Notes under the pieces: model-generated | What the model saw: the letters and a program-made list of their open reading frames with translations, nothing else | The model's database searches: none | What the model was told of the DNA's origin: nothing | Shown here: positions 1-64,000 of the stretch, piece after piece | Layout of the letters: every line of letters begins with the position of its first letter | How positions within the stretch are numbered: position 1 is the stretch's first letter | NCBI RefSeq assembly: GCF_900176885.1 | Contig: NZ_LT839648.1 | Coordinates: 2,298,765-2,362,764 of the forward strand | Length of the DNA stretch: 64,000 nt | Origin: Oceanobacillus senegalensis | GTDB taxonomy: Bacteria > Bacillota > Bacilli > Bacillales > Amphibacillaceae | Direction: 5' to 3' | Made by a program: the position numbers and the translations under genes

Positions 1-40
1 TAATTCTTTAACTAGTTTGCTTTCTTAAGGAAAATAAAAA

Positions 41-95
41 AACCGACAATTTTATAATTAATGGTTTTTCCCATTAACTAAGAAAATTGTCGGTT
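41..95. terminator. Bidirectional intrinsic terminator
   Basis: A 13-bp perfect inverted repeat (aaccgacaatttt pairing with aaaattgtcggtt) has an inner partial stem and is flanked by A-rich and T-rich tracts, so it could work in either direction. It probably ends a gene left of the window. The rest of 1-402 is AT-rich and shows no gene. Confidence 0.75.
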
Positions 96-402
96 TACTT
101 TTAACTAATAAAATATTTTTTAAAAGTCTACCATTATAAACTATATTAGCACGATGTAAATACAACTAGTTCAAATAGAATTACTTTTTCATAAACTCAA
201 GATGAATTGAATTGATGCTAAAGAATACTATGACTAAAATTTATACCTATAAGAATAACTAATATTTAATAAAATGTCAAGCCACTAAAACGGAAAAATT
301 TGAAACATTCCGTTATACAACAATTTAATATATTACTTCACTTACTTACTAACCTTTATCAATTAACATACCATACGTTCTAAGTCAAATGAAGATGTCT
401 TA

Positions 403-431
403 TCATATTTTTGCTTATTCTTCGCATACTA
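403..431 (+). promoter_or_regulatory. Sigma-G-type promoter of the ger operon
   Basis: CATACTA at 425-431 matches the sigma-F/sigma-G -10 consensus. A -35-like tcata lies at 403-407, 17 bp upstream. A start site near 438-440 would sit just ahead of the GGAGG at 454-458 and the ATG at 467. Forespore (sigma-G) expression is what is known for gerA-family operons. The assignment is by motif only. Confidence 0.65.
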
Positions 432-466
432 AACCAATAACGCTTGACTATGCGGAGGATCTCATT

Positions 467-1969
467 ATGAAAAGAAGTCAATTTAATAAAAATCGAAATA
501 TCTTCCCATTAAAAATAGAGGAATTTGAGAAAATATTAAAATCGGAATTTCCGAGTAATCCCGATCTTAGCATCTCCATATATGAAAAACAAAATAAAAA
601 GGTGATTGTGTTTTATATTGCTTACCAAGTCGAAGGGGATAAAGTAGAGGAATTTTTATTAGAGCCATTACTAGATGAAAAGTTGGAATGGACAAATCAA
701 AGTATTTTAAATAATATCCCTTTAGGTAGTGGTAAAACTGTTGAAAAGCTAAATGATATTCTGAAAAAACTTTTAATTGGCGGCGTATTTATCTATATTG
801 AAGGAGAAAATACGGTCGTTGAGTACTTAATATCCAAAAAGGAAAAGCGTGCCTTACAACAATCCGAAACAGAATCGGTAGTACTAGGTCCAAAAATTGG
901 TTTTACCGAATCCATGGTGACCAATCTAAATATTATTCGCTGGACCATTAGGTCAAAAGATCTTGTATTAGAGAAATACATGATTGGAGAGAGGGAGCCT
1001 CGTGAAGTCCGTCTTATTTACTTAAAATCCGTTGCCAATAAGACCGATATTAACACGTTTAGACAAAGGTTAGAGGAATTAGAAATTGATGTGGTAGATG
1101 ATAGTTCTGTTTTATTACAGTATTTAGAGGATTCGTCCCTGACTATATTTCCACAGTTTTTGACAACCGAATTACCGGATCGGTTCAGCTATGATATTAA
1201 CAGAGGAAGAATCGGGGTATTAGTGGAAAACAGTCCAACCGCACTCATTGCTCCGACTACTTTTTTTAGTTTTTTTGAATCTACGGAAGACCTGTACATG
1301 CGGTGGAATGTTGGTAGTTTTTTGAGACTTTTACGGTTTATCTCCTTTTTTCTCTCAACGGTTTTCACTCCACTTTATGTGGCTGCCGTTACATTTCATT
1401 ATGAAATCATTCCAACTCCATTATTAATTAATCTAGGAGAGTCAAGGGCTGCTGTGCCATTTCCTCCTATACTCGAAGCTTTGTTCCTAGAGCTTATGAT
1501 TGAATTATTACGAGAGTCTGGTGCAAGGTTACCAACTAAAATTGGTCAAACGATTGGTATTGTTGGTGGTGTTGTCGTTGGAACTGCTGCCGTGCAAGCA
1601 GGGATTACAAGTAATGTGCTAATTATATTTGTCGCCTTAAGTGCCTTAGCATCTTTTACTGCACCGAATTATTTAATGGGTACTACGGCAAGAGTCATCC
1701 GATTTCCTTTGATTATACTAGGAGGACTACTTGGTCTAGTCGGGCTCATATATGGAGTAAGTTTTCTCATTATCCATTTATTAAGGCTAACATCTCTTGG
1801 TAGACCCTATCTTTCCCCACTGTATCCAATTGTGTGGGAAGATTTTAATAAAGTTTTTTTCCGATTACCAGCCAGCTATCAAAACAAGCGCTTTAAGTCT
1901 TACCGTCCTAAAGATTTAATCCGTTACAGAAAAGAGAAGTCTACCAAGAAAAAAGATATTGATGAGTAG
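467..1969 (+). CDS. GerA-family spore germination receptor, A subunit (GerKA-like)
   Basis: This is the A subunit of a Ger-type nutrient germinant receptor, which acts in the inner membrane of the spore with B and C subunits. The 500-residue product has a hydrophilic N-terminal half of about 240 residues, a conserved block around SRAAVPFPPILEALFLELM, several membrane segments (roughly residues 280-460) and a basic C-terminal tail. This is the usual GerAA/GerKA architecture and length. The frame stays open upstream to 389, but the ATG at 467 is preferred because GGAGG lies 8 nt upstream and the likely sigma-G promoter ends at 431. The B and C subunits follow at once, giving a standard A-B-C operon. 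The germinant cannot be told from sequence, so the gerK label is by resemblance only. Confidence 0.9.
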   Translation: MKRSQFNKNRNIFPLKIEEFEKILKSEFPSNPDLSISIYEKQNKKVIVFYIAYQVEGDKVEEFLLEPLLDEKLEWTNQSILNNIPLGSGKTVEKLNDILKKLLIGGVFIYIEGENTVVEYLISKKEKRALQQSETESVVLGPKIGFTESMVTNLNIIRWTIRSKDLVLEKYMIGEREPREVRLIYLKSVANKTDINTFRQRLEELEIDVVDDSSVLLQYLEDSSLTIFPQFLTTELPDRFSYDINRGRIGVLVENSPTALIAPTTFFSFFESTEDLYMRWNVGSFLRLLRFISFFLSTVFTPLYVAAVTFHYEIIPTPLLINLGESRAAVPFPPILEALFLELMIELLRESGARLPTKIGQTIGIVGGVVVGTAAVQAGITSNVLIIFVALSALASFTAPNYLMGTTARVIRFPLIILGGLLGLVGLIYGVSFLIIHLLRLTSLGRPYLSPLYPIVWEDFNKVFFRLPASYQNKRFKSYRPKDLIRYRKEKSTKKKDIDE

Positions 1970-1977
1970 GTGGATGT

Positions 1978-3096
1978 ATGGATATTAATGTGAAAATGAA
2001 GAAAAACCTACAAATACGTGCTTTTTATTTGTTTTTTGTTTTAAGTTCCATTCAACTAGGGGTAGGGATTATGGGATTTCCAAGAATCGTTTATCAAGAA
2101 GCCCTGCAAGATTCTTGGATTTCCATCCTCATTGCCTTCCTTTATATTGTTGCTGTTATTATCGTTATGCTAGCGATACTTAAACAATATAAAAATGCTG
2201 ATATTTATGGTATTCAAGTGGATATTTTTGGAAAATGGTTAGGTAAGATTCTGGGTTCTGTTTATATCCTTTATTTTGGTTTAACCTTATTCTCTGTTCT
2301 CATCACGTATATGGAAGTTATAAGGGTCTTTATCTTTCCTACTATTAGTAATTTTTCGTTGGGGGTCCTACTCTTATCATTACTTATTTATAGTGTTAAA
2401 GGAGGAATTCGCGTCATTGTCGGAGTTTGTGTCCTTTTCTTTTTTACCTCTCATTGGATTTTTTTCTTACTAATTCAACCTGCTTTGTATATAGATATTA
2501 CTCATTTTCAACCAATGTTTGTATCTTCGTTTACCGAAATATTGAAAGGGGCTCAACTAAGCGCTTATACCTTTATGGGATTTGAAATCCTCCTAGTCAT
2601 TTATCCATTTATTTCAAACAAGCAAAAATTAAAACTTCCAAGCTTTCTGGCTGTTGGGTGGACAACCTTCCTCGTTTTTTTAGTTACTATGTTAGTTATC
2701 GGATATTATAGTTATTACCAAATCTTAAGAAGAGAATGGGCTGTACTAGGTTTATTTAAAACGCAAAATTTGACATTTATCGAGCGATTTGATTATATCG
2801 TTGTTGCCGAATGGATGATGGTTGTGATCCCAAATATGATTCTACTCATGTGGGCTATGACCTATGGAATGAAACGACTTTATAATGTTCAACAAAAAAC
2901 AACCTTATATATTGGTTCAGGTATTCTACTATTCGGATCTATTTTCGCTGATGAACATTTTCGTGTTCAAAAAATAATTGACCTATCCGCTCAATTTGGA
3001 TTATGGATCGTCTATGTCTATCCATTTCTACTATTACCTATTGTATTGTTTAAAAAAAGATGGCACAGAAAAAAAGGGAGTAACAAACATGCGTAG
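1978..3096 (+). CDS. GerA-family spore germination permease, B subunit (GerKB-like)
   Basis: This integral membrane B subunit of the germinant receptor belongs to the spore-germination branch of the amino acid/polyamine/organocation transporter superfamily. B subunits are thought to carry the germinant-binding site. The 372-residue protein has about ten hydrophobic segments. The N-terminal stretch with QLGVGIMGFPRIVYQEALQD resembles the conserved first helix of GerAB/GerKB, and the C-terminus ends in a short basic tail. It starts 8 nt after the A subunit stop, with GGTGG just upstream. The C-subunit ATG lies inside its last codons, an 8-nt overlap that suggests translational coupling. Confidence 0.88.
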   Translation: MDINVKMKKNLQIRAFYLFFVLSSIQLGVGIMGFPRIVYQEALQDSWISILIAFLYIVAVIIVMLAILKQYKNADIYGIQVDIFGKWLGKILGSVYILYFGLTLFSVLITYMEVIRVFIFPTISNFSLGVLLLSLLIYSVKGGIRVIVGVCVLFFFTSHWIFFLLIQPALYIDITHFQPMFVSSFTEILKGAQLSAYTFMGFEILLVIYPFISNKQKLKLPSFLAVGWTTFLVFLVTMLVIGYYSYYQILRREWAVLGLFKTQNLTFIERFDYIVVAEWMMVVIPNMILLMWAMTYGMKRLYNVQQKTTLYIGSGILLFGSIFADEHFRVQKIIDLSAQFGLWIVYVYPFLLLPIVLFKKRWHRKKGSNKHA

Positions 3097-4243
3097 TAAA
3101 TACATTGGGATTTTATTTGTCCTTTCTTATTTATTAACAGGGTGTATACCAGAACAAACGATAGAAGAATTGGCAGTTATCAGTGGACGTGGAATAGACT
3201 TTACCGAAGATAACCGATTGGAGAAAACATTAAATGTAATCCGTTTTGATCCGCAATCTGATGATTTATATACAACGCTCACAGGAATTGGCGATACACT
3301 AAAGGGGGCCCGTGAAGAGGCATCATACAGAACAGCCTATGAACTTGTTGAGGGTCAGTTAAATATAGAGATATTTGGTAAGGAAGTGGCACAGCAAGGG
3401 ATTGCCCCTTATTTAAGTTCATCCGTACGTGATGCTCTAGCATCCGATACCATGAAACTTTTGGTTAGTGAAACAACAGCGAAAGAAATATTTCATAGTG
3501 ATTCTTCAAAATCAAAAACAATCGGGAACTACCTTGATACACTTATTAATAAGGAAGTGGAAGAAGGAAAAATGGTTCCCATTGTTGTACATGATTTTAC
3601 AAGAAGGACGGAAACAATCGGTCAAGATGGGATATTACCAATTGTTGGTTTAAGAGAAAATGAACCTAGGATAGTAGGTATTGCTTTATTTCAAGGATAC
3701 CGCTATGTTGCCGATATCACCTTACATCAAGGTACATTAATAAACCTTTTCCGAAACAAATTAGCTAACACCCCGATGCAAATTACATTACCTCGTGAGC
3801 CATTTAAGAAATATATTGTAGAATATGGAGGAAGAGATAAAGGAAACAGTAAAAACGATAATAATGATGAAATATCCTTCCATTTAAGGGTAGTAAAGGG
3901 AAATAGCAAAACCAAAGTAAAAGATGTTAAAAACCTAACATATCATACTGACATCCATTTGAAAGTAGACCTAATGGAGGCAACCGAAACGGTGAGTATT
4001 AAAAATTCGCATGTTGCAGATATCTTTGAAAGGGAAATGGAGAAGGAAGTAAAAGCTGAATATGAAGAACTTTTAAAACAAACACAAGATGCGAAATCCG
4101 ACCCATTTGGTTATGGTAAACTATATCGCGCAAATACAAAAGATGGGAAATTGACCGAAAAAGAATGGCGGGAAAAATTTCCTAATATTCATGTTAACTT
4201 TCATGTTCATGTTGAATTGATGAATTATGGAACAATTAAATAA
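3089..4243 (+). CDS. GerA-family germination lipoprotein, C subunit (GerKC-like)
   Basis: This is the lipoprotein C subunit of the germinant receptor. The product (384 residues) begins with a lipoprotein signal peptide: a short basic N-terminus, a hydrophobic core, and the lipobox LLTGC with the lipidated Cys at residue 19. The rest is hydrophilic and has the layout of GerAC/GerKC proteins. The frame is open further upstream to 2978, but only the ATG at 3089 gives a signal peptide, and it follows GGGAG at a proper distance. It overlaps the end of the B subunit gene by 8 nt. A terminator hairpin follows, closing the three-gene operon. Confidence 0.88.
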   Translation: MRSKYIGILFVLSYLLTGCIPEQTIEELAVISGRGIDFTEDNRLEKTLNVIRFDPQSDDLYTTLTGIGDTLKGAREEASYRTAYELVEGQLNIEIFGKEVAQQGIAPYLSSSVRDALASDTMKLLVSETTAKEIFHSDSSKSKTIGNYLDTLINKEVEEGKMVPIVVHDFTRRTETIGQDGILPIVGLRENEPRIVGIALFQGYRYVADITLHQGTLINLFRNKLANTPMQITLPREPFKKYIVEYGGRDKGNSKNDNNDEISFHLRVVKGNSKTKVKDVKNLTYHTDIHLKVDLMEATETVSIKNSHVADIFEREMEKEVKAEYEELLKQTQDAKSDPFGYGKLYRANTKDGKLTEKEWREKFPNIHVNFHVHVELMNYGTIK

Positions 4244-4270
4244 TATGTGGGGATACTTGAAGAGAATGAT

Positions 4271-4303
4271 CAAGCACAAGAGAATTGGATTCCCTTGTGC
4301 TTG
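4271..4303. terminator. Terminator between ger operon and murG
   Basis: Perfect 10-bp stem (caagcacaag / cttgtgcttg) followed on the plus strand by cattttata. It separates two convergent genes and could serve both. Confidence 0.75.
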
Positions 4304-4321
4304 CATTTTATAAAAGATATT

Positions 4322-5392
4322 TTACAGGCTAACTTCTTTTAAGATTTCAATGACTCTGTCACGTGATTTTTCACTATGATATTCTTTCATTTTATCTAAC
4401 ATGACTGGTGCATATTCCTTCAGGCGATTTAATTCCCGAACTAATTGCTCATTTGTTAAATTCTCTTCTTCCAATACACGTGCATAGTTTTTACTTGCAA
4501 AGGACTCTGCATTAATAATTTGGTCTCCCCTACTCGCTTCCCTAGATAAAGGAATTAATAGCATAGGGATTCGTAATGCTAAAAATTCAAAAATAGCATT
4601 AGAACCTGCGCGTGATAATACATAATCCGTTGCAGCAAAAATATCCTTTAATTCATCGTGGATATACTCAAATTGAACATACCCTTTTTTTTGGTAGGTG
4701 TCATCTAATTTACCTTTCCCACAAATATGAATGATTTGAAAGTTATTTAAAAGCTCTGATAGACTTTCTCTTACCGTGTCATTAATTTTTTGCGAGCCAC
4801 CACTACCACCCATAATCAGTAACACAGGCTTTCCTTTGGATAACCCTGCATATGCTAAGCCTTTCTCTCTATCCCCTTGAAACAATTCCTCACGAATCAC
4901 TGCTCCCACATATTCTGATTTTTCTTCTGGCAGATATTTCATGGTTTCAGGAAAGGTTGCAATGACCTTCCTTGCAAATGGAATAGATAATTTATTGGCA
5001 AGACCTGGCGTATAATCTGATTCGTGAATAACCGCGGGCACTCTTCTTAGTTTTGCCGCTGCTACTACAGGAACAGATACAAATCCGCCCTTCGAAAAGA
5101 TGACAGAGGGCTTCCGTTTTCCAATAATGTTATAAGCCTGCATTGTTCCTTTCAACACTTTAAATGGATCCTTCATATTTTCTTTCGATAGGTACCTACG
5201 CAATTTACCAGTAGAAATAGGATGATATGTAACACCATACATTTGTCCGATTAAATCACGTTCAATCCCATTATATGATCCGATATAGTCAATCTCCCAA
5301 CCTTTTTCTCGATAATAAGGAATAAGGGCGAGATTGACAATAACATGTCCTGCCGTTCCACCACCGGTAAATAAGATTCTTTTTCTATTCAT
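4322..5392 (-). CDS. murG: UDP-GlcNAc:lipid I GlcNAc transferase (MurG)
   Basis: MurG adds GlcNAc to lipid I at the inner face of the membrane to make lipid II for peptidoglycan. The sequence (356 aa, normal family length) has the glycine-rich loop GGGTAGHV at residues 10-17, [11 protein letters not shown] near residue 100, the second-domain loop MGGSGGSQ near 195, and [20 protein letters not shown] in the nucleotide-sugar site. The opening residues with [11 protein letters not shown] and [11 protein letters not shown] resemble the Staphylococcus-type MurG more than the Bacillus subtilis dcw-cluster MurG (recalled similarity, not computed). It stands alone here, outside a division/cell wall cluster, so a second murG may exist elsewhere in the genome. 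Confidence 0.9.
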
Positions 5393-5495
5393 TTATGTAC
5401 GTCCTTCCTTCCCCAATTAGGTAATTAACGTTATAATATGCTTTATGCTCCCATTATTTTGGTTTTGCAGAATACACTAAAAGGAAGCGGTTTTT

Positions 5496-6860
5496 ATGTA
5501 TGAAACTACAACATTGCGTGAAAAACTGAAATTATTTGCTGTTATCTTGGTACCCATTCTTATAACACAAATCGGTATCTATTTAATGAATTTTTTTGAT
5601 ACCGTCATGTCTGGAAGAGCTAGTGCCGCAGATTTAGCTGGCGTTGCCATTGGATCAAGTCTTTGGGTACCCGTACTTACAGCAATAAATGGTATCCTTT
5701 TAGCAATTACTCCTATTATAGCCCATATTACAGGTGCCAAGGCAAATCATCTGGTTCCAAAAAAAATTCAGCAAAGCATCTATTTATCTATAGCACTTGG
5801 AATTATCGTCATGATTCTCGGTGGAATAGTGTTAGATCCTATTTTGCGATTAATGGATTTGGAATCAGAAGTTCAACATATTGCTAAATACTATCTTATT
5901 ACCTTAGGGATAGGAATTATTCCATTGTTTATCTATAGTTCCCTTCGAAATTTTATAGATGCACTTGGGCAAACACGTATCTCAATGATGACTATTCTCA
6001 TTTCATTACCAATTAATCTCTTTTTCAATTATATTTTTATCTTCGGAAAGCTTGGGATTCCGGCACTTGGAGGAATTGGTGCAGGTATTGCAACAGCGCT
6101 TACCTATTGGGTGGTTTGTTTAATTAGTCTATCCATCGTTCATAAACTGCAACCATTCCGTGAATATAAGATTTTCTCAAACTGGACAAAGCCACAATTT
6201 AAAAGCTGGTTGGAACAGTTAAAAATTGGGGCACCCATCGGTTTTGCGATGTTTTTTGAAACGAGTATATTTTCTGCTGTAACGATTTTAATGAGTGTAT
6301 ACACAACGTATACAATTGCAGCACATCAGGCTGCCATGAATTTTGCATCCTTACTGTACATGATTCCATTAAGTGTTGGTATGGCACTAACCATACCGAT
6401 TGGCTTTGAAATTGGTGCCAATCGGTACAAAGAAGCTAGAACATATGCATATATAGGAATCAGTGGATCAATTTTTATCGCAATCTTAAATGGGTCGGTA
6501 CTATATTTCTTAAGGGAACCTGTTGCTACTTTATATAATACAAACCCTGTAGTCATTGAATTAACAACACAGTTTATCATTTTTGCGATTTTTTACCAAC
6601 TAGCAGATGCCTTTGGCGCACCAATTCAAGGTGCACTAAGAGGATATAAGGATGTAAACATCACACTTATCATTGCCCTTGTTTCCTACTGGCTTATCGG
6701 TCTCCCGTCAGGATGGTTGTTAGCAAATTATACATCACTTGAAGCGTTTGGCTACTGGGTTGGAATTACAGTTGGCTTAAGTACAGGAGCCATCGCCCTT
6801 TTATGGAGACTATTTGTATTACAAAATAGGTATAAGAAAAAAGAAACAGCTACACAATAA
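5496..6860 (+). CDS. MATE family efflux transporter (NorM/YojI-like)
   Basis: This is a multidrug and toxin extrusion exporter in the cytoplasmic membrane, a cation-antiport family. The 454 residues form about 12 hydrophobic helices in two homologous halves. The first helix region contains MNFFDTVMSGRASAADLAGV, a hallmark of the NorM-type branch and very similar to B. subtilis YojI/NorM as recalled. The second half repeats the pattern (HQAAMNFASLLYMIPLSVGM). The ATG is preceded by AAGGAAG. It is divergent from murG and transcribed alone, with a terminator 4 nt after its stop. The substrate cannot be predicted. Confidence 0.87.
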   Translation: MYETTTLREKLKLFAVILVPILITQIGIYLMNFFDTVMSGRASAADLAGVAIGSSLWVPVLTAINGILLAITPIIAHITGAKANHLVPKKIQQSIYLSIALGIIVMILGGIVLDPILRLMDLESEVQHIAKYYLITLGIGIIPLFIYSSLRNFIDALGQTRISMMTILISLPINLFFNYIFIFGKLGIPALGGIGAGIATALTYWVVCLISLSIVHKLQPFREYKIFSNWTKPQFKSWLEQLKIGAPIGFAMFFETSIFSAVTILMSVYTTYTIAAHQAAMNFASLLYMIPLSVGMALTIPIGFEIGANRYKEARTYAYIGISGSIFIAILNGSVLYFLREPVATLYNTNPVVIELTTQFIIFAIFYQLADAFGAPIQGALRGYKDVNITLIIALVSYWLIGLPSGWLLANYTSLEAFGYWVGITVGLSTGAIALLWRLFVLQNRYKKKETATQ

Positions 6861-6863
6861 CGA

Positions 6864-6892
6864 AACTCATCAGATGGATATGCTGATGAGTT
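6864..6892 (+). terminator. Terminator of the MATE gene
   Basis: Perfect 10-bp stem (aactcatcag / ctgatgagtt) with a 9-nt loop and a following TTTTTC tract. Confidence 0.85.
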
Positions 6893-6973
6893 TTTCTTAT
6901 CTTCATGAATGGATGTATGCTAAAAACAACAACGTTAGAATGTTTCAATAGCTCCAAATATTATCAATATGAT

Positions 6974-8164
6974 CTAGCTAATAAATAATCCGGCAAACGT
7001 TGCAGAAAGAATAGATGTTAGGATAGCATTAAATAATAATTTCATTCCAAATCCGGAAACAATAGATGCCTTTTCACTATCAATCCCCTTTACGGATCCC
7101 GCAATGATACCAATGGAAGAGAAGTTTGCAAAACTTGTTAAAAAGACCGTTACAACAGCAATCGTTTTTTCAGACATATACTCTAGCATAGGCTGAAATT
7201 CAAGCATAGCTACAAATTCATTGGTTACAATTTTTGTACCCATAATTGCACCCGCATCTACCACTTCGTTCATTGGAATCCCCATAAGAATCCCAAAAGG
7301 TGCAAAAATATAACCTAAAATTTCTTGTAAGGTTAAATCAGCAAATACTAATTGTACCAGCCAGTTAACCAATTCTAATGATGCAATAAATGTGATTAAC
7401 ATGGCAGCTACAATGAGTGCAATTTTTCCGCCTTCTAAAGCACCATTCCCCATCGCTTCAAAAACACTTTTATCATCTGATACATTTTTAATATCAACCT
7501 TATCCTTTTCTCTTGGAACTTTAACTGGTGCCATAATAGAAGATACAATTAGTGCGCTAAACATATTCAACGGCAATGCAACTAAAATATATTCCGCCGG
7601 TAACATTAAGATATAGGATCCAACAATGGAAGCGGAAACCGAGCTCATTGCTGAGGCACAAACGATAAATAATCGATTGGCATCTATATAGTGAAATTGC
7701 GATCGTATAGCAATAAGAGCCTCTGATTGACCAAAAAAGATACTATTTACTGCGTTAAATGATTCTATTCTTGGGACACCAGTAATTTTAGAAAGGAATC
7801 CACCAATATATTTAATGGTTAATGGTAAAATTCGTAAATAAGTAAGTACTTGGAGTAGTGTTGCAAAGAAAATGATTAACAGTAGTACATTAAAGAAGAA
7901 TACACCACCTTCTTGTAATGTAAATCCTCCTAACACAAAATTTATACCCACCGTACCGAATTCGATTAGCTTATTAAACATCGCAGAAATCCAATTAATA
8001 ATCGCTGCACCAATACCCGTATTTAACATAAACCAAGTTGTCAAAATTTGAAGCAGTAACATAACGCCAAGGCCTTTATAATTTATTTGCTTTTTATCAT
8101 TTGAAAACAAGTATGCAAGCCCTAGTACTACGATGATTGCTATAATACCTAGAATAATATCCAC
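6974..8164 (-). CDS. NupC-type nucleoside transporter
   Basis: This is a concentrative nucleoside transporter (CNT family) that imports nucleosides with H+ or Na+. The 396-residue protein has three N-terminal helices, then the conserved core with FNAVNSIFFGQSEALIAIR and the second signature IMGTKIVTNEFVAMLEF. The helix-rich C-terminal part contains a conserved ANFSSIGII segment. The length matches bacterial NupC proteins. The start is GTG with a GGGAGG box about 8 nt upstream. It lies next to a purine base permease, which fits a salvage role, but a terminator separates the two. Pyrimidine or purine preference cannot be read from the sequence. Confidence 0.87.
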   Translation of the reverse strand: MDIILGIIAIIVVLGLAYLFSNDKKQINYKGLGVMLLLQILTTWFMLNTGIGAAIINWISAMFNKLIEFGTVGINFVLGGFTLQEGGVFFFNVLLLIIFFATLLQVLTYLRILPLTIKYIGGFLSKITGVPRIESFNAVNSIFFGQSEALIAIRSQFHYIDANRLFIVCASAMSSVSASIVGSYILMLPAEYILVALPLNMFSALIVSSIMAPVKVPREKDKVDIKNVSDDKSVFEAMGNGALEGGKIALIVAAMLITFIASLELVNWLVQLVFADLTLQEILGYIFAPFGILMGIPMNEVVDAGAIMGTKIVTNEFVAMLEFQPMLEYMSEKTIAVVTVFLTSFANFSSIGIIAGSVKGIDSEKASIVSGFGMKLLFNAILTSILSATFAGLFIS

Positions 8165-8308
8165 AAATAATCCTCCCTATTTTGATGTAAGTTAACATTT
8201 TAGTTATACCCCATAATCTTATGTATTAATATAAATCTTGAACAGAATTTGGTGGACAACCAAAAATAGAGAATCTTCTCTCCGGTTGTTTCTTCTTGAA
8301 TTAAAAAC

Positions 8309-8352
8309 TGCCTCAAGTAAACAAATACAAATGGTATCTATTTACTGAGGCA
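8309..8352 (-). terminator. Terminator of the purine permease gene
   Basis: The stem tgcctca-gtaaa / tttactgaggca has one bulged base, and the minus strand continues with GTTTTTAATT, so it acts on the gene at 8418-9707. Confidence 0.75.
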
Positions 8353-8417
8353 AAAGTATCACAGTATCATCCAAATGGATAATTTCATTCTCACGAGCGC
8401 ACATTAGTACCGTTCCT

Positions 8418-9707
8418 TTAATGCATTGGGAAAAATACCATTTGTATGAGGAAAATGAATCCAAACAAATAGATTATCCAATGGACGTCCTTCCCTTTTC
8501 CGCTTACTAATTTCAGTAATGGATAAGATATAAATCCAACAGCAATTCCTGTAGCAATACTTGATGTAAAAGGCATCATTAGGATAACCGCAAATGCTGG
8601 GAATGCTTCATCAAATTGTCTCCAATTTATTTTAGCTAATCCCTCCATCATAAAACTTCCAACAATAATTAGAATAGGAGCTGTGATTGCGGGAACTCCT
8701 GCAATCACTTCGATAATAGGAGTGAAGAAAATAGATACAATGAATAGTATTGCAACTACAACAGATGTCAAACCAGTTCTTCCACCCGCTGCAACTCCAG
8801 AACTTGACTCAATATATGCAGTAGAAGGGCTAGTGCCAAACATGGACCCAACTGTTGTTGCTGTTGCATCAGCTAACAACGCTTCTTTAGAACGTGGCAT
8901 TTTACCATTCTTTATAAACCCTGCTTGCTCAGCAACACCAATCATCGTACCTGTCGTATCAAAAAGGGTTACTAATAAAAAGGCAAAAATAACAGCATAA
9001 AGACCGTTAGAAAACACTCCAGCAAGATCCAAATCGAAAAAAACCGGGGTCGGAGGTGTTGATACTACACCATCAAAATGTAGTTGACCAGTAAAAAATG
9101 CAATAATTCCAGTTAGAACCATTCCAAAAAATAATGCTCCTTGAACCTTTAAAATATACAGTACTAAGGTAATAAATAAACCAACAATAGACAGTATAAT
9201 CATTGGGTCAGTTAAATCACCTAATCCGACTATATTAGCTTCATTGGGCACAACAATACCTGAATTTCTCAAACCGACAAATGCAATAAAAAGACCAATT
9301 CCCGAAGTAATCCCATATTTTAAGGTATCTGGAATGGCAAAGATTAATGTTTCCCTTAAATTCGTAAATGTTAATAATATAAATAAGAGACCTGCTAGAA
9401 AAACAGCACCAAAAACAACCTGATAAGATAATCCCTGAGTTGCTACAATACTTGCAAAATAAGCATTCAAGCCCATTCCTGGTGCAATTGCTATAGGATA
9501 ATTAGCTAAAAAGCCCATTAATAATGTACCAACAACGGATGCTATAACGGTAGCCATAAATACTTGTTCAAAAGGAACACCTGCACCAGACAAAATCGCA
9601 GGATTCACAACTAGAATATATGCCATGGTAAGGAATGTTGTAATACCTGCCGTAAGCTCCGTTCGGATATTTGTGTGTTGCTGTCTTAATTTAAATAATT
9701 TCTCCAT
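8418..9707 (-). CDS. Guanine/hypoxanthine-type permease (PbuO/PbuG family, NCS2/AzgA-like)
   Basis: This purine base permease of the AzgA-like branch imports guanine, hypoxanthine or adenine with protons. The product (429 aa) has 12-14 membrane segments with the family blocks YPIAIAPGMGLNAYFA near residue 70, LFDTTGTMIGVAEQAG in the middle, and GTSPSTAYIESSSGVAAGGRTG, the usual substrate-site region. The overall pattern is closest to B. subtilis PbuO as remembered. The ATG at 9707 is chosen over the in-frame GTG at 9716 because AAGGTG lies 7 nt upstream of it. No purine riboswitch is visible in the leader, unlike the xpt-pbuX operon in this window. Confidence 0.87.
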   Translation of the reverse strand: MEKLFKLRQQHTNIRTELTAGITTFLTMAYILVVNPAILSGAGVPFEQVFMATVIASVVGTLLMGFLANYPIAIAPGMGLNAYFASIVATQGLSYQVVFGAVFLAGLLFILLTFTNLRETLIFAIPDTLKYGITSGIGLFIAFVGLRNSGIVVPNEANIVGLGDLTDPMIILSIVGLFITLVLYILKVQGALFFGMVLTGIIAFFTGQLHFDGVVSTPPTPVFFDLDLAGVFSNGLYAVIFAFLLVTLFDTTGTMIGVAEQAGFIKNGKMPRSKEALLADATATTVGSMFGTSPSTAYIESSSGVAAGGRTGLTSVVVAILFIVSIFFTPIIEVIAGVPAITAPILIIVGSFMMEGLAKINWRQFDEAFPAFAVILMMPFTSSIATGIAVGFISYPLLKLVSGKGKDVHWIIYLFGFIFLIQMVFFPMH

Positions 9708-9978
9708 TACAAACACCTTACTTTCCGGATTTTTAACACAACGTTTACTATGATATTCGTTTTTTCACCTTTTTTCAATAATTTATTATTAAATTTTATA
9801 ACAAAATATAAGATTTCATGACAAAACTCAAGTTTTTTCGATTATCCGTTAGTAAAAGCTATTAAATTTACTATGTATTCTCCTTAAAAGGGCTGTTTTC
9901 TAAACAATTGTTGTTTATGCACAAGTAGTATAGAATGTGCAGTAACCTGTCACAGATGACTGGTGTACTAATACTGCT

Positions 9979-10090
9979 ACGGAAATACACTACGCTTTCC
10001 GTGGGTGCTGCTGAGCCTCCTCCGAGCTAACGCTCTCCAGAGACTCACCTAGGCTTTTCGTCCCACAGGAGTCTCCGTGTATTTCCTCCG
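9979..10090. repeat. Structured GC-rich intergenic repeat with inverted ends
   Basis: A GC-rich block in AT-rich DNA. Its ends form a perfect 10-bp inverted repeat (ggaaatacac at 9981-9990, gtgtatttcc at 10077-10086). The interior carries further partly complementary pieces such as ctttccgtggg / cccacaggag. Blocks of this style (a ctttcc...tcccacaggagtct pattern) are scattered between genes in Bacillaceae genomes. No protein-coding potential is apparent. Confidence 0.65.
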
Positions 10091-10134
10091 CTATTTCTGC
10101 GCATTATTCTTCTATTATTATTCTAACTATAATA

Positions 10135-10335
10135 ATGGTTATTGGAAGGAGGAGAAGTCTACTCCTTGAAAATAAAAATCAATTTTCTAACGAAGATGTA
10201 ATACTGACCTGGTCTTCCTTGTCCTGTGGGAATAGCATGCGCCTAAACACTCCGAAGCGGTGGTCTTCCGCTATGGAGGTTCAAACCATGCCCATAGGTT
10301 CGCGACTGAATGTAGTGGAAACTAATGTCAATTAA
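10135..10335. other. Unexplained GC-richer intergenic segment
   Basis: Between the repeat at 9979-10090 and the odhB terminator lies a stretch with GC-richer composition and a local hairpin (agcgg / ccgct within ctccgaagcgg...ccgctatggag, about 10237-10280). An open frame of 66 codons crosses it and has a GGAGG nearby, but its predicted product (MVIGRRRSLLLENKNQ...) resembles nothing I recognise. It may be a relic of a repeat or a structured RNA. The rest of 9717-10440 shows no gene. Confidence 0.3.
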
Positions 10336-10441
10336 AAAGCAGTCAGCTAAAAAATCGACCGAGTTAGTGTGCTTCATCTTTCTACTGCGTAATAAAAACC
10401 AACAAAGTGTACTAAAGAAACATTCAAAAAGACAAAATAAA

Positions 10442-10476
10442 AACCCCGTATTGACCGTTTGGTCTGATACGAGGTT
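10442..10476. terminator. Terminator of the odhAB operon
   Basis: Long stem (aaccccgtat ... atacgaggtt with one G-U pair, extended by gacc/ggtc) flanked by T-runs on both strands. It lies 16 nt past the odhB stop. Confidence 0.85.
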
Positions 10477-10491
10477 TTTTATATGAACAAT

Positions 10492-11742
10492 TTAACCTTC
10501 TAATAATAATGTTTCAGGATCTTCTAGCATTTCTTTAATACGAACTAGGAAACTTACTGCTTCCTTACCATCAACAATACGATGATCATAAGATACTGCT
10601 AAATACATCATTGGACGAACTTCAATGGAATCGTCTGGCATAACTACTGCACGTTTTTGAATGCTATGCATACCCAGGATACCAACTTGTGGCGCATTTA
10701 GAATTGGTGTGGACATCATGGAACCAAAAATACCACCATTTGTGATAGAGAATGTTCCACCTTGTAGGTCACTTAATCCTAGCTTATTATCACGTGCTTT
10801 TTTACCAAGATTAGCAATTTCTTGTTCGATTCCCGCAAACGTTAAGCGGTCCGCATCACGTACTACCGGTACCACTAATCCATCATCCGTTGATACAGCA
10901 ATACCAATATCATAGAATTTTTTAATAACTAGCTCATTACCTTGAATTTCCGCATTAAGTAGTGGGAATTCTTTCAATGCGCCTACTACTGCCTTTGTAA
11001 AGAATGACATAAATCCAAGTTTCACGCCATGTTTTTCAAGGAATTTATCTTTTCTCTGTTTCCGTAAATTCATAATTGCTGACATATCTACTTCATTGAA
11101 AGTGGTTAACATGGCAGATTCTTGTTGAACGGAAACTAGGTTTTTCGCTATCGTTTGACGTCGACGTGTCATTTTCACACGCTCCACCGGTTTGTCAAAT
11201 TCCTTTTTAGCTGGTGCTGGATTTTCTTTCTTAGCAGGCTTTTCTTGCTTTGGCGCAGATGCTGCCTGTGCTGCTGCCTCTACATCATCTGGACGAACAC
11301 GACCTAATGGATCACGTGGACTTACTGCACTCAAATCGATATTTAACTCACGAGCACGTTTTCTTGCTGCAGGTGTTGCAATAACGTCTACATTAGTATT
11401 GTTTGATTCTTCCGTTTCAGTAGATTCTGGTTTCGATTCTTCTGCCCCAGCTTTAGCCTCATCTTTCTTAGGCGCTTCTTCTGCAGGTGCAACAGATCCG
11501 GCAGTACCATTTTCATCTATTTTACCGATGACGTCACCAACTGCCACGTCATCACCTTCATCTTGAAGAATTTCAGTAATAACGCCTGAAAAGTCGGAGT
11601 TCACCTCAACATTTACTTTATCTGTCTCTAATTCTACAATTGCATCTCCTTTTTCAACTTTATCACCTTTTTTTACTAGCCATTCTGCAATAGTACCTTC
11701 TGTGATGGATTCTGCGAGTTCTGGAATTTTAATTTCTTGCAC
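10492..11742 (-). CDS. odhB: 2-oxoglutarate dehydrogenase E2, dihydrolipoyl succinyltransferase
   Basis: This is the E2 core of the 2-oxoglutarate dehydrogenase complex, which transfers succinyl groups to CoA in the TCA cycle. Domains in order are a lipoyl domain (residues 1-80, lipoylated Lys42 in ETDKVNVE), an acidic Ala/Pro/Glu linker, a peripheral-subunit-binding domain (about 118-155, VIATPAARKRARE...), a second Ala/Lys linker, and the catalytic acyltransferase domain ending with SYDHRIVDGKEAVSF, which carries the His and Asp of the active site. The GTG at 11742 is preferred over the upstream ATG at 11871 because AAGGAGG lies 8 nt before it and the product (416 aa) then begins right at the lipoyl domain. 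It overlaps odhA by 14 nt. Confidence 0.95.
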   Translation of the reverse strand: MQEIKIPELAESITEGTIAEWLVKKGDKVEKGDAIVELETDKVNVEVNSDFSGVITEILQDEGDDVAVGDVIGKIDENGTAGSVAPAEEAPKKDEAKAGAEESKPESTETEESNNTNVDVIATPAARKRARELNIDLSAVSPRDPLGRVRPDDVEAAAQAASAPKQEKPAKKENPAPAKKEFDKPVERVKMTRRRQTIAKNLVSVQQESAMLTTFNEVDMSAIMNLRKQRKDKFLEKHGVKLGFMSFFTKAVVGALKEFPLLNAEIQGNELVIKKFYDIGIAVSTDDGLVVPVVRDADRLTFAGIEQEIANLGKKARDNKLGLSDLQGGTFSITNGGIFGSMMSTPILNAPQVGILGMHSIQKRAVVMPDDSIEVRPMMYLAVSYDHRIVDGKEAVSFLVRIKEMLEDPETLLLEG

Positions 11743-14596
11743 TGGAATTTCCTCCTTCAGGGTTAATAGCTTGTTGTAAAATTTCATTTTGTTCATATTT
11801 ATGAATACTAGGTAAACCAACTGCTGGTGCCGAGCGATCTGGACGGCCAATGTAACGTAATTTTTGTCCATCCTTCATAAGTTCTCTTAAGTAATCATCT
11901 ACAAAATCCCATGCACCCATATTTTTTGGTTCTTCCTGAATCCAAACAATTTCCTCAAGTTCTGGAAGTTCTTTTAATATATTTTCTAATTCCTTTTTAG
12001 GGAATGGATAAATTTGTTCAAGTCGTAATACACGTAACCAATCAAAGTTTTCTTCAGAATTATCCATTGCTTCTTCTAAATCAACCATAATCTTTCCACT
12101 TCCGATTAGGAGACGTTTTGCTGTTTTATTAACTTTTAAATTTGGTTGATTTCTTAAAGTCTGGAAGCTAACATCTGTAAATTCTTCAGCAGTAGATGCC
12201 ATTCTTGGATTACGAATCATGCTACTCTTCGGTGTCATTACAATAAGTGGTCTAGCTATATTATCTTCACCTAATTTCGCCTGTCTGCGCATTAAATGGA
12301 AGAATTGTGCAGATGATGACGGGTAAGCAATAATCCAGTTGTTTTCTGCCGCCATTTGTAAAAATCTTTCTAGGCGTGCACTAGAATGTTCTGGCCCCTG
12401 TCCTTCATAGCCATGTGGTAACAACATAGCTAGATTTGATTTGTCACCCCACTTGGCACGAGCAGAGGAGATAAATTGGTCAAACATTACCTGTGCAACA
12501 TTGGCAAAATCTCCAAATTGAGCTTCCCAAATAACAAGTGTTTCCGGTGATTGAATGCTATATCCGTACTCAAATCCTAGCACTCCGACTTCTGAAAGTG
12601 GACTATTACGAATTTCAAAGGATGCATTTGCATCTTCAATACCATGTAATGGACAATATTTCTCACCAGTTTGCACATCGTTTAGCACCATGTGACGATG
12701 AGCGAATGTACCACGTTCTGTATCCTGACCAGTTATACGAATCGGAATACCTTCTTTTAGGATGGATGCATATGCTAAAGCTTCTCCTGTTCCCCAGTCA
12801 GCCTTATTGCCTTGTTCTAACGCATTCTCACGACGTTTTAGAACTCGTTCTGTTTTTTTAAATCCTTTAAATCCATCAGGTCGTTTTAATAAGTTTTTAT
12901 TCAATGCTTTTAATGTATCTAAATCTACTGCAGTATCAAACTTATTTAATCCATTTTTTAAAATTTCCGGCATATATGGAGGTTCTAAATCTATATCTTC
13001 ATTTTCAATCATTCCATTATAAATATCACGAAAACCCTTCTCCACTTTTTCTGTGATTTTTTTGAACTCACTTGATTCAATGTAACCATTTTTCTCAAGT
13101 GATTGAGCATAAACATTAGTCACAGAAGGATGTTGGTCAATATCTTGGTATAATCTCGGCTGTGTGGTCCTTGGTTCATCCATTTCATTATGACCATAGC
13201 GACGATATCCAACTAAGTCTATTAAGAAATCTTTATTGAATTTTTTACGATATTCATAAGCTATCTTCACAGCAGATACACAAGAAATAGGATCGTCTGC
13301 ATTAACACGAATAATCGGAATTTCGAAACCTTTCGCCAAATCACTTGCATATCGTGTTGAACGACCATCTTCTCTGTCAGTTGTATAACCTAATAGGTTA
13401 TTAGCTATAATATGAACAGTACCACCCGTATTATAGCCAGGCAATCCACTAAGGTTTAGCGTTTCAGCAACTACACCTTCTCCGATAAAGGCAGCATCCC
13501 CATGAATCAGAACACTGAATGCTTTATTCACATCACGTTTTGGTAACCCTTTTTCGTCACGACTATCTTGTGCGGCTCTTGTAAAACCTTCAACAATTGG
13601 GTTAACAAATTCTAAGTGAGAAGGATTATGTGCAAGTCTAACTCTAGTTATATCGCTTCCGTCTTTTACTTCTTTTTGTGCTCCGAAATGATATTTCACA
13701 TCTCCAGTCCAACCATAATTAATCCCTCGTGAACCCTCAGATGGAATTAATTCTTTATTCGGTGAATAGTGAAACTCAGAAAAAATCTTATCGTATGGCT
13801 TTCCTAATACTTGCGCAAGAACAGCTAGACGACCTCTATGTGCCATTCCCATCATTATGTCTTCTACTTTATCTTCCTTACCATACTTAACAAGTTCTTC
13901 GAGCATCGGTACCATTACTTCTAACCCTTGAATAGAGAAACGCTTCTGACCAACAAATGTTTTGTGTAAGAACGTTTCAAAGCCTTCCACTTTCGCTAGG
14001 CTTTCTAGTAATTCTTTTCTTTCATCTTTAGATAATTCTAATCTAGCATTACCAGATTCAATTAATTCAAATAACCATTTTCTTTCATCATCATTATTAA
14101 CATGATCATATTCATACGTCATTGTACCTGTATAATATTTTTTAAGTGTTTTAAATACATCTAATCCATTTTTCACATCAGCTGGAGCCTTATCCCAAAT
14201 CCAAGAAGCAGGTAAATTCCTCAAGTCTTCTTCTGTTAATCCATAAGTTTCTGGATCAATTTCACTTGCTTTTGGGTTTCTATGTTGTCCTACTGGGTAT
14301 ATATTAGCTTCTAAATGACCGTAACGACGAATAGCCTCAACAAGTTTGAATGCTGAGGTAAGCTTTTGGACATCTAGATTTGGCGACACTACTGATGCCG
14401 CTGTTTTCTCATTATTTTCATTATCCTGAAATAGCCATTCAGGCGCACCATATTTATCGAAGATTCCTCTAATGGAAGGTTCGACAGTTTCTGGATCTTG
14501 TTTGTATAATTCGTATTGCTGTTCGACGTACCCCATATTAGGGCCATAAAACTGCTCCCAAAATCTCCTAGTGGACTCTTCCAATCCTACTACCAC
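11729..14596 (-). CDS. odhA: 2-oxoglutarate dehydrogenase E1 component
   Basis: This thiamine-diphosphate-dependent E1 subunit decarboxylates 2-oxoglutarate and passes the succinyl group to OdhB. Visible landmarks are the N-terminal FWEQFYGPNMGYVEQQYELY, HRGRLAVLAQVLGKP, the ThDP region GDAAFIGEGVVAETLNLSGL, NKDFLIDLVGYRRYGHNE, and the transketolase-like half with GQDTERGTFAHRH and the C-terminal YIGRPDRSAPAVG. The GTG at 14596 (955 aa) is preferred: GGGGGTAATC lies 8 nt upstream and homologues begin near this point. In-frame ATGs at 14611 and 14668 lie upstream without a good ribosome site. It is the first gene of the odhAB operon; an E3 gene is not in the window. Confidence 0.93.
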   Translation of the reverse strand: MVVGLEESTRRFWEQFYGPNMGYVEQQYELYKQDPETVEPSIRGIFDKYGAPEWLFQDNENNEKTAASVVSPNLDVQKLTSAFKLVEAIRRYGHLEANIYPVGQHRNPKASEIDPETYGLTEEDLRNLPASWIWDKAPADVKNGLDVFKTLKKYYTGTMTYEYDHVNNDDERKWLFELIESGNARLELSKDERKELLESLAKVEGFETFLHKTFVGQKRFSIQGLEVMVPMLEELVKYGKEDKVEDIMMGMAHRGRLAVLAQVLGKPYDKIFSEFHYSPNKELIPSEGSRGINYGWTGDVKYHFGAQKEVKDGSDITRVRLAHNPSHLEFVNPIVEGFTRAAQDSRDEKGLPKRDVNKAFSVLIHGDAAFIGEGVVAETLNLSGLPGYNTGGTVHIIANNLLGYTTDREDGRSTRYASDLAKGFEIPIIRVNADDPISCVSAVKIAYEYRKKFNKDFLIDLVGYRRYGHNEMDEPRTTQPRLYQDIDQHPSVTNVYAQSLEKNGYIESSEFKKITEKVEKGFRDIYNGMIENEDIDLEPPYMPEILKNGLNKFDTAVDLDTLKALNKNLLKRPDGFKGFKKTERVLKRRENALEQGNKADWGTGEALAYASILKEGIPIRITGQDTERGTFAHRHMVLNDVQTGEKYCPLHGIEDANASFEIRNSPLSEVGVLGFEYGYSIQSPETLVIWEAQFGDFANVAQVMFDQFISSARAKWGDKSNLAMLLPHGYEGQGPEHSSARLERFLQMAAENNWIIAYPSSSAQFFHLMRRQAKLGEDNIARPLIVMTPKSSMIRNPRMASTAEEFTDVSFQTLRNQPNLKVNKTAKRLLIGSGKIMVDLEEAMDNSEENFDWLRVLRLEQIYPFPKKELENILKELPELEEIVWIQEEPKNMGAWDFVDDYLRELMKDGQKLRYIGRPDRSAPAVGLPSIHKYEQNEILQQAINPEGGNSSARN

Positions 14597-14780
14597 GATG
14601 ATTACCCCCATAAAATACTTTACCCGTTTCATGTAAACGGTTAATGTTTTATATATTGCCCTTACCAAATAATATACCTCATTTTTAATGCATAAACAAT
14701 ATATATACCTGATATTTGTAAAGAAAATGAATTATCGTAATTACACCCTATATTCACGAAAACTTTAATATTTTTTCGAT

Positions 14781-14809
14781 ATTATATCAGAATTACCATT
14801 ATTAGTTAA
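14781..14809 (-). promoter_or_regulatory. Candidate sigma-A promoter of odhAB
   Basis: On the minus strand TTAACT and TATAAT are separated by 17 bp. A start near 14774 would give a leader of about 180 nt before the odhA GTG. Inferred by motif only. Confidence 0.55.
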
Positions 14810-14881
14810 CATAGAAACCATTTTGATTTATACTATAATGTAATAGGGGTGTCAATTGTATAATCAAAAGGAGGTATACAT

Positions 14882-14983
14882 ATGGGGTTAGCATTAATTT
14901 TAGGTGTAACTTTAGCTTTTCTTGTAGCAATCTTTTGCTCCGGATACGAATCAAAACCAGGAGTACCAAAGGATAACCAGTAA
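14882..14983 (+). CDS. Small single-pass membrane protein, 33 aa
   Basis: A 33-residue peptide starts MGLALILGVTLAFLVAIFCSG and ends in a short polar tail (YESKPGVPKDNQ). The ATG is preceded by AAGGAGGT at an ideal distance (ATACAT spacer), which is the main reason to accept so short a gene. Residues 2-20 form one membrane helix with a Cys at its end. The function is not recognised. It is divergent from odhA and followed directly by a structured repeat, and no other gene shares its transcript. Confidence 0.65.
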   Translation: MGLALILGVTLAFLVAIFCSGYESKPGVPKDNQ

Positions 14984-14985
14984 AT

Positions 14986-15150
14986 AGGAAAGCGAAAGCG
15001 GCCGGTTAACGACGTACGAACTGGACTGAGCCGAAGGAGATAAAGCGAGTTGATGTTGACTTATCGTACGGAGGTGAAGGAAGTTACGCTAGTCGTTGGT
15101 CGCTTGAGCTAGATAAAAAAGCGAAAGCGAACGGTTAACGACCTACGTTA
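14986..15150. repeat. Structured intergenic repeat (gcgaaagcg / gttaacgac type) with partial second copy
   Basis: The block opens with aaagcgaaagcggccggtta (14990-15009) and restarts about 127 bp later with gcgaaagcgaacggttaacg (15121-15140), so 5' parts of two copies are present. Inside, gtacga/tcgtac and taacgac/gtcgtt segments can pair into a long imperfect stem. Sequences of this kind occur many times between genes in Bacillaceae genomes. It does not code for protein. Confidence 0.7.
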
Positions 15151-15171
15151 AACCAAAATAAACTAACTAAA

Positions 15172-15199
15172 AAACCGTCATGCTCTAACATGACGGTTT
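15172..15199. terminator. Bidirectional terminator next to trmL
   Basis: Perfect 11-bp stem (aaaccgtcatg / catgacggttt) with a 6-nt loop and T-runs on both strands. Confidence 0.88.
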
Positions 15200-15200
15200 T

Positions 15201-15674
15201 TTATGTTAATTGTGGAAAGTTTTGCTGTCTTAGTGCCTCGTAAATAATTATCGCTGCTGTGTTTGATAAATTTAAAGAACGAACCTTATCGTTCATGTGG
15301 ATACGCAAACAGTGATCTTCTTTGCCAACAAGCAAATCCTTTGGAATTCCATTTGTCTCTCTTCCAAATACAAAAAATATATCCTTATCTGTATTACTGA
15401 AATCATAATCTGTATAATGCTTTGTTCCAAAGTTCTCTATATAATAAAACTCGCCAGATGGATATCTTTCATATAGCTCTTCCATTGAGTTATACTCACG
15501 AACATCTACGTTTTTCCAATAATCCAATCCTGCACGACGAAGCATCTTATCATCAGTGGAAAAGCCTAGCGGATGAATCAAATGGAGGGTTGTATCTGTA
15601 GCTAAGCATGTTCTCCCAATATTTCCTGTATTTGCTGGAATCTCTGGTTGAAATAATACGACATGTAAACTCAC
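15201..15674 (-). CDS. trmL: tRNA (cytidine/uridine-34 2'-O)-methyltransferase TrmL
   Basis: This SPOUT-class methyltransferase acts on the ribose of the wobble base of tRNA-Leu species. The 157-residue, single-domain protein shows the SPOUT motifs FQPEIPANTGNIGRTC near the N-terminus, FVFGRETNGIP in the knot, and RSLNLSNTAAIIIYEALRQ at the C-terminus that binds AdoMet. The length matches TrmL/CspR (about 155-160). The start is GTG, with AGGAG 9 nt upstream. It is monocistronic with a clear terminator. Confidence 0.93.
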   Translation of the reverse strand: MSLHVVLFQPEIPANTGNIGRTCLATDTTLHLIHPLGFSTDDKMLRRAGLDYWKNVDVREYNSMEELYERYPSGEFYYIENFGTKHYTDYDFSNTDKDIFFVFGRETNGIPKDLLVGKEDHCLRIHMNDKVRSLNLSNTAAIIIYEALRQQNFPQLT

Positions 15675-15761
15675 TTTTTCATTCTCCTAACCATACTGGA
15701 CGTGTTCAAGTTTATGTTTCACCTGAACACCTACATTTAATACAGTATTATTATATCACTT

Positions 15762-16607
15762 TTATTCACCGATTCGAAAAAATTTATATTGAATATCCGG
15801 TGTATATGCCGTTGAATCTTCATATGACCAATACCGATGCCTACTATTATCGGTATGGGCATTAACTAGGGGCATTCCATAACCATCCTTACTAACAACA
15901 ATTGTATTATGATCCCATCTGCCATCACCTTGGAAATCATAACAAATTATATCCCCCGGTAATAAATCTTCGGGACTATCTACTTCTTTTCCCTTTAAAC
16001 CTTCTGTCGATCCACTTAAATACCATCTTAGTGAATGGGCAACAGCCCAGCTAAAACTCCAGCTATCTCCGGAATACCACCAGCCACGTTCTCTTACCGG
16101 TGCACCTCGCATTGGCGCCCCACCAGCGTATAAGCATTGTGAGACATAATTCGTGCAATCCACGTCGAAGGTTCGAAATTCTGGATTATAACTATTCCAC
16201 CATCGTTCTGCATACTGAACTGCTGCCCGACGATCATATGCGAAACGCTCTGAGTTACCATTACGAAGGTCATCCATATCTAGTATCCGCATTTCATCCC
16301 TTGAAAAATCCTTTTTTATTTCCTCATGCTCTACCACTTCTCCATCAACCATTCGAAATTGGTAAGGGACTACGGATTCCTCTAAATGAAAATGCTCCCC
16401 TTGTTTCACTAAGAAAGAGGTATGGAAGAAATACTTATAGTGTGTCTCTTGATCATACCGTACCTTTTGAAAAACTTCTCCTTTTCCTTGTGTACGTACA
16501 ATCTCTCCATCTCTATTTTCCCACAGTTGTTTCTTTCGCGACCACCAATCATCTTCATTTCTTTCATTCTGAAAAAAATCAATCCACCATTGTTTTATTT
16601 TTTCCAT
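15762..16607 (-). CDS. Putative amidase-domain protein (amidase_6, papain-like fold)
   Basis: The 281-residue protein has an N-terminal region of about 120 residues and a C-terminal NlpC/P60-like papain-fold domain of the amidase_6 type. DCTNYVSQCLYAGGAPM carries the probable catalytic Cys at the start of a helix, and LLPGDIICYDFQGDGRWDHNTIVV carries the conserved His. Such domains usually cut amide bonds in peptidoglycan or related peptides. No signal peptide is visible. The N-terminus is MEKIKQWWIDFF at an ATG with GGAGGG 8 nt upstream; an in-frame ATG at 16661 has no such site. The substrate is unknown. Confidence 0.8.
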   Translation of the reverse strand: MEKIKQWWIDFFQNERNEDDWWSRKKQLWENRDGEIVRTQGKGEVFQKVRYDQETHYKYFFHTSFLVKQGEHFHLEESVVPYQFRMVDGEVVEHEEIKKDFSRDEMRILDMDDLRNGNSERFAYDRRAAVQYAERWWNSYNPEFRTFDVDCTNYVSQCLYAGGAPMRGAPVRERGWWYSGDSWSFSWAVAHSLRWYLSGSTEGLKGKEVDSPEDLLPGDIICYDFQGDGRWDHNTIVVSKDGYGMPLVNAHTDNSRHRYWSYEDSTAYTPDIQYKFFRIGE

Positions 16608-16660
16608 AAAAAAATCCCTCCATGCAACATATATATGGAGAGAAGGCTTGGTTAACATCA

Positions 16661-16876
16661 TTAAAGTAATAATAAAAAGGCTGCCGCTACTAAAGTAGGA
16701 AGTGCAAAAATACCTATCATCGTCATCACACTTCCCCGCCTATGATGGTCTTCTTTTGTTTCTGTATAAAAATTAACTCTATGCTCAGGTCCACTAAGTA
16801 ATACACCACGAAACAGTACACGAATTATAACGGCAACTAGACCAATACCTAATAGAAAAATTACCATATAACGCAT
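16661..16876 (-). CDS. Small two-helix membrane protein, 71 aa
   Basis: A 71-residue protein with one hydrophobic segment at the N-terminus (residues 4-27) and one at the C-terminus (49-71), separated by a charged loop (YTETKEDHHRRGS). The function is not recognised. The ribosome site is weak, but the start lies 2 nt after the stop of a 26-codon frame that itself overlaps ogt. Translation may therefore be coupled in an ogt - small peptide - 71-aa chain. Confidence 0.55.
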   Translation of the reverse strand: MRYMVIFLLGIGLVAVIIRVLFRGVLLSGPEHRVNFYTETKEDHHRRGSVMTMIGIFALPTLVAAAFLLLL

Positions 16877-16878
16877 AG

Positions 16879-16959
16879 TTACTTAAAAATGAGCCCAGAT
16901 ATTAATAATATAATAGATAAAGCATAGCTAATAAGAATTGCCTTTTCATTCCTTAACAT
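16879..16959 (-). CDS. Possible 26-aa membrane peptide between ogt and the 71-aa gene
   Basis: A 26-codon frame reads MLRNEKAILISYALSIILL... and ends in LIFK. It is a basic N-terminus followed by one membrane helix. Its ATG lies within the last codons of ogt (14-nt overlap) and its stop is 2 nt before the next start. No separate ribosome site is evident, so the support is the tight packing and the helix-like composition. Confidence 0.35.
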   Translation of the reverse strand: MLRNEKAILISYALSIILLISGLIFK

Positions 16960-17476
16960 CGTTTCGATTATCATTATTTTCATGATTTAATAGAAATTCT
17001 TTCTTATCCAGTCCACCATTGTAACCTACCATCTGTCCATTAGCACCAATTACCCGATGACATGGTACAACGATAGATAATGGATTTTTATTAACTGCTC
17101 CTCCTACCGCTCGTACTGCCTTTGGATTGCCTATTTTATTAGCAATATCCTTATAGGACTTGGTCGTGCCATATGGTATGAAATTATATAAAGCCTGCCA
17201 CACTGCCTTTTGAAAGGGAGTGCCATAGAATTCAAGCTCTATTGAAAAAGTTTGTATCTCGTGGTGAAAATAGCGATTTAATTCCGTCGTTGCCTGTAAA
17301 ACAGATTCTGGACTTTTCATAAATGTTGGCTTATCAAAATATCGATATGCCCACTTATATACGGATTCCTCTATATCTTCCATTGCTCCAAAGTCAATCC
17401 GAATCGTTTTTTCTCCATTACCAATAATAGTAAGCATACCTAAAGAAGATTTTATTTCATCATAATAAAGTTCCAT
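16946..17476 (-). CDS. ogt: Methylated-DNA-protein-cysteine methyltransferase
   Basis: This suicide DNA repair protein takes the methyl group from O6-methylguanine onto its own Cys. The 176-residue product has the N-terminal ribonuclease-like domain and the C-terminal domain with GTTKSYKDIANKIGNPKAVRAVG (helix-turn-helix) and the active-site VVPCHRVIG followed by GYNGGLDKKEFLL. The ATG at 17476 is chosen because AGGTGAT lies 7 nt upstream; the in-frame ATG at 17491 overlaps the queG stop but lacks a ribosome site. It follows queG in the same transcript. Confidence 0.92.
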   Translation of the reverse strand: MELYYDEIKSSLGMLTIIGNGEKTIRIDFGAMEDIEESVYKWAYRYFDKPTFMKSPESVLQATTELNRYFHHEIQTFSIELEFYGTPFQKAVWQALYNFIPYGTTKSYKDIANKIGNPKAVRAVGGAVNKNPLSIVVPCHRVIGANGQMVGYNGGLDKKEFLLNHENNDNRNDVKE

Positions 17477-17490
17477 ATTATCACCTAACA

Positions 17491-18639
17491 TTAATGCGGA
17501 TTTGTGGACTTTTCAAATTCTAGCCCTTTCTCCATTTCAAACAAAACCTGTTCATCCTTTTCGTTTTCCATCGCTTCTCGAATGGCAACAAACGCCTCTT
17601 CTGTACCTATTTTCCCTAATGACCATGCCGCTGTACCACGAATAACAGGACGGGGGTCATTTTTCATGACTTCTATTATTTCCTCTATAGCTGTTTTATC
17701 TTTATAATGTGCAAGAGCAATCAAAGCATTACGTTGTAGCGGCTTTTTCCCTCGCCATGAACCAGAAATTGTACCAAACTTCTCTTTAAATTCACGATTG
17801 GAGATTCGAAGCATTGGAATAAGCTTCGGTTTCGATACTTCAGGGTCTGGTTCAAATTCTGGATGCGTGTGAAAATCCATTCCTTTATTCTTCGGACAAA
17901 CCTGCTGACATGTATCACAGCCATATACTCGGTTCCCAAGTTTAAACCGATATTCATCCTCTAAAAATCCCTTCGTTTGAGTTAGAAAAGCAATGCAACG
18001 CTGAGCATTTAATTGACCACCATCACCAACTAATGCTCCAGTTGGACAAGCATCTAAACATTTTCTACAATCACCACAGCTATCCTCTACAGGGGCATCC
18101 GGTATAAATGGAATATTAGTCATCATTTCACCAAGGTACACAAAAGACCCAAATTCAGGTGTAATAATGGATGTATTTTTACCACTAAAACCTATCCCAG
18201 CTCGCTCTGCAACTGCTCGGTCAGATAATTCTCCTGTATCAACCATGATTTTATTAATAGCATCTGGTACTCTTTCTTTAATAAATTCAGATAGCTTTGC
18301 TAACCGGTCACGCAATACATCGTGATAATCCAATCCCCATGATGCTCTAGCAAATAATCCGCGACGTTCTTCTTTCGTACTCCTTGGAGCATTTTTCATT
18401 CGGGAAGGATATGCGAGAGCAATCGATATGATGGATTGTGCTTCTGGAAGCAAACGTTTTGGCTCCGTACGTTCTTCATTTGTCCCTTTTTCAAATCCGG
18501 ACTGATAATTTAATTCTTGTTGACGGCGTAAGCGTTCCTTAAGCTCGCTAAAAACATCTGCAGTTGCAAAACCAATCTTATCAATGCCAATTTCCTTCGC
18601 GTAGTCCCTAATTTCTTGTTGTAATTCTTCCGTACGCAC
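17491..18639 (-). CDS. queG: Epoxyqueuosine reductase QueG
   Basis: This enzyme reduces epoxyqueuosine in tRNA to queuosine using cobalamin and two [4Fe-4S] clusters. The 382-residue product shows the N-terminal domain (GIDKIGFATADVF), VDTGELSDRAVAERAGIGF in the cobalamin region, the ferredoxin motifs CGDCRKCLDACP and CDTCQQVCP, and a C-terminal HEAT-like repeat extension (about residues 305-380) as in Gram-positive QueG. The GTG at 18639 is preferred: GGAGGGG lies upstream and homologues begin here, although the frame stays open to 18798. It sits between the ATPase gene and ogt, likely as one operon. Confidence 0.93.
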   Translation of the reverse strand: MRTEELQQEIRDYAKEIGIDKIGFATADVFSELKERLRRQQELNYQSGFEKGTNEERTEPKRLLPEAQSIISIALAYPSRMKNAPRSTKEERRGLFARASWGLDYHDVLRDRLAKLSEFIKERVPDAINKIMVDTGELSDRAVAERAGIGFSGKNTSIITPEFGSFVYLGEMMTNIPFIPDAPVEDSCGDCRKCLDACPTGALVGDGGQLNAQRCIAFLTQTKGFLEDEYRFKLGNRVYGCDTCQQVCPKNKGMDFHTHPEFEPDPEVSKPKLIPMLRISNREFKEKFGTISGSWRGKKPLQRNALIALAHYKDKTAIEEIIEVMKNDPRPVIRGTAAWSLGKIGTEEAFVAIREAMENEKDEQVLFEMEKGLEFEKSTNPH

Positions 18640-18655
18640 TCCTATCCCCTCCTTC

Positions 18656-20359
18656 TTATTTACTCTTAACTTTTCCAGTACGCATCCGGTTAAATACAGC
18701 AGCAATTTCATATTTCCTTGGTCTAGCAAGGTCCCCTGGATGCTGATCATTAAATATCGTAAATGAAGCAAGACCATCTTTATCAAATTGCTCCTCAATT
18801 TTCTCCATTAAATCATTTAAAGAGATATTTCCTAAACTCTTTTTTCGATCTAAATACTGAATAATTTCTGCAATCATACGTGTTTGGGATGCATCAACAA
18901 GCTGTTCCGTATATTCAAAGGATATATCATTTTTTCCCATGATGATTTTATACAATCCTTTTGCTTGGGTTTTGCTACGTTTGCCTTTAGTAGTCTGTAA
19001 GGATTGTTGCTGAAAATAGCGATTGGTGATTTGCCCAAATCTTTCACTAATTACTTCATCACGCTCTAGAGGGTCTTTTTTCATAATCTGCATCGCTTTT
19101 TCTGTTACATTATGCGGAATGTATTCATCCATCATGATCACGGTATCCGCCACAGCAAAGTAATCGCCGGAACCACCCATTACAAGAATAGAAGATACAT
19201 CTAGCTGTGTATACATTTGTTTTATCTTATCAATGAACGGTGTAATAGGTTCTTTTTCGCTTTTCACCAATTGTTGCATCCTGTGATCACGAATCATAAA
19301 ATTGGTTGCACTTGTGTCTTCATCAATAAGTAATGTGGAGGCACCAATTTCCAATGCTTCCATCACATTTGCCGCTTGTGATGTACTTCCACTAGCATTG
19401 TCTGTAGTGAAAAAAGATGTTTCCTGCCCATGTGGCAAATTATTAATAAATGGTGAGATGTTCACACCACTTATTTTTCTTCCATCCTCTGCACGAATTT
19501 TCACAGCGTCCGGGTCTGTTAAAACAAACTCACGACCATCTCCTCTTGTATGAGAATAGACACCACGCTCAACCGCTTCAAGGAAAGTACTTTTCCCATG
19601 ATATCCCCCGCCAACAATTAAGGTAATGCCTTTTTGGATTGCCATTCCTTTGATTGATTCTGATTGATGTGGCAAAGGAATCTCTACTTCATTTTCTGAT
19701 GGACTATGGAAAGGTACCGCATTCTCTAATGGCCGATTACTAATCCCACTTTCTCTCGGTAAAATAGAACCATTTGCAATAAAAGCAATCCAATTATTTG
19801 CTTTCATTTCGTTACGAATGGCTTCCTGCTGGTCAGCCAACTTAAAAGCTTTTTCTAACTCATAATCACTTACCGTAAATACAGACTGCTTTACAATAGA
19901 AGGAATAGCTTTTGAAAAAAGTTTCTCTGCCTCTCTGCCATTAATTCTTCTTCCATTAGCAGGAAGCCCTACAGACATACATACCGTTATCGTTTCTGGA
20001 GTAATTTGAATCGCACTCCGCTCCAAAACTTCTTGTCCTGGACTATCAAAAAGAATTTGGCCACTTTTTCCAGATCCCTTAATAAAGGTATGATCCCTAT
20101 CGATTGCCTGTCCCACCGCCCGTGCAAAAGCATCTTCAACTGCTACTTTTCGTTGCTTCGTTTTTAGCCACTCATCATGAATAGGCCGTTTTTTATTGAA
20201 AATCACAATCCGTATCTTGGAAGGCGTTGCAAACGGATCTCCTTGAACATAATCTATAAATAAGGAAAAATTAGGATATTGATACTTCCCTTGTATCCCT
20301 TTATATCCTTTATATCCTTTATTATCTAATTGTTTTAGTTGTTGAATAAGTTTGTTCAT
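18656..20359 (-). CDS. Predicted ATPase of the ABC class
   Basis: A soluble 567-residue protein of the ABC_ATPase family, usually encoded as a single stand-alone subunit. The N-terminal region is Gly/Lys/Tyr-rich (KGYKGYKGIQGKYQY). The central ATPase core has a Walker A variant GGGYHGKST near residue 249, and the Walker B-like TLLIDEDTSATNFMIRD near 345. No membrane segment is visible. The cellular role of the family is not established. The ATG follows GAGGGA. queG begins 17 nt after its stop, so the two are probably co-transcribed. Confidence 0.85.
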   Translation of the reverse strand: MNKLIQQLKQLDNKGYKGYKGIQGKYQYPNFSLFIDYVQGDPFATPSKIRIVIFNKKRPIHDEWLKTKQRKVAVEDAFARAVGQAIDRDHTFIKGSGKSGQILFDSPGQEVLERSAIQITPETITVCMSVGLPANGRRINGREAEKLFSKAIPSIVKQSVFTVSDYELEKAFKLADQQEAIRNEMKANNWIAFIANGSILPRESGISNRPLENAVPFHSPSENEVEIPLPHQSESIKGMAIQKGITLIVGGGYHGKSTFLEAVERGVYSHTRGDGREFVLTDPDAVKIRAEDGRKISGVNISPFINNLPHGQETSFFTTDNASGSTSQAANVMEALEIGASTLLIDEDTSATNFMIRDHRMQQLVKSEKEPITPFIDKIKQMYTQLDVSSILVMGGSGDYFAVADTVIMMDEYIPHNVTEKAMQIMKKDPLERDEVISERFGQITNRYFQQQSLQTTKGKRSKTQAKGLYKIIMGKNDISFEYTEQLVDASQTRMIAEIIQYLDRKKSLGNISLNDLMEKIEEQFDKDGLASFTIFNDQHPGDLARPRKYEIAAVFNRMRTGKVKSK

Positions 20360-20452
20360 AAAATATCCCTCAAATTTCTTGTGGTTTATTCTATTAGAAT
20401 ACTACGGGGGAAATAGTAAATTCAAGTGAAGGAATATATTAGAAGTTTTATT

Positions 20453-20500
20453 GAAAAATAAAAACGCAACGCTTCGTAGCCAATTCTACAAAACACTGCG
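20453..20500 (-). terminator. Terminator of tRNA-Gly
   Basis: In the minus-strand RNA, cgcagtgttttgtag pairs with ctacgaagcgttgcg over 15 bp using G-U pairs and is followed by TTTTTATTTTT. The plus strand pairs less well, so it acts in the tRNA direction. Confidence 0.75.
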
Positions 20501-20515
20501 CTTGTGACTTATGTA

Positions 20516-20589
20516 TGGAGCGGGTGAAGGGAATTGAACCCTCGACATCAGCTTGGAAGGCTGAGGTTTTACCACTAAACTACACCCGC
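20516..20589 (-). tRNA. tRNA-Gly (anticodon TCC)
   Basis: A complete cloverleaf: acceptor GCGGGTG/CACCCGC, D-stem GTTT/AAAC, anticodon stem TCAGC/GCTGA around the loop CTTCCAA (anticodon TCC, decoding GGA/GGG), T-arm GAGGG-TTCAATT-CCCTT, discriminator T and an encoded CCA. It is the last, intact element of the tandem array at 20590-21054 and is followed by its own terminator. Confidence 0.97.
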
Positions 20590-21054
20590 ATCAGAAATAT
20601 AATTATTCAATTTACAATATCACGAACAACATGCCCCTCCATCTGCTAGCTTTTTCAAAGATGATTCGTGCTTCGGGGCAACTCGTAGCTTATTCGGTGG
20701 AAGTGACGCTCGTGGCTGAGGTTTTACCACTAAACTACACCCGCATGGGAAATATAATCATTTATTTTAAAATACCACGAACAACATGCCCCTCCATCTG
20801 CTAGCCTTTTCAGGGATGATTCGTGCTTCGGGGCAACTCGTAGCTTATTCGGTGGAAGTAACGCTCGTGGCTGAGGTTTTACCACTAAACTACACCCGCA
20901 TAGGAAATATAATCATTCAATTTACAATATCACGAACAACATGCCCCTCCATCTGCTAGCTTTTTCAAAGATGGTTCGTGCTTCGGGGCAACTCGTAGCT
21001 TATTCGGTGGAAGTAACGCTCGTGGCTGAGGTTTTACCACTAAACTACACCCGC
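20590..21054 (-). repeat. Three 155-bp tandem units, each beginning with the 5' half of tRNA-Gly
   Basis: Three head-to-tail units (20590-20744, 20745-20899, 20900-21054) have exactly 155 bp each and differ at only a few positions. In the tRNA direction each starts with the first 31 nt of the neighbouring tRNA-Gly, up to nucleotide 32 in the anticodon loop, then continues with 124 nt unrelated to the tRNA. The non-tRNA part can fold: TGCCCC pairs with GGGGCA, YCATCT pairs with AGATGG inside it, and a bulged CACGAA is complementary to a downstream TTCGTG, a possible pseudoknot. Two promoter-like sites precede the array, and the intact tRNA and terminator end it. The copies are not functional tRNAs because the 3' acceptor strand is absent. 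Confidence 0.9.
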
Positions 21055-21067
21055 ATAGGAAATATTA

Positions 21068-21095
21068 ATTATATCACTACTTTATTTGGTAACAA
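21068..21095 (-). promoter_or_regulatory. Promoter of the tRNA-Gly array (proximal)
   Basis: On the minus strand TTGTTA and TATAAT are separated by 16 bp, and the first tRNA-like 5' end lies about 14 nt after the -10. It would drive the three half-tRNA units and the intact tRNA as one RNA. Confidence 0.7.
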
Positions 21096-21100
21096 AATTA

Positions 21101-21129
21101 ATTATAGCAAGTAAGTTTTAATAATTCAA
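21101..21129 (-). promoter_or_regulatory. Promoter of the tRNA-Gly array (distal)
   Basis: TTGAAT and TATAAT with a 17-bp spacer lie on the minus strand, 33 bp upstream of the proximal site. Tandem promoters are common for stable RNA genes. Confidence 0.65.
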
Positions 21130-21217
21130 GGGGATTTTCTACATTTTTTTACACTTATTTTGTTTTATTTGCTTTTTGCTGTCGTTTTTATTTATTTAGA
21201 AATTTAGGAAAATACCA

Positions 21218-21246
21218 TTTACAATGCTAGACAATCGATATACACT
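21218..21246 (+). promoter_or_regulatory. Candidate promoter of dat
   Basis: TTTACA and TACACT are separated by 17 bp and placed so that transcription would begin just upstream of the dat ribosome site. Confidence 0.45.
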
Positions 21247-21270
21247 AGACTTATTCAGGGAGGGAAAAAA

Positions 21271-22137
21271 ATGACTGTTTATCCTATTACTTTAACAGAA
21301 TCTAAATTTATGCATAAAGACCTCTTAAAATATCCTTTTGAAGAACGTGGTCTACAATTTGGTGACGGTATATATGAAGTGATTCGTATTTATCAAGGAA
21401 GCTACTATTTATTCGAAGAGCATGTTGATCGTTTATTCCGATCAGCTGATGCTATTAAATTAGAACTTCCATATACGAAACAAGAAATGAAAGATTTATT
21501 GCTAGAATTACTAACCAAAAATGATATGAAAACAGATGGTAAACTATACATTCAAGCAACTCGTGGTTCAGCACCTCGTGACCACGCCTTTCCAGTGGGA
21601 GTAAAATCAAATATATACGCTTATTTAAATGATCTACCACGTAATTTAGATCACCTTACAAACGGTGTAAAAACCATTACTCAACGTGATGTTCGCTGGG
21701 AAAATTGTTTTATAAAAAGTTTAAACTTACTCCCAAACGTCTTGGCAAAGCAAGAAGCAAAAGAGAACGGTTGCTATGAAGCTATTTTACACAGAGAAGG
21801 AAAGGTTACAGAGTGCAGTAGTTCCAATGTATATTTAGTTAAAGATGGAAAAGTTTATACCCATCCAACTAAAAATAATATTCTTCATGGTTGTGTAAGG
21901 ATGGCCGTTGAACGCTTTACGACGGACCTAAATATTCCGTTAATAGAGGAAGCATTTACCTTAGATGACATATCCAGTGCGGATGAAATGTTCCTAACGA
22001 GTAGTACATCAGAAGTTTTATCTGTTGTTCAAGTAGATAAAACAACCATTGGAAACGGAAGACCAGGTAACATCACAAAACAACTACTAGCAGCATATGA
22101 AAAGGATGCTAACATCAAAAACCCTATACAAGCCTAA
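21271..22137 (+). CDS. dat: D-alanine aminotransferase
   Basis: This PLP-dependent class IV aminotransferase interconverts D-alanine and D-glutamate with their oxo-acids, supplying D-amino acids for peptidoglycan. The 288-residue product shows the family opening ERGLQFGDGIYEVIRIYQG, ATRGSAPRDHAFP, the PLP lysine in CFIKSLNLLPNVLAKQEAKE, EAILHREGKVTECSSSNVYL, and the C-terminal LTSSTSEVLSVVQVD. The pattern follows thermophilic Bacillus D-amino acid transaminase closely. GGGAGGG precedes the ATG. It is transcribed alone, with a terminator just after the stop. Confidence 0.93.
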   Translation: MTVYPITLTESKFMHKDLLKYPFEERGLQFGDGIYEVIRIYQGSYYLFEEHVDRLFRSADAIKLELPYTKQEMKDLLLELLTKNDMKTDGKLYIQATRGSAPRDHAFPVGVKSNIYAYLNDLPRNLDHLTNGVKTITQRDVRWENCFIKSLNLLPNVLAKQEAKENGCYEAILHREGKVTECSSSNVYLVKDGKVYTHPTKNNILHGCVRMAVERFTTDLNIPLIEEAFTLDDISSADEMFLTSSTSEVLSVVQVDKTTIGNGRPGNITKQLLAAYEKDANIKNPIQA

Positions 22138-22143
22138 TAATGA

Positions 22144-22175
22144 AGAGTGACCATTTGGTATGGTTACTCTTTTTC
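22144..22175 (+). terminator. Terminator of dat
   Basis: Stem agagtgacca / tggttactct (one G-U pair) followed by TTTTTC. Confidence 0.85.
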
Positions 22176-22317
22176 TGGTTAACCTTGGTTCCCTAGTCAT
22201 TGGTGACACTCCACTCCATCCTAATCTCAAACTACTACTTGTTTTCCTTTTTACTTATCGGCGGTCCTCCTGATTTAGCAGCATTCCTCTCTACTTTATA
22301 GACCCACTATCAAGACA

Positions 22318-22342
22318 AAAAACGAGGGCTCATCACCCTCGT
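22318..22342 (-). terminator. Terminator of the arg-car operon
   Basis: Stem acgaggg / ccctcgt with a 7-nt loop. The minus strand continues TTTTTTG, so it ends carB transcription. No argF follows carB. Confidence 0.82.
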
Positions 22343-22347
22343 ATAAA

Positions 22348-25300
22348 CTATATTATTACTTTTTGACTATCTAGATAAGCTTGTAAGGAAAGTGTGCGTT
22401 CTTCACTTTCTTCTTTGCTGTTATAGCAATCAAACATAGCTTGAAGTGTTTCCAAACTTGTAAAATATGGTGTTTGATAACGTACTGCTAATTCACGAAT
22501 AAAAAAGCCGATTTTCTCTTTTTCTCTTCCCTGATTCGCTATATTTAATACAACATCCGGTGCATTACTTTGCCAATAATGGAGCAATTCATTCTTACTA
22601 CGTAACGTTTGTTTTACCGAAATGTCTTTCGATTCTAGAAATTTAGCAGTTCCTTCTGTTGCTATAATGGTTGTACCTAACTCCATAAATTGACGAACAA
22701 GTGGCACACTCTCTTCCTTTAATCGGTCCGAAATAGAAACAAAGATCTGTTTTACTTGTTGTAAATTCCCCATATAAGATGATACTTTTCGTAATGCTTC
22801 ATTTTCAGAGAAGCCTATTCCAATAATTTCTCCGGTAGATTTCATTTCTGGGCCTAGTACATGGTCGACTCCTTTTAACTTACTTGCAGAGAACACAGGT
22901 GCCTTCACTGTATAATAACTAGGTTCTGTCAGAAGATTAAATTCATCCGTTATCTGTTTTAATTCTTCCCCAAGTTGAGTCTTTACGGCCCATTCAATCA
23001 TCGGAATACCTGTAGTCTTACTCATGATTGGGATTGTTCTCGATGATCTCGGATTAACTTCTAAAACGTAAATAGTATCATCATGAATGACAAACTGAAT
23101 ATTCATCATACCAACAATCGGAACGGTTTGGCTAATCTGACGAGCAATTTCTACCAATCTATCCTTTATTTCATCCGACAAGGATACCGGAGGAAATACA
23201 CTCATACTGTCACCGGAATGGACCCCTGCTTTTTCAATATGCTCAAAAATTCCTGGAACCACGATATCCCTTCCATCACTGATGACATCAATCTCACATT
23301 CTATTCCTGGTAAGTATTGATCTATCAGCAATGGCCAGCAGTAATCATTGGTATCTTTCTGGATACGTGATACATAACCATATAATTCCTTTTCACTATT
23401 GCATATAAACATCGATTGCCCTCCAATTACATAAGAAGGACGTATTAAAACTGGAAATCCAAGTTCATATGCGGATTCAGAGAGTTCATCTAAAGAGTGT
23501 ACAATATGGCCTTCAATGTGAGGTATATTTAATCGATTTAATACCTCATAAAACTGTTCCCTATCCTCCATCTGATCAATATGTTCAGGTAATGTACCAA
23601 AAACATGGATCCCTTCTTCTTTTAAATCATTTGCTAAATTAATTGCCGTTTGTCCACCAAACTGAATGAGCACACCCTCAACTTGCTCTTTTTCAATTAC
23701 TGCAAGTACATCCTCAAGAGCCAATGGTTCAAAGTAGAGGCGGTCTGCAATCGAATAATCCGTACTAACGGTTTCGGGATTATTGTTCATTACCACAGCT
23801 TCATATCCCATTTCTTTCACTGCCCAGGTAGCATGTACAGAGCAATAATCAAATTCTACCCCTTGCCCTATTCGAATAGGACCTGAACCTAATACGAGAA
23901 TTTTCTTGGACTCCTTATCCAATTCAACCTCGTCATTTCCATTCCAAGTGGAGTAATAATAAGGTGTAACTGCATCAAATTCTCCAGCACATGTATCTAC
24001 TAATTTATACCCCGATTCTAAACCTATTTCCTTATAATGTTTACGTAAGGTTCTACTACTCGTTCCTACCAATTCAGCAATACGGTTATCACTTATGTTA
24101 AAGCGCTTCGCCATACGCAGTAAGTCATCAGGAACATTTGGCCAGTTATACGAATAAAGGTTTTTCTCACATTCTAGAATCCTTTCGATTTTTCGTAAAA
24201 ACCAATAATTAATATTAGTAAGTTGAATGATTTTATCCAAACCTAATCCACGATTAAATGCTTCTGCAATAGCAAATAGACGTAAATCATTCGGAACAGA
24301 CAGTAGCTCTATTATTTCATTGGTTGTTTTTTCATTCATTCCAGGCCAATTTAAACTATATACATTCATTTCTAAGGAGCGGATAGCTTTATTTAATGCC
24401 GCTTCGAAAGTACGATCAATCGCCATAACTTCCCCTGTTGCTTTCATTTGTGTACCGAGCGTCCTGTCTGCTTCCGTAAATTTATCAAATGGAAAGCGTG
24501 GAAGCTTGACAACGATATAGTCCACAACTGGCTCAAATGATGCATATGTATTACCAGTAATTGGATTTAAAATTTCATCTAAATGGTGGCCAATTGCACA
24601 TTTGGCTGCTATCCTAGCAATGGGATAGCCTGTTGCTTTGGAGGCTAATGCGGAGGATCTACTAACCCTTGGGTTTACCTCAATAATGCAATATTCATTT
24701 GATTCTGGATGAAGAGCAAATTGGATATTACATCCGCCAACAACTTTTAATGCACGAATTACTTTTAATGAAGAGGTACGTAGCATTTGATATTCTGTAT
24801 CAGAAAGGGTTTGTGCTGGTGCAACAACTATGGAATCTCCCGTATGTACTCCAACAGGATCCATATTTTCCATACTACATATAATGACACATGTGTCATT
24901 TTCATCACGCATCACTTCAAATTCTATTTCTTTCCAGCCTTTTATACTCTTTTCCACTAACACTTGATGTATTGGGCTTAGTTTTAATCCATTGTTTAAT
25001 AGAGTAATAAATTCTTCTTCATTATAGGCAAAACCGCCACCTTCTCCACCTAATGTATAGGCAGGTCGTAGTATAACCGGATAGCCAATTTCTTTAATAA
25101 ATTCTAGACCATCTTCCATCGATTCTACAATTTTAGATTCTGCGATTGGCTCATCAATATCAATCATAAGCTTACGGAATTTATCACGGTCTTCTCCTTT
25201 TTGAATAGAAGAAACCGAACTACCTAGAAGTTTCACACCATATTTGTCGAGAATTCCTTTTTCATGCAGCTGGACTGTCAAATTTAATCCTGTTTGCCCT

Positions 25301-25572
25301 CCAAGTGTTCCGATGAGCCCATCTGGTTTTTCCTTGGCTATTATTTTTGCCAAAGAAGGGACAGTAAGAGGCTCCATGTATACATGATCAGCAATGGATT
25401 CATCTGTCATAATCGTTGCAGGGTTATTGTTTACAAGTACGACTTCTATTCCCTCTTCTTTTAATGCAAGACAGGCTTGTGTACCTGCATAATCAAATTC
25501 TGCTGCTTGCCCGATAACGATTGGACCAGACCCGATTACTATAACCTTTTTTAATGGATTATGCTTCGACAT
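22348..25572 (-). CDS. carB: Carbamoyl phosphate synthase large subunit (arginine operon)
   Basis: This synthetase subunit makes carbamoyl phosphate from bicarbonate, ammonia and 2 ATP. The 1074 residues contain two homologous ATP-grasp halves. The first opens with KVIVIGSGPIVIGQAAEFDYAG and the second with KILVLGSGPIRIGQGVEFDYCS near residue 555. A middle oligomerisation domain (about 400-550) and a C-terminal MGS-like allosteric domain (about 930-1060) are also present. Both halves keep EVNPRVSRSSALASKATGYP / EVNPRSSRTIPIMSKTTGIP metal-site motifs. The length fits full-size CarB. The ATG lies within the last codons of carA (14-nt overlap). It is the last gene of argCJBD-carAB. Confidence 0.95.
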   Translation of the reverse strand: MSKHNPLKKVIVIGSGPIVIGQAAEFDYAGTQACLALKEEGIEVVLVNNNPATIMTDESIADHVYMEPLTVPSLAKIIAKEKPDGLIGTLGGQTGLNLTVQLHEKGILDKYGVKLLGSSVSSIQKGEDRDKFRKLMIDIDEPIAESKIVESMEDGLEFIKEIGYPVILRPAYTLGGEGGGFAYNEEEFITLLNNGLKLSPIHQVLVEKSIKGWKEIEFEVMRDENDTCVIICSMENMDPVGVHTGDSIVVAPAQTLSDTEYQMLRTSSLKVIRALKVVGGCNIQFALHPESNEYCIIEVNPRVSRSSALASKATGYPIARIAAKCAIGHHLDEILNPITGNTYASFEPVVDYIVVKLPRFPFDKFTEADRTLGTQMKATGEVMAIDRTFEAALNKAIRSLEMNVYSLNWPGMNEKTTNEIIELLSVPNDLRLFAIAEAFNRGLGLDKIIQLTNINYWFLRKIERILECEKNLYSYNWPNVPDDLLRMAKRFNISDNRIAELVGTSSRTLRKHYKEIGLESGYKLVDTCAGEFDAVTPYYYSTWNGNDEVELDKESKKILVLGSGPIRIGQGVEFDYCSVHATWAVKEMGYEAVVMNNNPETVSTDYSIADRLYFEPLALEDVLAVIEKEQVEGVLIQFGGQTAINLANDLKEEGIHVFGTLPEHIDQMEDREQFYEVLNRLNIPHIEGHIVHSLDELSESAYELGFPVLIRPSYVIGGQSMFICNSEKELYGYVSRIQKDTNDYCWPLLIDQYLPGIECEIDVISDGRDIVVPGIFEHIEKAGVHSGDSMSVFPPVSLSDEIKDRLVEIARQISQTVPIVGMMNIQFVIHDDTIYVLEVNPRSSRTIPIMSKTTGIPMIEWAVKTQLGEELKQITDEFNLLTEPSYYTVKAPVFSASKLKGVDHVLGPEMKSTGEIIGIGFSENEALRKVSSYMGNLQQVKQIFVSISDRLKEESVPLVRQFMELGTTIIATEGTAKFLESKDISVKQTLRSKNELLHYWQSNAPDVVLNIANQGREKEKIGFFIRELAVRYQTPYFTSLETLQAMFDCYNSKEESEERTLSLQAYLDSQKVII

Positions 25573-26638
25573 ATTTATTCCCTCCCGAAGTAATCACCTG
25601 ATGAATAAAATCAATATAAATATATTCGGTATCAGTAGGTCCCGGGTGTGCTTCAGGATGAAATTGTACCGACAGAACAGGAAGTTGAATATGTTTCATT
25701 CCCTCGACAGATTGATCATTAACATTTTTATACAACACTTCAAATTCCTCCGTGTCTATACTATCCTCTACAACGACATATCCATGATTTTGTGAAGTCA
25801 TACTTACTTTACCTGAATGTATATCTTTTACAGGGTGATTATCCCCACGATGACCAACAGATAGTCTTTTTGTTTTCGCTCCGTACGCTAGTGCAATCAA
25901 TTGATGTCCAAGGCTGATTCCAAGTGTCGGATATTTTTCCGTTAATTGGCGTACTGTTGGGAGAAATTCCTCTAATTCCTTTGGATTTCCTGGACCATTA
26001 CTAAGTAAAATTCCATCCGGATGAAGTAGTTCAATCTCAGCAAATGTTGTATGATAAGGAACAATGGTAACTTTACAATTTTCCTTTAATAATGCTTGTA
26101 GGATCGAGCTTTTATATCCAAAATCAACTAGCACTACATGGTAAGCACCATTTCCATACGTTTCCGACTTTTGAACCGATACTTCTTTAACTAGAGAAAG
26201 TGTATCTGCTTCCTTCCATTCACCAATGTTGTCCTTTACCTTGACAATTTTCCCCTTTACGGATTTATGCTTACGAATGGCTTTAACCAGAGATCTTGTA
26301 TCTACATTCACTAAGCCTGAAACATTCTTCTCTTTTAGGACATCTCCTAATGTTGCAGTTGATTGATAATGACTTGACTCATCACAAAGGTCGTTTAAAA
26401 TGACACCGGAAAGAGAAACTTTTTCACTTTCGTTTCCCGTTTCATTCACTCCATTGTTTCCAATAATAGGAAAACTAAATGTTAAAATTTGACCAGCATA
26501 TGACGGATCAGTCAGCATCGCCTGATATCCAGTCATGCTCGTATTAAACACAACTTCACCCTCAGATTCTATTTCTGGCCCTAACCAATCCCCAGTGAAC
26601 TTTTCTCCCGTCTCTAATACGAGATACCCCTTTGTCAT
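25559..26638 (-). CDS. carA: Carbamoyl phosphate synthase small subunit, glutaminase Cys replaced by Ser
   Basis: The small subunit normally hydrolyses glutamine to feed ammonia to CarB. The 359-residue product has the N-terminal CPSase_sm_chain domain (STGYQAMLTDPSYAGQIL-type block, HVDTR-like VDTRSLVKAIRKH) and a class I glutamine amidotransferase domain. The His and Glu of the triad are in QFHPEAHPGP. The nucleophile motif, normally GICLGHQ, reads GISLGHQLIALAYGAK, with Ser242 encoded by AGC at 25915-25913, one base change from TGC. If real, the subunit should lack normal glutaminase activity, and CarAB would depend on free ammonia. Everything else in the protein looks intact. It overlaps argD by 4 nt (ATGA). 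Confidence 0.93.
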   Translation of the reverse strand: MTKGYLVLETGEKFTGDWLGPEIESEGEVVFNTSMTGYQAMLTDPSYAGQILTFSFPIIGNNGVNETGNESEKVSLSGVILNDLCDESSHYQSTATLGDVLKEKNVSGLVNVDTRSLVKAIRKHKSVKGKIVKVKDNIGEWKEADTLSLVKEVSVQKSETYGNGAYHVVLVDFGYKSSILQALLKENCKVTIVPYHTTFAEIELLHPDGILLSNGPGNPKELEEFLPTVRQLTEKYPTLGISLGHQLIALAYGAKTKRLSVGHRGDNHPVKDIHSGKVSMTSQNHGYVVVEDSIDTEEFEVLYKNVNDQSVEGMKHIQLPVLSVQFHPEAHPGPTDTEYIYIDFIHQVITSGGNKYVEA

Positions 26639-27834
26639 GATGTCATCCCCTCCGTTTCACTTAATAGCCCTTGAAACACCTCTACAAAATACTCCAATTC
26701 ATCTTTGGTTGTCGTTAATGGAGGTAAAACTCTAAGCACATTTGCACCGGCTGCAAGTACTAAAATACCTTGATTTCTCAGTCTATTAATCCATGTTCCC
26801 GCTTCTTCGCATAGCTGAATTCCAATTAAAAGACCTAGCCCTCTTACTTCCTCAATAACTTGATGTGACTGCTCGAGTTTTTCCAATTCTACTCTAAGCC
26901 ATGCACTTTTTTCCTGAACCTCTGCTAGAAAATCGTTTTGTGTCAGGAACTCAACGGTAGCAACTCCTGCGCTAGTAGACATTGGATTTCCTCCAAACGT
27001 ACTTCCATGTGTACCCGGTTGAAAGGATTGTGCGACAGATGCCTTTGCCAGCATAGCTCCAATTGGGAACCCCGAGCCAAGTCCTTTTGCCAGGGTTATA
27101 ACATCTGGTTCAATTCCATATTGTTCATGAGCAAATAGCGTACCCGTTCTCCCCATACCAGTTTGAACTTCATCCAACATGAGAAGAATATCGTTTTCCT
27201 TACAAACTTTTTCTAGCTCTTTTATCCAATTTTTAGTCGCTGGGAAGACGCCTCCCTCCCCTTGAATAAGCTCCAACAGGACAGCAGTGGTTTTCCCATT
27301 GTTTACTTCTTTTAATGTAGCAACGTCATTATATGGAAGGTAACGAAATCCTGGAGTTAGTGGGGTAAATCCTTGATGTATTTTTTCCTGACCAGTTGCA
27401 GCCATCGTAATCCCTGTACGCCCATGAAAGGATTGTTTAAATGTAACTATTTCAACACGTTCGGGATTTCCTTGATCCTTAGCATATTTTTTTGCGATTT
27501 TAATTGCAGCTTCGTTTGCCTCTGCACCACTATTACAGAAAAATACTTGATCAAATAAACTATTTTTCGTCAATAGAGATGCAAGCTTTTCTTGATTTGG
27601 TATGTGATAGAGATTGGAACAATGCCAAAGTGATTCGAATTGTTCATTTATTTTCTCTTTTACCATAGAAGGAACATGCCCAAGATTACACGTTGCGATA
27701 CCTGAGGAATAATCTAAATATTTTTTTCCTTCGTCATCCCACACGTTGCTTCCTTTTCCTCTAACAAGTGTTAGTGGGAATCGTTTGTATGTATTCATAA
27801 TTTTGGTTTCATTCGTTTCTACTGTATTAGGCAT
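26635..27834 (-). CDS. argD: Acetylornithine aminotransferase
   Basis: This PLP enzyme converts N-acetylglutamate semialdehyde to N-acetylornithine in arginine synthesis. The 399-residue class III aminotransferase shows SGIATCNLGHVPSMV, FCNSGAEANEAAIKIA, LMLDEVQTGMGRTGTLFAHE, the PLP lysine in ITLAKGLGSGFPIGAM, and GTHGSTFGGNPMSTSAG. The context (argB before it, carA after it, overlapping ends) separates it from ornithine or GABA aminotransferases. Confidence 0.94.
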   Translation of the reverse strand: MPNTVETNETKIMNTYKRFPLTLVRGKGSNVWDDEGKKYLDYSSGIATCNLGHVPSMVKEKINEQFESLWHCSNLYHIPNQEKLASLLTKNSLFDQVFFCNSGAEANEAAIKIAKKYAKDQGNPERVEIVTFKQSFHGRTGITMAATGQEKIHQGFTPLTPGFRYLPYNDVATLKEVNNGKTTAVLLELIQGEGGVFPATKNWIKELEKVCKENDILLMLDEVQTGMGRTGTLFAHEQYGIEPDVITLAKGLGSGFPIGAMLAKASVAQSFQPGTHGSTFGGNPMSTSAGVATVEFLTQNDFLAEVQEKSAWLRVELEKLEQSHQVIEEVRGLGLLIGIQLCEEAGTWINRLRNQGILVLAAGANVLRVLPPLTTTKDELEYFVEVFQGLLSETEGMTS

Positions 27835-28627
27835 GTTGCACCTCTCCCTTCACTATTTTCGTTCCGACCACTTTTCCATTTAAATATTCCTTCAAATCTT
27901 CAGGGGCTAAACCATTAATAATAACCGTTTCTTTAACACCACCTGACAGTGCGTTAATAGCTGAGCGAACTTTTGGAATCATCCCTCCATATATCACACC
28001 AGACTCAATCATCGAATCGATTTTGTCTTTCGTTAATTTCGAATGAATGACTTGTTTATCTTCTATTGTTTCCATCACGCCTGGGATATCACTAACAAAA
28101 ATCAGCCTTCCCTTTGTAGCACTTGCCACAGCTGCCGCAGCCATATCACCGTTAATGTTATAGCGCACACCTGATCCATCAATCCCAATAGGAGATACAA
28201 CTGGAATCCCATCATTATTCATAATTAGGTTAAGCCAGTTTTCATTCACCTTCTTCACCTTACCAACGAACCCTAATTTTCCTGAAGAATCAACTGGCTC
28301 AGCCTCCAGTAATGATCCATCGACACCACTCATACCAAAGGCTGTTCCTCCAGCTTTCGTAATTTTTGTAACAATTCTTTTATTAATCGTTCCACTCATT
28401 ACCATCTCCGCAATTTTTAGAACTTCTTCCGTTGTCACTCGTAACCCTTCAACAAATGGACTTTCAACTTGGGCCTGTTTCAGAGCTTGATTGATTTCAG
28501 GTCCCCCGCCATGAACTATTATTGGATTACAAATTTCGGATTGCTTTAGTTCATAAATAGACTGGAAAAAGCTATCAGGCAACTTCTCCATGACACTTCC
28601 GCCAATTTTTAATACAACCGTATCCAT
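27827..28627 (-). CDS. argB: Acetylglutamate kinase
   Basis: This enzyme phosphorylates N-acetylglutamate, the second step of acetylated arginine synthesis. The 266-residue amino acid kinase fold has VVLKIGGSVMEKL at the N-terminus, PIIVHGGGPEINQALKQ for substrate and ATP binding, NINGDMAAAAVASATK and FVSDIPGVM in the C-lobe, and ends near VIYGGMIPKVRSAINAL. The ATG at 28627 is chosen: GAGGTGAGGAG lies directly upstream, while the in-frame ATG at 28657 lies inside argJ. It starts 10 nt after the argJ stop and overlaps argD by 8 nt. Confidence 0.94.
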   Translation of the reverse strand: MDTVVLKIGGSVMEKLPDSFFQSIYELKQSEICNPIIVHGGGPEINQALKQAQVESPFVEGLRVTTEEVLKIAEMVMSGTINKRIVTKITKAGGTAFGMSGVDGSLLEAEPVDSSGKLGFVGKVKKVNENWLNLIMNNDGIPVVSPIGIDGSGVRYNINGDMAAAAVASATKGRLIFVSDIPGVMETIEDKQVIHSKLTKDKIDSMIESGVIYGGMIPKVRSAINALSGGVKETVIINGLAPEDLKEYLNGKVVGTKIVKGEVQHA

Positions 28628-28637
28628 TCTCCTCACC

Positions 28638-29864
28638 TCACGTACGATATGAAGCATTTATTTTTACGTAATCATAAGTCAAATCGCAGCCCCAAGCTGT
28701 TGCTTGATGACTACCATTTTTCAAGTCAATATGAATGACTACTGTCTCCTCTTGTAAGTATTCACTCGCTTCCGATTCATCAAAGTAGGCGACATGACCC
28801 TCCTTAACAACCTCGATATCTCCAATCGAAATACAAATTTTGTCCGTTTCAATAGGCTGTTCACTATATCCAACTGCACATACAATCCGTCCCCAATTTG
28901 GATCTGCACCGTATATGGCTGTTTTTACTAAGTTAGAAGAAATAACAGCTTTCGATACTTGTTTTGCTGCAATTTCAGATGGAGCACCAATTGTATTCAC
29001 TTCAACCAACTTTGTTGCGCCTTCCCCATCTCTAGCTATTTTCTTTGCTAGCTCTTCACTAACTAATTTCAGTGCATTCACAAACTGATCCCATTGTGCA
29101 TGGTTTTCATTTAAAAGATTGTTTTCTTGCTTGCCATTAGCTAATACAAGCACCATATCATTCGTACTAGAATCGCCATCCACTGTGATCATATTAAAAG
29201 ATTGATCAGTAATTTCTCTTAGCGCGTGTTGCAGGCTATTGGGATCAACTGCAGCATCTGTTGTCATAAATCCAAGCATGGTAGCCATATTCGGATGAAT
29301 CATTCCAGATCCCTTAGCAGCACCACCAATCGTAATCGTTTTCCCATCAATTTCTGTTTGTACCGCAACATGTTTCGTAACCATATCTGTTGTTAAAATC
29401 GCCTGTTCAAAGTTTTCGGCAGAATGTAATTTATCATTTCCCATGGATTGCATTCCTTTGTGGATCTTTTCCATAGGTAGCATTTCACCAATAATTCCTG
29501 TCGATGCAACAGCAACATGATCTGTGTGAACATTCATTTTTTCTGCTGCCATCTTTTGCATTTCCAGGGCGTCCTTTATCCCTTGTTCTCCAGTAAAGGA
29601 ATTAGCATTTGCGGAATTAACAACAATGGTCTGAATTAAATGTTCTTTTTCTAAACTTTTTTTCGTTACTTGGAGTGGTGCGGCCTGGAATGCATTCAAT
29701 GTATAAACACCTGCCGCAGCTGCTGGAACATCGGAATGAAGCCAGCCAAAATCTAATCTTCTTTTTCTTAATCCACAATGAACGCCACCTGCTGTAAATC
29801 CTTTTGGACTAGTAACATGCCCATTTTTGAGAAGTTGGGTTGTCTTTTCTTTTGTAATCATCAA
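28638..29864 (-). CDS. argJ: Bifunctional ornithine acetyltransferase / N-acetylglutamate synthase
   Basis: ArgJ recycles the acetyl group from N-acetylornithine to glutamate and can also start the pathway from acetyl-CoA. It is made as a precursor that cuts itself before a Thr nucleophile. The 408-residue product shows GFTAGGVHCGLRKRRLD, VVNSANANSFTG, ASTGIIGEMLPM, the self-cleavage site KGSGMIHPNMATMLGF (Thr of MATML), and GDSSTNDMVLVLANG. The length matches full ArgJ. It lies between argC and argB with short gaps. Confidence 0.95.
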   Translation of the reverse strand: MMITKEKTTQLLKNGHVTSPKGFTAGGVHCGLRKRRLDFGWLHSDVPAAAAGVYTLNAFQAAPLQVTKKSLEKEHLIQTIVVNSANANSFTGEQGIKDALEMQKMAAEKMNVHTDHVAVASTGIIGEMLPMEKIHKGMQSMGNDKLHSAENFEQAILTTDMVTKHVAVQTEIDGKTITIGGAAKGSGMIHPNMATMLGFMTTDAAVDPNSLQHALREITDQSFNMITVDGDSSTNDMVLVLANGKQENNLLNENHAQWDQFVNALKLVSEELAKKIARDGEGATKLVEVNTIGAPSEIAAKQVSKAVISSNLVKTAIYGADPNWGRIVCAVGYSEQPIETDKICISIGDIEVVKEGHVAYFDESEASEYLQEETVVIHIDLKNGSHQATAWGCDLTYDYVKINASYRT

Positions 29865-29881
29865 CTTGCTTCACCCTTCCA

Positions 29882-30922
29882 TTATGGATAAATTGGGATT
29901 TGATAAAGCCCGTGTTCTTCATCCCAGCCATTCATAAGATTTGCATTCTGTATCGCCTGCCCTGCCGCTCCTTTTACTAAATTATCAATAGCAGACACAA
30001 CGATTAATTGATTTGTTCTTTCATCAACATGTAAGCCTATATCACAAAAATTACTTCCATATACTTCCTTCGTTGTTGGAAAACTACCTGCTTCTACGAT
30101 TCGAATAAATGGGTGTGATTCATAATAAAATTGGTACATATTAATCACTTCGGCTGTTGTCATCTCTTTTTCCAAACGTCCATACATCGTACAAATCAAG
30201 CCACGTGTCATTGGAATCAGATGGGTTGTAAATGTTGTAGTTACCGGTTTATTTGCAATACCAGATAAGTACTGATCAATCTCTGGGATATGCTGATGCA
30301 TACCAATCTTATACGGTTTCACATTTTCGTTCGTTCCCGAATAATGAGTCATTGGAGATTGTTTTCCACCTGCACCGGAAACGCCCGTTTTCCCATCAAT
30401 AATAATAGTTTCTGTCGATATGATACGATGTTCAACTGCTGGAATCATCCCAAGTAAAGCCGAAGTTGGGAAACACCCTGGGTTTGAGAGGATTTTTGCA
30501 TTTTTAATTTGTTCTTTATAAATCTCCGACAATCCATAAACGGCTTCATCCAATGTTGCTTGAGGTGCAGCATCTTTTTTGTACCATTTTTCATATTGTT
30601 CTTGTGATGATAGTCGCAAATCACCGGACAAATCAATACATTGTAAATGTGATTCCTGAAATTTTGGTACCAAATCCTTCGCGACTCCGGCTGGAGTTGC
30701 TAAAAAAACAATATCCACTTCTTCTTTTAATCTCTCAATATCTAATTCTTCCATTGGATTGTTAAAAAATTTAGTTAAATGTGGATAAATAGTTGCAATT
30801 TGTTCACCGTGCTGAGAATGAGAAATAATTTGTTTTACATGCATAAATTCATGCGTTTGAAGTAACCGAATTAATTCAATAGCACCATAACCCGTTCCAC
30901 CTATAATCGCTACATTCTTCAA
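29882..30922 (-). CDS. argC: N-acetyl-gamma-glutamyl-phosphate reductase
   Basis: This NADPH-dependent reductase carries out the third step of arginine synthesis. The 346-residue product has the dinucleotide loop AIIGGTGYGAIELIRLL at the N-terminus, the catalytic Cys in ILSNPGCFPTSALLG, and KTGVSGAGGKQSP. The TTG at 30922 is preferred over the in-frame ATG at 30958: AGGAAG lies 8 nt upstream of the TTG, the product then begins at the Rossmann strand, and the promoter -10 (30960-30965) would place the ATG at or before the transcript start. It is the first gene of the arg-car operon. Confidence 0.93.
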   Translation of the reverse strand: MKNVAIIGGTGYGAIELIRLLQTHEFMHVKQIISHSQHGEQIATIYPHLTKFFNNPMEELDIERLKEEVDIVFLATPAGVAKDLVPKFQESHLQCIDLSGDLRLSSQEQYEKWYKKDAAPQATLDEAVYGLSEIYKEQIKNAKILSNPGCFPTSALLGMIPAVEHRIISTETIIIDGKTGVSGAGGKQSPMTHYSGTNENVKPYKIGMHQHIPEIDQYLSGIANKPVTTTFTTHLIPMTRGLICTMYGRLEKEMTTAEVINMYQFYYESHPFIRIVEAGSFPTTKEVYGSNFCDIGLHVDERTNQLIVVSAIDNLVKGAAGQAIQNANLMNGWDEEHGLYQIPIYP

Positions 30923-30959
30923 TGTTTTTACTTCCTTTCGATTTTTTGAATTATTCATT

Positions 30960-31024
30960 ATTATAGATTTATATAACTATTTATGCAAGTATATTTATAA
31001 AAAAAAATTTATATTTATGCATTA
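30960..31024 (-). promoter_or_regulatory. Promoter and ArgR-type operator of the arg-car operon
   Basis: On the minus strand TTGCAT (30988-30983) and TATAAT (30965-30960) are 17 bp apart. Two AT-rich TGCATAAATA-type boxes, at about 31006-31024 and 30971-30990, resemble Bacillus ARG boxes, and the second overlaps the -35. Repression by an ArgR/AhrC-type regulator with arginine follows by analogy with B. subtilis argC. Confidence 0.78.
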
Positions 31025-31030
31025 AAATTC

Positions 31031-31081
31031 TAAAAAACGATTCTTTTGTTTCGATTGTTTAAATCAAAACAAAAGAATCGT
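31031..31081 (-). terminator. Terminator of the alpha/beta-hydrolase gene
   Basis: A stem of about 19 bp (acgattcttttgttt... / ...aaacaaaagaatcgt) followed on the minus strand by TTTTTTAG. It lies 5 nt past the stop codon. Confidence 0.87.
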
Positions 31082-31085
31082 CTGT

Positions 31086-32039
31086 TTACTGAACATATTT
31101 ATTTAAAAAGCTAGTCAACTTATTCATATACATCTTAGGCTTAAGAACAATGGATTCACCATGACTCGCACCTTCTACAAGCAATAGCTCTGTTTCACTT
31201 TTCGTATGTTCCACTAATCTCTTTGTCATGGCTGTAGGAACAAATGTATCATCACTCCCGTGAATGTATAAAATAGGGACCTCTGCTTTTTTCACTTGTT
31301 TTAAAGCAGACGCTTCTTTGAAGTTATAACCTGCCTTCCAGTCAGTAACAAGCCCTGTTGTTGGCAAAATCGGAATTTCCGGCAGTTTAAACATCCGATT
31401 AAGTTGATAAGCAAATAAATCATAGACATTAGAATAGGGACTGTCCGCAACTATTGCTTTTACATTTGCTGGAAGTTCTTCTCCACTAGCCATTAACACT
31501 GTAGCTGCTCCCATCGATACACCGTGAAGAACAATTTCCGTATCTTCTCCCAGCTCATCAATGATACGATTGACCCAATCAATTAAATCTAAGCGATCAT
31601 GCCATCCAAAACCAATATAATCTCCTTCACTTTCTCCATGACCTCTCATATCGGCAGTAAACATATTATATCCTAGGTCTTTATAATAGTATTGTCCAAA
31701 TAACCCCATATCACTAGCACGTCCCAAATAACCATGAGCGAATACTACGGTTTTATTTGTCGGCTCTTTCGCTTCAAGGAAATAACCCTTTAAGGTAAGA
31801 CCATCAAAAGATGTTAATTCCCATTCCTCAAAGTCTTGATTTCTCACCCAATCACGCCAGCTACCTGCAGTGAAAACTTCCATGGCCTCAGCTGACACTT
31901 CTAAATCTTTATTTCCATTTAAGAAATCTTTTACATTTCTTTCTATTGCTAAATCATATAAATAATAGCCAATAGCAAAATTAGCTACTGCTAAGATAAT
32001 AATTAAACCAACAAAAATCCGCAACCATAATTTCTTCAC
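31086..32039 (-). CDS. Membrane-anchored alpha/beta hydrolase (YqkD-like)
   Basis: A 317-residue serine hydrolase with one N-terminal membrane helix (about residues 5-27), which probably places the enzyme on the outer face of the membrane. Visible are the oxyanion region FAHGYLGRASDM, DMRGHGESEGDYIGFGW, the nucleophile elbow GVSMGAA, and the late LYIHGSDDTFVP and ASHGES, which supply Asp and His. The architecture matches B. subtilis YqkD and related lipase/peptidase-like proteins. The substrate is unknown. It is monocistronic. Confidence 0.85.
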   Translation of the reverse strand: MKKLWLRIFVGLIIILAVANFAIGYYLYDLAIERNVKDFLNGNKDLEVSAEAMEVFTAGSWRDWVRNQDFEEWELTSFDGLTLKGYFLEAKEPTNKTVVFAHGYLGRASDMGLFGQYYYKDLGYNMFTADMRGHGESEGDYIGFGWHDRLDLIDWVNRIIDELGEDTEIVLHGVSMGAATVLMASGEELPANVKAIVADSPYSNVYDLFAYQLNRMFKLPEIPILPTTGLVTDWKAGYNFKEASALKQVKKAEVPILYIHGSDDTFVPTAMTKRLVEHTKSETELLLVEGASHGESIVLKPKMYMNKLTSFLNKYVQ

Positions 32040-32114
32040 TAATCAGTCCCCTTTCTCTTCCCACTCTCTAGTTCTATTATACTAGAATTAAAGTCTAGTA
32101 AAAGGCAATAACGG

Positions 32115-32339
32115 ATGGTAGTTTATTACAATTCTACTCTTTCCTTTTTGTTCGTTTTACTTATAGTTGGAACCTTTGACTTTTTAGTACAACGAATTTT
32201 TAAATTTTATTATTATGTTTTTACTGTCCTAACGAAAAAAATACCTCAAAGCGTAGAAAACAGCTATGAGGTACAGTATTTTGCCTGTATTACGGTATGG
32301 CTGACCGCTTTCTACTTGATAATAAAGTACTTAAAGTAA
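32115..32339 (+). CDS. Doubtful 74-aa membrane ORF
   Basis: A 74-residue frame (MVVYYNSTLSFLFVLL...) could encode two membrane helices. Against it, there is no clear ribosome site, its last 50 bp run antisense into the CtaG-like gene, and it contains the hairpin that looks like that gene's terminator. It may be chance in AT-rich DNA. Confidence 0.25.
   Translation: MVVYYNSTLSFLFVLLIVGTFDFLVQRIFKFYYYVFTVLTKKIPQSVENSYEVQYFACITVWLTAFYLIIKYLK
32235..32273 (-). terminator. Terminator of the CtaG-like gene
   Basis: tacctca / tgaggta stem, extended by a gc/gc pair, with ATTTTTTT following on the minus strand. Confidence 0.75.
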
Positions 32340-33108
32340 AAATAACTACCTGACTTATTAATAGATAGATTCCGCCAGTTTTCTGCTCTTGGACCGGGTC
32401 AAAAGGTAATAAAGATTGATAGAATTCCGGTGTCAGGTATTCTGCATCTGGTAAACAGACAATGATGGACGACATGAAAAGGTCGATATCCGTATAAAGC
32501 GAATATAGCCCTACATTTGCTGCCAAGAGAATGGCACCATATGGTATGAATAGAATAATATGAACGAGTCCATATAGCCATCTGCGTTTACCAAATAGTC
32601 TATTCGGCCTTATTAATGGGATCCAGACTAAAATAGCAGCAATGAAAAGTACCAGCATGGCTAGGTAATTTAAAAATAGATCCAATCTTATAGAATTAAA
32701 TACAAACGGGATGTGGTATACGTAAAATAGAACGTAAAATAAACTAACAGCTATTATAGGTTTTGTAATGATTGCAATGATTTTTTCAACAATAGCCTTT
32801 TTGCGTATTCGTTCGATAATTTCCATTTTAAATCCAATGATTAACAATGGTGGCGCAATCAATAACAAGAGGACGAGTTGTATTATATGAGTACTAAATT
32901 TGATTCTTCCAATGATGTTTAATGGACTACCCAAAGAAACATATACAGCAAGTATCCCTGCTAAAAATGCAATGATTCGCCATATGGAATGATGTTTCGA
33001 TGACGGTAACAGAAAAAAGTAAATAATGACCGCAAATGCAGTGTAGATAAAAATGCCACCATTCCATAATGTTGAAGCATGAAATTCATCTAAAATAATT
33101 TCTAACAT
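32290..33108 (-). CDS. Cytochrome c oxidase assembly factor CtaG-like (caa3_CtaG family)
   Basis: A 272-residue integral membrane protein with about seven helices. Features of the Bacillus CtaG family are FSTHIIQLVLLLLIAPPLLIIG with a conserved His and Gln, YHIPFVFN, and a conserved C-terminal helix. Family members are needed for formation of the CuA/CuB sites of caa3-type oxidase. No oxidase genes lie nearby, so the link is by family only. The ATG follows GGTGGGG. Confidence 0.78.
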   Translation of the reverse strand: MLEIILDEFHASTLWNGGIFIYTAFAVIIYFFLLPSSKHHSIWRIIAFLAGILAVYVSLGSPLNIIGRIKFSTHIIQLVLLLLIAPPLLIIGFKMEIIERIRKKAIVEKIIAIITKPIIAVSLFYVLFYVYHIPFVFNSIRLDLFLNYLAMLVLFIAAILVWIPLIRPNRLFGKRRWLYGLVHIILFIPYGAILLAANVGLYSLYTDIDLFMSSIIVCLPDAEYLTPEFYQSLLPFDPVQEQKTGGIYLLISQVVIFTLSTLLSSRKRSAIP

Positions 33109-33421
33109 GTCCCCACCAACTTCCTAATCGTTAGAACTTCTTCATAAGCGTTATTCAAAAAAGGAGGTTCGAAAACGTACCTTTAGAACCATCTCTATTA
33201 AGTATACAAGATTAGAAAGCCGTGTATCGCACCCAGATATAACAATATATTGACAATATATTAGAAAATATTTGTTCCAATTAATTGGTGCATGTAATTT
33301 CCACTCCGACCAGTCACCTTTAGAACGCCCCCCATGCTCCAACATAGCAACAATAGATATATATCGCATTTTCTCTCCCATTTCCATATCAATTTAATGA
33401 TGCATTTCAACCTACAATCAT
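33109..33421. other. Intergenic region without a supported gene
   Basis: AT-rich spacer. It contains two copies of acctttagaac (near 33179 and 33318) and an isolated GGAGG, but no frame with a good start. A 78-codon minus-strand frame here lacks a ribosome site and a recognisable pattern. Confidence 0.4.
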
Positions 33422-33934
33422 CTAGCTAACATCCATATACTTTAAAATAACACTCCAGGCCTCAACCTTTTCTGCAAAGCTTTTGTTATACCTTCCTGGG
33501 ATAGGGCTTGTGGAGGGTAATTTTTTTACATGAACGTGAAGAAGTTCATGCATATCGAAATTTTTCCTAAATGTTTCATAGGATTTAGTTCCATTACATG
33601 CAATCAACCTTATGGAAGGATGCGCTTTGATTAAGCCAACAATATCATTCGGAACATCTTCTTTTATATCTGCATCCAAACTACCTTCTCGGAAACAAGC
33701 ACCAATCGAATCCCAAAGCGCAATTTTATGTTTTTTAATAAATTCCACTTTCCTACCATAATCTTCAATAGGATCCTCTTGAAACAATTCAAATAGAATA
33801 GGCCAAAAATGATTTCGGGGATTTCCATAATACTGCTTTTTCTCAATTGATTGAACGCTTGGCATAGAACCAAGGATAAGGACTTTAGGAACATCAGGAA
33901 GCACAGGTGGAAAAGAATAGATTTTTTCACTCAT
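33422..33934 (-). CDS. DNA-deoxyinosine glycosylase-type uracil-DNA glycosylase family protein
   Basis: A 170-residue single-domain protein of the uracil-DNA glycosylase superfamily, family 6 type, which removes hypoxanthine from DNA. Motif A appears as LILGSMPSVQSIEKKQYYG followed by NPRNHFWPILFELF. A central KIALWDSIGACFREGSLDADIK block and a late LPSTSPIPGRYN block correspond to the DNA-intercalating loop region. The length matches the family. Activity is inferred from family membership. Confidence 0.85.
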   Translation of the reverse strand: MSEKIYSFPPVLPDVPKVLILGSMPSVQSIEKKQYYGNPRNHFWPILFELFQEDPIEDYGRKVEFIKKHKIALWDSIGACFREGSLDADIKEDVPNDIVGLIKAHPSIRLIACNGTKSYETFRKNFDMHELLHVHVKKLPSTSPIPGRYNKSFAEKVEAWSVILKYMDVS

Positions 33935-34064
33935 CGTACTAATTCTCCTTCATATATTTATTCCCAACTTTAATTGCTACTTCTTAATAACTATTAATAA
34001 TATGTATCTGTAAAATGAGTTTAAAGAAAATGTATTTTCAATAAAAATGTATAACAAAACGTGA

Positions 34065-34100
34065 AAAACAGACAGAAAAAAATAAATTTCTGTCTGTTTT
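34065..34100. terminator. Terminator downstream of the pyridoxamine kinase-like gene
   Basis: Perfect 14-bp stem (aaaacagacagaaa / tttctgtctgtttt) with an 8-nt loop. Confidence 0.78.
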
Positions 34101-34174
34101 ATAAATATCCAATAAATTATTTACGAGATTTTCCATTATGATAAGTAAGCAAACTCTAATGACCGAACTTTTTC

Positions 34175-35023
34175 TTATAATAACATTCGCAAATATTTTT
34201 CGAAATGAATCCCTTCAATTGTAGGTATTTGCTCCAGGGAAGTATCATTGATAGCAGTTGTCAGAAATTCCTCTGCTAACCGGACAGATTTATCCAGGTC
34301 GTCTCCACGCAACAACCCCCCCATAATGATAGATGCAAATAAATCACCAGTACCAGAATAACTTTTTCCATTATAATCCATCGCATTAAAAAAGGTTTTA
34401 TCACCGTCCAAATATATATTACCAATTAAATGCTTATCTGCATCCATTGACGTTGGATTCACTCCCGTAATAATCACTTTAGCTCCTGTTTTATGTTGCA
34501 AAGTATGTCCAGCCTCTTCCAACGCATGAAAATAATCTGTTTCGTTTGAATAGCTATGTAATTTTTCATAAGATAATCCGGTTAATAAACAACACTCCGT
34601 AACATTTGGAGTAATCACATCTGCACACTTCACCAATTCCTTCATTTGTTCTAGCAATGCACCGGTGAATATTTTATAGACTTCTCCATTATCTCCCATT
34701 ACCGGATCAACCAGTAAAGTTGTTTCTTTTGTATAAAATTCATCTAAAAAATGAAAGATATTTTCAATTTGTTCTCGTCCCATAACGAAACCGGTTAGAA
34801 TTCCATCAAAAGATTCTTGTTGTTTGCTCCATTCCTCCATGAAATATTTCATTTTTGATGTCAAATCTTCATAGTAAAAACTCGGATATTCGGTTTGCGC
34901 AGACAAAACCGCAGTAGGTAAAGGACATGCCTGCACACCCATTACCGACAAGACCGGAATCGCTGCAGTTAATGAACATTTTCCAAAAGATGATAAATCT
35001 TCTATGACAGCAACTTTTTTCAT
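34175..35023 (-). CDS. Pyridoxal/pyridoxamine kinase (PdxY-like)
   Basis: This PfkB/ribokinase-superfamily kinase phosphorylates B6 vitamers. The 282-residue product starts VAVIEDLSSFGKCSLTAAIPVLSVMGVQACPLPTA-like, the typical substrate-binding opening of PdxK/PdxY enzymes. It continues with LLVDPVMGDNGEVYKIFT, ADVITPNVTECCLLTG, and the anion-hole motif YSGTGDLFASIIMGGLLRGD, with the catalytic Asp in GTGD. It is divergent from an ECF S-component gene, supporting a vitamin B6 salvage pair. A second B6 kinase gene of a different subfamily (ThiD-like PdxK) lies at 58.4 kb. Confidence 0.85.
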   Translation of the reverse strand: MKKVAVIEDLSSFGKCSLTAAIPVLSVMGVQACPLPTAVLSAQTEYPSFYYEDLTSKMKYFMEEWSKQQESFDGILTGFVMGREQIENIFHFLDEFYTKETTLLVDPVMGDNGEVYKIFTGALLEQMKELVKCADVITPNVTECCLLTGLSYEKLHSYSNETDYFHALEEAGHTLQHKTGAKVIITGVNPTSMDADKHLIGNIYLDGDKTFFNAMDYNGKSYSGTGDLFASIIMGGLLRGDDLDKSVRLAEEFLTTAINDTSLEQIPTIEGIHFEKYLRMLL

Positions 35024-35245
35024 ACTAACCTCCCATTAATCTATCCCCTTGAACTTTATCCATTTTACCACAAAAAAAAAAGGATGGTTAAAAGGATTAT
35101 AGAAGGCTCACTCCTGCACAAAAAATCCATCTATGAATCGTCCGCCAACTGACCCCATTCTTTTTTATTAAATTGACACTTTTAATGGTATCAATCTTTT
35201 GATAAAGTCATTTATAAATTCAAATCGTTAGGAAGGTTTATAGAT

Positions 35246-35785
35246 ATGTCGAATACGCAAAGTTATTCCAAGCCACATCAAAAAACGTTTGATTTAATTC
35301 TTACATCTATGTTAATTGCACTAGTTTTCGTTTCTACCGTTTTTCTGAATATTAGGCTACCAATTGCAGCAAATGGTGGGTTAGTTCATCTGGGAACAGC
35401 CATGCTTTTTATTGCATCTATTTTATTCGGTCCTAAAAAGGGAGCACTTGCTGGTGCAATAGGAATGGGGTTATTTGATTTAATTGGAGGTTGGGTGTTA
35501 TGGACACCAATAACTATAGTCTCCCGTGGGTTACAAGGATATATCGTCGGTAAAATCGCTTGGTCAAGCGGTCGCAAAGGTACTAGTATTGCTTTCAATT
35601 TAATCGCAACGATCATTTCGATTCCTTTTATGGTAGCTGTATATTACATTGGGGAAAGCATACTCTATGGTAATTGGATCATGCCCTTAGCTTCGATTCC
35701 TGGTGATCTTGTTCAAAACATATTAGGAATTATTATTGCCATACCGGCTTGTGTTGTTTTAAAAAGAGTATCTTATTTTAAATAG
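35246..35785 (+). CDS. ECF transporter S component, candidate vitamin B6 (PdxU2-like)
   Basis: A 179-residue membrane protein with five to six helices of the ECF-type S-component family (COG4720/DUF1393-like). LVHLGTAMLFIASILFGPKKGALAGAIGMGLFD is the typical helix 2-3 region, and ISRGLQGYIVGK-like (VSRGLQGYIVGKIAW) the middle loop. S components bind the vitamin and use shared EcfA/EcfT units, which are not in this window. The divergent neighbour is a pyridoxine-type kinase. That pairing is the reason to suggest a pyridoxine/pyridoxal substrate, which is an inference only. Confidence 0.78.
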   Translation: MSNTQSYSKPHQKTFDLILTSMLIALVFVSTVFLNIRLPIAANGGLVHLGTAMLFIASILFGPKKGALAGAIGMGLFDLIGGWVLWTPITIVSRGLQGYIVGKIAWSSGRKGTSIAFNLIATIISIPFMVAVYYIGESILYGNWIMPLASIPGDLVQNILGIIIAIPACVVLKRVSYFK

Positions 35786-35842
35786 GAACCATAAGCGCTA
35801 AACTTAATAAGGGTATTTCTAACTATTTCTCATGAAAGAAAA

Positions 35843-35873
35843 TAGAGTTCCAGAAACATATTCTGAAACTCTA
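35843..35873. terminator. Bidirectional terminator after the ECF S gene
   Basis: Stem tagagttccagaa / ttctgaaactcta (one G-U pair), with flanking gaaag/ctttc, between convergent genes. Confidence 0.75.
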
Positions 35874-35903
35874 TCTTTCTAATTTTCTATTTTTCGAAAC
35901 CAT

Positions 35904-36392
35904 TTAAGCTTCCTGATCACTTTGTTTTTTAAATGGGAGCTTTCTCTTTATTATTTTCACCATTTCCCTATACTTTTCTTTAACGATATCTGTACGACTC
36001 TTTATATAGTTTGCTGTTTTATTCCAATGAGGTTGTATCTTTTCCCACATTTCTAGACACTTCTTATTAACAGGAGGATATCTATAAAGCTTCACTAATA
36101 AATCCGCCACTACTACAAAAAACCATGTGGCAATATATGCATAACCAATAATGAGTAAAACAGCAACCCAATCAGCTGCCGCAAATTGTGATTTCAAATA
36201 AGAAAACGCATTACCGCTTTCCCTCTGTGCCGTGTATACCAATGATACCAATGGCAATAAAAGTGGTAATATGATTGCCGGTGCAGCAAATCCACTAAAT
36301 CTTCTAATCACCCAATATACAAGACCGCTTACTAAAATAAGTGCTAGTAAAACAATGAAGAAAATCAAAAAGCCTCCTGATAGACTTTCCAA
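35904..36392 (-). CDS. Membrane protein of unknown function, 162 aa
   Basis: It has three hydrophobic segments (about residues 8-28, 36-52 and 74-100), then a basic, helix-prone cytoplasmic tail rich in Lys/Arg. I do not recognise the family. The start is TTG with GGGGGG 7-8 nt upstream. It is transcribed alone, convergent with the ECF S gene. Confidence 0.6.
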   Translation of the reverse strand: MESLSGGFLIFFIVLLALILVSGLVYWVIRRFSGFAAPAIILPLLLPLVSLVYTAQRESGNAFSYLKSQFAAADWVAVLLIIGYAYIATWFFVVVADLLVKLYRYPPVNKKCLEMWEKIQPHWNKTANYIKSRTDIVKEKYREMVKIIKRKLPFKKQSDQEA

Positions 36393-36785
36393 TTCCTATC
36401 CCCCCTCTCTAACAATTAAATTCAAATGATGTTTATATTATATATTTCGGTATAAAACACTATCATCCTTCTTTAAAATGAAATTTATCATATTTTTAAG
36501 ACTTTTGAATTTGTTAAACCGCCCTTTATAAAAAGTTGTATTTGCTCGCTCTTTAGCGAATGTATTTCTTATACTTAGTACTTTAATTTTATGCTTTCCT
36601 AGCCTGATTAAAAACCAACTATCGGTAGTATATACTAAACATTATGCTTTTGAGCTTTGAAATATGTTAAACATGAAACCGAAAATATCGATAAAAGTGA
36701 CAGCACTACACAGCCAGACGTATACTTTAGCAGCAGTAGTTACAGACAGATGAAATAAAAGTAAACTTGCAGGAGTTGAAGCGAC

Positions 36786-36934
36786 CCAGTCGGTCTGGAG
36801 AGGTTATTTTTGCATGAATTGGTGAGATAATTTTCCTTAGCCTGCCAATGCCAAGTATATTATCTTTTATCGGAATGGCTTTAGTGATAGTAGGAATAGT
36901 ATTGCATAGTGTTACGTCTTCTTTCGTAACCTAG
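36786..36934 (+). pseudogene. Possible remnant of a membrane transporter gene
   Basis: A reading frame crossed by one TGA (36815-36817) continues IGEIIFLSLPMPSILSFIGM and then ALVIVGIVLHSVTSSFVT before a TAG at 36932. The helix after a GE motif recalls the last helix of EamA-type drug/metabolite transporters. No start or ribosome site is present. The rest of the 640-bp gap from 36393 to 36997 shows no gene. Confidence 0.25.
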
Positions 36935-36997
36935 GGAATAGCAATAGCGATGACGAAAGCATCTGGAGAAAACTACTAAACTATCTGTTATCCATAC

Positions 36998-37034
36998 AAA
37001 AAGGCATCACCAATTAAAATGGTGATGCCTTTTT
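36998..37034 (-). terminator. Terminator of xpt-pbuX
   Basis: Perfect 15-bp stem (aaaaaggcatcacca / tggtgatgccttttt), ending at the pbuX stop. Confidence 0.9.
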
Positions 37035-37035
37035 A

Positions 37036-38948
<1,913 letters not shown>

Positions 38949-38965
38949 TTAAAAACTGAAATTCA

Positions 38966-39147
38966 TAGAAAAAAGCCCGAAAGATATGCTTCTACTATGA
39001 AGAAGCATATCTTTCGGGCTTTCACCAAGCCAAAATATAATGAAAGAAGCACAAAAGATACAATCTATCATTATCTGCTTTTCATAGTCGGTTTATTTAC
39101 GGTAAACCGGTAGAAACTTGCAAGCCATATTCTTGCGATTATATGAA
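38966..39147 (-). promoter_or_regulatory. Guanine-class purine riboswitch with intrinsic terminator
   Basis: The minus-strand RNA shows the purine aptamer: P1 from 39147 (ttcatataatc) closing with gactatgaa at 39081, P2 with loop GAATATGG, then the conserved GCAAGTTTCTACC junction, and P3 with CCGTAAA. The pyrimidine before the 3' P1 strand (gaCtatg) is C, the guanine/hypoxanthine-specific state. Downstream, a perfect 20-bp hairpin (38972-39022) with a T-run forms the terminator, giving an OFF switch for xpt-pbuX. Confidence 0.93.
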
Positions 39148-39175
39148 AACAGTATTCAATTAAGATGATGTCATT

Positions 39176-39203
39176 AGTATAACACGGATTTCCTAAATTA
39201 CAA
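39176..39203 (-). promoter_or_regulatory. Promoter of xpt-pbuX
   Basis: TTGTAA and TATACT with a 16-bp spacer on the minus strand, placed about 28 bp upstream of the aptamer. Confidence 0.65.
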
Positions 39204-39273
39204 CCCGAACATTAAATAAAAAAAATGTTTTATCATTCGTATATTGTATTGAAAACATTTTCGTTTATCTCCA

Positions 39274-39331
39274 CATAAAATGATTTCCTCTATTTTTAAG
39301 GTGGGGGTATTACTGCCCCTTAATCTGCGAG
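39274..39331 (+). repeat. Dispersed palindromic repeat, copy 1
   Basis: The block with aaaatgatt, then a ctctatttttaaggtggggg stretch, tattactgccccttaa and tctgcga recurs at 54090-54150 (same strand) and 60259-60310 (opposite strand). GGGG-tattactg-CCCC forms a short hairpin at its core. Only the core is present in this copy. It has no coding capacity. Confidence 0.7.
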
Positions 39332-39356
39332 AACACTATATTAATATTAAATTAAA

Positions 39357-39385
39357 AGACCAGCTTCTAACAAAGAAGCTGGTCT
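39357..39385 (-). terminator. Terminator-like hairpin
   Basis: Perfect 12-bp stem (agaccagcttct / agaagctggtct) with a 5-nt loop. The minus strand continues TTTAATTTAAT. It may end csgA transcription, although it lies about 260 bp downstream. Confidence 0.6.
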
Positions 39386-39442
39386 TGATTATAAACTATG
39401 TAGTACAGGCCACATTTGCCGTATTTATATAATAAAAAGTTT

Positions 39443-39540
39443 TAAACCACCACTTCACAAAGTGGGTGTTCGCAGAAATCTTCCTGCCTTCCGCTACTTT
39501 GACGGCCCGGCATTAGGATTCCGATGTAAAACTCCCTATT
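39443..39540 (-). mobile_element. Possible IS200/IS605-type end or guide-RNA remnant
   Basis: GC-rich block. Read on the minus strand it ends ...gcgaacacccactttgtgaa gtggtggttt, with a hairpin (cccacttt...aagtggtgg), and is preceded by an aatgccgggccgtcaaagta segment. Closing hairpins of this form resemble the 3' ends of IS605/TnpB elements and their omega RNAs. No tnpA or tnpB remains nearby. The identification rests on resemblance only. Confidence 0.3.
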
Positions 39541-39644
39541 ATCTACTTAGAGGTTAAAACTTAAATTAAATACGTACAATGCAGCTTGTACTTATATAGT
39601 ACACTTTCTCATCTGATATTACAATAGTAAATTTCTACCAAGTG

Positions 39645-39893
39645 TTAAAATAACAGCTCGAAAATCTCCGTTAATTGTTGAACACGTTCATCATTTTGAA
39701 CATTCTTAGCATAGTTTAACTCATTTTCAAGGACGTTATCTAAGTAAGTAATTTCGTCATCTTCAAGGTCCTCCACGAATTGCTCTTCACTTCCATATTG
39801 ATTCTGCTCCATCTTTTTAACGATAATCTGACAAAGCTCATTTTCGCTATAATTGGACAAAGATTCACGCAGATATTTTAGAGTATTATCGAT
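39645..39893 (-). CDS. csgA: Sporulation-specific acid-soluble protein CsgA, apparent ATC start
   Basis: A small acidic sporulation protein made under sigma-G in B. subtilis; its function is unclear. Read from 39893 it gives 82 residues (x-DNTLKYLRESLSNYSENELC...), matching the length and opening (MDVTLGYLRESLSNHLENEVC as I recall it) of CsgA. The first codon is ATC: the frame has a TGA three codons upstream, no ATG/GTG/TTG comes before residue 12 (TTG, 39860), and AGAGGTGA lies 6 nt before the ATC. So either ATC is used as a rare start or an ATG has mutated. It follows sspL by 20 nt under the same sigma-G-like promoter. Confidence 0.8.
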   Translation of the reverse strand: MDNTLKYLRESLSNYSENELCQIIVKKMEQNQYGSEEQFVEDLEDDEITYLDNVLENELNYAKNVQNDERVQQLTEIFELLF

Positions 39894-39913
39894 GTCAGCT
39901 CACCTCTTTGCAT

Positions 39914-40048
39914 TCAAATCTTTGTATTTTTCTTTTTCGCACGTTGTTCTAATTGTGATTTAGGTTGCTGATCTGCTACATCCTCCGTCAATCCTTGGGG
40001 GTTAACACTTGAATTTACTCTTTTTTTACTTCGTTTTTTATCTGTCAT
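39914..40048 (-). CDS. sspL: Small acid-soluble spore protein L
   Basis: This minor spore-core protein has 44 residues, starting MTDKKRSKKRVNSSVNPQG and ending QLEQRAKKKNTKI. It aligns by eye with B. subtilis SspL (VTPQG... P-K-x-L-E-x-RAKKSNTK). The protein is basic, without hydrophobic segments. The ATG has GGAGGTG 6-7 nt upstream. A sigma-G-like promoter lies just before it, and csgA follows, so the pair is probably one forespore operon. Confidence 0.85.
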   Translation of the reverse strand: MTDKKRSKKRVNSSVNPQGLTEDVADQQPKSQLEQRAKKKNTKI

Positions 40049-40066
40049 ATGAACACCTCCAATATT

Positions 40067-40095
40067 TAGTATTACTAAATCATTTTAATGTATGC
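40067..40095 (-). promoter_or_regulatory. Sigma-G-type promoter of sspL-csgA
   Basis: On the minus strand GCATA (40095-40091) and AATACTA (40073-40067) are separated by 17 bp, close to the sigma-G consensus. This agrees with the forespore function of both genes downstream. Confidence 0.65.
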
Positions 40096-40316
40096 TTAAT
40101 TGATATAAGAAATATAAAAAGAGCGTAACCAAATATGGTTCGCCCCACTTATAATTTGTTATTTATCTTCACAGTAGAGAAATTAGGTGCAGTAATTTCG
40201 GCCACCCATGAAAGCACAGTGTAATTCCGTAGCAATATTTTTACGCACTAATTATCGTATAAAGTTTGTGAACATAAAAAAGACTATCTACCATAAAAAA
40301 CGTATATAAAAACAGA

Positions 40317-41915
40317 TTATTTGTTAGCTAATCCCTCATACTTATCTCTTAACGTCCGTTTCAATACTTTCCCGCTTGGATTTTTAGGTAATTGCTTTGT
40401 TATTTCATAATACTTAGGTATTTTAAATTTAGATAATTTCTGTTTACAAAAGTCACGAACATCTTTTATAGATATGTCATATCCGTCTTTTGGTACGATA
40501 ATAGCGGTAATGGCCTCTATCCAATATGCATCAGGAATACCGATAACCGCAACCTCTGAAACTCCCGCCATTTCATAAATGGCTTCCTCAACTTCCCGAC
40601 TTGAAACATTGACGCCGCCTGTATTAATCATATCCTTTTTCCGGTCAATAATTGTAATGTATCCTTCCTCATCCATCACCCCTAAATCTCCACTGTGAAA
40701 CCAGCCATTACGAAAAACTTGCGCTGTTTTTTCTAAATCATGCAGATACCCTTTCATAGCATGTGGTGTACGATGAACAATCTCACCAATTTCTCCCCTA
40801 GCTACTTCATTATCGTTGTCATCAACAATTTTTGTTTGACAATTTAGAACAGGTAAGCCAGCAGACCCTAATTTTGTTAACTGTTCTTCTGGCTTAAGTA
40901 CTGTTACAAGGGGGGCAACCTCTGTTTGCCCATAACAATTCCAAAGCCCAACTTGTGGCAAGCGTTCACTTAATTCTTTAATTATTTCACGTGGCATAAT
41001 AGCTGCACCATAGTACCCTTTCCGTAAAGAAGATAAATCACGTTTATCAAAATCCGGATGTCTTAAAAGCCCAATCCAAACTGTTGGTGGACAGAATAGG
41101 GATGTTACTTTTTCTACTTCAATCGTCCTAAGTATGTCTTCTGGATTAGCTGAATCTAATATAACCCCACGTGAACCGACATAAACACTTGGTCCTAAAA
41201 ACACATGTAATTGCGCACTATGATAAAACGGTAATGCATGGATAGCTACATCTCTTTCTTCTATGTTCGCATCTACAATCGTGCTAACATATTCGCTGAT
41301 AATACTTTTATGTGTAAGCATAACTCCCTTAGGCCTTGACTCCGTACCACTTGTATATAAAACATGTGCCAAATCATCGTCTGCTATGTCAACATCGATA
41401 GTTTCAGTTGATTGTCCTTCACTAACCACTACGAGGGGCTTCCATGAAGATAGCTCTTTACTATTTGGTGCAGGAACATCCATTAGATATCGGAATGATA
41501 TGTCTAGATCCCCTACAGCTTCATCTAAAACAGGAGCATATTCTGCTGAAGCAACTAGTCCATTCGCACCGGCATGCTCTAAAATATACTGTACATCTGC
41601 AACTGTTAACATATAATTAATCGGAATCATAACCGCTCCCACACGAGCTAAAGCAAAATTGGTAACAACAAAGTCTAAGCTATTTTTAGACATGACTGTT
41701 ACCATATCTCCTTTTTTCATCCCATCTGATATAAATCCATGTGCCGTTTGATTGACTAGGTTATCCAATTCTTTATACGTTAATGTTCGACCATGGTATG
41801 TTATTGCAGCTTTATTCGAGTATCGATCCGTCGTACGAGATAAAAGGTCCCCAAGTGTGTTTCTCCTTACACGTTCTAACAACCTCTCTAGCTCCACATT
41901 TTCATTAATCTTCAT
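40317..41915 (-). CDS. AMP-forming acyl-CoA synthetase (fatty-acid-CoA ligase-like)
   Basis: This ANL-superfamily enzyme activates a carboxylic acid to acyl-CoA through an acyl-AMP. Motifs in its 532 residues are the P-loop LYTSGTESRPKGVMLTHKS near residue 190, the aromatic substrate region WNCYGQTEVAP near 330, GWFHSGDLGVMDEEGYITI and the hinge DRKKDMINTGGVNVSSREVEE, and the catalytic Lys in LPKNPSGKVLKRTL. The length and layout fit medium/long-chain fatty acid ligases. The exact substrate is not clear. AAGGAG precedes the ATG. Confidence 0.87.
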   Translation of the reverse strand: MKINENVELERLLERVRRNTLGDLLSRTTDRYSNKAAITYHGRTLTYKELDNLVNQTAHGFISDGMKKGDMVTVMSKNSLDFVVTNFALARVGAVMIPINYMLTVADVQYILEHAGANGLVASAEYAPVLDEAVGDLDISFRYLMDVPAPNSKELSSWKPLVVVSEGQSTETIDVDIADDDLAHVLYTSGTESRPKGVMLTHKSIISEYVSTIVDANIEERDVAIHALPFYHSAQLHVFLGPSVYVGSRGVILDSANPEDILRTIEVEKVTSLFCPPTVWIGLLRHPDFDKRDLSSLRKGYYGAAIMPREIIKELSERLPQVGLWNCYGQTEVAPLVTVLKPEEQLTKLGSAGLPVLNCQTKIVDDNDNEVARGEIGEIVHRTPHAMKGYLHDLEKTAQVFRNGWFHSGDLGVMDEEGYITIIDRKKDMINTGGVNVSSREVEEAIYEMAGVSEVAVIGIPDAYWIEAITAIIVPKDGYDISIKDVRDFCKQKLSKFKIPKYYEITKQLPKNPSGKVLKRTLRDKYEGLANK

Positions 41916-42133
41916 CTCACCACTCCTTATCGAAAATGAATGTTTTATCCAGTTGAATATTCCTTATTTTATTTTAATTCAGAAAATATAACATAGCAAC
42001 ATTACATTAACGACTAATGGTTTAATTAGAAAAGAACTTTTATAAATTAGACTTGTTATATATTTCTTTAACAACTAACAAAATTTCGACCTTCCCCTGT
42101 TTTAGTATCATATTTAATCCAAGCCCCTTAGCG

Positions 42134-43102
42134 CTAGCTTTGTTTAACTTTTTTAATATCAACTTCTTCTCCCTTCTCTTCTATTATTCTCGTAAAGAAT
42201 GTACCCGTAAAAATAACGGCACCATGTCTCTTAGATTCACTAACATTCATTGCATATACTAGACTAAGCGGTTGACCTAACCCCAAGCCTAGACCCAACA
42301 ACACACTAATTATTAGAAGAACATAAATTTCAGAAAATAGTGGTATTAGTGTAAAACTTACTGCGCTTATAAGTAAAGTTACTGTAAGTACTTTTCCTCT
42401 GCCAAAACGGTGAACTAGTGGAAATTGTAGCAATCTAATAAACACTGCCGATGCAGCGCAGACTGATATAATAATTCCAATAGTACTTGGTCTTAATCCA
42501 ATATTTGTACCCATCACGGGGAAATATGCCACAAATAAATCTTTGGAACTTAATACTAAACCAGAAATAATCATTGCTTTAAGTAAGTTTCTATTTTTGA
42601 GTAAAGAGAAAGTACTATCAACATCAACTGTTTTAGATGCCTCCAACTTCCCCCAAAAGGATTTTGGCAACATAATTACTATGCATATAACAAAAAGGAG
42701 CACTGCTACACTTACTCCAAATGCACTTTTAATCCCAAGTAATTCATAAATAAAACTAGATTGCATCGGTCCTATTAGTTCACCTACAGAGCCCATTAAG
42801 ACAAATAATGCAATCAATTTATCACGATTACCATCCAAATTACCTATTGTTTTCTGCATAGATATCAAACAACAAATAACTGAGCATCCCATACCTAACT
42901 GTGTAAAAAGTAATGCGTAATAGGATGGAAAGAACATTGGAATGCTAACGGATATAATCATTCCAATTGTACCAAATGAAGTCAGCTTCTTTGCTCCAAT
43001 CCTATCTAAAACTTTTCCTATTTTAATTGCTAATAACATTGGTAAAAAAGCATAGGCTGATACCAGTAATCCTATCTCTGCAATGGATGCCCTTAAACTG
43101 TG
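42134..43102 (-). pseudogene. Truncated MFS transporter
   Basis: The frame encodes helices 2 to about 10 of a 12-helix major facilitator protein (IKIGKVLDRIGAKKL is the loop 2-3 motif). Upstream the coding pattern continues without a start codon (RASIAEIGLLVSAYAFLPML) and stops at a TAA at 43105-43103, so helix 1 is lost. The C-terminus breaks after AMNVSESKRHGAVIFTG and ends in an unrelated charged tail, so helices 11-12 are lost too. From the first internal ATG it would be 301 aa. It is most likely a decayed transporter. Confidence 0.75.
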
Positions 43103-43155
43103 TTAAGGCTGGAAATATTATATATTACATTGTTAGTATTTTTCTTTAAAACAAA

Positions 43156-43182
43156 AAAGAGCACATCTTTTCATGTACTCTT
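43156..43182 (-). terminator. Terminator of the exonuclease gene
   Basis: aagag(c)acat / atgt(a)ctctt stem directly at the stop codon, with TTTTTTG following on the minus strand. Confidence 0.75.
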
Positions 43183-43795
43183 ACTTGATATATAACTTTC
43201 TCTTTTTCCTTGCTCGTTTCACTTTTGGTGGAACATATCCCCGTTCATAAATTTTTCCTTTTGCCATATGAAAATGTTCTAAAATGGTATCCACTGAGCT
43301 TGTTTCATATTTCTCGAATAATTTCATCATGATTCTTGCAGCCACTCGGGCATCCTCTAATGCATGATGGTGTTCTAATTCGAAACCGTGAAATGCCGCT
43401 AGAGTATTTAACTTATGATTCTCTAAATCAGGCCAAACTTTTTGTGATAGTTTAACAGTACAGAGGTAATCTAATTGCGGATATGAGAGCTGATAATGAT
43501 CTAATGTGTTACGAATAACGCTCATATCAAAACTAGCATTATGAGCTATGACAAGCTCGCCCCAAATATATTCCCTTAATTTTGGCCATAACTCCGGAAA
43601 TGTCGGAGCATCCATAACATCCTTTTCCTGTATACCATGAATATAGGTATTTAATGTGCTAAATGACGTCATCGGATTAATCAAACTATAAAACTCATCC
43701 ACTATTTCCTTCTCATTAGCCACCACAATACCAATCGCACAAGGACTGTGACGCTTTTCATTCGCAGTTTCAAAATCGATAGAAATAAATTTCAT
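43181..43795 (-). CDS. DnaQ-like 3'-5' exonuclease
   Basis: A 204-residue DEDDh exonuclease like the DNA polymerase III epsilon domain. Exo I is FISIDFETANE (Asp and Glu), Exo II LVIAHNASFDMSVI (Asp), and Exo III HHALEDARVAARI (His and Asp). A basic tail (VKRARKKRKL) may bind nucleic acid. There is no polymerase or helicase domain, so it is a stand-alone nuclease with an unknown role in repair or RNA processing. Confidence 0.87.
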   Translation of the reverse strand: MKFISIDFETANEKRHSPCAIGIVVANEKEIVDEFYSLINPMTSFSTLNTYIHGIQEKDVMDAPTFPELWPKLREYIWGELVIAHNASFDMSVIRNTLDHYQLSYPQLDYLCTVKLSQKVWPDLENHKLNTLAAFHGFELEHHHALEDARVAARIMMKLFEKYETSSVDTILEHFHMAKGKIYERGYVPPKVKRARKKRKLYIK

Positions 43796-43837
43796 CTAAC
43801 TATAATTCCTCTTCTTTCTGTTTTATTCCATGAATTA

Positions 43838-44536
43838 TTATGGTTTAACCTTCATAATATCCCAGTTAGTAATAATACCATCAAGTTTTTCAGTAGGTTC
43901 TCCATTCTTTGTTATTAGAAGCGCTTCAAGGCGTTGGCCATTTCCAATCTGCTCCTTAAACATTTCTAATGCCTCAAAGACAGAGCTATTACCGGAAATA
44001 AATTTATAATTATGAGGTTCTTCATATTCTAACACGGCTTCTAGTTTTGTTTCCATGATATTTTTATTATCCTCACTGGCTTGATTAGCTAACCAGTTCG
44101 TTATCCCCTTTTGTGTAATAAGCCCTTTAAATTCTCTCCCACGATAAATAGGAAACTTCGAAAAATCATTTATATATATAGCATTTAATAACTTTTTAAT
44201 AGGTGCATCCAATTGAAAGGTACAAACGTTACGATAAAAAACTTGAAAAACACGTCTGGGATGAGTTAGTTCCTTTTCTATCTTTGCCATTTTTTCTACC
44301 ACTTTTTCATGCGGTTCAGCAATAACATAGCTTGCATTTGTTCGGTCATGAATAATTGCATTTCTTAGTTCCGCAAATTCTAATAGATCGTCACTATACT
44401 GCTTTACAATAGGATTCGATTTTCTCAATATCTTTACAGCTCTTGAAAATCCAACATCTTTTTTATGTATAAGTAAGGATCTTAGCCCTTTTTCAATTCG
44501 ATTAAAACTAGCAAGAAAAATATCTGAATTATGCAT
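43838..44536 (-). CDS. HEPN-like domain fused to a CBS pair
   Basis: The 232-residue product has two parts. The N-terminal helical half (residues 1-100) contains AELRNAIIHDRTN, with Arg58-x4-His63. This is the Rx4-6H signature of HEPN domains, which are often RNases or nucleotide-binding modules. The C-terminal half carries two CBS motifs (about 105-150 and 185-230: FSKFPIYRGREFKGLITQ and LEALLITKNGEPTEKLDGII), which usually bind adenine nucleotides. The ATG at 44536 has AGGAG upstream and is better than the in-frame ATG at 44578. There is no obvious partner gene; the neighbours are the exonuclease and an MBL hydrolase. The idea of a nucleotide-gated RNase is inference. Confidence 0.6.
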   Translation of the reverse strand: MHNSDIFLASFNRIEKGLRSLLIHKKDVGFSRAVKILRKSNPIVKQYSDDLLEFAELRNAIIHDRTNASYVIAEPHEKVVEKMAKIEKELTHPRRVFQVFYRNVCTFQLDAPIKKLLNAIYINDFSKFPIYRGREFKGLITQKGITNWLANQASEDNKNIMETKLEAVLEYEEPHNYKFISGNSSVFEALEMFKEQIGNGQRLEALLITKNGEPTEKLDGIITNWDIMKVKP

Positions 44537-44650
44537 ATCTAAACTCCTATAGCAATTTTTCCAATATATATCCATCACCTGACACCGTAGATGGTCATCC
44601 TATCCTAATTGGCAGATTTTAATATTTTATTGATATATTTCGCCGTATAT

Positions 44651-45574
44651 TTATTTTTCTATAGCCAGAAAGTTAATTTCACCTTCCATGACACGTCGTT
44701 CAACATGACCGATATCTTCTAGGTAAATAAACCGGGTAATAATAGCCATAAATGCACTAATTTGATAATTCTCTCCATATATTTCTTCACATACTTGAGT
44801 AACTGTTTTCGGTTCATTTTCCACCATATGATAAATCTGTTCTAAACGATATTGATGCTTTTCTCTAATTTCCACCACTCGTTGCTGTAAATCAAAAATA
44901 GGTTCGCCATGTCCTGGTAAAGAAATTTTAGGTAAATAATTTTCTACTTTATCCAATGAACTAAAATAATCCTTTAGTGGGTTAAATTCTACCCCAGACC
45001 ATAATCCAATAACAGGTGAGACCTCTTTCAATACATGGTCTCCCACAATCATGGTTCCTTTCTCTTGATTGTAAAAACAATACTGGTCTTCCGCATGACC
45101 AGGTGTCCAAATAGTTTCATACAGATAATCCCCAAGCTTGATGGGTTGAGTTTCTTCAAAAAGTTCGTCCGGAGTGAAGTCGAATATAGATATTTCTCCT
45201 CGTGAACCTTTAGATAATTCGTCACCACCGTATTTTTTAATCAGTTGGTTAAACTGCTCTAGAGAAAGGTTACGTCTTCTTTCCATCACCTCCAACCCTT
45301 CCTTTGATACAATAACAGGAACGCCTACTACTTCCTGAAACCATCTAGCTAACCCAATATGATCCTCATGTGTATGAGTTAGAACGACCTTTTCAACCTT
45401 TATGCCTGATTTTAATACTTCTTCCCAAATATCAATAGCTTCTTGTTGATTGGTCCCTGTATCAATAACTGTATAGCCATTCGTTCCCTCTATTAAATAA
45501 CTATTAACATTACCCATCCCAAATGGAAATTGTACAACTAGTTTATAAATATCATCCGTCATTTTGGTAAACAT
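44651..45574 (-). CDS. MBL-fold metallo-hydrolase
   Basis: This metallo-beta-lactamase-fold hydrolase has 307 residues. Zinc ligands are in VVLTHTHEDHIGLARW (HxHxDH), WTPGHAEDQY, MIVGDHVL and LPGHGEPI. A helical C-terminal domain (about 230-300) follows, as in glyoxalase II-like and lactonase-like proteins with a winged-helix tail. The substrate is not predictable from sequence. AAGGGG lies upstream of the ATG. Confidence 0.83.
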   Translation of the reverse strand: MFTKMTDDIYKLVVQFPFGMGNVNSYLIEGTNGYTVIDTGTNQQEAIDIWEEVLKSGIKVEKVVLTHTHEDHIGLARWFQEVVGVPVIVSKEGLEVMERRRNLSLEQFNQLIKKYGGDELSKGSRGEISIFDFTPDELFEETQPIKLGDYLYETIWTPGHAEDQYCFYNQEKGTMIVGDHVLKEVSPVIGLWSGVEFNPLKDYFSSLDKVENYLPKISLPGHGEPIFDLQQRVVEIREKHQYRLEQIYHMVENEPKTVTQVCEEIYGENYQISAFMAIITRFIYLEDIGHVERRVMEGEINFLAIEK

Positions 45575-45674
45575 AAATTGACCCCTTTAAAAGATTACTT
45601 TCTATTTATTATTCTAACTTTCCTTCATTCGTTTGCAACATAAATCATTTCTTTAAAAATTTTACTCTATTATA

Positions 45675-45703
45675 TTGACAACCAACAATTTAGGATGTAT
45701 AGT
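45675..45703 (+). promoter_or_regulatory. Promoter of the S-box metE-like gene
   Basis: TTGACA and TATAGT with a 17-bp spacer, about 29 bp upstream of the SAM riboswitch. Confidence 0.78.
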
Positions 45704-45731
45704 TATCTCTAAATTTAATATAACGTCAATG

Positions 45732-45890
45732 TTCTTATCAAGAGAGGTGGAGGGACTGGCCCTTAGAAGCCTCGGCAGCGGACTATTATAGTACTGTGCC
45801 AATTCCAGTAGCAACATGCTAGAAGATAAGAAGAGTAACTAGTCATTATAATTGTCTAACCCTCTTCTTATCTTAAGGAGAGGGTTTTCT
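45732..45890 (+). promoter_or_regulatory. SAM-I riboswitch (S box) with terminator
   Basis: Typical S-box blocks are present: P1 ttcttatc / gataagaa (45732-45739, 45825-45832), agagaggtggagggactggc, agaagcctcggcagcgga and gtgccaattccag. The terminator is aaccctct / agagggtt (45858-45886) plus TTTTCT. The antiterminator is an 11-bp perfect match of gataagaagag (45825-45835), which includes the 3' strand of P1, with ctcttcttatc (45862-45872). SAM should therefore cause early termination. Confidence 0.95.
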
Positions 45891-45918
45891 AATTAAAAAT
45901 TTTTGGAGGAGAATTTAA

Positions 45919-47022
45919 ATGACTAAAACACTAGTAAAAGCGCCTTTTCGAGCTGATCATGTAGGAAGTTTATTACGCCCAGAAAGGATTCACAAAGCTA
46001 GAAAGGATTTTCAAGAAGGGAACATAACAGCATCAAAACTACATGAAATTGAAACAGAAGAAATCAAACGAATTGTTGACAAGCAAATTGAAGTAGGGCT
46101 TCAAGCCGTGACAGATGGGGAATTCAGACGCAGATTCTGGCATACTGATTTCTTAGAACATCTAAATGGAGTGGAGGGATATATACCGGAACACGGATTT
46201 GCTTTTAAAGGGGAAGAAACAGAAAGATATGATGTTCGTGTTATCGGGAAAATTTCCTTTAACCAAGATCATCCACATGTAAAGGATTTTATCGAATTTA
46301 AAAACATCGTTGGTGATCGCGCTATACCGAAGCAAACAATCCCAAGTCCTAACCAATTATTTAATGCAGGAATTCGCAACTTAGAAATTTATCCTGACAT
46401 TGAAGAATATGCAAATGATATTATCCAAGCATATCGTGATGCTATCAAAGCTTTCTACGATGCTGGTTGTCGTTACCTACAATTAGATGATGTTTATATT
46501 GCTGGACTAAATGCACCAGAAATACCATTTAATGATAGTGGATATGCTCGTGAAGAGCTTATTGATTTAGCATTACGTGTCGCTAATGGTGTTTTAGAAG
46601 ATAAACCTGAAGATTTAATTATAACCACCCACCTTTGCCGAGGTAACTACCGCTCAAAATGGGCATTTGAAGGAAGTTATGCCAAAATTGCTCCAACCTT
46701 ATTTGCTAAGGAAAAAGTAAATGGATTCTTTCTAGAATATGATGATGATCGTTCAGGTAATTTCCAACCACTAGAACACATTCCAAATGGTGGCCCACAA
46801 GTTGTATTGGGCGTATTCACTTCTAAAAATGGAAAACTAGAGGATAAGGAAAACATTAAAGCGCGTGTCGAAGAAGCAACAAAATATGTGCCATTAGAAC
46901 AGTTATGCATAAGCCCACAATGCGGATTTGCATCTACTCACCATGGGAATATTTTAACCGAGGAAGAGCAGTGGGAAAAATTGAAATATATTGTAGATAT
47001 CTCAAAAGAAATTTGGGGATAA
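45919..47022 (+). CDS. Cobalamin-independent methionine synthase-like protein (MetE C-terminal domain, YxjG/YxjH family)
   Basis: A 367-residue protein homologous to the C-terminal catalytic half of MetE. FRADHVGSLLRPERIHKAR opens the TIM barrel, VTDGEFRRRFWHTDF follows, and the zinc ligands appear in TTHLCRGNYRS (His, Cys) and SPQCGFAST (Cys). It lacks the N-terminal half of full MetE. YxjG/YxjH-type proteins in B. subtilis are also S-box controlled, which fits the leader here, so a role in methionine supply or methyl transfer is likely. GGAGGAG precedes the ATG. Confidence 0.88.
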   Translation: MTKTLVKAPFRADHVGSLLRPERIHKARKDFQEGNITASKLHEIETEEIKRIVDKQIEVGLQAVTDGEFRRRFWHTDFLEHLNGVEGYIPEHGFAFKGEETERYDVRVIGKISFNQDHPHVKDFIEFKNIVGDRAIPKQTIPSPNQLFNAGIRNLEIYPDIEEYANDIIQAYRDAIKAFYDAGCRYLQLDDVYIAGLNAPEIPFNDSGYAREELIDLALRVANGVLEDKPEDLIITTHLCRGNYRSKWAFEGSYAKIAPTLFAKEKVNGFFLEYDDDRSGNFQPLEHIPNGGPQVVLGVFTSKNGKLEDKENIKARVEEATKYVPLEQLCISPQCGFASTHHGNILTEEEQWEKLKYIVDISKEIWG

Positions 47023-47027
47023 ATAAT

Positions 47028-47055
47028 AAGCGAGCAACTGCAGGGTTGCTCGCTT
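47028..47055. terminator. Terminator between metE-like gene and menC
   Basis: Stem aagcgagcaac / gttgctcgctt followed by TTTTC; placed between convergent genes. Confidence 0.87.
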
Positions 47056-47089
47056 TTTTCAGATAATGTAGAATTTAGAAACCTTCAAC

Positions 47090-48208
47090 CTAATCAAACT
47101 TATACACTTTAACCCATTCCGTATATCCATCCATCACTTCTTCATTTATCTCATAACCTATTCCTGGTTTGTCCGGTATTTTTATCACACCATGCTCTGT
47201 GATGACTTCCGGTTTAACAATGTCCCTTTCCCAATATTTGGAGGATCCCGCTGTATCGCCAGGCAACACAAACTGTGGCAATGTTGTTATGGCAATATTA
47301 TGTGCTCGTCCGACACCAGCTTCCAACATACCGCCACACCATAGCGCTATACCATGTTCCCGACAAAAGTCATGAATACGCCTTGCCTCGGATAGCCCAC
47401 CGACACGACCAATTTTTAGATTAATAATTTTACAACTTCCCAATTCATAAGCTTTTCTCACATCATCAAGAGAATGAATACTTTCATCTAAACATATTGC
47501 CGTATCGATTTCATTTTGAAGTTTCGCATGGTCAACAATATCATCATGTCCCAATGGTTGTTCAATCATCATTAAATTTAAATCATCTAACGCTTTTAAT
47601 TGTTGCATATCGCCTAAAGTGTATGCAGAGTTCGCATCAGCCATAATCGGAGTGTCCGGAAATCTCTCCCGCACCTTCTGCAAAACATGGACATCTTCAC
47701 CAGGCTTAATTTTTAATTTTATTCGTTTATATCCTTCTTTAAGGCTTTGTTCAATCGTGTGTATCAGACCCTTTATCGTGGGTTGTATCCCAATACTAAT
47801 TCCAACATCAATTTCCTTTTTCTCTCCACCAAGCGCTTCCGCTAGTGATAATCCTTTTCGTTTGGCATATAAATCCCATATCGCTCCTTCTACAGCAGCC
47901 TTGGCCATATTGTTTCCTCGAATGGAGTGAAATAGGTCTGAGACATCATCTGGATGATCAATAACACTTTCTTTCAAAATGGGAATAAAAAAGTCTTCTA
48001 TCATATGAAATGTTGTTTTTACTGTTTCTTCGGTATACCATGGGATGGAAAAAGCTACAGATTCTCCATACCCCTTATTGCCTTGTGAATCCATTGCTTC
48101 TATTATGAAAAATTCTTTGTCCTTCATTGTACCAAAACTTGTTTTAAAAGGATTTTTAAGACGCATACGAAGTTTTCTAACTACCATTCTGTTTAATGGA
48201 ATTGTCAC
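47090..48208 (-). CDS. menC: o-Succinylbenzoate synthase / N-succinylamino-acid racemase family
   Basis: This enolase-superfamily enzyme belongs to the MenC/NSAR group, which dehydrates SHCHC to o-succinylbenzoate in menaquinone synthesis; many members also racemise N-succinylamino acids. The 372 residues show the N-terminal capping domain, the catalytic lysine motif [11 protein letters not shown], metal ligands in [14 protein letters not shown] and CLDESI, and the second lysine region NLKIGRVGG. The start is GTG with GGGGG 8 nt upstream. Other men genes are not adjacent, so whether the main activity is OSBS or racemase is open. Confidence 0.85.
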
Positions 48209-48386
48209 GACTATTGCCCCCTACCAATTATATGACCCTATTATAATGGAAATCATCCCATCTGACGAGGTGGTTAACAATACTTCACTCCCTTGTCATT
48301 TCCAAAATTACCTACATTACAGAACCTTTTTAATATGTTACTATTTAAGTTAGTATTATTATTTCATAGTTTAGGAGTGAAATGGA

Positions 48387-48854
48387 ATGACTAAAAAAAT
48401 GAACGTTGAAAGCTTTAATCTTGATCATACAAAAGTACAAGCTCCATATATTCGCCTAGCGGGAGTTACTGAAGGTGCAAATGGCGATATTATTCATAAA
48501 TATGACCTACGCTTTAAACAGCCTAATAAATCACATATGGAAATGCCAGCTCTTCATTCCCTTGAACATTTAATGGCTGAATTAATTAGAAATCACCATA
48601 ATACTGTTGTTGATCTAAGTCCGATGGGTTGCCAAACAGGTTTCTATTTAACTGTATTAAATCATGATAATTACGATGAAATTTTAGATACGGTTGAAAA
48701 AACTTTAGAGGATGTATTAAAAGCAGAAGAAGTACCTGCATGTAATGAAGTACAATGTGGTTGGGCAGCTAGCCATAGCTTAGAAGGTGCAAAAGAATTA
48801 GCAAACGAAATGCTTGCTAAAAAAGATGAATGGAAAGATGTTTTCGGAGAATAA
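48387..48854 (+). CDS. luxS: S-ribosylhomocysteine lyase
   Basis: LuxS splits S-ribosylhomocysteine into homocysteine and DPD, the precursor of autoinducer-2, in the activated methyl cycle. The 155-residue product has the metal-binding [16 protein letters not shown] (two His), [13 protein letters not shown] and [14 protein letters not shown] (the third ligand Cys lies in the last 40 residues). The length is standard. AGGAG lies upstream. It is monocistronic, with a strong terminator shared with the convergent osmC-like gene. Confidence 0.96.
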
Positions 48855-48906
48855 AAACGAAAGCATAGGCGCCCCTACAGACATTCTGAAGGTCTGGTAA
48901 ATAACG

Positions 48907-48946
48907 AAAAATCCGAGCAATGCTTTATAGCAAAGCCCGGATTTTT
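48907..48946. terminator. Terminator between luxS and the osmC-like gene
   Basis: Stem aaaaatccg / cggattttt with an inner agca...-type stem; T-runs on both strands. Confidence 0.83.
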
Positions 48947-49369
48947 TTATAGTTTTTTCTCATCCGCCCCATTAAGGGAATAGCTCACTGTGATTTCTGC
49001 GTTTAATGAGTGAGAAACGGAGCAGTATTTATCCTTAGATAGGTTAATCGCTCGTTCCACCTTATCCTCCGGTAAATCACCATCTAATGCATAATGGATG
49101 TGTATTTTTGTGAAGCGCTTCGGGTGATCATCTGCTCGTTCACCTTTTACATCCATTTGAAATGCGGTCGGCTCCAAACGCATCTTTTTTAAAATAGAGA
49201 TAATATCAATCCCAGTACACCCAGCAACAGCATTTAGTAAAAACTCTGTAGGCCTAGCACCAGAATTTTCTCCACCAATTGCCTCTGCTGCATCCATTTT
49301 TAGTTCATGGCCAGATGGCGTCATTCCAGAAAAAGCCATCTTTTCATTCCATTTAACAGTAAATTCCAT
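48947..49369 (-). CDS. OsmC-family peroxiredoxin-like protein
   Basis: A 140-residue member of the OsmC/Ohr superfamily, which reduces organic peroxides with two active-site Cys. ARPTEFLLNAVAGCTGIDII carries the first Cys. The usual second Cys position lies within KYCSVSHSL (the KYC motif, about residue 120). The substrate is probably a small hydroperoxide. The ATG at 49369 has AAAGGA 8 nt upstream and is preferred over the ATG at 49378. Confidence 0.83.
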   Translation of the reverse strand: MEFTVKWNEKMAFSGMTPSGHELKMDAAEAIGGENSGARPTEFLLNAVAGCTGIDIISILKKMRLEPTAFQMDVKGERADDHPKRFTKIHIHYALDGDLPEDKVERAINLSKDKYCSVSHSLNAEITVSYSLNGADEKKL

Positions 49370-49512
49370 CCAATCCATCCTTTTTACGAAATTTCATTTA
49401 TGTTATTTTTCCCAAACTAAAACAATCATACACATCTTCTATACGAAAAGCTATAACCTAGAAGACTGTCTAGTTGGATCTAAGTGCATTAAATAAAAGG
49501 TAATTTGACAGC

Positions 49513-49539
49513 AAAAGCTACCACATAGTGATAGCTTTT
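49513..49539 (-). terminator. Terminator of proBA
   Basis: aaaagcta / tagctttt stem with weak T-run, just after the proA stop. Confidence 0.55.
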
Positions 49540-49542
49540 TAC

Positions 49543-50790
49543 TTAATCTCTTATTTGCCCATTTCCTTTGATAAAGAATTTGCTTGATGTTAGTACTGGT
49601 AATCCCATTGGTCCTCTAGCATGTAGTTTTTGTGTACTGATTCCGATTTCAGCACCATATCCGAACTCAAAGCCATCTGTGAATCTTGTTGAAACATTAT
49701 GGTAAACCGCTGCTGCATCAACCCCTTGCTGGAACATAGCTGCATGCTTTTCATTCTCTGTAACGATTGCTTCCGAATGTCTTGTACCATATGTGTTAAT
49801 ATGCTTGATCGCTTCCTCAACACTGGAAATGACTTTTACACTGATAGTCAGTCCTAAATATTCAGTTGCCCAGTCTTCTTCCGTAGCTAATTCGGCTTGA
49901 GAAAACACAGACTTCACTTTCTCATCACCATAGACTTCAACCTTATTTTCATGGAGTTTCTCCAAGAGGTTGACGCCATTTTCATTAAACCAATCTTCAT
50001 GTATCAATACGGACTCAATTGCATTACATACAGATGGACGCTGTAATTTCGCATTTAAAACAATCTGTTCAGCCATTTCATTTTCTGCCGATTCATCAAT
50101 ATACACATGGCAATTCCCAGCACCAGTTTCAATAACTGGGACTGTTGATTCTCTAATCACAGTATCGATTAAATTTTTTCCACCTCTTGGGATAAGAACA
50201 TCTAAGTACTCGTTCAGGCGGAAGAGTTCTTTGGCTGTTTCACGATTCGTATCCTCTATTAACTGTACTGCATCCTTTGGTACGGAACTTTTTTCTAATG
50301 CTTGATGAATCGATTGAACAAGCGCCATATTCGAAAACCTGGCAGAAGAGCTTCCTCTTAAAATAACTGCATTTCCCGTTTTTAATGAAAGTGTTGCAGC
50401 ATCGATTGTTACATTCGGTCTTGCTTCATAAATCATACCAACGACGCCAATCGGAACTCTTCTCTTTTCGACAAATAGCCCATTTTCTTTTTTTATTCTC
50501 TCTAGTACCTCTCCAATCGGATCCTCTAAGTTTATTACCTGTCTAATCCCCTCTGCCATCCCTTCAATACGGTCATGGTTTAAAAGAATACGATCCAAAA
50601 TAGCTTCTGAAAGACCTTTTTCTTTTCCTTGTTCCAAATCCTTTTGATTTTCGGTTAGAATCATATCGGAATCTGCGACGATTTGCTCAGAAATCAGACG
50701 CAATGCATCATTCTTTTCTTCCGTAGTCAAAGCTGTCATTTGAAAACTAGCTTCTTGTGCCTTTTTCCCCTTTAATTGTACTTCACTCAT
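49543..50790 (-). CDS. proA: Glutamate-5-semialdehyde dehydrogenase
   Basis: ProA reduces glutamyl-5-phosphate with NADPH in proline synthesis. The 415-residue aldehyde-dehydrogenase-fold protein has [47 protein letters not shown], the catalytic Cys in [16 protein letters not shown], and [19 protein letters not shown]. The start at 50790 gives the usual length, has GGGGAGG upstream, and overlaps the proB stop as ATGA, so the two are translationally coupled. The frame stays open to 50826. Confidence 0.95.
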
Positions 50791-51893
50791 TTGATTTCCT
50801 CCCCTATTTTTTGTGATTCCACCCAATCATCACGGTGGATTACTTCTATAGCTCGTTTAGATAACGTATGTTGTTCTATCTGATTGTTTAGTTCATGAGA
50901 AGAACATTTTACTTGTCCTTTTCCGAGGAACCCATTTGTACTTAAAACCTCAACTACATCACCTTTTTCAAACATTCCCTTTACTTTGAAAACCCCCGCC
51001 GAAAGTAGACTTCCTCCTTGATAGAGAATGGCTTCCTCTGCCCCCTGATCAACGAATATTTTTCCCGCAGTTTCAGAATGCAGGGCAATCCATTGCTTTT
51101 TGGTATTAACCCAGCTTAATCCTTGATTGGCAATATAGGTTCCGTTCCCTTTTCCATTTATAACTTCAAGTAGCTTATTTTTACCTTCTCCTTGACCTAT
51201 AAATACAGGAACACCTAAGGATAATGCTGTTTTTGCAGCAAGCAATTTGGACTTCATTCCACCTGTTCCTACCTTCGATCCATTTGAATCTGCTGCAGCT
51301 AACATGGTTTCCGTAATGTTTTCTAGATAGTCAAATTTCTTCGCATTTGGATTGGTTCGAGGATTGCCATCATATATTCCATTAATATCTGTTAAAATTA
51401 TTAAGCGGTCAGCATGGACAAATCCACCTACTAAAGCAGATAACATATCATTATCACCAAATGTTAATTCATCCACCGACACCGTATCATTTTCATTAAT
51501 AATTGGTAATATTCCTCGATCAAGAAGTTCACTTAAGGTGGCAAAAGCATTTCGATATCTTTCCCGATCAGAAAAGTCTGAACGTGTTAGTAGAATCAAA
51601 GAAGCTGTTACATCATAAGCAAGAAACTTTTCTAAATAGGTTTGAATTAAAAGACTTTGCCCTACAGCGGCAGCTGCCTGTTTACCTTTAAGTGTAACCG
51701 GCCTTGATGAATAGCCCAATTTTTTAAATCCAGCAGCAACAGCACCTGACGAAACGAGAATTACTTCATGATTTTGTTGTTTTAAAGCAGAAATTGCACG
51801 TACATGATCATCCAGTTTTTCCTGATCAATTTCACCTTTGTCATTTGTTAATGAGCTACTACCGATTTTAACTACAATTCGTTCTTTTGCCAT
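50787..51893 (-). CDS. proB: Glutamate 5-kinase
   Basis: This kinase phosphorylates glutamate in the first step of proline synthesis and is usually feedback-inhibited by proline. It has 368 residues: an amino acid kinase domain ([54 protein letters not shown]) and a C-terminal PUA domain (about 275-368). The leader upstream contains a proline T-box, which fits starvation-induced expression of proBA. Confidence 0.95.
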
Positions 51894-51956
51894 TTCACAT
51901 TGCTCCTACATGATTTTTATTTTTTACGAAGTCTGATTTCTTTTTTTTCTATAAAA

Positions 51957-52205
51957 AAAAGCTCTTTCATCCTTCTACTAAAAGGACGAAAGAGCTTTGC
52001 TTCCGCGGTACCACCATTTTTGGATGTTGATCCATCCCACTTTTCTTCTGATAACGCTGAAGAGGCGCCTATGTTTTTAGCATAGGACTATTAAAGGTAG
52101 GTTCTGTAATTTGTACGTGACGGAATCTCCCAGCTCGCCAAATTCCGCTCTCTGACACTACAAGCAATCACATACTAGTCCTTCATTAAACGTTCCAATA
52201 TTTCT
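51957..52205 (-). promoter_or_regulatory. T-box leader, proline-specific
   Basis: The T-box motif GGTGGTACCGCGG lies at 52015-52003 on the minus strand, followed by the terminator aaagctctttc / gaaagagcttt (51957-51998) with a T-run. Stem I shows the GAACCTACC specifier region. The codon CCT (52101-52099) reads as proline, matching the proBA genes it controls. Uncharged tRNA-Pro should favour the antiterminator. Confidence 0.92.
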
Positions 52206-52215
52206 ATTGTATAAT

Positions 52216-52244
52216 ATTATGGATAGGATTATGAGATATGTCAA
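52216..52244 (-). promoter_or_regulatory. Promoter of proBA
   Basis: TTGACA and CATAAT on the minus strand with a 17-bp spacer, just upstream of the T-box leader. Confidence 0.7.
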
Positions 52245-52375
52245 TAGGGAAATGATGATTTTACTTTATTATCCTTCTCAATGGCTACTTTTATTAAGGA
52301 TTTGTCACAAAAGCTATTTGTGTGCCGATGGGCTTTCCTTCCTCTTAAAAGATAAAATCTTTTCAAATATATTCT

Positions 52376-52404
52376 TTGTATAAACTAAATGGTCCCCGTA
52401 TAAT
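52376..52404 (+). promoter_or_regulatory. Promoter of the NRDE-family gene
   Basis: TTGTAT and TATAAT separated by 17 bp, ending 23 bp before the start codon. Confidence 0.65.
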
Positions 52405-52427
52405 ATGACAAAAGGGGAGGGAAAAGG

Positions 52428-53192
52428 ATGTGCCTAATTAATTTTCATTTTCAAAGTCATCCAAAATATAAGCTAATTATTGCAGCTAATCGCGATGAAT
52501 TTTATAAACGTCCAACTGCACCTGCTTCCTTTTGGAAGGACGAGCCTAACATACTTGCCGGTCGAGACCTGATGCAAATGGGAACTTGGTTTGGTGTCAC
52601 AAGGGGAGGAAGATTTGCTGCATTAACCAATTACCGGGATCCTAGCCTTACTGAAAACAGAAAAATATCACGAGGGGAAATTGTACGTTATTACTTAGCT
52701 GAAAACACATCACCAAAAAGTTTTCTTAATTGCTTACAAAAAGAAAAAAAACAGTATGCTGGATTCAATATTATTGTTGGAAATGCTGAGCAATTATACC
52801 ATTACAATAATATTTTAGACGAAATACAATCTATCTCTCCTGGTACCCATGGTCTAAGCAATCATACTCTAGACACTCCATGGCCTAAAGTAGTTAAAGG
52901 AAAACAAAAGCTTGAGGAGTATGTCAACCAACATAAAGAAATCAATCCAGATGCTTTGTTTAAGATTATTTCTGATTCAGAAAAAGCCCCAGATGATCAA
53001 TTACCGGACACAGGAATAGGTATAGAAATGGAACGAATGTTATCACCACTCTTTATCCAATCCCCGGAATATGGAACAAGGTCATCAACAGTTCTTCTCA
53101 TTGATCAGTCTAACCATGTTCAATTTTACGAACGTACATTTAAAAATGGGGAATTCTTAAGGGAAAAACAATTTACTTTTAATATGGATTAA
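52428..53192 (+). CDS. NRDE family (TANGO2-like) protein
   Basis: A 254-residue cytosolic protein of the NRDE/TANGO2 family. It begins MCLINFHF, with Cys2 as a possible N-terminal nucleophile after Met removal, followed by the family signature IIAANRDEFYKRPT, MGTWFGVTRGGRFAALTNYRDP and a GTHGLSNHTLDTPWPKV block. The C-terminus contains GTRSSTVLLID. Bacterial members have no established biochemical role; the fold recalls Ntn hydrolases. GGGGAGG precedes the ATG. Confidence 0.85.
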   Translation: MCLINFHFQSHPKYKLIIAANRDEFYKRPTAPASFWKDEPNILAGRDLMQMGTWFGVTRGGRFAALTNYRDPSLTENRKISRGEIVRYYLAENTSPKSFLNCLQKEKKQYAGFNIIVGNAEQLYHYNNILDEIQSISPGTHGLSNHTLDTPWPKVVKGKQKLEEYVNQHKEINPDALFKIISDSEKAPDDQLPDTGIGIEMERMLSPLFIQSPEYGTRSSTVLLIDQSNHVQFYERTFKNGEFLREKQFTFNMD

Positions 53193-53257
53193 AAATCTCC
53201 ATTTCATCATTATATTTTCACCTTCATTGGATAAATTATCGATAGGAGGTGGAATAA

Positions 53258-53476
53258 GTGGCAAAGAAAAGTAATAAGAAAGCAAATGAAAAGATAAATG
53301 TAAAGCTTGGTGGTATGGGATTATACGGAACAACGTCCAATACAGAAATTGCTGGATATAAAACTTCTGGAGATATTGAGAATGCTGGACAGCTGGATAA
53401 AGGATTCGAACGAGTGGAAGAAGATGATCTTTCAGCAACAGCTTCTATAAAAGAAGGTAGCAAAGAGGATTACTAG
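53258..53476 (+). CDS. Small hydrophilic protein, 72 aa
   Basis: A 72-residue, charged, probably disordered protein (MAKKSNKKANEKINVKLGGM at the N-terminus, IKEGSKEDY at the end). The start is GTG with an ideal GGAGGTGG 7-8 nt upstream. I do not recognise the family with confidence; the tail recalls short DUF4025/YozQ-type proteins. It may be read through from the NRDE gene 65 bp upstream. A terminator shared with tRNA-Lys follows. Confidence 0.65.
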   Translation: MAKKSNKKANEKINVKLGGMGLYGTTSNTEIAGYKTSGDIENAGQLDKGFERVEEDDLSATASIKEGSKEDY

Positions 53477-53523
53477 TGAATAAATGACTAAAATAATTTG
53501 TTAATAAAATCCATAACATAAAA

Positions 53524-53563
53524 AAGCGAGGATAAGCTAAATAGCTAGCTTATCCTCGCTTTT
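53524..53563. terminator. Bidirectional terminator between the 72-aa gene and tRNA-Lys
   Basis: Long stem (aaagcgaggataagct / agcttatcctcgcttt) with T-runs on both strands. Confidence 0.9.
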
Positions 53564-53568
53564 ATTGA

Positions 53569-53641
<73 letters not shown>

Positions 53642-53717
53642 TCATCTCTACGACCATTTAATAATATCATATCTTATTACATAAAGGCAAGTATTTTTTA
53701 TAAAAAATATAAATAAA

Positions 53718-53936
53718 CTATTCCCAATCTGCTAAAATTCCCTGTAATGTTAGTAACTCTTCTTTTGTCAATGTAACACCTTTACCCATTTTATCCTTAT
53801 TTGGAGCCCAATCTCGAAGATCATATTTTGGTTCTCTTCCATTCCAACTTATGAGATTTAATTCTTTTGTCCACCCCTTTGGTGATTCAGAAAGAACTGC
53901 AATTGTTTCGATAATATCATGTTTTACATCAGCCAA
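53718..53936 (-). CDS. YdbC-like PC4/p15 transcriptional coactivator-family protein
   Basis: A 72-residue, single-domain ssDNA-binding-type protein of the PC4 family, close to B. subtilis YdbC by eye: IIETIAVLSESPKGWTKELNLISWNG and KYDLRDWAPNKDKMGKGVTLT. The TTG at 53936 is chosen because GGAGG lies 8 nt upstream and the product then matches YdbC in length. Frames from codons further upstream (to 53969) would add residues that homologues lack. Confidence 0.82.
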   Translation of the reverse strand: MADVKHDIIETIAVLSESPKGWTKELNLISWNGREPKYDLRDWAPNKDKMGKGVTLTKEELLTLQGILADWE

Positions 53937-53970
53937 CACTGTTTCCTCCATTTCATTGATACAATTCAAA

Positions 53971-54150
53971 TAAAGTGAATCTCAATCAGTGGAGGGTTTT
54001 CTTTCATCCCCACTGATTGTTAGATGAACGAATCGGGCTTTTAGGGGCAGTTTATACCACAAGGGTATGACTCAAGGCCCTCCCCCACCTAAAATGATTA
54101 ATGTTTTTCTCCATTTTTGAGGTGGGGGTATTACTGCCCCTTAACCTGCG
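53971..54150 (+). repeat. Dispersed palindromic repeat, copy 2 (long form)
   Basis: This copy starts taaagtgaatctcaatcagt. It includes the hairpin caatcagtgg...ccactgattg (about 53983-54029), a GC-rich middle (ggggcagtttatacc, ccctcccccacct), then aaaatgatta and the core shared with the copy at 39.3 kb: ctccatttttgaggtggggg, tattactgccccttaacctg. The copy at 60.3 kb is the inverted, shorter version. It fills the gap between ydbC and the next gene remnant. Confidence 0.75.
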
Positions 54151-54309
54151 ATAAACCATACATCTTTTTGTTAGAATACCCACCGTTCCTAATTCTAAAC
54201 CTTTGACGTATTGTTCACAATTAATCATTTTTTATGAATTACTGTGATGTACCTCACAGTCAATATATGAGAACATAGTAAACTTAAATTATAGAAAGGA
54301 GGATCATAA

Positions 54310-54928
54310 ATGCGACAAATCCTTCTCATTATCCATATTACGTTAGGCGTGTTATGGGCAGGTGGCATCATGTTTATTGGTTGGGGTGTATTCCCTGCCT
54401 CTCTAAGTATATCACTAAATAATCAAAGGAAATTTCTCATTCAACTTATGAAGAGCACACACCACTTTTTTACACTTATCGGATTAGGTGTTATGCAAGC
54501 CTCTGCAAACTTATTTAATGATTATTTTGATTGACATCCCATTGATTATTCTATTTTATCTGTTGCAATTGTATATGCACTCCTAATCTCTACTATGGTA
54601 TTTACAAACAATATTCGTAACATAAAAAAAGACATGAATTTTCGTAAGACCGTCGCGATTCGATTAGGAAGAAAGAAAGCGATACAAGCACTAACTATCC
54701 TACTCGTCATAGATTACATGTTTCTACTGTTTCTAATCATCTCCAGTTCTATTCCTGTAACCGCCATCATTGCATGGATTGCTTTTCCTATCGCCGTAAA
54801 ACTACGCTGGTCATTAAGAAAGGACGCACCGCGAACAGATGAATTAAGTTCCATGGGTTGGGCTAGTAAACATCATTGGGCAATTGGGATTACTTTTTGC
54901 AATAGGTATTTGGATTGGGAATATCTAG
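54310..54928 (+). pseudogene. Chimeric remnant: CopD/DUF2269-like start joined to a menA-like prenyltransferase end
   Basis: The first ~60 codons (MRQILLIIHITLGVLWAGGI...) look like the N-terminus of a CopD/DUF2269-type membrane protein. Then MQASANLFNDYFD, a UbiA/MenA signature, appears, followed by an in-frame TGA (54532-54534). A large internal deletion follows, since about 100 residues of the prenyltransferase are missing. The MenA-like end TNNIRNIKKDMNFRKTVAIR...GWASKHHWAIG is shifted in frame near 54895 before LFAIGIWIGNI and a stop. GGAGG remains before the ATG. At least three lesions are visible. Confidence 0.8.
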
Positions 54929-54965
54929 ATATTTATTTGATAACACCAAAGCTTCCCAATACCAA

Positions 54966-55003
54966 AAAAGAAGTAGTGGTCCATTCCCCCTGCTACTTCT
55001 TTT
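54966..55003. terminator. Terminator after the menA remnant / nitroreductase
   Basis: Perfect 11-bp stem (aaaagaagtag / ctacttctttt) between convergent reading directions. Confidence 0.8.
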
Positions 55004-55014
55004 TAGTACGAGTT

Positions 55015-55539
55015 TTAAGAAAAAGATTCATAGGATACAATTTCTTCTCTCGGAATATGGTTTTTTGGTTCTAGTTTTTCATCTGGATAGCCTAATCCCA
55101 ATACAGCAACAACTCTCCGGTTATTTGGGATATTTAATAGTTTCCGTACATGATTCTCTCGTTTTTGAGATTCTTCTTGATCTTCCGCGTGATAAACAGC
55201 ACCGAATGCAGAGCCAAGTCCAACCTCCACCGCTTCAAGCCAAATAAACGCACAAGCGATGGATGCATCCTGAAGCCAATACTTACTTACTTCCGGATTT
55301 CCAGTAATAGCTATTGCTGCAGGTGCATCATATAACCACTTCATATATGGTGTAGTCTCTGCTAGCTGATTCAATGTATCCCTATTCTTCACAACAATTA
55401 AATTTTTAGAAGGCAGATTATTTCCTGTCGGTGCATAATAACCCGCATCCTCCACCTTTTTCAGGGTATCCTCTGGAATTTCTTTAGATAAGTATTTGGT
55501 AATCTCTCTTCTTTCTTTAATCGCTTGAAATACGTCCAT
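55015..55539 (-). CDS. Nitroreductase family protein
   Basis: This FMN-dependent oxidoreductase of the nitroreductase family has 174 residues. The N-terminal MDVFQAIKERREITKYLSKE carries the FMN phosphate-binding Arg residues. YAPTGNNLPSKNLIVV, IACAFIWLEAVEVGLGSAFG and VLGLGYPDEKLEPKN are the other conserved blocks. The natural substrate is unknown (quinones, flavins or nitro compounds in the family). Confidence 0.87.
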   Translation of the reverse strand: MDVFQAIKERREITKYLSKEIPEDTLKKVEDAGYYAPTGNNLPSKNLIVVKNRDTLNQLAETTPYMKWLYDAPAAIAITGNPEVSKYWLQDASIACAFIWLEAVEVGLGSAFGAVYHAEDQEESQKRENHVRKLLNIPNNRRVVAVLGLGYPDEKLEPKNHIPREEIVSYESFS

Positions 55540-55590
55540 ATTATTAAGCCCTCCTCTTTTATCATATATACCAAATGAAATTTTGAAAAA

Positions 55591-57072
55591 TTAGTCATCC
55601 TTTAATTCTAAAAAAATAAAACCAATATCTTGATTCTCCGGATTCCCTTCTTGTAATATCCTCTCTCGACTCCGTTTTAACCGCTCCCATCCTAATTCAC
55701 TAATCGTCCGAAATCCTTCTTGGTATGCGACTGTTTTCTGATTAATTTCCTCGGGATGCTGCACAAGAATGAAGCGGTGATTTTTGTGAAATTCTTGATT
55801 CAATCGCCAAACTGATTCTCCTGTTGTCGCAGAACCGGAGAAAAAATCTAGGATAATAGCTTCCTCATCCTGATATAATAGTGATTGAATTAAACGACGA
55901 ATTAACATTTCTGGCTTAGCATAATCAAATACCTTCTTTCCAAATAACTCGGTAATCTGTTTATCCGCATCTTCATATGTTGGAAAACCGTACCCAGGAA
56001 TCGAAAATAAATTCTTCATCTTTTTTACTTCTCCGCCTTTTTTCACATGATTCGGACGAAAAGGTACCTTACTGATAACAATTTCCTCTCCATTTCTGAT
56101 GATCTCATCGACTCTTTCCTGCGAATATCTCCATTCCCCTTTTAGTCGAAAAGCATTTTGATTTCTACCATTCTTTATTACGACATCATCCAAAAGCTCT
56201 GTAATAATCTTCCCAGCAGACATCTCCTGTTTTTGAACGATACCATCCGAAAGAGAAAATTTTACTGACCCTTCAGGAAATGTAAGAACACGTAAAGCAT
56301 TTCCTGCATTGTTAATTGGGTACTTCTTTCCTATTGTTGTTTTTTCAATGGATAATGCCTGAGACTTTTCGTTGTTTTTAGAAAATGCTAAAATATATTC
56401 TGTGACACAACCGACATTACGATCTAGAAAAGAAGGCTTCTTTTTCTTCTCCCATATAAATGTCGATACAAAATTCTCTTCTCCAAAAATTTCATCACAT
56501 ATTTTTTTCAAATTATATAACTCTTTATCACTTATACTTATAAATATCATACCATCCTCGGTCAATAGCTTCCGTGCTAGCATGAGTCTCGGATACATAA
56601 AGTTCAACCAATTAGAATGAAGCCTTTCCGAAACGTGTTTAATAGGCTGAAGATCATTAAACGTATTAACACGTCCACGGAAATTATCATTATAAATAAA
56701 TTCCATCCCTGTATTATACGGCGGATCAATGTAAATCATTTTTATTTTTCCTTCATGAGACTGTTGAAGAAGACGTAGCACTTCTAGATTCTCGCCTTCA
56801 ATATAAAGATTATTGGTTGATTCCCAGTTCATGCTTTTCTCCAAGTTGGGTTGGAATATCTTCGTGGGGGGTTCCTCTATCAAGCGGATGGCTTCTGCTT
56901 TACCATACCAATTAAATTCATATTTCTCATTTGTTAAATCCGTTTCTTCTCCTACTAATTGTAATAATTTCTCCACAACAAGCTTATTTCCGATAAAAGC
57001 CTCAGGAAATATACCTTTTAGCTTGTCAAGATTTTTCTGTGTCCATTGTTTCTTTTCATCTGTTTTCTGCAT
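55591..57072 (-). CDS. Type III-like site-specific DNA methyltransferase (orphan Mod)
   Basis: A 493-residue amino-methyltransferase of the beta class: motif IV DPPYNTG with IYIDPPYNTGMEFIYNDNF near residue 115, and later the AdoMet motif LDFFSGSATTGESVWRLNQE. The middle region between them (about 200-380) is the probable target-recognition part. It resembles Mod subunits of type III systems, but no Res helicase-nuclease gene is present and both neighbours are unrelated. It lies in a patch of decayed genes beside tRNA-Lys, so it is probably an acquired orphan. Motif I reads SGSATTG instead of the usual SGSGTT. Confidence 0.8.
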   Translation of the reverse strand: MQKTDEKKQWTQKNLDKLKGIFPEAFIGNKLVVEKLLQLVGEETDLTNEKYEFNWYGKAEAIRLIEEPPTKIFQPNLEKSMNWESTNNLYIEGENLEVLRLLQQSHEGKIKMIYIDPPYNTGMEFIYNDNFRGRVNTFNDLQPIKHVSERLHSNWLNFMYPRLMLARKLLTEDGMIFISISDKELYNLKKICDEIFGEENFVSTFIWEKKKKPSFLDRNVGCVTEYILAFSKNNEKSQALSIEKTTIGKKYPINNAGNALRVLTFPEGSVKFSLSDGIVQKQEMSAGKIITELLDDVVIKNGRNQNAFRLKGEWRYSQERVDEIIRNGEEIVISKVPFRPNHVKKGGEVKKMKNLFSIPGYGFPTYEDADKQITELFGKKVFDYAKPEMLIRRLIQSLLYQDEEAIILDFFSGSATTGESVWRLNQEFHKNHRFILVQHPEEINQKTVAYQEGFRTISELGWERLKRSRERILQEGNPENQDIGFIFLELKDD

Positions 57073-57260
57073 AAATCGTCTCCTAATTCATCATGAATGA
57101 TAGAAAGACTGACAAGGTGAAAGTTTCATGATACTATCCTTAAAATAACATAACTATCTGATTATTTACAATTATATAGAATAGACTACCCCTATATAAT
57201 TTAAATATATCACCCTTTATATGATACTATTTCATTTCTCCTTAACATCGGTTTACCTTT

Positions 57261-57807
57261 TCATCTATCCTCTAGTTTGGTTGACACTCGATGATCTGTC
57301 CCTTGTTCATAGGAATAAACTAGTTCAATAAGAAGCGGTTCATGATATGCAGTTCCTGTAAATGTTATTCCAACCGGTTCCCCTTCACTCGTATAGCCTG
57401 CTGGAACGGTTATAGATGGATAACCTGGTTTATCTGGGATGATTGCACCATCATTATCCGGAAAAACAATGGCATCTAAATTATTTTCTTCAAGAACTGC
57501 ATCAATTCCTTGATTGCAAGATGCATAGGTATCATGTAATAAACTCATTAGATAGTCTGGGTCAGTTAAATTTCCACTTGTTTTTTCTACCTGTAAAAAT
57601 ATTCTTTGGCCATATTTTAGTGCTCTTTCCCCAATTGCATTATTTTTATGTATAACATCTTTCAGTGTACGTACACCCAGAGTAGCATCGATGTAAATAC
57701 ATCATGACCACTTCTTTGGAAGATATCTCAAAAATTGCGAGCCTTTTTTGTATATCATCAATGCCTGCACCTATAAGCCAGTTAGATTCTAAATTTGGAT
57801 TTTTCAT
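57261..57807 (-). pseudogene. Gutted amidase (amidase signature family)
   Basis: Reading from an ATG at 57807 with AAAGGATGG upstream, the N-terminus (IDDIQKRLAIFEISSKEVVM) matches amidase family starts. It breaks after about 37 codons (MYLHRCYSG..). In another frame the C-terminal part continues (LGVRTLKDVIHKNNAIGERA ... TDPDYLMSLL ... AIVFPDNDGAIIP..GYPSITVPAGY). The segment of roughly 250 residues with the Ser-cisSer-Lys triad is absent, so the product is inactive. Confidence 0.82.
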
Positions 57808-57967
57808 TTATACCATCCTTTCTTCTAGGATATAAAACTTTAATGTAATTATTATTATTATGAATTATTGTAATAGACTGGTAAAGTATAAATGATATGT
57901 AACAGAATATAGTTAAAGGAGCTAATTTCTATCTTTTTACAGATTATATTCATATTTATAAAATAAA

Positions 57968-58004
57968 AAAGAGAAGTAGAATGATGGAGCCTCTACCTCT
58001 CTTT
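57968..58004 (-). terminator. Terminator of the 64-aa gene
   Basis: aaagagaggtag / ctacttctcttt on the minus strand (one G-U), followed by TTTTTTATTT. Confidence 0.78.
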
Positions 58005-58010
58005 CTCTAT

Positions 58011-58205
58011 CTAAACGGAAAACATAGATTGATCAATTACGGATTGAACATGTGTTAATTCCTTTGTTGCTTGCTTTAGTGCCTCTTCGTATAATACTGG
58101 ATCTGATGCGTATTTTTGAATAGCTTGTGCAATTAATTCATTAGAATGTGTAACACTTCCCATCACCTCATTTAACCGATCAATAGTTCCATAATGTTTA
58201 TCCAT
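58011..58205 (-). CDS. Small helical protein, 64 aa
   Basis: A 64-residue, mildly acidic, probably all-helical protein (MDKHYGTIDRLNEVMGSVTH at the start). The ATG is preceded by AAGGAGCG and a terminator follows, so it is likely a real gene. I do not recognise the family and see no signal or membrane segment. Confidence 0.65.
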   Translation of the reverse strand: MDKHYGTIDRLNEVMGSVTHSNELIAQAIQKYASDPVLYEEALKQATKELTHVQSVIDQSMFSV

Positions 58206-58444
58206 ACTATCGCTCCTTTTTTTATTAGGATTAGCTAATTATAAAAAATATATAAGTAAGTCGAATAAGTGGCTCCTGAGTAATGGTATGACAACTACAA
58301 TTTACCAATTAGGAAATATTCATTTAATTCACGCTATCATCTTTACACTAGTTTTAAAAAAGTATATAGTTTAAACATAAATGTTTCTATTTCATAGTTA
58401 TTAACTATGATTTTATAGATGAGACAGTCTAAGGGGGAGTCAAC

Positions 58445-59266
58445 ATGACAATGAAGAAAACACTCACACTAGCAGGGTCTGATACAAGTGGCGGTGCAGG
58501 TATTGCTGCCGACCTTAAAACCTTCCAGGAGCATGATACTTATGGAATGACTGCTTTAACGAGTATCGTAACAATGGATCCAGAAGGCTGGCATCATAAT
58601 GTATCAAGCATTGACGTAGAACTTGTTGAAAAGCAATTAGAAACTGCTCTGTCTGTTGGTATTGATGCAGCAAAATCTGGAATGCTTGGTACAGTGGATA
58701 TCATTGAGCTTGGGGCAAAAAAATTCAAAGAGGCTAATTTAGATAGGTACGTGCTTGATCCTGTAATGGTTTGTAAAGGAGAAGATGAAGTATTACAACC
58801 TGAAAATACAGATGCAATGCGTGAATTACTTTTACCGCAAGCACTTGTAACAACTCCAAACCTTTTTGAGGCATGGCAATTAGCTGGATCAAGCGGTCCA
58901 ATCAAAGATATTAACGGAATGAAAGAAGCGGCAGCTAAGATTCATGAATTAGGTGCAAAAAATGTCGTTATTAAAGGTGGCAAAGCATTAGATCACGAAA
59001 AAGCAATCGATCTTTTCTATGATGGAAAAGAATTCACTATCCTTGAAGGAGATAAAGTTGATACTACCTATAACCATGGTGCTGGATGCACATTTGCAGC
59101 TGCAGTTACAGCAAACCTAGCAAACGGAAAATCTGTTAAAGATTCGGTAGCTAATGCTAAAGCATTTGTTAATGCAGCAATTAAACATGGATGGAAACTA
59201 AATGAATATGTTGGACCAGTCATGCACGGTGCATATAACAAACACAATGTTGCAATAAATAGCTAA
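58445..59266 (+). CDS. pdxK: Pyridoxine/pyridoxal kinase (ThiD-like PdxK)
   Basis: A 273-residue ribokinase-superfamily kinase closely resembling B. subtilis PdxK, which phosphorylates pyridoxine, pyridoxal and pyridoxamine. It shows TLAGSDTSGGAGIAADLKTFQ at the N-terminus, YGMTALTSIVTMDPEGWHHN, LDPVMVCKGEDEVLQPEN, VTTPNLFEAWQLAG and the anion hole YNHGAGCTFAAAVTAN. ThiD is the close alternative. GGGGGAG precedes the ATG. It is monocistronic with a terminator. Confidence 0.87.
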   Translation: MTMKKTLTLAGSDTSGGAGIAADLKTFQEHDTYGMTALTSIVTMDPEGWHHNVSSIDVELVEKQLETALSVGIDAAKSGMLGTVDIIELGAKKFKEANLDRYVLDPVMVCKGEDEVLQPENTDAMRELLLPQALVTTPNLFEAWQLAGSSGPIKDINGMKEAAAKIHELGAKNVVIKGGKALDHEKAIDLFYDGKEFTILEGDKVDTTYNHGAGCTFAAAVTANLANGKSVKDSVANAKAFVNAAIKHGWKLNEYVGPVMHGAYNKHNVAINS

Positions 59267-59279
59267 ATCGCTAGAATGA

Positions 59280-59314
59280 GAAACCTTATGCGTTCATAAA
59301 TCGCTTAAGGTTTC
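59280..59314 (+). terminator. Terminator of pdxK
   Basis: gaaacctta / taaggtttc stem with inner tgcg/cgc pairing, then TTCTTTTT. Confidence 0.75.
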
Positions 59315-59391
59315 TTCTTTTTAATGATAAGATTAAACCCTGTCACAAAAGGAATAATAAAGCTTATAAAGAAATAAATGAGGTGTTTTCA

Positions 59392-60129
59392 TTGGATTGG
59401 AAAGAAAAAACGATTGTGATCACAGGGGCAAGTAGTGGAATCGGTGAAGCAACGGCAGAGCGATTCTTAAAGGAAGGGGCAAATGTTGTCCTCGCAGCGA
59501 GAAGAACGGATCGTCTTGAAACAATTCAGGAACGTTTACAAACGTATGATGGAAATGTCAGAATGAAACCAACAGATGTTACCTCACAATCAGAGGTGAA
59601 AGATTTAATTGACTTTTCTATAAAGGAATTTAACCAGGTTGATGTGTTATTTAATAATGCTGGATTAATGCCGTTAAGCTTTATGAAAAATGGTAAGGTT
59701 CAAGAGTGGGAAAGAATGATTGATGTGAACATCAAAGGAGTATTATACGGAATTGATGCAGTACTCCCCCATATGCTTCAACGAAATGAAGGACATATTA
59801 TTACAACGTCATCCGTTGCAGGTCATGAAGTTACCCCAGCGGAAACAGTCTATTCAGCAACGAAATTTGCTGCACGTATCATTATGGAAGGGCTAGGAAA
59901 AGAATTAGCAAAAACAAATATCCGTACAACTTCCATTTCACCAGGATTTACTGCTACTGAATTGGCTGAAACCATTACAGATCAGGAAGCAATCGATATG
60001 CTTACAAGTGGGCCACAAGTAACACCCTTAGAGAGCAAAGACGTTGCGGAATCTGTTTTTTATGCAGTAAATCAGCCGGAACATGTCAATGTGAATGAGG
60101 TTATTGTTCGGCCTACTGATGTTCCATAA
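59392..60129 (+). CDS. SDR family oxidoreductase
   Basis: A classical short-chain dehydrogenase/reductase of 245 residues: the NAD(P) loop ITGASSGIGEATA, LAARRTDR (the two Arg favour NADP), NNAGLMP, the Ser in IITTSSVAGHE and YSATKFAAR (Tyr and Lys of the triad), then PGFTATELAE. The TTG at 59392 with AGGTG 6 nt upstream is preferred over the GTG at 59383. The substrate is unknown; B. subtilis YwnB/YdaD-like enzymes are similar. Confidence 0.85.
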   Translation: MDWKEKTIVITGASSGIGEATAERFLKEGANVVLAARRTDRLETIQERLQTYDGNVRMKPTDVTSQSEVKDLIDFSIKEFNQVDVLFNNAGLMPLSFMKNGKVQEWERMIDVNIKGVLYGIDAVLPHMLQRNEGHIITTSSVAGHEVTPAETVYSATKFAARIIMEGLGKELAKTNIRTTSISPGFTATELAETITDQEAIDMLTSGPQVTPLESKDVAESVFYAVNQPEHVNVNEVIVRPTDVP

Positions 60130-60204
60130 TTTTGATTTTCTTGGATGGTTAGATACGTTGTATTGAAAACCGATATCAATCGAAATACCATTTCCCCATA
60201 AATA

Positions 60205-60252
60205 AAAAAAGACGAGAATGGTCTAATCAATATAACCATTCTCGTCTTTTTT
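60205..60252. terminator. Bidirectional terminator after the SDR gene
   Basis: Perfect stem of about 18 bp (aaaaaagacgagaatggt / accattctcgtctttttt). Confidence 0.92.
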
Positions 60253-60258
60253 ATCTTA

Positions 60259-60362
60259 GGTTAAGGGGCAGTAATACCCGCACCTCAAAAATAGGGGAGA
60301 ACGAATCATTTTTAGGCAGGGGATGAAAGAACCCCCACGGATTGAAGATTCAAGATTCACTT
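60259..60362 (-). repeat. Dispersed palindromic repeat, copy 3 (inverted)
   Basis: On the minus strand this copy shares, with the 54-kb copy, the blocks aaagtgaatct, gggttctttcatcccc, cctaaaaatgatt, tctcccctatttttgaggtg and tattactgccccttaacct. It lacks the GC-rich middle of that copy. It ends directly at the stop of the MFS gene, so it may also act in transcript ending. Confidence 0.72.
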
Positions 60363-61783
60363 TATCTTGTTTTTATTTTTACACCCTGGCTTGAGTTTCT
60401 GTCTCTAATAAAAAACGAAATAACTAAGGCAATAATAGCCAGTATACCGGAAAAAATAAAGGACATATTTACACCATGAATTAAGCCATTTACCCCATTC
60501 TCAGGAATAGCAGTAGTAGTCATAATCGTAATAGGCAGCGCTGTACCAATTGCACCTGAAACTTGACGGAAAGTATTATTAACTGCTGTTCCATGTGGAA
60601 TTAAATCCATTGGCAAAACGTTTAATCCTGCCGTTGTCACAGGCATCATTGTCATGGCGATACCAAACATTCTTAATGCGTTTACCGTAGCAATATAGGT
60701 GAAAGATGTCTCATCCGTTAGGAAAGCAAGCATAAATGTTGTCACAACGAGTAGAGACAATCCGATAATCGCAAGCCATCTTGCCCCATATTTATCAAAT
60801 AATCTTCCTGTTATAGGATTCATTAATCCCATAACGATAGCACCTGGTAATAGAACTAATCCTGATTCAAATGCTGTAAAACCAAGCATATTTTGCATAT
60901 ATAATGGTAGAACAAGCGCAGCGCCAATCATCGATAGAAAAGTTACCATACCAAGGATGGTAGTTATCGTAAAAATCTTATACTTGAAAACTTTAAATTC
61001 CAAAATCGGCTGTTCCAATTTTGACTGCCTTGTAATAAACCAAATTAAAGTGATTCCCCCCAAAATTAAGGTCATAACCACTTCTAAACTAGTCCAACCT
61101 GAACTTCCAGCTGCACTAAATCCGTACAAAATACCTCCAAATCCTAACGTTGATAAAATGATGGATAGAACATCAATTTTTGGATTCGTTTGCTTGGTTA
61201 CGTTTTTAAGAATAAAATATGCAATTATTATATCGATAATAGCTATTGGCAAGATCATGTAAAACAAAGCTCGCCATGGCGCATGTTCTACAATATAACC
61301 GGATAAAGTTGGACCAATCGCAGGAGCAAAAGCAATAACTAGACCAAACATCCCCATGACCGACCCACGCTTTTCTACAGGAAATATAATGAGCATAATC
61401 GTTTGCATGAGCGGCATCATGATACCTGCTCCTGCTGCCTGAAAAATTCTACCGGTAAGTAAAACCGTAAAATTTGGAGCTATTGCACCAAACAACGTTC
61501 CTAAAGCAAACAAAAACATAGCTGTAAGGAACAAACGTCTTGTGGTAAATTTTCCAATTAAAAATGCTGTAACTGGAATCATGATCCCATTTACAAGCAT
61601 AAAAATGGATTGGAGCCACTGTACTGTGTTTTCTTCTAGTTGTAAGTCTCTCATTATATGAGGCAATGCGGTCCCTAATAATGTTTGATTTAATATAGTA
61701 ACAAATGCTCCGGAAATTAAAACAATCATTATCGGAACTTTATTTATCGTTTCTGGGGATGGTGTCTCAGAGGAGTTAACCAT
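60362..61783 (-). CDS. DHA2-family (14-helix) MFS multidrug exporter
   Basis: A 473-residue major facilitator of the EmrB/QacA group. Its roughly 14 membrane helices include IVLISGAFVTILNQTLLGTALPHIM, LQSIFMLVNGIMIPVTAFLIGKF and the loop GKFTTRRLF. A motif C-like helix (GLVIAFAPAIGPTLSGYIVEHAPWRALFY) marks antiporters. The substrate cannot be predicted. The ATG follows AGAAAGG. A second transporter of the same family begins at the right edge of the window. Confidence 0.88.
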   Translation of the reverse strand: MVNSSETPSPETINKVPIMIVLISGAFVTILNQTLLGTALPHIMRDLQLEENTVQWLQSIFMLVNGIMIPVTAFLIGKFTTRRLFLTAMFLFALGTLFGAIAPNFTVLLTGRIFQAAGAGIMMPLMQTIMLIIFPVEKRGSVMGMFGLVIAFAPAIGPTLSGYIVEHAPWRALFYMILPIAIIDIIIAYFILKNVTKQTNPKIDVLSIILSTLGFGGILYGFSAAGSSGWTSLEVVMTLILGGITLIWFITRQSKLEQPILEFKVFKYKIFTITTILGMVTFLSMIGAALVLPLYMQNMLGFTAFESGLVLLPGAIVMGLMNPITGRLFDKYGARWLAIIGLSLLVVTTFMLAFLTDETSFTYIATVNALRMFGIAMTMMPVTTAGLNVLPMDLIPHGTAVNNTFRQVSGAIGTALPITIMTTTAIPENGVNGLIHGVNMSFIFSGILAIIALVISFFIRDRNSSQGVKIKTR

Positions 61784-61986
61784 TTTTATTTCCTTCTTTC
61801 CTAAATAAATTCCTTCATTTACTTGTACCTTTTAGATGGTAACTTATCCATATTACCATGAAAAATGAATTCGTCCTAATTTAAAAGCATAACCTTAAAA
61901 TTTCCTCGTGCCGATACATTTTTCTTTAGTTTCTTCTTTCCCAACATTAATATGTAATTTTACAAATTAGATTACCTAATGTAAAA

Positions 61987-62008
61987 AGCATGGATAAAAA
62001 TCCATGCT
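61987..62008 (-). terminator. Terminator of the DUF3889-type gene
   Basis: agcatggat / atccatgct stem overlapping the stop codon, with TTTTTAC on the minus strand. Confidence 0.78.
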
Positions 62009-62645
62009 AAACTTCCTTAATATCAAAGGAGTAAACCCTATCTGTATTTGGATTATAAACTACATTGCCCTGTACCTTTATTTTCTCTTGAGCTGATTGT
62101 AATACAAATTCATAGGTTTCCTTTATCTGAGATTCGGAAATTCTTGATTTTCCTACGGTGCGATATTCCGTTACGCGATAACTTGGATATGCCACTTGGG
62201 TTACTTCTAATAAATATTTTCCCCACCGTTCCTGTTCTAATTCTGGGGTTGGAGTGATTTCAACATTTAACACTCCAATATTCGGATTAACACCCAGAGC
62301 TTCAAATGCTCGTCGATGAATGTTTATCCGGTTCGGTGGATAACCCGCTACTTCATCAACAACGGTTACAATAACCTCTCTTCCATATGGCGCCGAAATA
62401 TTCTTTATCTTAATGGAATCACCGCAACCATAAGGTGAATCCTCCCCAACAGCGGCCGTCATATATTCATTGAACGACCAAGGAATCTCACACTTCGTTA
62501 GTTCTCCGCCCTCCGTCCAAGTTACCTGTCCAGTAACTGGCTGCTGGCGATGGAAATAGTGGTTTTGATTACGCAGTCCGTAATACGATAAAAAATTTGG
62601 ATGGATGTATGGTGTATATGGATAATATGAATAATATGGATACAT
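62007..62645 (-). CDS. DUF3889-type protein with a beta-barrel-like domain and Tyr/Pro-rich N-terminus
   Basis: A 212-residue protein. The first 40 residues are Tyr/Pro/His-rich (MYPYYSYYPYTPYIHPNFLS), as in spore coat-type proteins. Residues about 40-135 (TGQVTWTEGGELTKC...AVGEDSPYGCGDSIKI...VTVVDEVAGYPPNRINIHRR) have the pattern of a double-psi beta-barrel (RlpA/expansin-like). The C-terminal 75 residues resemble DUF3889. The ATG at 62645 follows GGGGG; an ATG at 62675 is less likely. A spore or cell surface role is inference. Confidence 0.6.
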   Translation of the reverse strand: MYPYYSYYPYTPYIHPNFLSYYGLRNQNHYFHRQQPVTGQVTWTEGGELTKCEIPWSFNEYMTAAVGEDSPYGCGDSIKIKNISAPYGREVIVTVVDEVAGYPPNRINIHRRAFEALGVNPNIGVLNVEITPTPELEQERWGKYLLEVTQVAYPSYRVTEYRTVGKSRISESQIKETYEFVLQSAQEKIKVQGNVVYNPNTDRVYSFDIKEV

Positions 62646-62807
62646 TTGTATTCCCCCTATATATTCATGCTTCACTTGAAAAAATATTTAGTCATTGCAA
62701 ACTAGCTTGACAAATTCCCCCTTCATACAATGCAAGGAGATAGCTACTGTTCTAATAAATGCTAAAATAATCTCTTCTTGATAATATATTATGAGAAAGG
62801 GCGGCTT

Positions 62808-62918
62808 GTGACTAGTTTTAATGTGGATGGCGTAAACCAGAATAATCGGCGTACCGTTTTAATGAACAGAAATTCTACCCACCGACAACTAAAGAGGGGT
62901 TATAGATTTTGTACATGA
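62808..62918 (+). CDS. Doubtful 36-aa ORF
   Basis: A GTG-started frame with AAAGGG 8 nt upstream encodes a basic, Asn/Arg-rich 36-mer (MTSFNVDGVNQNNRRTVLMN...). A TTGACA lies at 62707-62712 but has no good -10. Nothing else is seen in the 62646-63017 gap. Confidence 0.25.
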   Translation: MTSFNVDGVNQNNRRTVLMNRNSTHRQLKRGYRFCT

Positions 62919-63017
62919 AATGGACAAACTTAAAATAACAAAGATTTTTCCATTCATGTTAAAATAAAGTTATAGGTATTGTATGCGGTTACAATATATA
63001 GAGAGAGTGTGTGTTTA

Positions 63018-63470
63018 ATGAAAGTAAGAGACTTGATGATTATGAACGTTTTTACTGTAAAACCTTCCAATACGGTCAAGGAACTATTAACTATACTGAA
63101 CACAAATCAAATTGGCGGTGTACCAGTTGTTGATGAAAAGAACCATCTAGTAGGTATCGTATCAGATGGAGATGTATTGCGTTATCTAGCTCCAAAACCT
63201 GTGGGTATCGCTGGACTTGTTTATATTATAGAAGATGGTGATATGGAAGAAGTATTAAAGGAAAAGTTAGACACACCAGTAAGAGAAATTATGACCAAAA
63301 GAAATATTCAATTCGTAACACCTGATGAAGAATTTGAAAAAACCATTCGTTTACTATCCCGTCATCGTTTCAAAAAACTCCCAGTAGTCAATAGAGTCGG
63401 CCGTGTCATAGGTGTTCTTAGTAGAGGAGATATTATACACAGTATTTTGAAAAATATTATTTCATCATAA
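63018..63470 (+). CDS. CBS domain protein
   Basis: A 150-residue stand-alone pair of CBS motifs: MKVRDLMIMNVFTVKPSNTV with VPVVDEKNHLVGIVSDGDVL, then VREIMTKRNIQFVTPDEEFE with LPVVNRVGRVIGVLSRGDII. Such pairs form a Bateman module that binds AMP, ATP or SAM. The partner is not known. The ATG at 63018 gives the usual start at the first CBS repeat; the frame is open to 62979, and the ribosome site (GAGAGAG) is weak. Confidence 0.8.
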   Translation: MKVRDLMIMNVFTVKPSNTVKELLTILNTNQIGGVPVVDEKNHLVGIVSDGDVLRYLAPKPVGIAGLVYIIEDGDMEEVLKEKLDTPVREIMTKRNIQFVTPDEEFEKTIRLLSRHRFKKLPVVNRVGRVIGVLSRGDIIHSILKNIISS

Positions 63471-63618
63471 GAACAAAAAAAGAAACGATCCATAAAAGTT
63501 AGTACACTTTTACCAATCGTCTCAGCCATTCGTTTTAGATTTAAGAAAAGATACTTTAAAATGAGGGAATATCCTCTTGTATCACTCAGGGCAACTTAAC
63601 ATTTTTATAAGGATTCTA

Positions 63619-64000
63619 TTAGTTCCGCACAGGTTTCGTTGCTTTCACTGGTTCTGGTAATTTTTCCTTTACTTCAATCGGTTTTTTTACAAAGAAAGAA
63701 CAAATTAAATTAAGTACTGAAATTCCTGTAATAAAGTAAAACGCATATTGAATTCCAGCTGCTAATACTTCTTGACTAGGTGCGTCATGAACGCCAGCTG
63801 CAAAACTACTTTGACCAGCCGTAAATACTGTTATTGCGATTGCTGTTCCTGCTGCACCTGCTACCTGGTTCAATGTATTCATAGCTGCAGAACCATCGGC
63901 ATATAACTCTCTTGGTAACTGATTGAGTGCATTGGTTTGTGATGGCATTAATACCATTGTCAGACCAAAGAATAAAATCATAAATGCGACGATAATTTGC
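63619..64000 (-). CDS. DHA2-family MFS transporter, C-terminal part (cut by window end)
   Basis: The frame is open to the last base. The visible C-terminal part of about 127 residues contains FMILFFGLTMVLMPSQTNAL, DGSAAMNTLNQVAGAAGTAI, a motif of EmrB/QacA-type exporters, one further helix (YAFYFITGISVLNLICSFFV) and a Lys/Pro-rich tail. The start lies beyond the window. It is the same family as the gene at 60362-61783. Confidence 0.8.
   Translation of the reverse strand, partial: QIIVAFMILFFGLTMVLMPSQTNALNQLPRELYADGSAAMNTLNQVAGAAGTAIAITVFTAGQSSFAAGVHDAPSQEVLAAGIQYAFYFITGISVLNLICSFFVKKPIEVKEKLPEPVKATKPVRN

What the first reader, a model, noticed from the sequence alone, without database searches (positions are those of the whole stretch)
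20590..21054. Tandem 155-bp units made of a tRNA-Gly 5' half plus a conserved foldable RNA segment
Three exact-length units precede an intact tRNA-Gly in the same direction. Each begins with nucleotides 1-32 of that tRNA, breaks inside the anticodon loop, and continues with a 124-nt module. The module can form TGCCCC/GGGGCA and YCATCT/AGATGG stems and a CACGAA/TTCGTG pairing that would be a pseudoknot. One difference between units changes a C-G pair to a U-G pair in the YCATCT stem, so pairing is kept. Two good promoters lie upstream and a terminator lies after the tRNA, so one RNA with three half-tRNAs and one full tRNA is predicted. Integrative elements usually copy the 3' end of tRNAs, not the 5' half.
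Basis: partly seen in the sequence, partly recalled or inferred. Interest (0 to 1): 0.8.

Follow-up and report, generated by a model that had tools for sequence, protein, structure and literature searches.

The report
Half-tRNA copies carrying inserted RNA modules
Next to many transfer-RNA genes of Bacillus relatives lies a partial copy of the same gene with one or two compact, structured RNA modules inserted in it; the arrangement is conserved and apparently undescribed, and its job is unknown.

Summary
Confirmed: three 155-nt units on the minus strand, each a 31-nt 5' copy of the downstream tRNA-Gly(TCC), an ~82-nt module and a 42-nt spacer, precede an intact tRNA-Gly. It is no local oddity. 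The module (M) has a covarying stem and no Rfam match; it occurs in 110 of 249 sampled genomes of the order, a second module (M2) in 89, either in 145. In 273 of 313 distinct M copies M directly follows a 5' copy of the very tRNA that comes next (mainly Gly, Lys, Thr, Asn, Met, Phe, Arg). M is a precise insertion: the half-tRNA often resumes for a few nt on its far side, and four half-tRNAs carry M and M2 at two positions. Of 290 tRNA genes with an upstream 5' copy, 276 have M or M2 in it; the other 14 carry other inserts by reading. At seven Lys loci the half copy (4%) and M (15%) differ less than the spacer (30%), and M avoids changing family-conserved positions. In Evansella vedderi M is also a dispersed repeat. 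Best reading: small precise insertion modules housed in half-tRNAs, co-transcribed with the tRNA and kept for an RNA function. That function is inferred, not shown; a purely selfish reading is nearly as likely.

The parts
21068..21129 (-). two promoter-like sites upstream of the array
   Evidence: TTGAAT-17-TATAAT at 21129-21101; TTGTTA-16-TATAAT at 21095-21068; consensus matches only
21024..21054 (-). unit 1: 31-nt 5' copy of tRNA-Gly(TCC)
   Evidence: identical to tRNA nt 1-31
20942..21023 (-). unit 1: module M (ACGAGC...GGGGCA)
   Evidence: (99.6 bits); 3' boundary set by analogy
20900..20941 (-). unit 1: AT-rich spacer
20869..20899 (-). unit 2: 31-nt 5' copy of tRNA-Gly(TCC)
20787..20868 (-). 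unit 2: module M
   Evidence: (97.1 bits)
20745..20786 (-). unit 2: AT-rich spacer
20714..20744 (-). unit 3: 31-nt 5' copy of tRNA-Gly(TCC)
20632..20713 (-). unit 3: module M
   Evidence: (99.4 bits)
20590..20631 (-). unit 3: AT-rich spacer
20516..20589 (-). intact tRNA-Gly(TCC)
   Evidence: 73.1 bits to RF00005
20462..20503 (-). terminator-like hairpin plus T run after the tRNA
   Evidence: consensus match only

Best explanation
A composite RNA element of Bacillus-like bacteria: a 5' half-tRNA copy hosting one or two ~80-nt modules, placed directly upstream of and in line with the intact cognate tRNA gene. Shown: M has a covarying stem; it is inserted precisely after an AGNN-like site (often GAGCA or CAGCC) without target duplication at its own ends; half copies in the sample carry an insert; the composite changes more slowly than its spacer. 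Inferred: it is transcribed as the tRNA's leader, RNase P cutting at the true tRNA 5' end frees the half-tRNA-module RNA, and the composite acts as RNA. The likeliest action is in cis: the half copy competes with the tRNA's own 5' half for the 3' half, or the module holds a processing factor, and so tRNA maturation is tuned. The modules reached different tRNAs by an insertional, mobile-element-like process.
For: Association: 273 of 313 distinct M copies and 35 of 44 distinct M2 copies in 30 loci follow a 5' copy of the next tRNA. Of 1615 distinct tRNA genes in the fetched loci, 290 have a 5' copy (14 nt, at most 2 mismatches) upstream, 0 with shuffled queries; 276 of the 290 have an M or M2 start within 45 nt, and I read the other 14 as carrying other inserts. 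Of 367 distinct M hits outside Evansella 356 have an in-line tRNA within 1500 nt downstream. Precision: tRNA sequence resumes after M (Lys broken at nt 17: 7 of 7 with at least 4 nt; Asn, Thr, Phe, Met also above controls); double insertions in four loci; GTGG after M where that tRNA has GTGG (L303). Structure: covariation score 0.250 against 0.108 shuffled and at most 0.078 slid. Constraint: pairwise difference 4.1% half copy, 15.1% M, 29.6% spacer at 7 Lys loci; 7 changes at 42 family-conserved positions against 29 at 37 variable ones, p 3e-8. In 211 first units the half copy is 97% identical to the tRNA, the 25 nt upstream 44%. Direct repeats of 14-31 bp around M should be lost by deletion unless selected (general knowledge, not tested).
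Against: No expression data. In 77 of 90 loci folded at equilibrium (90 drawn from 199) the half copy, not the tRNA's own strand, takes the 3' acceptor strand, but shuffling module plus spacer gives nearly the same (mean 0.73/0.14 against 0.78/0.12), so the module is not shown to control it. Half-copy mismatches are commoner in the acceptor strand (4.1% against 1.7%) and, read for Gly, mostly break pairing with the 3' strand. Patchy distribution (110 of 249 genomes; 18 of 28 in the genus) and copy numbers from 1 to over 100 fit a selfish repeat. Gly copies show no tRNA continuation after M. Some half copies are decayed or lost. M sits outside tRNAs in Evansella and, as weak matches (E 2e-7 to 9e-5), at three places in two same-genus genomes (L288-L290). 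Two of the covariation measures do not beat the shuffles clearly: pair types 11 against 11.2, pairs with double changes 6 against 4.2, reached by 33 of 500.
Confidence: 0.4

Rival explanations
1. Selfish element only: M and M2 are minimal mobile insertions (for example non-autonomous relatives of single-strand IS200/IS605-type elements: two similar halves, no target duplication, sequence-specific 5' target). They land in tRNA 5' parts that are locally duplicated; only copies beside an intact tRNA survive.
For: Precise insertion without target duplication; internal similarity of the two halves of M (inspection); 119 matches in Evansella vedderi, of which I read 42: 32 at three recurring junctions of a dispersed repeat, 8 in half-tRNAs, 2 other; GAGCA or CAGCC in the 5' part of the main host tRNAs; M and M2 parts combined in one module in L146, L182, L298 by reading; patchy distribution.
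Against: Constraint on M at Lys loci with homologous spacers. Outside Evansella 356 of 367 distinct M hits lie upstream of and in line with a tRNA; 7 lie near a locus end and 4 have none. Val and Pro tRNAs carry GAGCA in the same place yet have 1 of 53 and 0 of 60 half copies. No search for a mobilising gene was run.
Confidence: 0.33
2. Trans-acting small RNA: processing at the tRNA frees a half-tRNA-module RNA that binds a protein or another RNA; the half copy gives specificity and the module gives stability.
For: Separate structured domain; tandem arrays would raise dosage; a promoter-like site close upstream in the window.
Against: Nearly always directly upstream of its own tRNA, which a trans-acting RNA would not need; no expression data.
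Confidence: 0.15
3. Neutral by-product: tandem duplication and unequal exchange among tRNA genes keep the half copy identical to its neighbour; the module has no role.
For: Mismatches are commoner at the end of the half copy far from M, as unequal exchange predicts; half copies track local tRNA variants; L089 shows a 75-nt segment between modules of an eight-copy array.
Against: Does not explain covariation, constraint on M, or the rarity of insert-free half copies.
Confidence: 0.1

Closest known systems
E. coli tyrT 178-bp tandem repeats (rtT RNA); recalled, nothing on it found
   Same: tandem units beside a tRNA gene, each holding a partial tRNA copy, transcribed with the tRNA
   Different: there a short 3' tRNA piece downstream of the tRNA (recalled); here a 5' half upstream, interrupted by a conserved module, in several tRNAs and many genera
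Bacillaceae-1 RNA (Rfam RF01690; Weinberg 2010, only table rows seen)
   Same: structured RNA of Bacillaceae; in 2 of 7 scanned Evansella loci it matches sequence beside M on the other strand
   Different: M itself matches no Rfam family and mostly lives in half-tRNAs
tRNA-integrating elements (phages, ICEs; recalled)
   Same: partial tRNA copies beside intact tRNAs
   Different: a 5' half is copied and the insert is ~80 nt; integrase genes were not searched for
IS200/IS605-type non-autonomous elements (recalled)
   Same: no target duplication, hairpin ends, sequence-specific 5' target
   Different: no transposase search was run; fixed orientation with tRNAs and constraint in place are unlike dead copies
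B. cereus pseudo-tRNA tRNA-Other (PMC3399842, start of abstract seen)
   Same: non-translating tRNA-like gene of a Bacillus with a reported cell effect
   Different: a pseudo-tRNA flanking a genomic island, not described there as a half copy with an inserted module

Membership tests
Any Rfam 15 family | score at or above the gathering threshold over the module | tested here: not met
   tRNA, 5S rRNA and, in flanking sequence, Bacillaceae-1, but nothing on M
tRNA gene | both acceptor strands and full cloverleaf in the half copy | tested here: not met
   half copies end at nt 12-31; ARAGORN calls only the downstream gene
Group I/II intron in a tRNA | both exons kept around the insert | tested here: not met
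   the tRNA continues for a few nt at most in most copies; exceptions L200/L219 tRNA-Arg
Group I/II intron in a tRNA | intron core recognised by Rfam models | tested here: not met
   no intron match
IS200/IS605-type mobile element | insertion without target duplication at the element ends | tested here: met
   filled and empty sites in the Evansella repeat compared by eye
IS200/IS605-type mobile element | Y1 transposase-bearing relative with matching ends | not tested
   no transposase search was run
Tandem tRNA-piece repeats like tyrT | 3' tRNA piece beside the tRNA | tested here: not met
   5' piece upstream in 273 of 313 copies; no 3' piece of at least 13 nt upstream of any of 1480 tRNAs; downstream sides were not scanned

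The most novel reading that the evidence does not exclude
A new class of RNA element: mobile structured RNA domains that insert precisely at AGNN-like sites of structured RNAs, tamed in half-tRNA decoys that act as built-in switches of tRNA maturation in more than half of the sampled genomes of the order.
Probability: 0.18. Interest if true: 0.95.

Novelty: categorically new. Interest (0 to 1): 0.8.

Why it matters
If the constraint means function, many Bacillus relatives carry an unrecognised RNA element upstream of a defined set of tRNA genes that may adjust tRNA supply. If it is mobile, it would be a very small precise insertion element with tRNA 5' parts as its home. Either way it gives a testable rule (half-tRNA plus module plus intact tRNA) and two covariance models for annotation.

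Tried and rejected
Rfam at gathering and permissive thresholds: no family for M. Plasmid and phage collections: in the listed rows mostly the tRNA piece alone; two Anoxybacillus amylolyticus records held more. Target-site duplication: suggested by L089 and L038, rejected as general because the half-tRNA continues after M. M as a guide RNA for tRNA DNA: dropped, since tRNA sequence continues after M. Equilibrium strand competition: present but not module-dependent. Inheritance by tRNA type from module similarity: weak, the nearest neighbour in another genus had the same tRNA in 56 of 142 copies against about 35 by chance, nearly all of it from Gly. IMG/VR: 8 contigs; 4 (L304, L305, L306, L310) hold tRNA clusters with M, the other 4 no full M. 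Phylum sample: 2 of 398, both in the order, with stricter filters. M2 model against the window: only weak overlap with M, 13-14 bits, so the kinship of M and M2 rests on inspection. An earlier exact-match count (217 of 1480, 198 with M; 218 of 1434) missed diverged copies such as a Val one in Evansella; one search replaces it. Papers: 10 searches listed no description; only open-access full text is held.

Full report
What is in the window. On the minus strand, 21054 to 20590 holds three 155-nt units (units 1 and 2 are 98% and 94% identical to unit 3), directly upstream of tRNA-Gly(TCC) 20589-20516. Each unit is 31 nt identical to the tRNA 5' end, an ~82-nt module (M: ACGAGC...GGGGCA) and a 42-nt AT-rich spacer. 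Promoter-like sites and a terminator-like site frame it, so a single transcript is plausible but untested.

Homologs. A search with one unit found M elsewhere in the same genome and in other families. There M lies inside tRNA clusters, before other tRNAs too, after a truncated 5' copy of the tRNA that follows. A covariance model (R1) finds M in 110 of 249 genomes of the order, 61 of 105 genera, in 18 of 28 of the genus, and in 2 of 398 of a phylum sample, both in the order (stricter filters). The own genome has 10 strong copies. A same-genus genome, G017, has contigs of the same lengths (333,291 and 533,848) as records named Oceanobacillus, so the window is probably from that genus (inference).

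The rule. Among 313 distinct M copies (duplicates removed by sequence; places held in two loci with different cuts may count twice), 273 follow a 5' copy of the next tRNA: Gly-TCC 125, Lys 38, Thr 32, Asn 30, Met 22, Phe 16, Arg 8, Ala 1, Asp 1. Thirty show none by the score used (many are visibly decayed, or second in a row), 9 have no next tRNA in the locus, 1 lies more than 600 nt from it. The break is nearly fixed per tRNA: Gly after nt 31 in 122 of 125, Asn after 17-18 in 30 of 30, Met after 14-15 in 22 of 22. The sequence before the break is AGNN-like, often GAGCA or CAGCC.

Precise insertion. After the 3' end of M the half-tRNA resumes: for Lys copies broken at nt 17, 7 of 7 continue with at least 4 matching nt; Asn 41%, Phe 60% (of 5), Thr 31%, Lys broken at 26 20%, Met 18%, all above controls; Gly 1%, not above. 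The continuation is short: over the whole spacer most types score no better than shuffled. In L303 the tRNA has GTGG where others have GAGG, and the sequence after M has GTGG too. Four half-tRNAs carry M and then M2, with tRNA sequence running on between them: three tRNA-Arg (L065, L070, L156, M after nt 17-18) and one tRNA-Phe (L075, M after nt 12) (M2 confirmed by model for L065, L070 and L075, by reading for L156). Two Anoxybacillus loci hold a tRNA-Arg with modules inside and its T arm still present, beside an intact tRNA-Arg.

A second family, and hardly any bare halves. Of 1615 distinct tRNA genes with at least 320 nt upstream (a sample enriched for M), 290 have a 5' copy upstream (14 nt, at most 2 mismatches; 0 with shuffled queries). 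In 276 an M or M2 begins within 45 nt; by reading, the other 14 carry other inserts, some with an M-like start. Three odd inserts were folded and are not exceptional (z -1.83, -1.23, 0.07), so their structure is not shown. M2 (model R2) occurs in 89 of 249 genomes, M or M2 in 145, both in 54. Of 44 distinct M2 copies in the 30 loci returned, 35 follow a half copy, 6 do not by score (by reading decayed, cut by the locus end, or behind an M) and 3 have no tRNA within 700 nt, though their upstream reads as a tRNA-Arg half. Half copies precede 282 of 599 genes of eight isoacceptors (Gly-TCC 102 of 130), 6 of 239 of Ala, Asp, Val and Arg-ACG, and 0 of 764 genes of the other types with at least 5 genes. 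The GAGCA motif explains part of this only, since Val and Pro have it.

RNA structure. Mutual information over 291 copies, on an alignment made without structure, puts the stem 33-38/76-81 and the pair 41-72 at the top (all real pairs but one mixed-in neighbour lie in these). On 130 distinct sequences (alignment A2, fitted to a model that already held five of the pairs) helix 2 is paired in 98.7% of cells, 5 of its 6 pairs have changes on both sides, and 43-75 is always paired with 25 double changes; covariation score 0.250 against 0.108 shuffled and at most 0.078 slid. Two measures are weak: pair types 11 against 11.2, pairs with double changes 6 against 4.2 (33 of 500). Helix 1 (92.9% paired) shows no double changes and stays unproven. 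M has two similar halves (inspection). The folding energy of the window module is ordinary (z 0.64), so the support rests on covariation.

Constraint. At seven Lys loci of the genus with homologous spacers, pairwise difference is 4.1% in the half copy, 15.1% in M and 29.6% in the spacer; M changed 7 times at 42 family-conserved positions and 29 times at 37 variable ones. At least two of the seven (L280, L281) are paralogs from one genome. In 211 first units the half copy is 97% identical to its tRNA while the 25 nt upstream are 44% identical (copies were chosen for having a half copy, which inflates the first figure). Mismatches are commoner in the acceptor strand, 76 of 1862, than elsewhere, 82 of 4695: weaker constraint there, or homogenisation by unequal exchange.

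Outside tRNAs. Evansella vedderi has 119 M matches at E up to 0.01 among 150 candidates scored. Of 42 read, 8 are in half-tRNAs, 32 at three recurring junctions of a dispersed repeat, 2 elsewhere. In 2 of 7 scanned Evansella loci Rfam finds Bacillaceae-1 RNA beside M on the other strand. Filled and empty sites can be compared by eye. Outside Evansella, 356 of 367 distinct M hits have an in-line tRNA within 1500 nt downstream, 7 lie near a locus end and 4 have none: one beside an assembly gap, two in the interrupted tRNA-Arg of L219, and L288. L288-L290, from two same-genus genomes, are weak matches with no tRNA near. So M can exist and spread without tRNAs.

Mechanism. Shown: a precise insertion with a covarying stem, tied to half-tRNAs, changing slowly. 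Inferred: transcription as a leader, release by RNase P, action as RNA, most likely in cis. Equilibrium folding of 90 of 199 loci lets the half copy take the tRNA 3' strand (0.78 against 0.12), but this does not depend on the module sequence, so the switch idea remains a hypothesis. A purely selfish reading is nearly as likely. No description was found in ten searches of open-access papers (listed in Tried and rejected).

Noticed in passing
L127, L225-L272 (Evansella vedderi, G279): 119 module matches in one genome; of 42 read, 32 sit at three recurring junctions of a dispersed repeat, next to Bacillaceae-1 RNA in two scanned loci: a nested repeat system of its own.
   Followed up: partly
L219:1500-2300, L200:6700-7818: Anoxybacillus tRNA-Arg(TCT) copies interrupted by modules yet keeping the T arm and 3' acceptor, beside an intact tRNA-Arg and terminator-like sequence.
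   Followed up: partly
L122, L165, L144, L048, L051, L278, L146, L182, L298: Half-tRNA copies with other inserts: long A/T-rich hairpins (L122, L165, L144), a third type (L048, L051, L278), and inserts that start like M and end like M2 (L146, L182, L298).
   Followed up: partly
L274, L275, L280, L292 upstream of the half copy: AT-rich hairpin plus T run (terminator-like, by eye) a few to some tens of nt upstream of the half copy in several Lys loci of the genus.
   Followed up: no
L288, L289, L290: Weak M-like matches (E 2e-7 to 9e-5) in two same-genus genomes with no tRNA near, sharing flanking motifs with each other.
   Followed up: no
L041, L042 (Anoxybacillus amylolyticus pDSM15939_1 and _2): Records filed as plasmids match the array query; L042 also holds chromosomal-type genes (Tex, SprT). 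They may be chromosomal segments.
   Followed up: no
L165, L201 (filed as Pseudomonas sp. ISL-84), L198 (filed as Paenibacillus): Pattern matches under unexpected genus names; L165 and L198 hold Bacillus-type half-tRNA modules, so the labels are doubtful.
   Followed up: no
window 39065-39166, 39403-39590, 45732-45832: Purine riboswitch, 6S RNA and SAM riboswitch (Rfam), ordinary.
   Followed up: no
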